A stretch of 5,075 bases of DNA from NCBI GenBank assembly GCA_018903055.1, contig JAHIPW010000048.1, positions 1 to 5,075 on the forward strand, given 5' to 3'. Position numbers and translations under genes: made by a program. The DNA is from DRGV01 sp018903055 [NCBI: bacterium] (GTDB lineage Bacteria; UBP18; UBA7526). The notes under the pieces were generated by a model that worked only from the letters and a program-made list of their open reading frames with translations, ran no database searches and was not told the DNA's origin. Of the stretch, positions 1-5,075 are shown in pieces (positions within the stretch are counted from its first letter, which is position 1; every line of letters starts with the position of its first letter).

Positions 1-2
1 AA

Positions 3-632
3 AGAAGCCCCTATGTCAGCCGTGGGGGGGAGAAGTTAGAGAAAGCATTAAAAGAATTCAGGATTGATATAAAAGAAAAGATAATCCTGGATGCCGGAGC
101 TTCTACTGGAGGATTTACTGACTGTCTCTTGAAATATGGAGCAAAGAAGGTCTATGCGGTTGATGTGGGCTATGGTCAGTTGGCTTGGAGATTGAGGATG
201 GATCCTCGGGTAGTAGTGCTGGAGAGAAGAAATATTCGTTATTTAAAAAAGGAGGAATTAGAAGAAGAGCTAGACCTCGTTACCCTGGACCTCTCTTTCA
301 TCTCCCTGACCAAAGTCCTAGAAGGAATTGACAATCTTTTGACTCTAAAAGGAGATATTATCGCTCTCATCAAGCCTCAGTTTGAGGCCGGAAGAGAGAA
401 AGTAAAGAGGGGAGGGGTAGTAAGGGATCCCGGCGTTCACAGAGAGGTTATTCTTAAGGTTATAGATAAGGCAAAAGAGATCGGCCTTAAGACAAAGGGA
501 TTAATCTCTTCACCCTTAAAGGGCCCGGCAGGGAATATAGAATATTTTGTCCATTTAGTAAGAGAAGGAAAAGAAATAAAGAATATCCCAGAAAGAATAA
601 AAGAAGTGGTTGACCAAGCTCATGGAGGATGA
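3..632 (+). CDS. tlyA: TlyA-family rRNA 2'-O-methyltransferase (5' truncated by window edge)
   Basis: This is the C-terminal ~209 residues of a TlyA (hemolysin A family) methyltransferase. The family uses S-adenosylmethionine to methylate ribose 2'-OH groups of cytidines in 16S and/or 23S rRNA. The reading frame is open from base 3, so the true start and the N-terminal S4 RNA-binding domain lie upstream; the TTG at 129 is internal. Visible motifs are YVSRGGEKL (12-38), the SAM-binding loop DAGASTGGFT (90-119), AVDVGYGQL, LDLSFISL, IKPQFEAG and GPAGNIEYF. All four residues of the FtsJ-type K-D-K-E catalytic tetrad can be placed: Lys at 33-35, Asp at 288-290, Lys at 372-374 and Glu at 540-542, so the enzyme looks intact. 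It stops three bases before nadK, and tlyA-nadK is a well-known bacterial gene pair, probably one transcript. The haemolysin label is historical. Identity is very secure; the exact rRNA target is not visible. Confidence 0.95.
   Translation, partial: RSPYVSRGGEKLEKALKEFRIDIKEKIILDAGASTGGFTDCLLKYGAKKVYAVDVGYGQLAWRLRMDPRVVVLERRNIRYLKKEELEEELDLVTLDLSFISLTKVLEGIDNLLTLKGDIIALIKPQFEAGREKVKRGGVVRDPGVHREVILKVIDKAKEIGLKTKGLISSPLKGPAGNIEYFVHLVREGKEIKNIPERIKEVVDQAHGG
624..629 (+). promoter_or_regulatory. Ribosome binding site for nadK, inside the end of tlyA
   Basis: GGAGGA lies 7-8 nt before the GTG at 636 and overlaps the last Gly-Gly codons of tlyA. It fixes the GTG as the nadK start and suggests that the two genes are translationally coupled. 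Confidence 0.8.
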
Positions 633-635
633 ATA

Positions 636-1511
636 GTGAACAAAATTGGAATTATTATCAATCCCAAAAAGCCCCAAGCAAGGGAGACTTTAAAAAAACT
701 TGTTAATTATTTAAATAAGAGAAGAAAGTCGATCATCCTCGAAAAAATAAGCGCCAGGCTCATTCAACGACCCAGACTTGGAGCAAAGGATAATAGAGCC
801 TATCAAAGATGTGATCTAATCATTGCCCTGGGCGGGGATGGAACTCTTTTGAGGGCAGTAAGAATGCTTAAAGGAAAAGAGATTCCCATTCTGGGAGTAA
901 ACCTGGGAGGGTTGGGTTTTCTTACTGAGGTTACTTTGGGTGAACTTTACAAAACCCTAAGCGACGTTTTGGCGGATAGATATCGACTGGAGAAAAGGAT
1001 AGGCCTTGAGGCCACCCTCTATAGGGGGAGAAAGAGGATAGCTACCTCTACTGCCCTGAACGATTGCGTAATTACCAAGGGAGTTCTTTCCCGGCTGATC
1101 AGATTGGATGCTTTCATCGGGAAAGAGTATCTTACTACCTATGCTGCAGATGGACTCATCATTTCTACCTCTACTGGGTCTACTGCTCATTCCCTTTCTG
1201 CTGGAGGACCCATCGTCCATCCTGGTATTCCAGCCATCATCCTCACCCCTATCTGTCCCCATACCTTGAGCAACCGTCCCCTCATCATCTCTGGAGAAGA
1301 AGAGATCAGGATAAGAATTGCTTCCCCTCATCCAGACATTGCTCTTACCCTGGATGGCCAGGAAGTGATCAAATTGAAGGAGAAGGATGTCATCAGAATA
1401 AAGAAGGCTTCCTCTAAGATAGGACTCATCGTCCCTAAAAAGAAGAGCTACTATCAGGTATTAAGGAAAAAATTAAAATGGGGAGGAACCACTTCAGCAA
1501 GTAGCAAGTAA
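636..1511 (+). CDS. nadK: NAD kinase
   Basis: ATP-NAD kinase phosphorylates the 2'-hydroxyl of NAD to make NADP in the cytoplasm. The 291 residues match the usual family length (about 280-300). An N-terminal Rossmann-like part carries the signature GGDGT (66-70), with Asp68 the expected catalytic residue, followed by GVNLGGLGFLTE (87-98). The C-terminal beta-rich domain carries ALNDCVI (140-146) and the NAD-binding stretch around DGLIISTSTGSTAHS (172-186), then LSAGGPI. The more usual form of that stretch is STPTGSTAYS, so Ser179 and His185 are mild departures. The start is GTG, supported by GGAGGA just upstream. The last residues, roughly ASSK, and the TAA stop are encoded by a spacer repeat of the AAGTAAC type, so the C-terminal tail is probably not ancestral. 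It follows tlyA by three bases; the kor cluster begins 89 nt downstream. Identity is secure. Confidence 0.97.
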   Translation: MNKIGIIINPKKPQARETLKKLVNYLNKRRKSIILEKISARLIQRPRLGAKDNRAYQRCDLIIALGGDGTLLRAVRMLKGKEIPILGVNLGGLGFLTEVTLGELYKTLSDVLADRYRLEKRIGLEATLYRGRKRIATSTALNDCVITKGVLSRLIRLDAFIGKEYLTTYAADGLIISTSTGSTAHSLSAGGPIVHPGIPAIILTPICPHTLSNRPLIISGEEEIRIRIASPHPDIALTLDGQEVIKLKEKDVIRIKKASSKIGLIVPKKKSYYQVLRKKLKWGGTTSASSK

Positions 1512-1575
1512 CAAGGAACAAGTAACAATTTTTCAATGTTCATTGCTTCCGTCTCAGACGGATTCAATGTTAATT
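1497..1575 (+). repeat. AAGTAAC-type spacer repeat, copy 1, with nested palindrome
   Basis: The spacer between nadK and the ferredoxin gene contains degenerate tandem units of the form AAGTAACA (about 1499-1528), then TTCATTG and TTCAATGTTAATT (1563-1575). A second copy lies at about 3676-3735: both share AACAAGTAACAAT (here 1517-1529) and end in TTCAATGTTAATT. In this copy 17 nt (1546-1562) containing the palindrome TCCGTC-tca-GACGGA separate TTCATTG from TTCAATG; in the other copy those words are adjacent. The repeat starts inside nadK and supplies its stop codon. There is no coding potential and no U-tract after the hairpin, so a terminator is doubtful. Confidence 0.8.
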
Positions 1576-1600
1576 CGTATTTATCTAAAAGGAAATCATT

Positions 1601-1804
1601 GTGGCTAAGATCGTAATCGATAAGGAGAGATGCAAGGGGTGTAAACTCTGCATCCCAGTCTGCCCCAAGAACTTAATCACTATGTCCCAGAGATTAAATA
1701 GTAAAGGATATCACCCAGCAGAGCAGGCAAAGGAAGGGGAATGTACTGCCTGTGGGCTCTGCTATTTAATTTGTCCCGACGTTGCTATTGAAATCTGGAA
1801 ATAG
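1601..1804 (+). CDS. korD: 2-oxoacid:ferredoxin oxidoreductase, delta (4Fe-4S ferredoxin) subunit
   Basis: A 67-residue two-cluster ferredoxin. It carries electrons from the catalytic subunits of a 2-oxoacid:ferredoxin oxidoreductase to soluble ferredoxin. Two classical cluster motifs are visible: Cys11-x2-Cys14-x2-Cys17-x3-Cys21-Pro and Cys48-x2-Cys51-x2-Cys54-x3-Cys58-Pro, so two [4Fe-4S] clusters are expected. The start is GTG, preceded at good distance by AAAGGA (1588-1593); no signal peptide is present, so it is cytoplasmic. The alpha, beta and gamma subunit genes follow directly, and this context assigns it to the complex rather than to a free ferredoxin. The RBS and first codons (1588-1610) are nearly identical to those of the next gene (1854-1876). 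The substrate class of the complex (KOR or VOR) cannot be read from this subunit. Confidence 0.92.
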   Translation: MAKIVIDKERCKGCKLCIPVCPKNLITMSQRLNSKGYHPAEQAKEGECTACGLCYLICPDVAIEIWK

Positions 1805-1810
1805 AAACAA

Positions 1811-1839
1811 GGGAAAGTGAGAAAGTGGGAAAGTGAGAA
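1811..1839 (+). repeat. Two direct copies of a purine-rich 13-mer in the spacer
   Basis: GGGAAAGTGAGAA occurs at 1811-1823 and again at 1827-1839, a 16-nt period joined by AGT. It fills about half of the 62-nt spacer between the delta and alpha subunit genes and ends well before the alpha RBS (AAAGGAA, 1854-1860). Its sequence is unrelated to the other spacer repeats. Confidence 0.75.
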
Positions 1840-1866
1840 GCGGGGTTTGCCTGAAAGGAAATTGTT

Positions 1867-2949
1867 ATGGCTAAGAGACTGATGATGGGGAATGAGGCCA
1901 TTGGGGAAGGAGCAATTCAAGCCGGATGTCGTTTCTATGCCGGTTATCCCATTACCCCCCAAAATGAACTTACTGCCTATATGGCGAAGAGAATGCCTGA
2001 GGTGAACGGAGTCTTCATCCAATCGGAATCGGAATTGGCAGCCATTAGTATGCTCTATGGTGCCTCTTTAGTTGGGGCACGGACCATGACCTCCTCTTCC
2101 TCCCCTGGAATAAGTCTCATGCAGGAGGGGATTTCCTATATGGCCGGGGCAGAGCTTCCCTGCGTCATCGCCAATATCCAAAGGGGTGGCCCGGGATTGG
2201 GAAACATCTCCGGGGCCCAGGGAGACTATTTTCAGGCAACAAGGGGGGGAGGGCACGGAGACTATCGCACCCTGGTTTTGGCTCCTCACTCCGTTCAGGA
2301 GATGTTCCACCTTACCAGAGAGGCCTTTGATTTAGCGGATAGATATCGAAGCCCAGTCATTATTTTAGGGGATGGGGTTTTGGGCCAGATGATGGAGCCC
2401 ATGGAAATCCAGCCGCCGAAGGCGAGCCTCGCCAAAGGCGGGGATCCAGAATCCAGGATCCAGGATCCAGCAAAGAAGGATTGGATACTAGATGGATGTC
2501 AGGGAAGAGAGCCGAGAAGCATAAAGTCTCTCATCCTGGGAGAGAATTCGTTGGAGAAACATAATGAGAGATTGGCCGAGAAGTATAAAGAGATGGAGAA
2601 GGAAATAAGATATGAGGCTGTAGAAATAGAGGACGCCCAAGCAATCCTGGTGGCCTTTGGGACCTCAGCCAGAATATGTAAAGAGGCCATGCATCGTGCA
2701 AGGAAAGAGGGATTAAAAGTGGGGCTCATAAGACCCATTACTCTCTTTCCTTTCCCCAAAGAGATCATTTTAGAAAATGCTCCGAGAATAAAGGGATATC
2801 TCACCGTAGAGATGAATCTGGGACAGATGGTAGAGGATGTAAGATTAGCAGTAAGTGGAAGATGTCCGGTCCATTTCTATGGTCGACCAGCAGGTGGTTT
2901 CCCAGAAGTAGAAATAATAATTGAGAAAATAAAGGAGATTCTGGGGTGA
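1867..2949 (+). CDS. korA: 2-oxoacid:ferredoxin oxidoreductase, alpha subunit (VorB/KorA type)
   Basis: The 360-residue alpha subunit forms the active site together with the TPP-binding beta subunit, in oxidative decarboxylation of a 2-oxoacid to acyl-CoA with ferredoxin as acceptor, or the reverse. The N-terminal pyrimidine-binding domain (about 1-180) contains GYPITPQNE (26-34), [26 protein letters not shown] (74-88), RGGPGLGNI and GGGHGDYR. The C-terminal domain (about 225-360) contains [26 protein letters not shown] and [10 protein letters not shown]. The wording resembles proteins annotated VorB (branched-chain 2-oxoacid) as well as KorA (2-oxoglutarate), so the substrate stays open. The ATG start has AAAGGAA 6 nt upstream. 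Oddity: residues about 183-202, in the linker between the domains, are encoded by a palindrome plus four tandem heptamers (2413-2470), giving a low-complexity insertion. The stop overlaps the beta-subunit start by 4 nt. The family is secure; the substrate is not. Confidence 0.94.
2413..2470 (+). repeat. In-frame palindrome plus tandem heptamer repeat inside the alpha-subunit gene
   Basis: A palindrome at 2413-2441 has arms CCGCCgaaGGCGAG and CTCGCCaaaGGCGG, which pair apart from a 3-nt internal mismatch. It is followed directly by four heptamers: GATCCAG (2443-2449), AATCCAG (2450-2456), GATCCAG (2457-2463) and GATCCAG (2464-2470). The block keeps the reading frame and encodes about residues 183-202, between MEIQ and KKDWILDG. 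It resembles the spacer repeats elsewhere in the window in combining a small palindrome with short tandem units. The coding frame on both sides aligns with normal family motifs, so the gene is not broken. Confidence 0.8.
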
Positions 2950-3695
2950 AGAAAATATTGGGGCGACCGGAGAGTATGCAGGATGTTTCCACTATCTATT
3001 GTCCGGGATGTGGCCATGGCATCGTTCATAGGTTGGTCTGCGAGGTAATCGATGAGTTGGGAATAAGAGAAAAGACCATTGCTGTGGCACCAGTAGGCTG
3101 CGCTGTCCTTGCCTACCAGTACTGGAAATTTGATACCACCGAAGCTGCCCATGGCCGGCCTCCGGCAGTGGCTACGGGAATAAAGAGGATTTTACCGGAC
3201 AGGATAGTCTTCACCTATCAGGGGGATGGAGACCTGGCAGCTATTGGGACAGCAGAGACAGTCCATGCTGCCAATCGGGGAGAGAATATCACCACAATCT
3301 TTGTCAATAATGCGGTCTATGGTATGACTGGAGGGCAGATGGCCCCTACCACATTGATTGGCCAGAAGACCTTAACCACTCCTTCTGGCCGAGATCCAAA
3401 GTTGGCTGGCTATCCCATAAAGATTTCCGAGGCCCTGGCTCAACTCGATGGAACAACCTATATTGAAAGGGTGGCGGTCAATAGCCCCAAGAACATATTG
3501 AAAGCAAAGAAGGCCATAAAGAAAGCATTCCAGGTTCAACTCGAGAATAGGGGGTTCTCTTTAGTGGAGGTATTATCTATGTGCCCCACTGCCTGGTGGG
3601 TAAGCCCCGAAGAGGCCCTCAAGTGGGTAGAGGAGAGGATGCTCCCAGAATTCCCCTTGGGAGTCATCAAAGATAAAGTAACAAGTAACAAGTAA
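2946..3695 (+). CDS. korB: 2-oxoacid:ferredoxin oxidoreductase, beta subunit (TPP-binding)
   Basis: The 249-residue beta subunit binds thiamine pyrophosphate and the proximal [4Fe-4S] cluster. Visible motifs are CPGCGHG with Cys19 and Cys22, PVGC with Cys52, the TPP/Mg motif [10 protein letters not shown] (93-102) ending at Asn121-Asn122, [12 protein letters not shown] (125-136), and a late Cys213 in SMCPT. Cys19, Cys22, Cys52 and Cys213 are the expected four cluster ligands. The GTG start overlaps the alpha stop as GTGA (2946-2949), with AAAGGAG at 2931-2937, which indicates translational coupling and a stoichiometric complex. The protein is of ordinary length for the family. The last five residues, VTSNK, and the TAA stop are encoded by the first units of a spacer repeat, so the original C-terminus was probably near IKDK. 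Cytoplasmic, with no membrane segment. The subunit family is secure; KOR versus VOR specificity is open. Confidence 0.95.
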
Positions 3696-3735
3696 CAATG
3701 AAAAATTGTTCATTGTTCATTGTTCAATGTTAATT
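3676..3735 (+). repeat. AAGTAAC-type spacer repeat, copy 2
   Basis: Tandem AGTAACA units (3677-3697) run through the end of the beta-subunit gene and provide its TAA stop at 3693-3695. They are followed by TTGTTCATTGTTCATTG and TTCAATGTTAATT (3723-3735). AACAATGAA (3694-3702) and TTCATTGTT (3709-3717) form a perfect 9-bp AT-rich inverted repeat with a 6-nt loop. It shares both end words with copy 1 at 1497-1575. The weak AT stem and lack of a U-tract argue against a terminator, and the gamma gene with its own RBS follows. Confidence 0.8.
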
Positions 3736-3758
3736 GATATCGCCTTACAGGAGATAAT

Positions 3759-4295
3759 GTGAGAGAAGAAATAGTCATCGCTGGTTTTGGAGGCCAGGGG
3801 ATTATGTTTGCTGGAACTCTGCTTGCCCAGGGAGCGATGGAGGAGGACCTTCAGGTCACCTTCTTCCCTTCTTATGGAGCAGAGATGAGGGGAGGTACGG
3901 CAAACTGTAATCTGATCATTTCAGATGAGGAGATCGGCTCACCAGTAGTGATCAACTCCTCCGCTGCCCTTATGCTCAATCAACCTTCCCTCGATAAGTT
4001 TGAAAAAAGAATGAAAGGGAAAGGCCTCTTGATCATCAATTCCTCTCTGGTTGATAGGGAAGTGGAGAGAAAGGACCTGGAAATAATTAAGATCCCGGCT
4101 ACAGAGATGGCTGAGAGATTAGGGAACGTCAAGGTAGCCAACATGATCGCTCTCGGTGCTTACTTAAAGAAGAGTAGAATAATTTCCCTGGAAAGCGTAA
4201 TTAAATCCCTTCCTAAGGTTCTAGGGGAGAGGAAGAGAGATCTATTAGAAGTGAACCAGAAGGCTTTAAGAGAAGGGGGAGGACTCATAAAGTGA
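3759..4295 (+). CDS. korC: 2-oxoacid:ferredoxin oxidoreductase, gamma subunit
   Basis: The 178-residue gamma subunit completes the four-subunit enzyme. In multi-subunit oxidoreductases this domain carries part of the CoA-handling and structural role that is fused into single-chain PFOR. The start region IVIAGFGGQGIMFAG (5-19) holds the typical Gly-rich turn, and PSYGAEMRGGTANC (37-50) is the second family signature; the length is normal. The GTG start is chosen because AGGAG (3749-3753) lies 5 nt upstream. An ATG at 3757 is in another frame and does not lead into these motifs. It is separated from the beta gene by 63 nt of repeat, unlike the 4-nt overlap between alpha and beta, and its stop overlaps the acetyltransferase start by 4 nt. 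Cytoplasmic. The family is secure; the substrate is undetermined. Confidence 0.94.
   Translation: MREEIVIAGFGGQGIMFAGTLLAQGAMEEDLQVTFFPSYGAEMRGGTANCNLIISDEEIGSPVVINSSAALMLNQPSLDKFEKRMKGKGLLIINSSLVDREVERKDLEIIKIPATEMAERLGNVKVANMIALGAYLKKSRIISLESVIKSLPKVLGERKRDLLEVNQKALREGGGLIK
4274..4282 (+). promoter_or_regulatory. Ribosome binding site for the acetyltransferase, inside the gamma gene
   Basis: AGGGGGAGG ends 9 nt before the GTG at 4292 and supports that start. Its position within the gamma gene, together with the GTGA stop-start overlap, suggests coupled translation. Confidence 0.65.
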
Positions 4296-4747
4296 TTAGA
4301 AAGGCAAAAGCTTCTGACGTTGGAAAGATACAGAAGTTAATCAACGCTTATGCCCGAGGAGGGGCCCTTCTTCCTCGTTCCTTAAACGAATTGTATGAGA
4401 ATATAAGGGATTTTTTCGTTTGGGAAAAGGAAAGGAAGATCTTGGGTTGCTGTGCCCTCCACATCGCCTGGGAAGACTTAGCAGAGATAAAATCCCTGAC
4501 AGTCAGCAAGAGAGCAAGAGGAAGAGGGATAGGAAGCAGGCTCCTTCAAAGTGTTCTCTCAGAAGCAAAGGATCTGGGAATGAAGAAGGTTTTCGCTCTT
4601 ACTAATCAAGAAAAGTTTTTCAAGAAGAACGGTTTTAAAAAGATAAAGAAAGAAAAACTGCCTCACAAGATATGGGGAGAATGCATTAGATGTCCCAAAT
4701 TCCCTGACTGCGACGAAGTGGCCATGATTTTTTTAATTGACAATTAA
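4292..4747 (+). CDS. GNAT N-acetyltransferase, short ArgA-like type
   Basis: The 151-residue single-domain GNAT protein transfers acetyl from acetyl-CoA to an amine. The acetyl-CoA pyrophosphate loop is visible as RGRGIG (76-81), preceded by AEIKSLTVSKRA. The segments LLPRSLNELYENIRDFFV (26-43), CCALHIAWEDLAEIKSL (53-69) and LPHKIWGECIRCPKFP are characteristic of the short ArgA-related proteins (COG1246) found in many anaerobes, some of which act as N-acetylglutamate synthases in arginine synthesis. Three cysteines near the C-terminus (131, 134, 140) recur in the family as I know it and could bind metal; this is not shown. The GTG start overlaps the gamma-subunit stop (GTGA, 4292-4295), so it is probably the last gene of the kor operon. 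The substrate is inferred from family resemblance only, and no gene symbol is given for that reason. Confidence 0.85.
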   Translation: MIRKAKASDVGKIQKLINAYARGGALLPRSLNELYENIRDFFVWEKERKILGCCALHIAWEDLAEIKSLTVSKRARGRGIGSRLLQSVLSEAKDLGMKKVFALTNQEKFFKKNGFKKIKKEKLPHKIWGECIRCPKFPDCDEVAMIFLIDN

Positions 4748-4766
4748 ATCCTGCTTATGCTATTAT
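4737..4766 (+). promoter_or_regulatory. Predicted sigma70-type promoter for the downstream membrane gene
   Basis: A perfect -35 box TTGACA (4737-4742) overlaps the last codons of the acetyltransferase. It is followed after 18 nt by TATTAT (4761-4766, five of six to consensus), preceded by TGC, which makes an extended -10. Transcription would start near 4773, giving a leader of about 195 nt before the ATG at 4968. The match is by eye in an AT-rich stretch. Confidence 0.6.
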
Positions 4767-4773
4767 ATACACA

Positions 4774-4810
4774 GATTAACCCCGCCCCTGCGTGCAGGAG
4801 CGGGGTAATC
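4774..4810 (+). repeat. GC-rich hairpin flanked by CACAGATT direct repeats
   Basis: GATTA-a-CCCCGC-c-CCTG (4774-4790) pairs with CAGG-a-GCGGGG-TAATC (4795-4810) around a CGTG loop, with one bulge and one mismatch. CACAGATT occurs on both sides (4770-4777 and 4810-4817). It lies 27 nt after the acetyltransferase stop. The stem is strong enough for a terminator, but the following bases are TAATCACAGATTGTTT rather than a T-run, so termination is uncertain. With the predicted promoter, the stem would sit at the very 5' end of the downstream transcript. Confidence 0.75.
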
Positions 4811-4821
4811 ACAGATTGTTT

Positions 4822-4894
4822 AGTTCGGAGTTAGGAGTTTGGAGTTAGGAGTCTCCGAACACCGAACTCAAGGCCGAAGGCCGTGCTCCGAACT
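4822..4894 (+). repeat. Inverted and direct repeat block in the leader of the membrane gene
   Basis: The block is bounded by the perfect 9-bp inverted repeat AGTTCGGAG (4822-4830) and CTCCGAACT (4886-4894). Inside are two copies of GGAGTTAGGAGT (4827-4838 and 4841-4852), two more complements of the left arm (CTCCGAAC at 4853-4860 and CCGAACT at 4862-4868) and a small palindrome GGCCGAAGGCC (4872-4882). I see no open reading frame of note in it. It could be a dispersed repeat unit or a structured leader. Confidence 0.7.
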
Positions 4895-4952
4895 GCAGAA
4901 TCCGTGTTAGATATGCATTCACAATAGGCAAAGCAAAAAATCCGTGTATAGA

Positions 4953-4961
4953 AAGGAGGTG
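4953..4961 (+). promoter_or_regulatory. Near-perfect Shine-Dalgarno site for the last gene
   Basis: AAGGAGGTG is a full-length complement of the usual 16S rRNA 3' tail, 6 nt before the ATG at 4968. It is stronger than the other sites in the window and supports this short partial frame as a real gene. Confidence 0.8.
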
Positions 4962-4967
4962 TACGAG

Positions 4968-5075
4968 ATGATTGCTTTCTTGATTTTGGGAATTCTCTCT
5001 TTGATCTTGGCTTTCATGTACTTTATTGTGCCGGATCTGGTAATCAAGATTAACAATGCCCTGAAGAGAGTCCTC
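4968..5075 (+). CDS. Small membrane protein, N-terminal part (runs off the window)
   Basis: The first 36 codons of an open frame that continues past the window. I do not recognise the family with confidence. The protein begins with Met-Ile-Ala-Phe and then a continuous hydrophobic run to about residue 22, ending in a Pro-Asp pair. It continues with a more polar, basic segment (INNALKRVL). This looks like a single N-terminal membrane anchor without a clear signal-peptidase site, or the first helix of a small multi-span protein. The start is supported by an excellent Shine-Dalgarno sequence, and the gene has a plausible promoter of its own at 4737-4766, so it probably belongs to a separate transcription unit from the kor operon. 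Function unknown. Confidence 0.75.
   Translation, partial: MIAFLILGILSLILAFMYFIVPDLVIKINNALKRVL

What the first reader, a model, noticed from the sequence alone, without database searches (positions are those of the whole stretch)
2413..2470. Palindrome plus four tandem heptamers inserted in frame in the 2-oxoacid oxidoreductase alpha subunit
The sequence shows a 29-nt palindrome followed by four GATCCAG-type heptamers, translated as about residues 183-202 in the linker between the two conserved domains. Flanking family motifs are intact. In-frame palindromic elements in protein genes are known from Rickettsia (RPE); a comparable element in an anaerobe's core metabolic enzyme would be an example of repeat DNA becoming protein sequence. 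That it is an insertion is inferred from my memory of the family's linker.
Basis: partly seen in the sequence, partly recalled or inferred. Interest (0 to 1): 0.62.

Follow-up and report, generated by a model that had tools for sequence, protein, structure and literature searches.

The report
Repeat words rewriting enzyme loops
A short palindrome sits inside a run of seven-letter DNA repeats that is translated as part of an enzyme's floppy linker; similar repeats are frequent through the sampled genome of this little-known bacterium, inside other core enzymes too, and related species carry different repeat words at the same spot.

Summary
Window 2413-2441 is a 29-nt palindrome and 2443-2470 holds four GATCCAG-type heptamers, in frame in a 2-oxoacid:ferredoxin oxidoreductase alpha subunit. 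A further heptamer (2406-2412) lies left of the palindrome, so the palindrome sits inside an array. Against 91 homologues outside the family the net insertion is about 10 residues (the palindrome); the heptamers occupy a linker of nearly native length.

Family alleles carry different words at this site: three words among four alleles that are 95-96% identical to each other outside it. Heptamer and octamer arrays are enriched in sampled stretches and lie in frame in PurH, DapF, AhcY, CobT, RibD and others. A 54-nt, 98% identical copy lies in Ddl, read in another frame.

Best reading: dispersed, probably neutral or selfish repeat DNA tolerated in flexible loops. The palindrome behaves like a Rickettsia palindromic element but is far shorter and nested. 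Y1_Tnp and RVT_1 were not found in 6 family genomes. How words change is unexplained. New variant of a known kind.

The parts
1867..2949 (+). 2-oxoacid:ferredoxin oxidoreductase alpha subunit (KorA/VorB type), 360 aa, host gene
   Evidence: Pfam POR_N 14-246, E 3.3e-53, and PFOR_II 257-348, E 7.9e-21; 54-67% identity to 41 homologues of other lineages
2406..2412 (+). heptamer AATCCAG, left of the palindrome
   Evidence: sequence; the array begins at the same position in relatives G002 and G003:C3
2413..2442 (+). 30-nt palindromic insert (29-nt palindrome plus G), codons 183-192, [10 protein letters not shown]
   Evidence: inverted repeat; absent from four family alleles that have an array; core at 9 places in the genome
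2443..2470 (+). four GATCCAG-type heptamers
   Evidence: TRF 2442-2470, period 7
2413..2472 (+). residues 183-202, predicted flexible linker between the two domains
   Evidence: AlphaFold2 model, mean pLDDT 89.2; the only segment of 3 or more residues under 50 is 185-200
1498..1528 (+). (CAAGTAA)n array that holds the stop codon of the preceding gene (636-1511)
   Evidence: TRF; ORF end
1813..1839 (+). octamer array (GAAAGTGA)n between genes
   Evidence: TRF
3676..3736 (+). two heptamer arrays, AAGTAAC (3676-3698) then ATTGTTC (3705-3736); the first holds the stop codon of the ORF 2946-3695
   Evidence: TRF; ORF end
4779..4896 (.). intergenic composite: palindrome 4779-4806, AGTTAGG array 4822-4852, then inverted heptamers with a nested GGCCGAAGGCC at 4872-4882; missing at the anchored site in G003
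   Evidence: sequence, TRF, empty-site comparison with flanks 84% and 74% identical

Best explanation
The feature is one member of a genome-wide population of short heptamer and octamer arrays, some with nested GC-rich palindromes, in a bacterial lineage held here as one family of six genomes. The array occupies a predicted flexible linker of the oxidoreductase. It is tolerated because its sense-strand word has no stop codon in any frame (a 7-nt word cycles through all frames), because the net length stays a multiple of three, and because the site is a loop. The 30-nt palindrome is a later insertion into such an array in the window's lineage, and is shared, with flanking units, as a 54-nt, 98% identical block with the array in ddl. 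Shown: presence, recurrence, in-frame coding, nesting, different words at the same site in relatives, low model confidence at the linker. Inferred: that the block moved from one array to another by recombination or gene conversion using the shared word as homology, that words also drift by slippage and homogenisation, and that the DNA is neutral or selfish for the cell.
For: Same linker site, family alleles: GGATCCA (window, G002, G003:C3), GTCCAAA (G004, G005), ACCGTTA (G003:C16); the four alleles of genus g3 are 95-96% identical to each other outside the array. Palindrome present in the window and, with another sequence, in G005; absent in four other family alleles. A 54-nt copy at 98% identity lies in ddl of the same genome in another frame, and the ddl of same-genus G001 has the array without the palindrome and is 10 residues shorter there. 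PurH (4 of 6 genomes) has four array sites and DapF (5 of 6) two, with words and extra inserts differing between species. Words recur: 32 same-word pairs among 64 exact doublets in G000 against a shuffled mean of 3.8, maximum 11; coding words are found among intergenic words in 8 of 18 cases against a mean of 1.2. In-gene period-7 words are stop-free on the sense strand in 40 of 44 cases and on the antisense strand in 23 of 44; intergenic words on 71 of 122 strands. Pfam recognises all 10 host proteins that were scanned.
Against: No machinery was found: 0 of 6 family genomes has Y1_Tnp or RVT_1, but other transposases were not searched and the genomes are 53-93% complete. Array-to-array conversion can spread a block between arrays of one word, but does not explain how a site changes from GGATCCA to ACCGTTA. 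In AhcY the array keeps the native length, which simple insertion does not predict. Many anchored sites keep the same word: 23 of 55 from G003 to G004, 6 of 15 from G000 to G004, 2 of 21 from G000 to G003. Everything rests on metagenome-assembled genomes, and neutrality was not tested.
Confidence: 0.72

Rival explanations
1. A Rickettsia-type palindromic mobile element moved by an unidentified transposase inserts directly into genes; the heptamers are only its preferred target.
For: Palindrome core at 9 places in G000, control 0; alleles of the same site with and without it; in frame in two unrelated enzymes.
Against: No clear target duplication in the ddl comparison, where the unit order also differs. 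No Y1_Tnp found. Does not explain the arrays, which occur without this palindrome in four of six family alleles.
Confidence: 0.3
2. Arrays arise in place by polymerase slippage and template realignment of about 7 nt, and differ between species because each arose or was homogenised locally.
For: Periods 7, 8, 14, 16 and 21 stand out; G003:C3 and G004 korA arrays align unit by unit and share a variant unit (my reading); the proposal that 7 nt may match the stretch in contact with the polymerase, as reported in PMC4679880 (passages).
Against: Periods 10 (2.6-3.7 per 100 kb) and 12 (1.5-2.6) are also above shuffles, so 7 and 8 are not alone. Words recur within and between genomes far above composition-matched shuffles, and the korA and ddl blocks are 98% identical over 54 nt.
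Confidence: 0.35
3. The linkers are selected for: the repeats give a useful flexible spacer or a regulatory DNA or RNA site.
For: The same linker also carries tandem repeats in 2 of 76 homologues of other lineages, both labelled Elusimicrobia, with other words; the stretch folds strongly as RNA.
Against: Different words give different peptides at one site, and the same block is read in two frames in two enzymes, so the peptide is not conserved.
Confidence: 0.12
4. Assembly or binning artefact.
For: The genome is fragmented (191 contigs) and repeats break assemblies; both G003 korA copies end at contig ends.
Against: Arrays are in frame at the same sites in several separately held genomes, and the reading frames stay open.
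Confidence: 0.04

Closest known systems
Rickettsia palindromic elements (RPE)
   Same: Palindromic repeat DNA, intergenic and in frame inside conserved protein genes; tolerated (passages of PMC2229807).
   Different: RPE are given there as 105-146 bp with terminal inverted repeats; here a 30-nt palindrome nested in a heptamer array.
Heptanucleotide elements of Geobacter metallireducens
   Same: Four tandem heptamers (consensus GGACCGG) at 49 places within and between genes (passages of PMC2700814).
   Different: One word in that family; here many words, differing between relatives at orthologous sites, with nested palindromes.
TAACTGA repeats of marine Beggiatoaceae
   Same: 169 sets of heptamer direct repeats in one genome, mostly intergenic (passages and section 15 of PMC4679880).
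   Different: One word; inside genes mainly at protein ends, not in the middle of conserved enzymes.
Tandem repeats of Borg elements
   Same: Fast-changing repeats that make new disordered protein regions (title and passages of PMC9879509).
   Different: Borg repeats in ORFs have unit lengths divisible by three and are virtually all unique within a genome; here units of 7 and 8 nt with shared words.
REP/RAYT systems
   Same: Short dispersed palindromes (abstract start of PMC3733652; the tie to a Y1 transposase is recalled).
   Different: No Y1_Tnp gene found in 6 family genomes; found inside genes.

Membership tests
Rickettsia palindromic element | palindromic repeat in frame inside conserved protein genes | tested here: met
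   korA and ddl of the same genome
Rickettsia palindromic element | element of about 105-146 bp with terminal inverted repeats | tested here: not met
   30-nt palindrome; shared block 54 nt
REP/RAYT | Y1 HUH transposase (PF01797) in the genome | tested here: not met
   0 of 6 family genomes; 5 of 14 control genomes ring; genomes incomplete
MITE | target-site duplication | tested here: inconclusive
   ddl with the palindrome against the same-genus allele without it: no clear duplication, unit order differs
Bacterial heptanucleotide repeat arrays | period-7 arrays far above chance across the genome | tested here: met
   18.4, 10.7 and 7.4 per 100 kb in stretches of G000, G003, G004; 0 at period 7 in shuffles; 1.7 in 76 control loci and 0 in 25 others
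Bacterial heptanucleotide repeat arrays | one dominant repeat word (as described for Beggiatoaceae) | tested here: not met
   45 distinct words among 64 exact doublets in G000
Borg-type protein-coding tandem repeats | unit length divisible by three inside ORFs | tested here: not met
   units of 7, 8, 14 and 16 nt inside ORFs, besides some of 21

The most novel reading that the evidence does not exclude
Genomes of this lineage have a process that overwrites short stretches of DNA, coding ones included, with tandem copies of words from a shared lexicon of heptamers while keeping the length, so that sites in core enzymes change their word between close relatives without exchange of the flanks and without a recognised REP transposase or reverse transcriptase. 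AhcY, where the array stands in place of about 12 native residues with no change of length, is the clearest case.
Probability: 0.3. Interest if true: 0.85.

Novelty: new variant of a known kind. Interest (0 to 1): 0.64.

Why it matters
It shows repeat DNA turning into protein sequence over and over in core enzymes, with the repeat word differing between close relatives at the same site. That gives natural series of filled, unfilled and rewritten alleles for asking how short repeats without an obvious transposase spread, how proteins absorb them, and whether length-preserving rewriting by tandem words is a real mutational process.

Tried and rejected
Considered and set aside: one fixed composite of palindrome plus heptamers (four of six family alleles have an array alone); net insertion of all 20 residues; REP/RAYT; copying by a reverse transcriptase (no RVT_1 in 6 genomes); a conserved useful peptide (different frames and words). 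The first DNA alignment mixed strands and was replaced by the strand-correct comparison. Six paper searches of one open-access library listed nothing whose title or abstract start describes heptamer words changing at orthologous coding sites or palindromes nested in such arrays; the listings were capped and I opened four papers, by passages, and one section of one of them. The classifier is crude: it says 'same word' on any shared 10-mer or doubled word, and 'no array' includes worn arrays. The inverted-copy test was modest: 22 of 199 intergenic arrays have an inverted copy of 10 nt or more within 150 bp, against 5 for a shuffle.

Against the reading: AhcY of G003 and G004 is a mosaic, with divergent patches at about 300-480 and 900-1020 nt in an otherwise near-identical gene. 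The difference there may be allele exchange rather than local rewriting, and four of six family genomes have an array, so G004 and G005 could have lost it.

Full report
The finding. The window is the whole of contig C26 (5075 bases) of a genome of 1.085 Mb in 191 contigs, 85% complete. The held collection has six genomes of its lineage, all in one family, even when the whole phylum is asked for. Four close homologues found by name are titled only 'MAG: bacterium isolate CSMAG'; that this series is from cold seeps is recalled. The gene at 1867-2949 is the alpha subunit of a 2-oxoacid:ferredoxin oxidoreductase. At 2413-2441 is a 29-nt palindrome and at 2443-2470 four GATCCAG-type heptamers; another heptamer, AATCCAG, precedes the palindrome at 2406-2412. 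The palindrome plus one G is 30 nt, codons 183-192.

What is inserted. Between conserved E177 and W206 there are 15-22 residues, median 16, in the 91; 18, 18, 18 and 20 in family alleles with an array only; 28 in the window and in G005, both with a palindrome. So the palindrome is the net insertion of about 10 residues, and the array fills a linker of about native length. AlphaFold2, from 42 sequences, gives mean pLDDT 89.2; the only segment of 3 or more residues below 50 is 185-200. Surface exposure as such was not computed.

The same site in relatives. Read strand-correctly, all five other family alleles that cover the linker have a heptamer array: GGATCCA in G002 and G003:C3, GTCCAAA in G004 and G005, ACCGTTA in G003:C16. 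G005 has its own palindrome of other sequence inside the array. Outside the array the four genus-g3 alleles are 95-96% identical to each other (518 of 538 for the two G003 copies); the window is 81-84% identical to the others. The G003:C3 and G004 arrays align unit by unit and share a variant unit, so some word changes may be drift with homogenisation; I see no such match for ACCGTTA. The two G003 copies both end at contig ends, so they may be strain variants or two loci. G001 is not informative here (residues 1-65 only).

Genome samples. At TRF score 45 or more, period-7 arrays number 21 in 114 kb of G000, 29 in 271 kb of G003 and 14 in 188 kb of G004, that is 18.4, 10.7 and 7.4 per 100 kb, against 8 in 485 kb (1.7) of 76 loci of other lineages, 0 in 97 kb of 25 further held loci, and 0 in shuffles. 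Periods 8, 14, 16 and 21 are also high; periods 10 (2.6-3.7 per 100 kb) and 12 (1.5-2.6) are raised too. The controls are loci around one gene, so they are not a perfect match. Arrays of period 7, 8, 14, 16 or 21 in G000 number 49: 28 intergenic, 11 inside ORFs, 10 at ORF edges; in G003 86: 48, 20, 18; in G004 53: 34, 10, 9; coding fraction 85-90%. ORFs were called by length only, and some period-21 cases look like ordinary protein repeats. Within the window two ORFs end in a stop codon that lies in an array.

A shared lexicon. Among exact heptamer doublets G000 has 64 with 45 distinct words and 32 same-word pairs (shuffled words: mean 3.8, maximum 11); G003 185 doublets and 283 pairs (mean 35.4, maximum 60); G004 105 doublets and 96 pairs (mean 11.6, maximum 23); between genomes the excess over the mean is 8- to 10-fold. 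Words inside genes are found among intergenic words in 8 of 18, 23 of 72 and 14 of 41 cases (null means 1.2, 7.5, 4.1). So many words are copied or inherited rather than made afresh at each site. Doublets include two-copy cases, some of which must be chance.

Other enzymes. PurH, matched in 4 of 6 family genomes, has four such sites in the alignment. At site 2 G003 has an AAAATGC array, G004 the same with 21 extra residues inside it, G000 a TCGGTAA array and G002 none; at site 3 G003 and G000 have extra residues inside the repeats and G002 and G004 do not. DapF, matched in 5 of 6, has two sites; at site 2 TRF gives AAATCAA in G004, ATTTTTG in G005 and CGAAACC in G000, which also has a long insert beside it; the G003 peptide is of the AAAATGC type (word inferred from the peptide), and the G002 stretch reads partly N. 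AhcY has ACCGTTC in G000, G002 and G003, a GATC-containing array in G001, and native-like sequence in G004 and G005; the stretch has the same length in the 6 family proteins and 19 of 21 others, the remaining two being 2 residues shorter, and the best solved homologue aligns without a gap. Ten host proteins given to Pfam are all recognised: Ddl and nine of the 72 ORFs with internal arrays at score 40 counted. Of the 72, 40 had an orthologue at 55% or more in another sample.

The copy in ddl. The korA stretch 2405-2475 finds a 54-nt block at 98% identity at G000:C70:5271-5324, inside D-alanine-D-alanine ligase, in another reading frame ([20 protein letters not shown] against [20 protein letters not shown]). 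Three further copies at 89-91% lie in G001. G001 ddl has the GATCCAG array without palindrome and 10 residues fewer; G002 has a GATCCAG array; G003 and G004 have GGGTCAA/GGGTTAA-type arrays. The unit order GATCCAG-AATCCAG after the palindrome is shared by korA and ddl of G000; AATCCAG as an inner unit is also in G001 ddl but not in korA of G002 or G003:C3. This fits transfer from ddl to korA, as a weak inference. The difference in ddl is not a clean insertion into the G001 allele, because the unit order differs; the net change is 30 nt.

Turnover. For arrays whose two flanks anchor in another sample, a crude classifier gives same word / different array / no array: G003 to G004 23 / 12 / 20 of 55; G000 to G003 2 / 12 / 7 of 21; G000 to G004 6 / 7 / 2 of 15. 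Seventeen rows, two sites listed twice, show a shorter or empty site in the other genome, among them the composite at window 4779-4896.

Constraint. In-gene period-7 words are stop-free on the sense strand in 40 of 44 cases and on the antisense strand in 23 of 44. Intergenic words are stop-free on 71 of 122 strands, shuffled words in 58%. In two genes the alleles of G003 and G004 differ by exactly 21 nt, the length of three heptamers.

Mechanism. Shown: dispersal of words and of one block, nesting, in-frame presence, different words at the same site. Inferred: arrays of one word act as homology for conversion, which carries the palindrome along; slippage changes unit number. Not explained: replacement of one word by another. 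No Y1_Tnp and no RVT_1 in 6 genomes; other transposases were not searched.

Known relatives. Heptamer arrays are known in Beggiatoaceae (PMC4679880: passages and section 15) and in Geobacter metallireducens, there also inside genes (PMC2700814: passages). Borg repeats make disordered regions, with units divisible by three in ORFs (PMC9879509: passages). RPE are in-frame palindromic elements of 105-146 bp (PMC2229807: passages). The present case combines such features with many words and different words at orthologous coding sites; I did not find that described in the listings.

Verdict. Real, and wider than the single element suggested: a new variant of known repeat kinds, with one open question, how the words are replaced.

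Noticed in passing
L037:3541-3575 and L045:3539-3570: Two homologues labelled Elusimicrobia also have tandem repeats in the same linker (CCATCAGCCAATAG, period 14, and AAATTTC, period 7): 2 of 76 non-family genes.
   Followed up: partly
L037:3894-3922: A second array, octamer TCACTCAA, inside the same oxidoreductase gene of L037 (codons 299-308).
   Followed up: no
L043, L060, L059, L094, L078: Loci of other lineages also hold heptamer or octamer arrays, so the habit is not confined to this family.
   Followed up: no
L149:2-952 and L031:837-1532 (G003:C16 and C3): One assembled genome holds two copies of the gene, each cut by a contig end, 96% identical outside the array but with different words.
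   Followed up: partly
L240:11826-13082 against L273:2-1213: AhcY of G003 and G004 is near-identical except for two divergent patches, one around the array: a mosaic gene.
   Followed up: partly
L117:15328-18009: A long ORF (893 aa) holds an octamer array GGCAGACG and a heptamer array CAGATAT in frame.
   Followed up: no
L264:8965-9001 against L237: At one intergenic site empty in the other genome the filled allele shows TGGGCAT on both sides of the composite, a possible 7-nt target duplication; I did not test the other sites for it.
   Followed up: no
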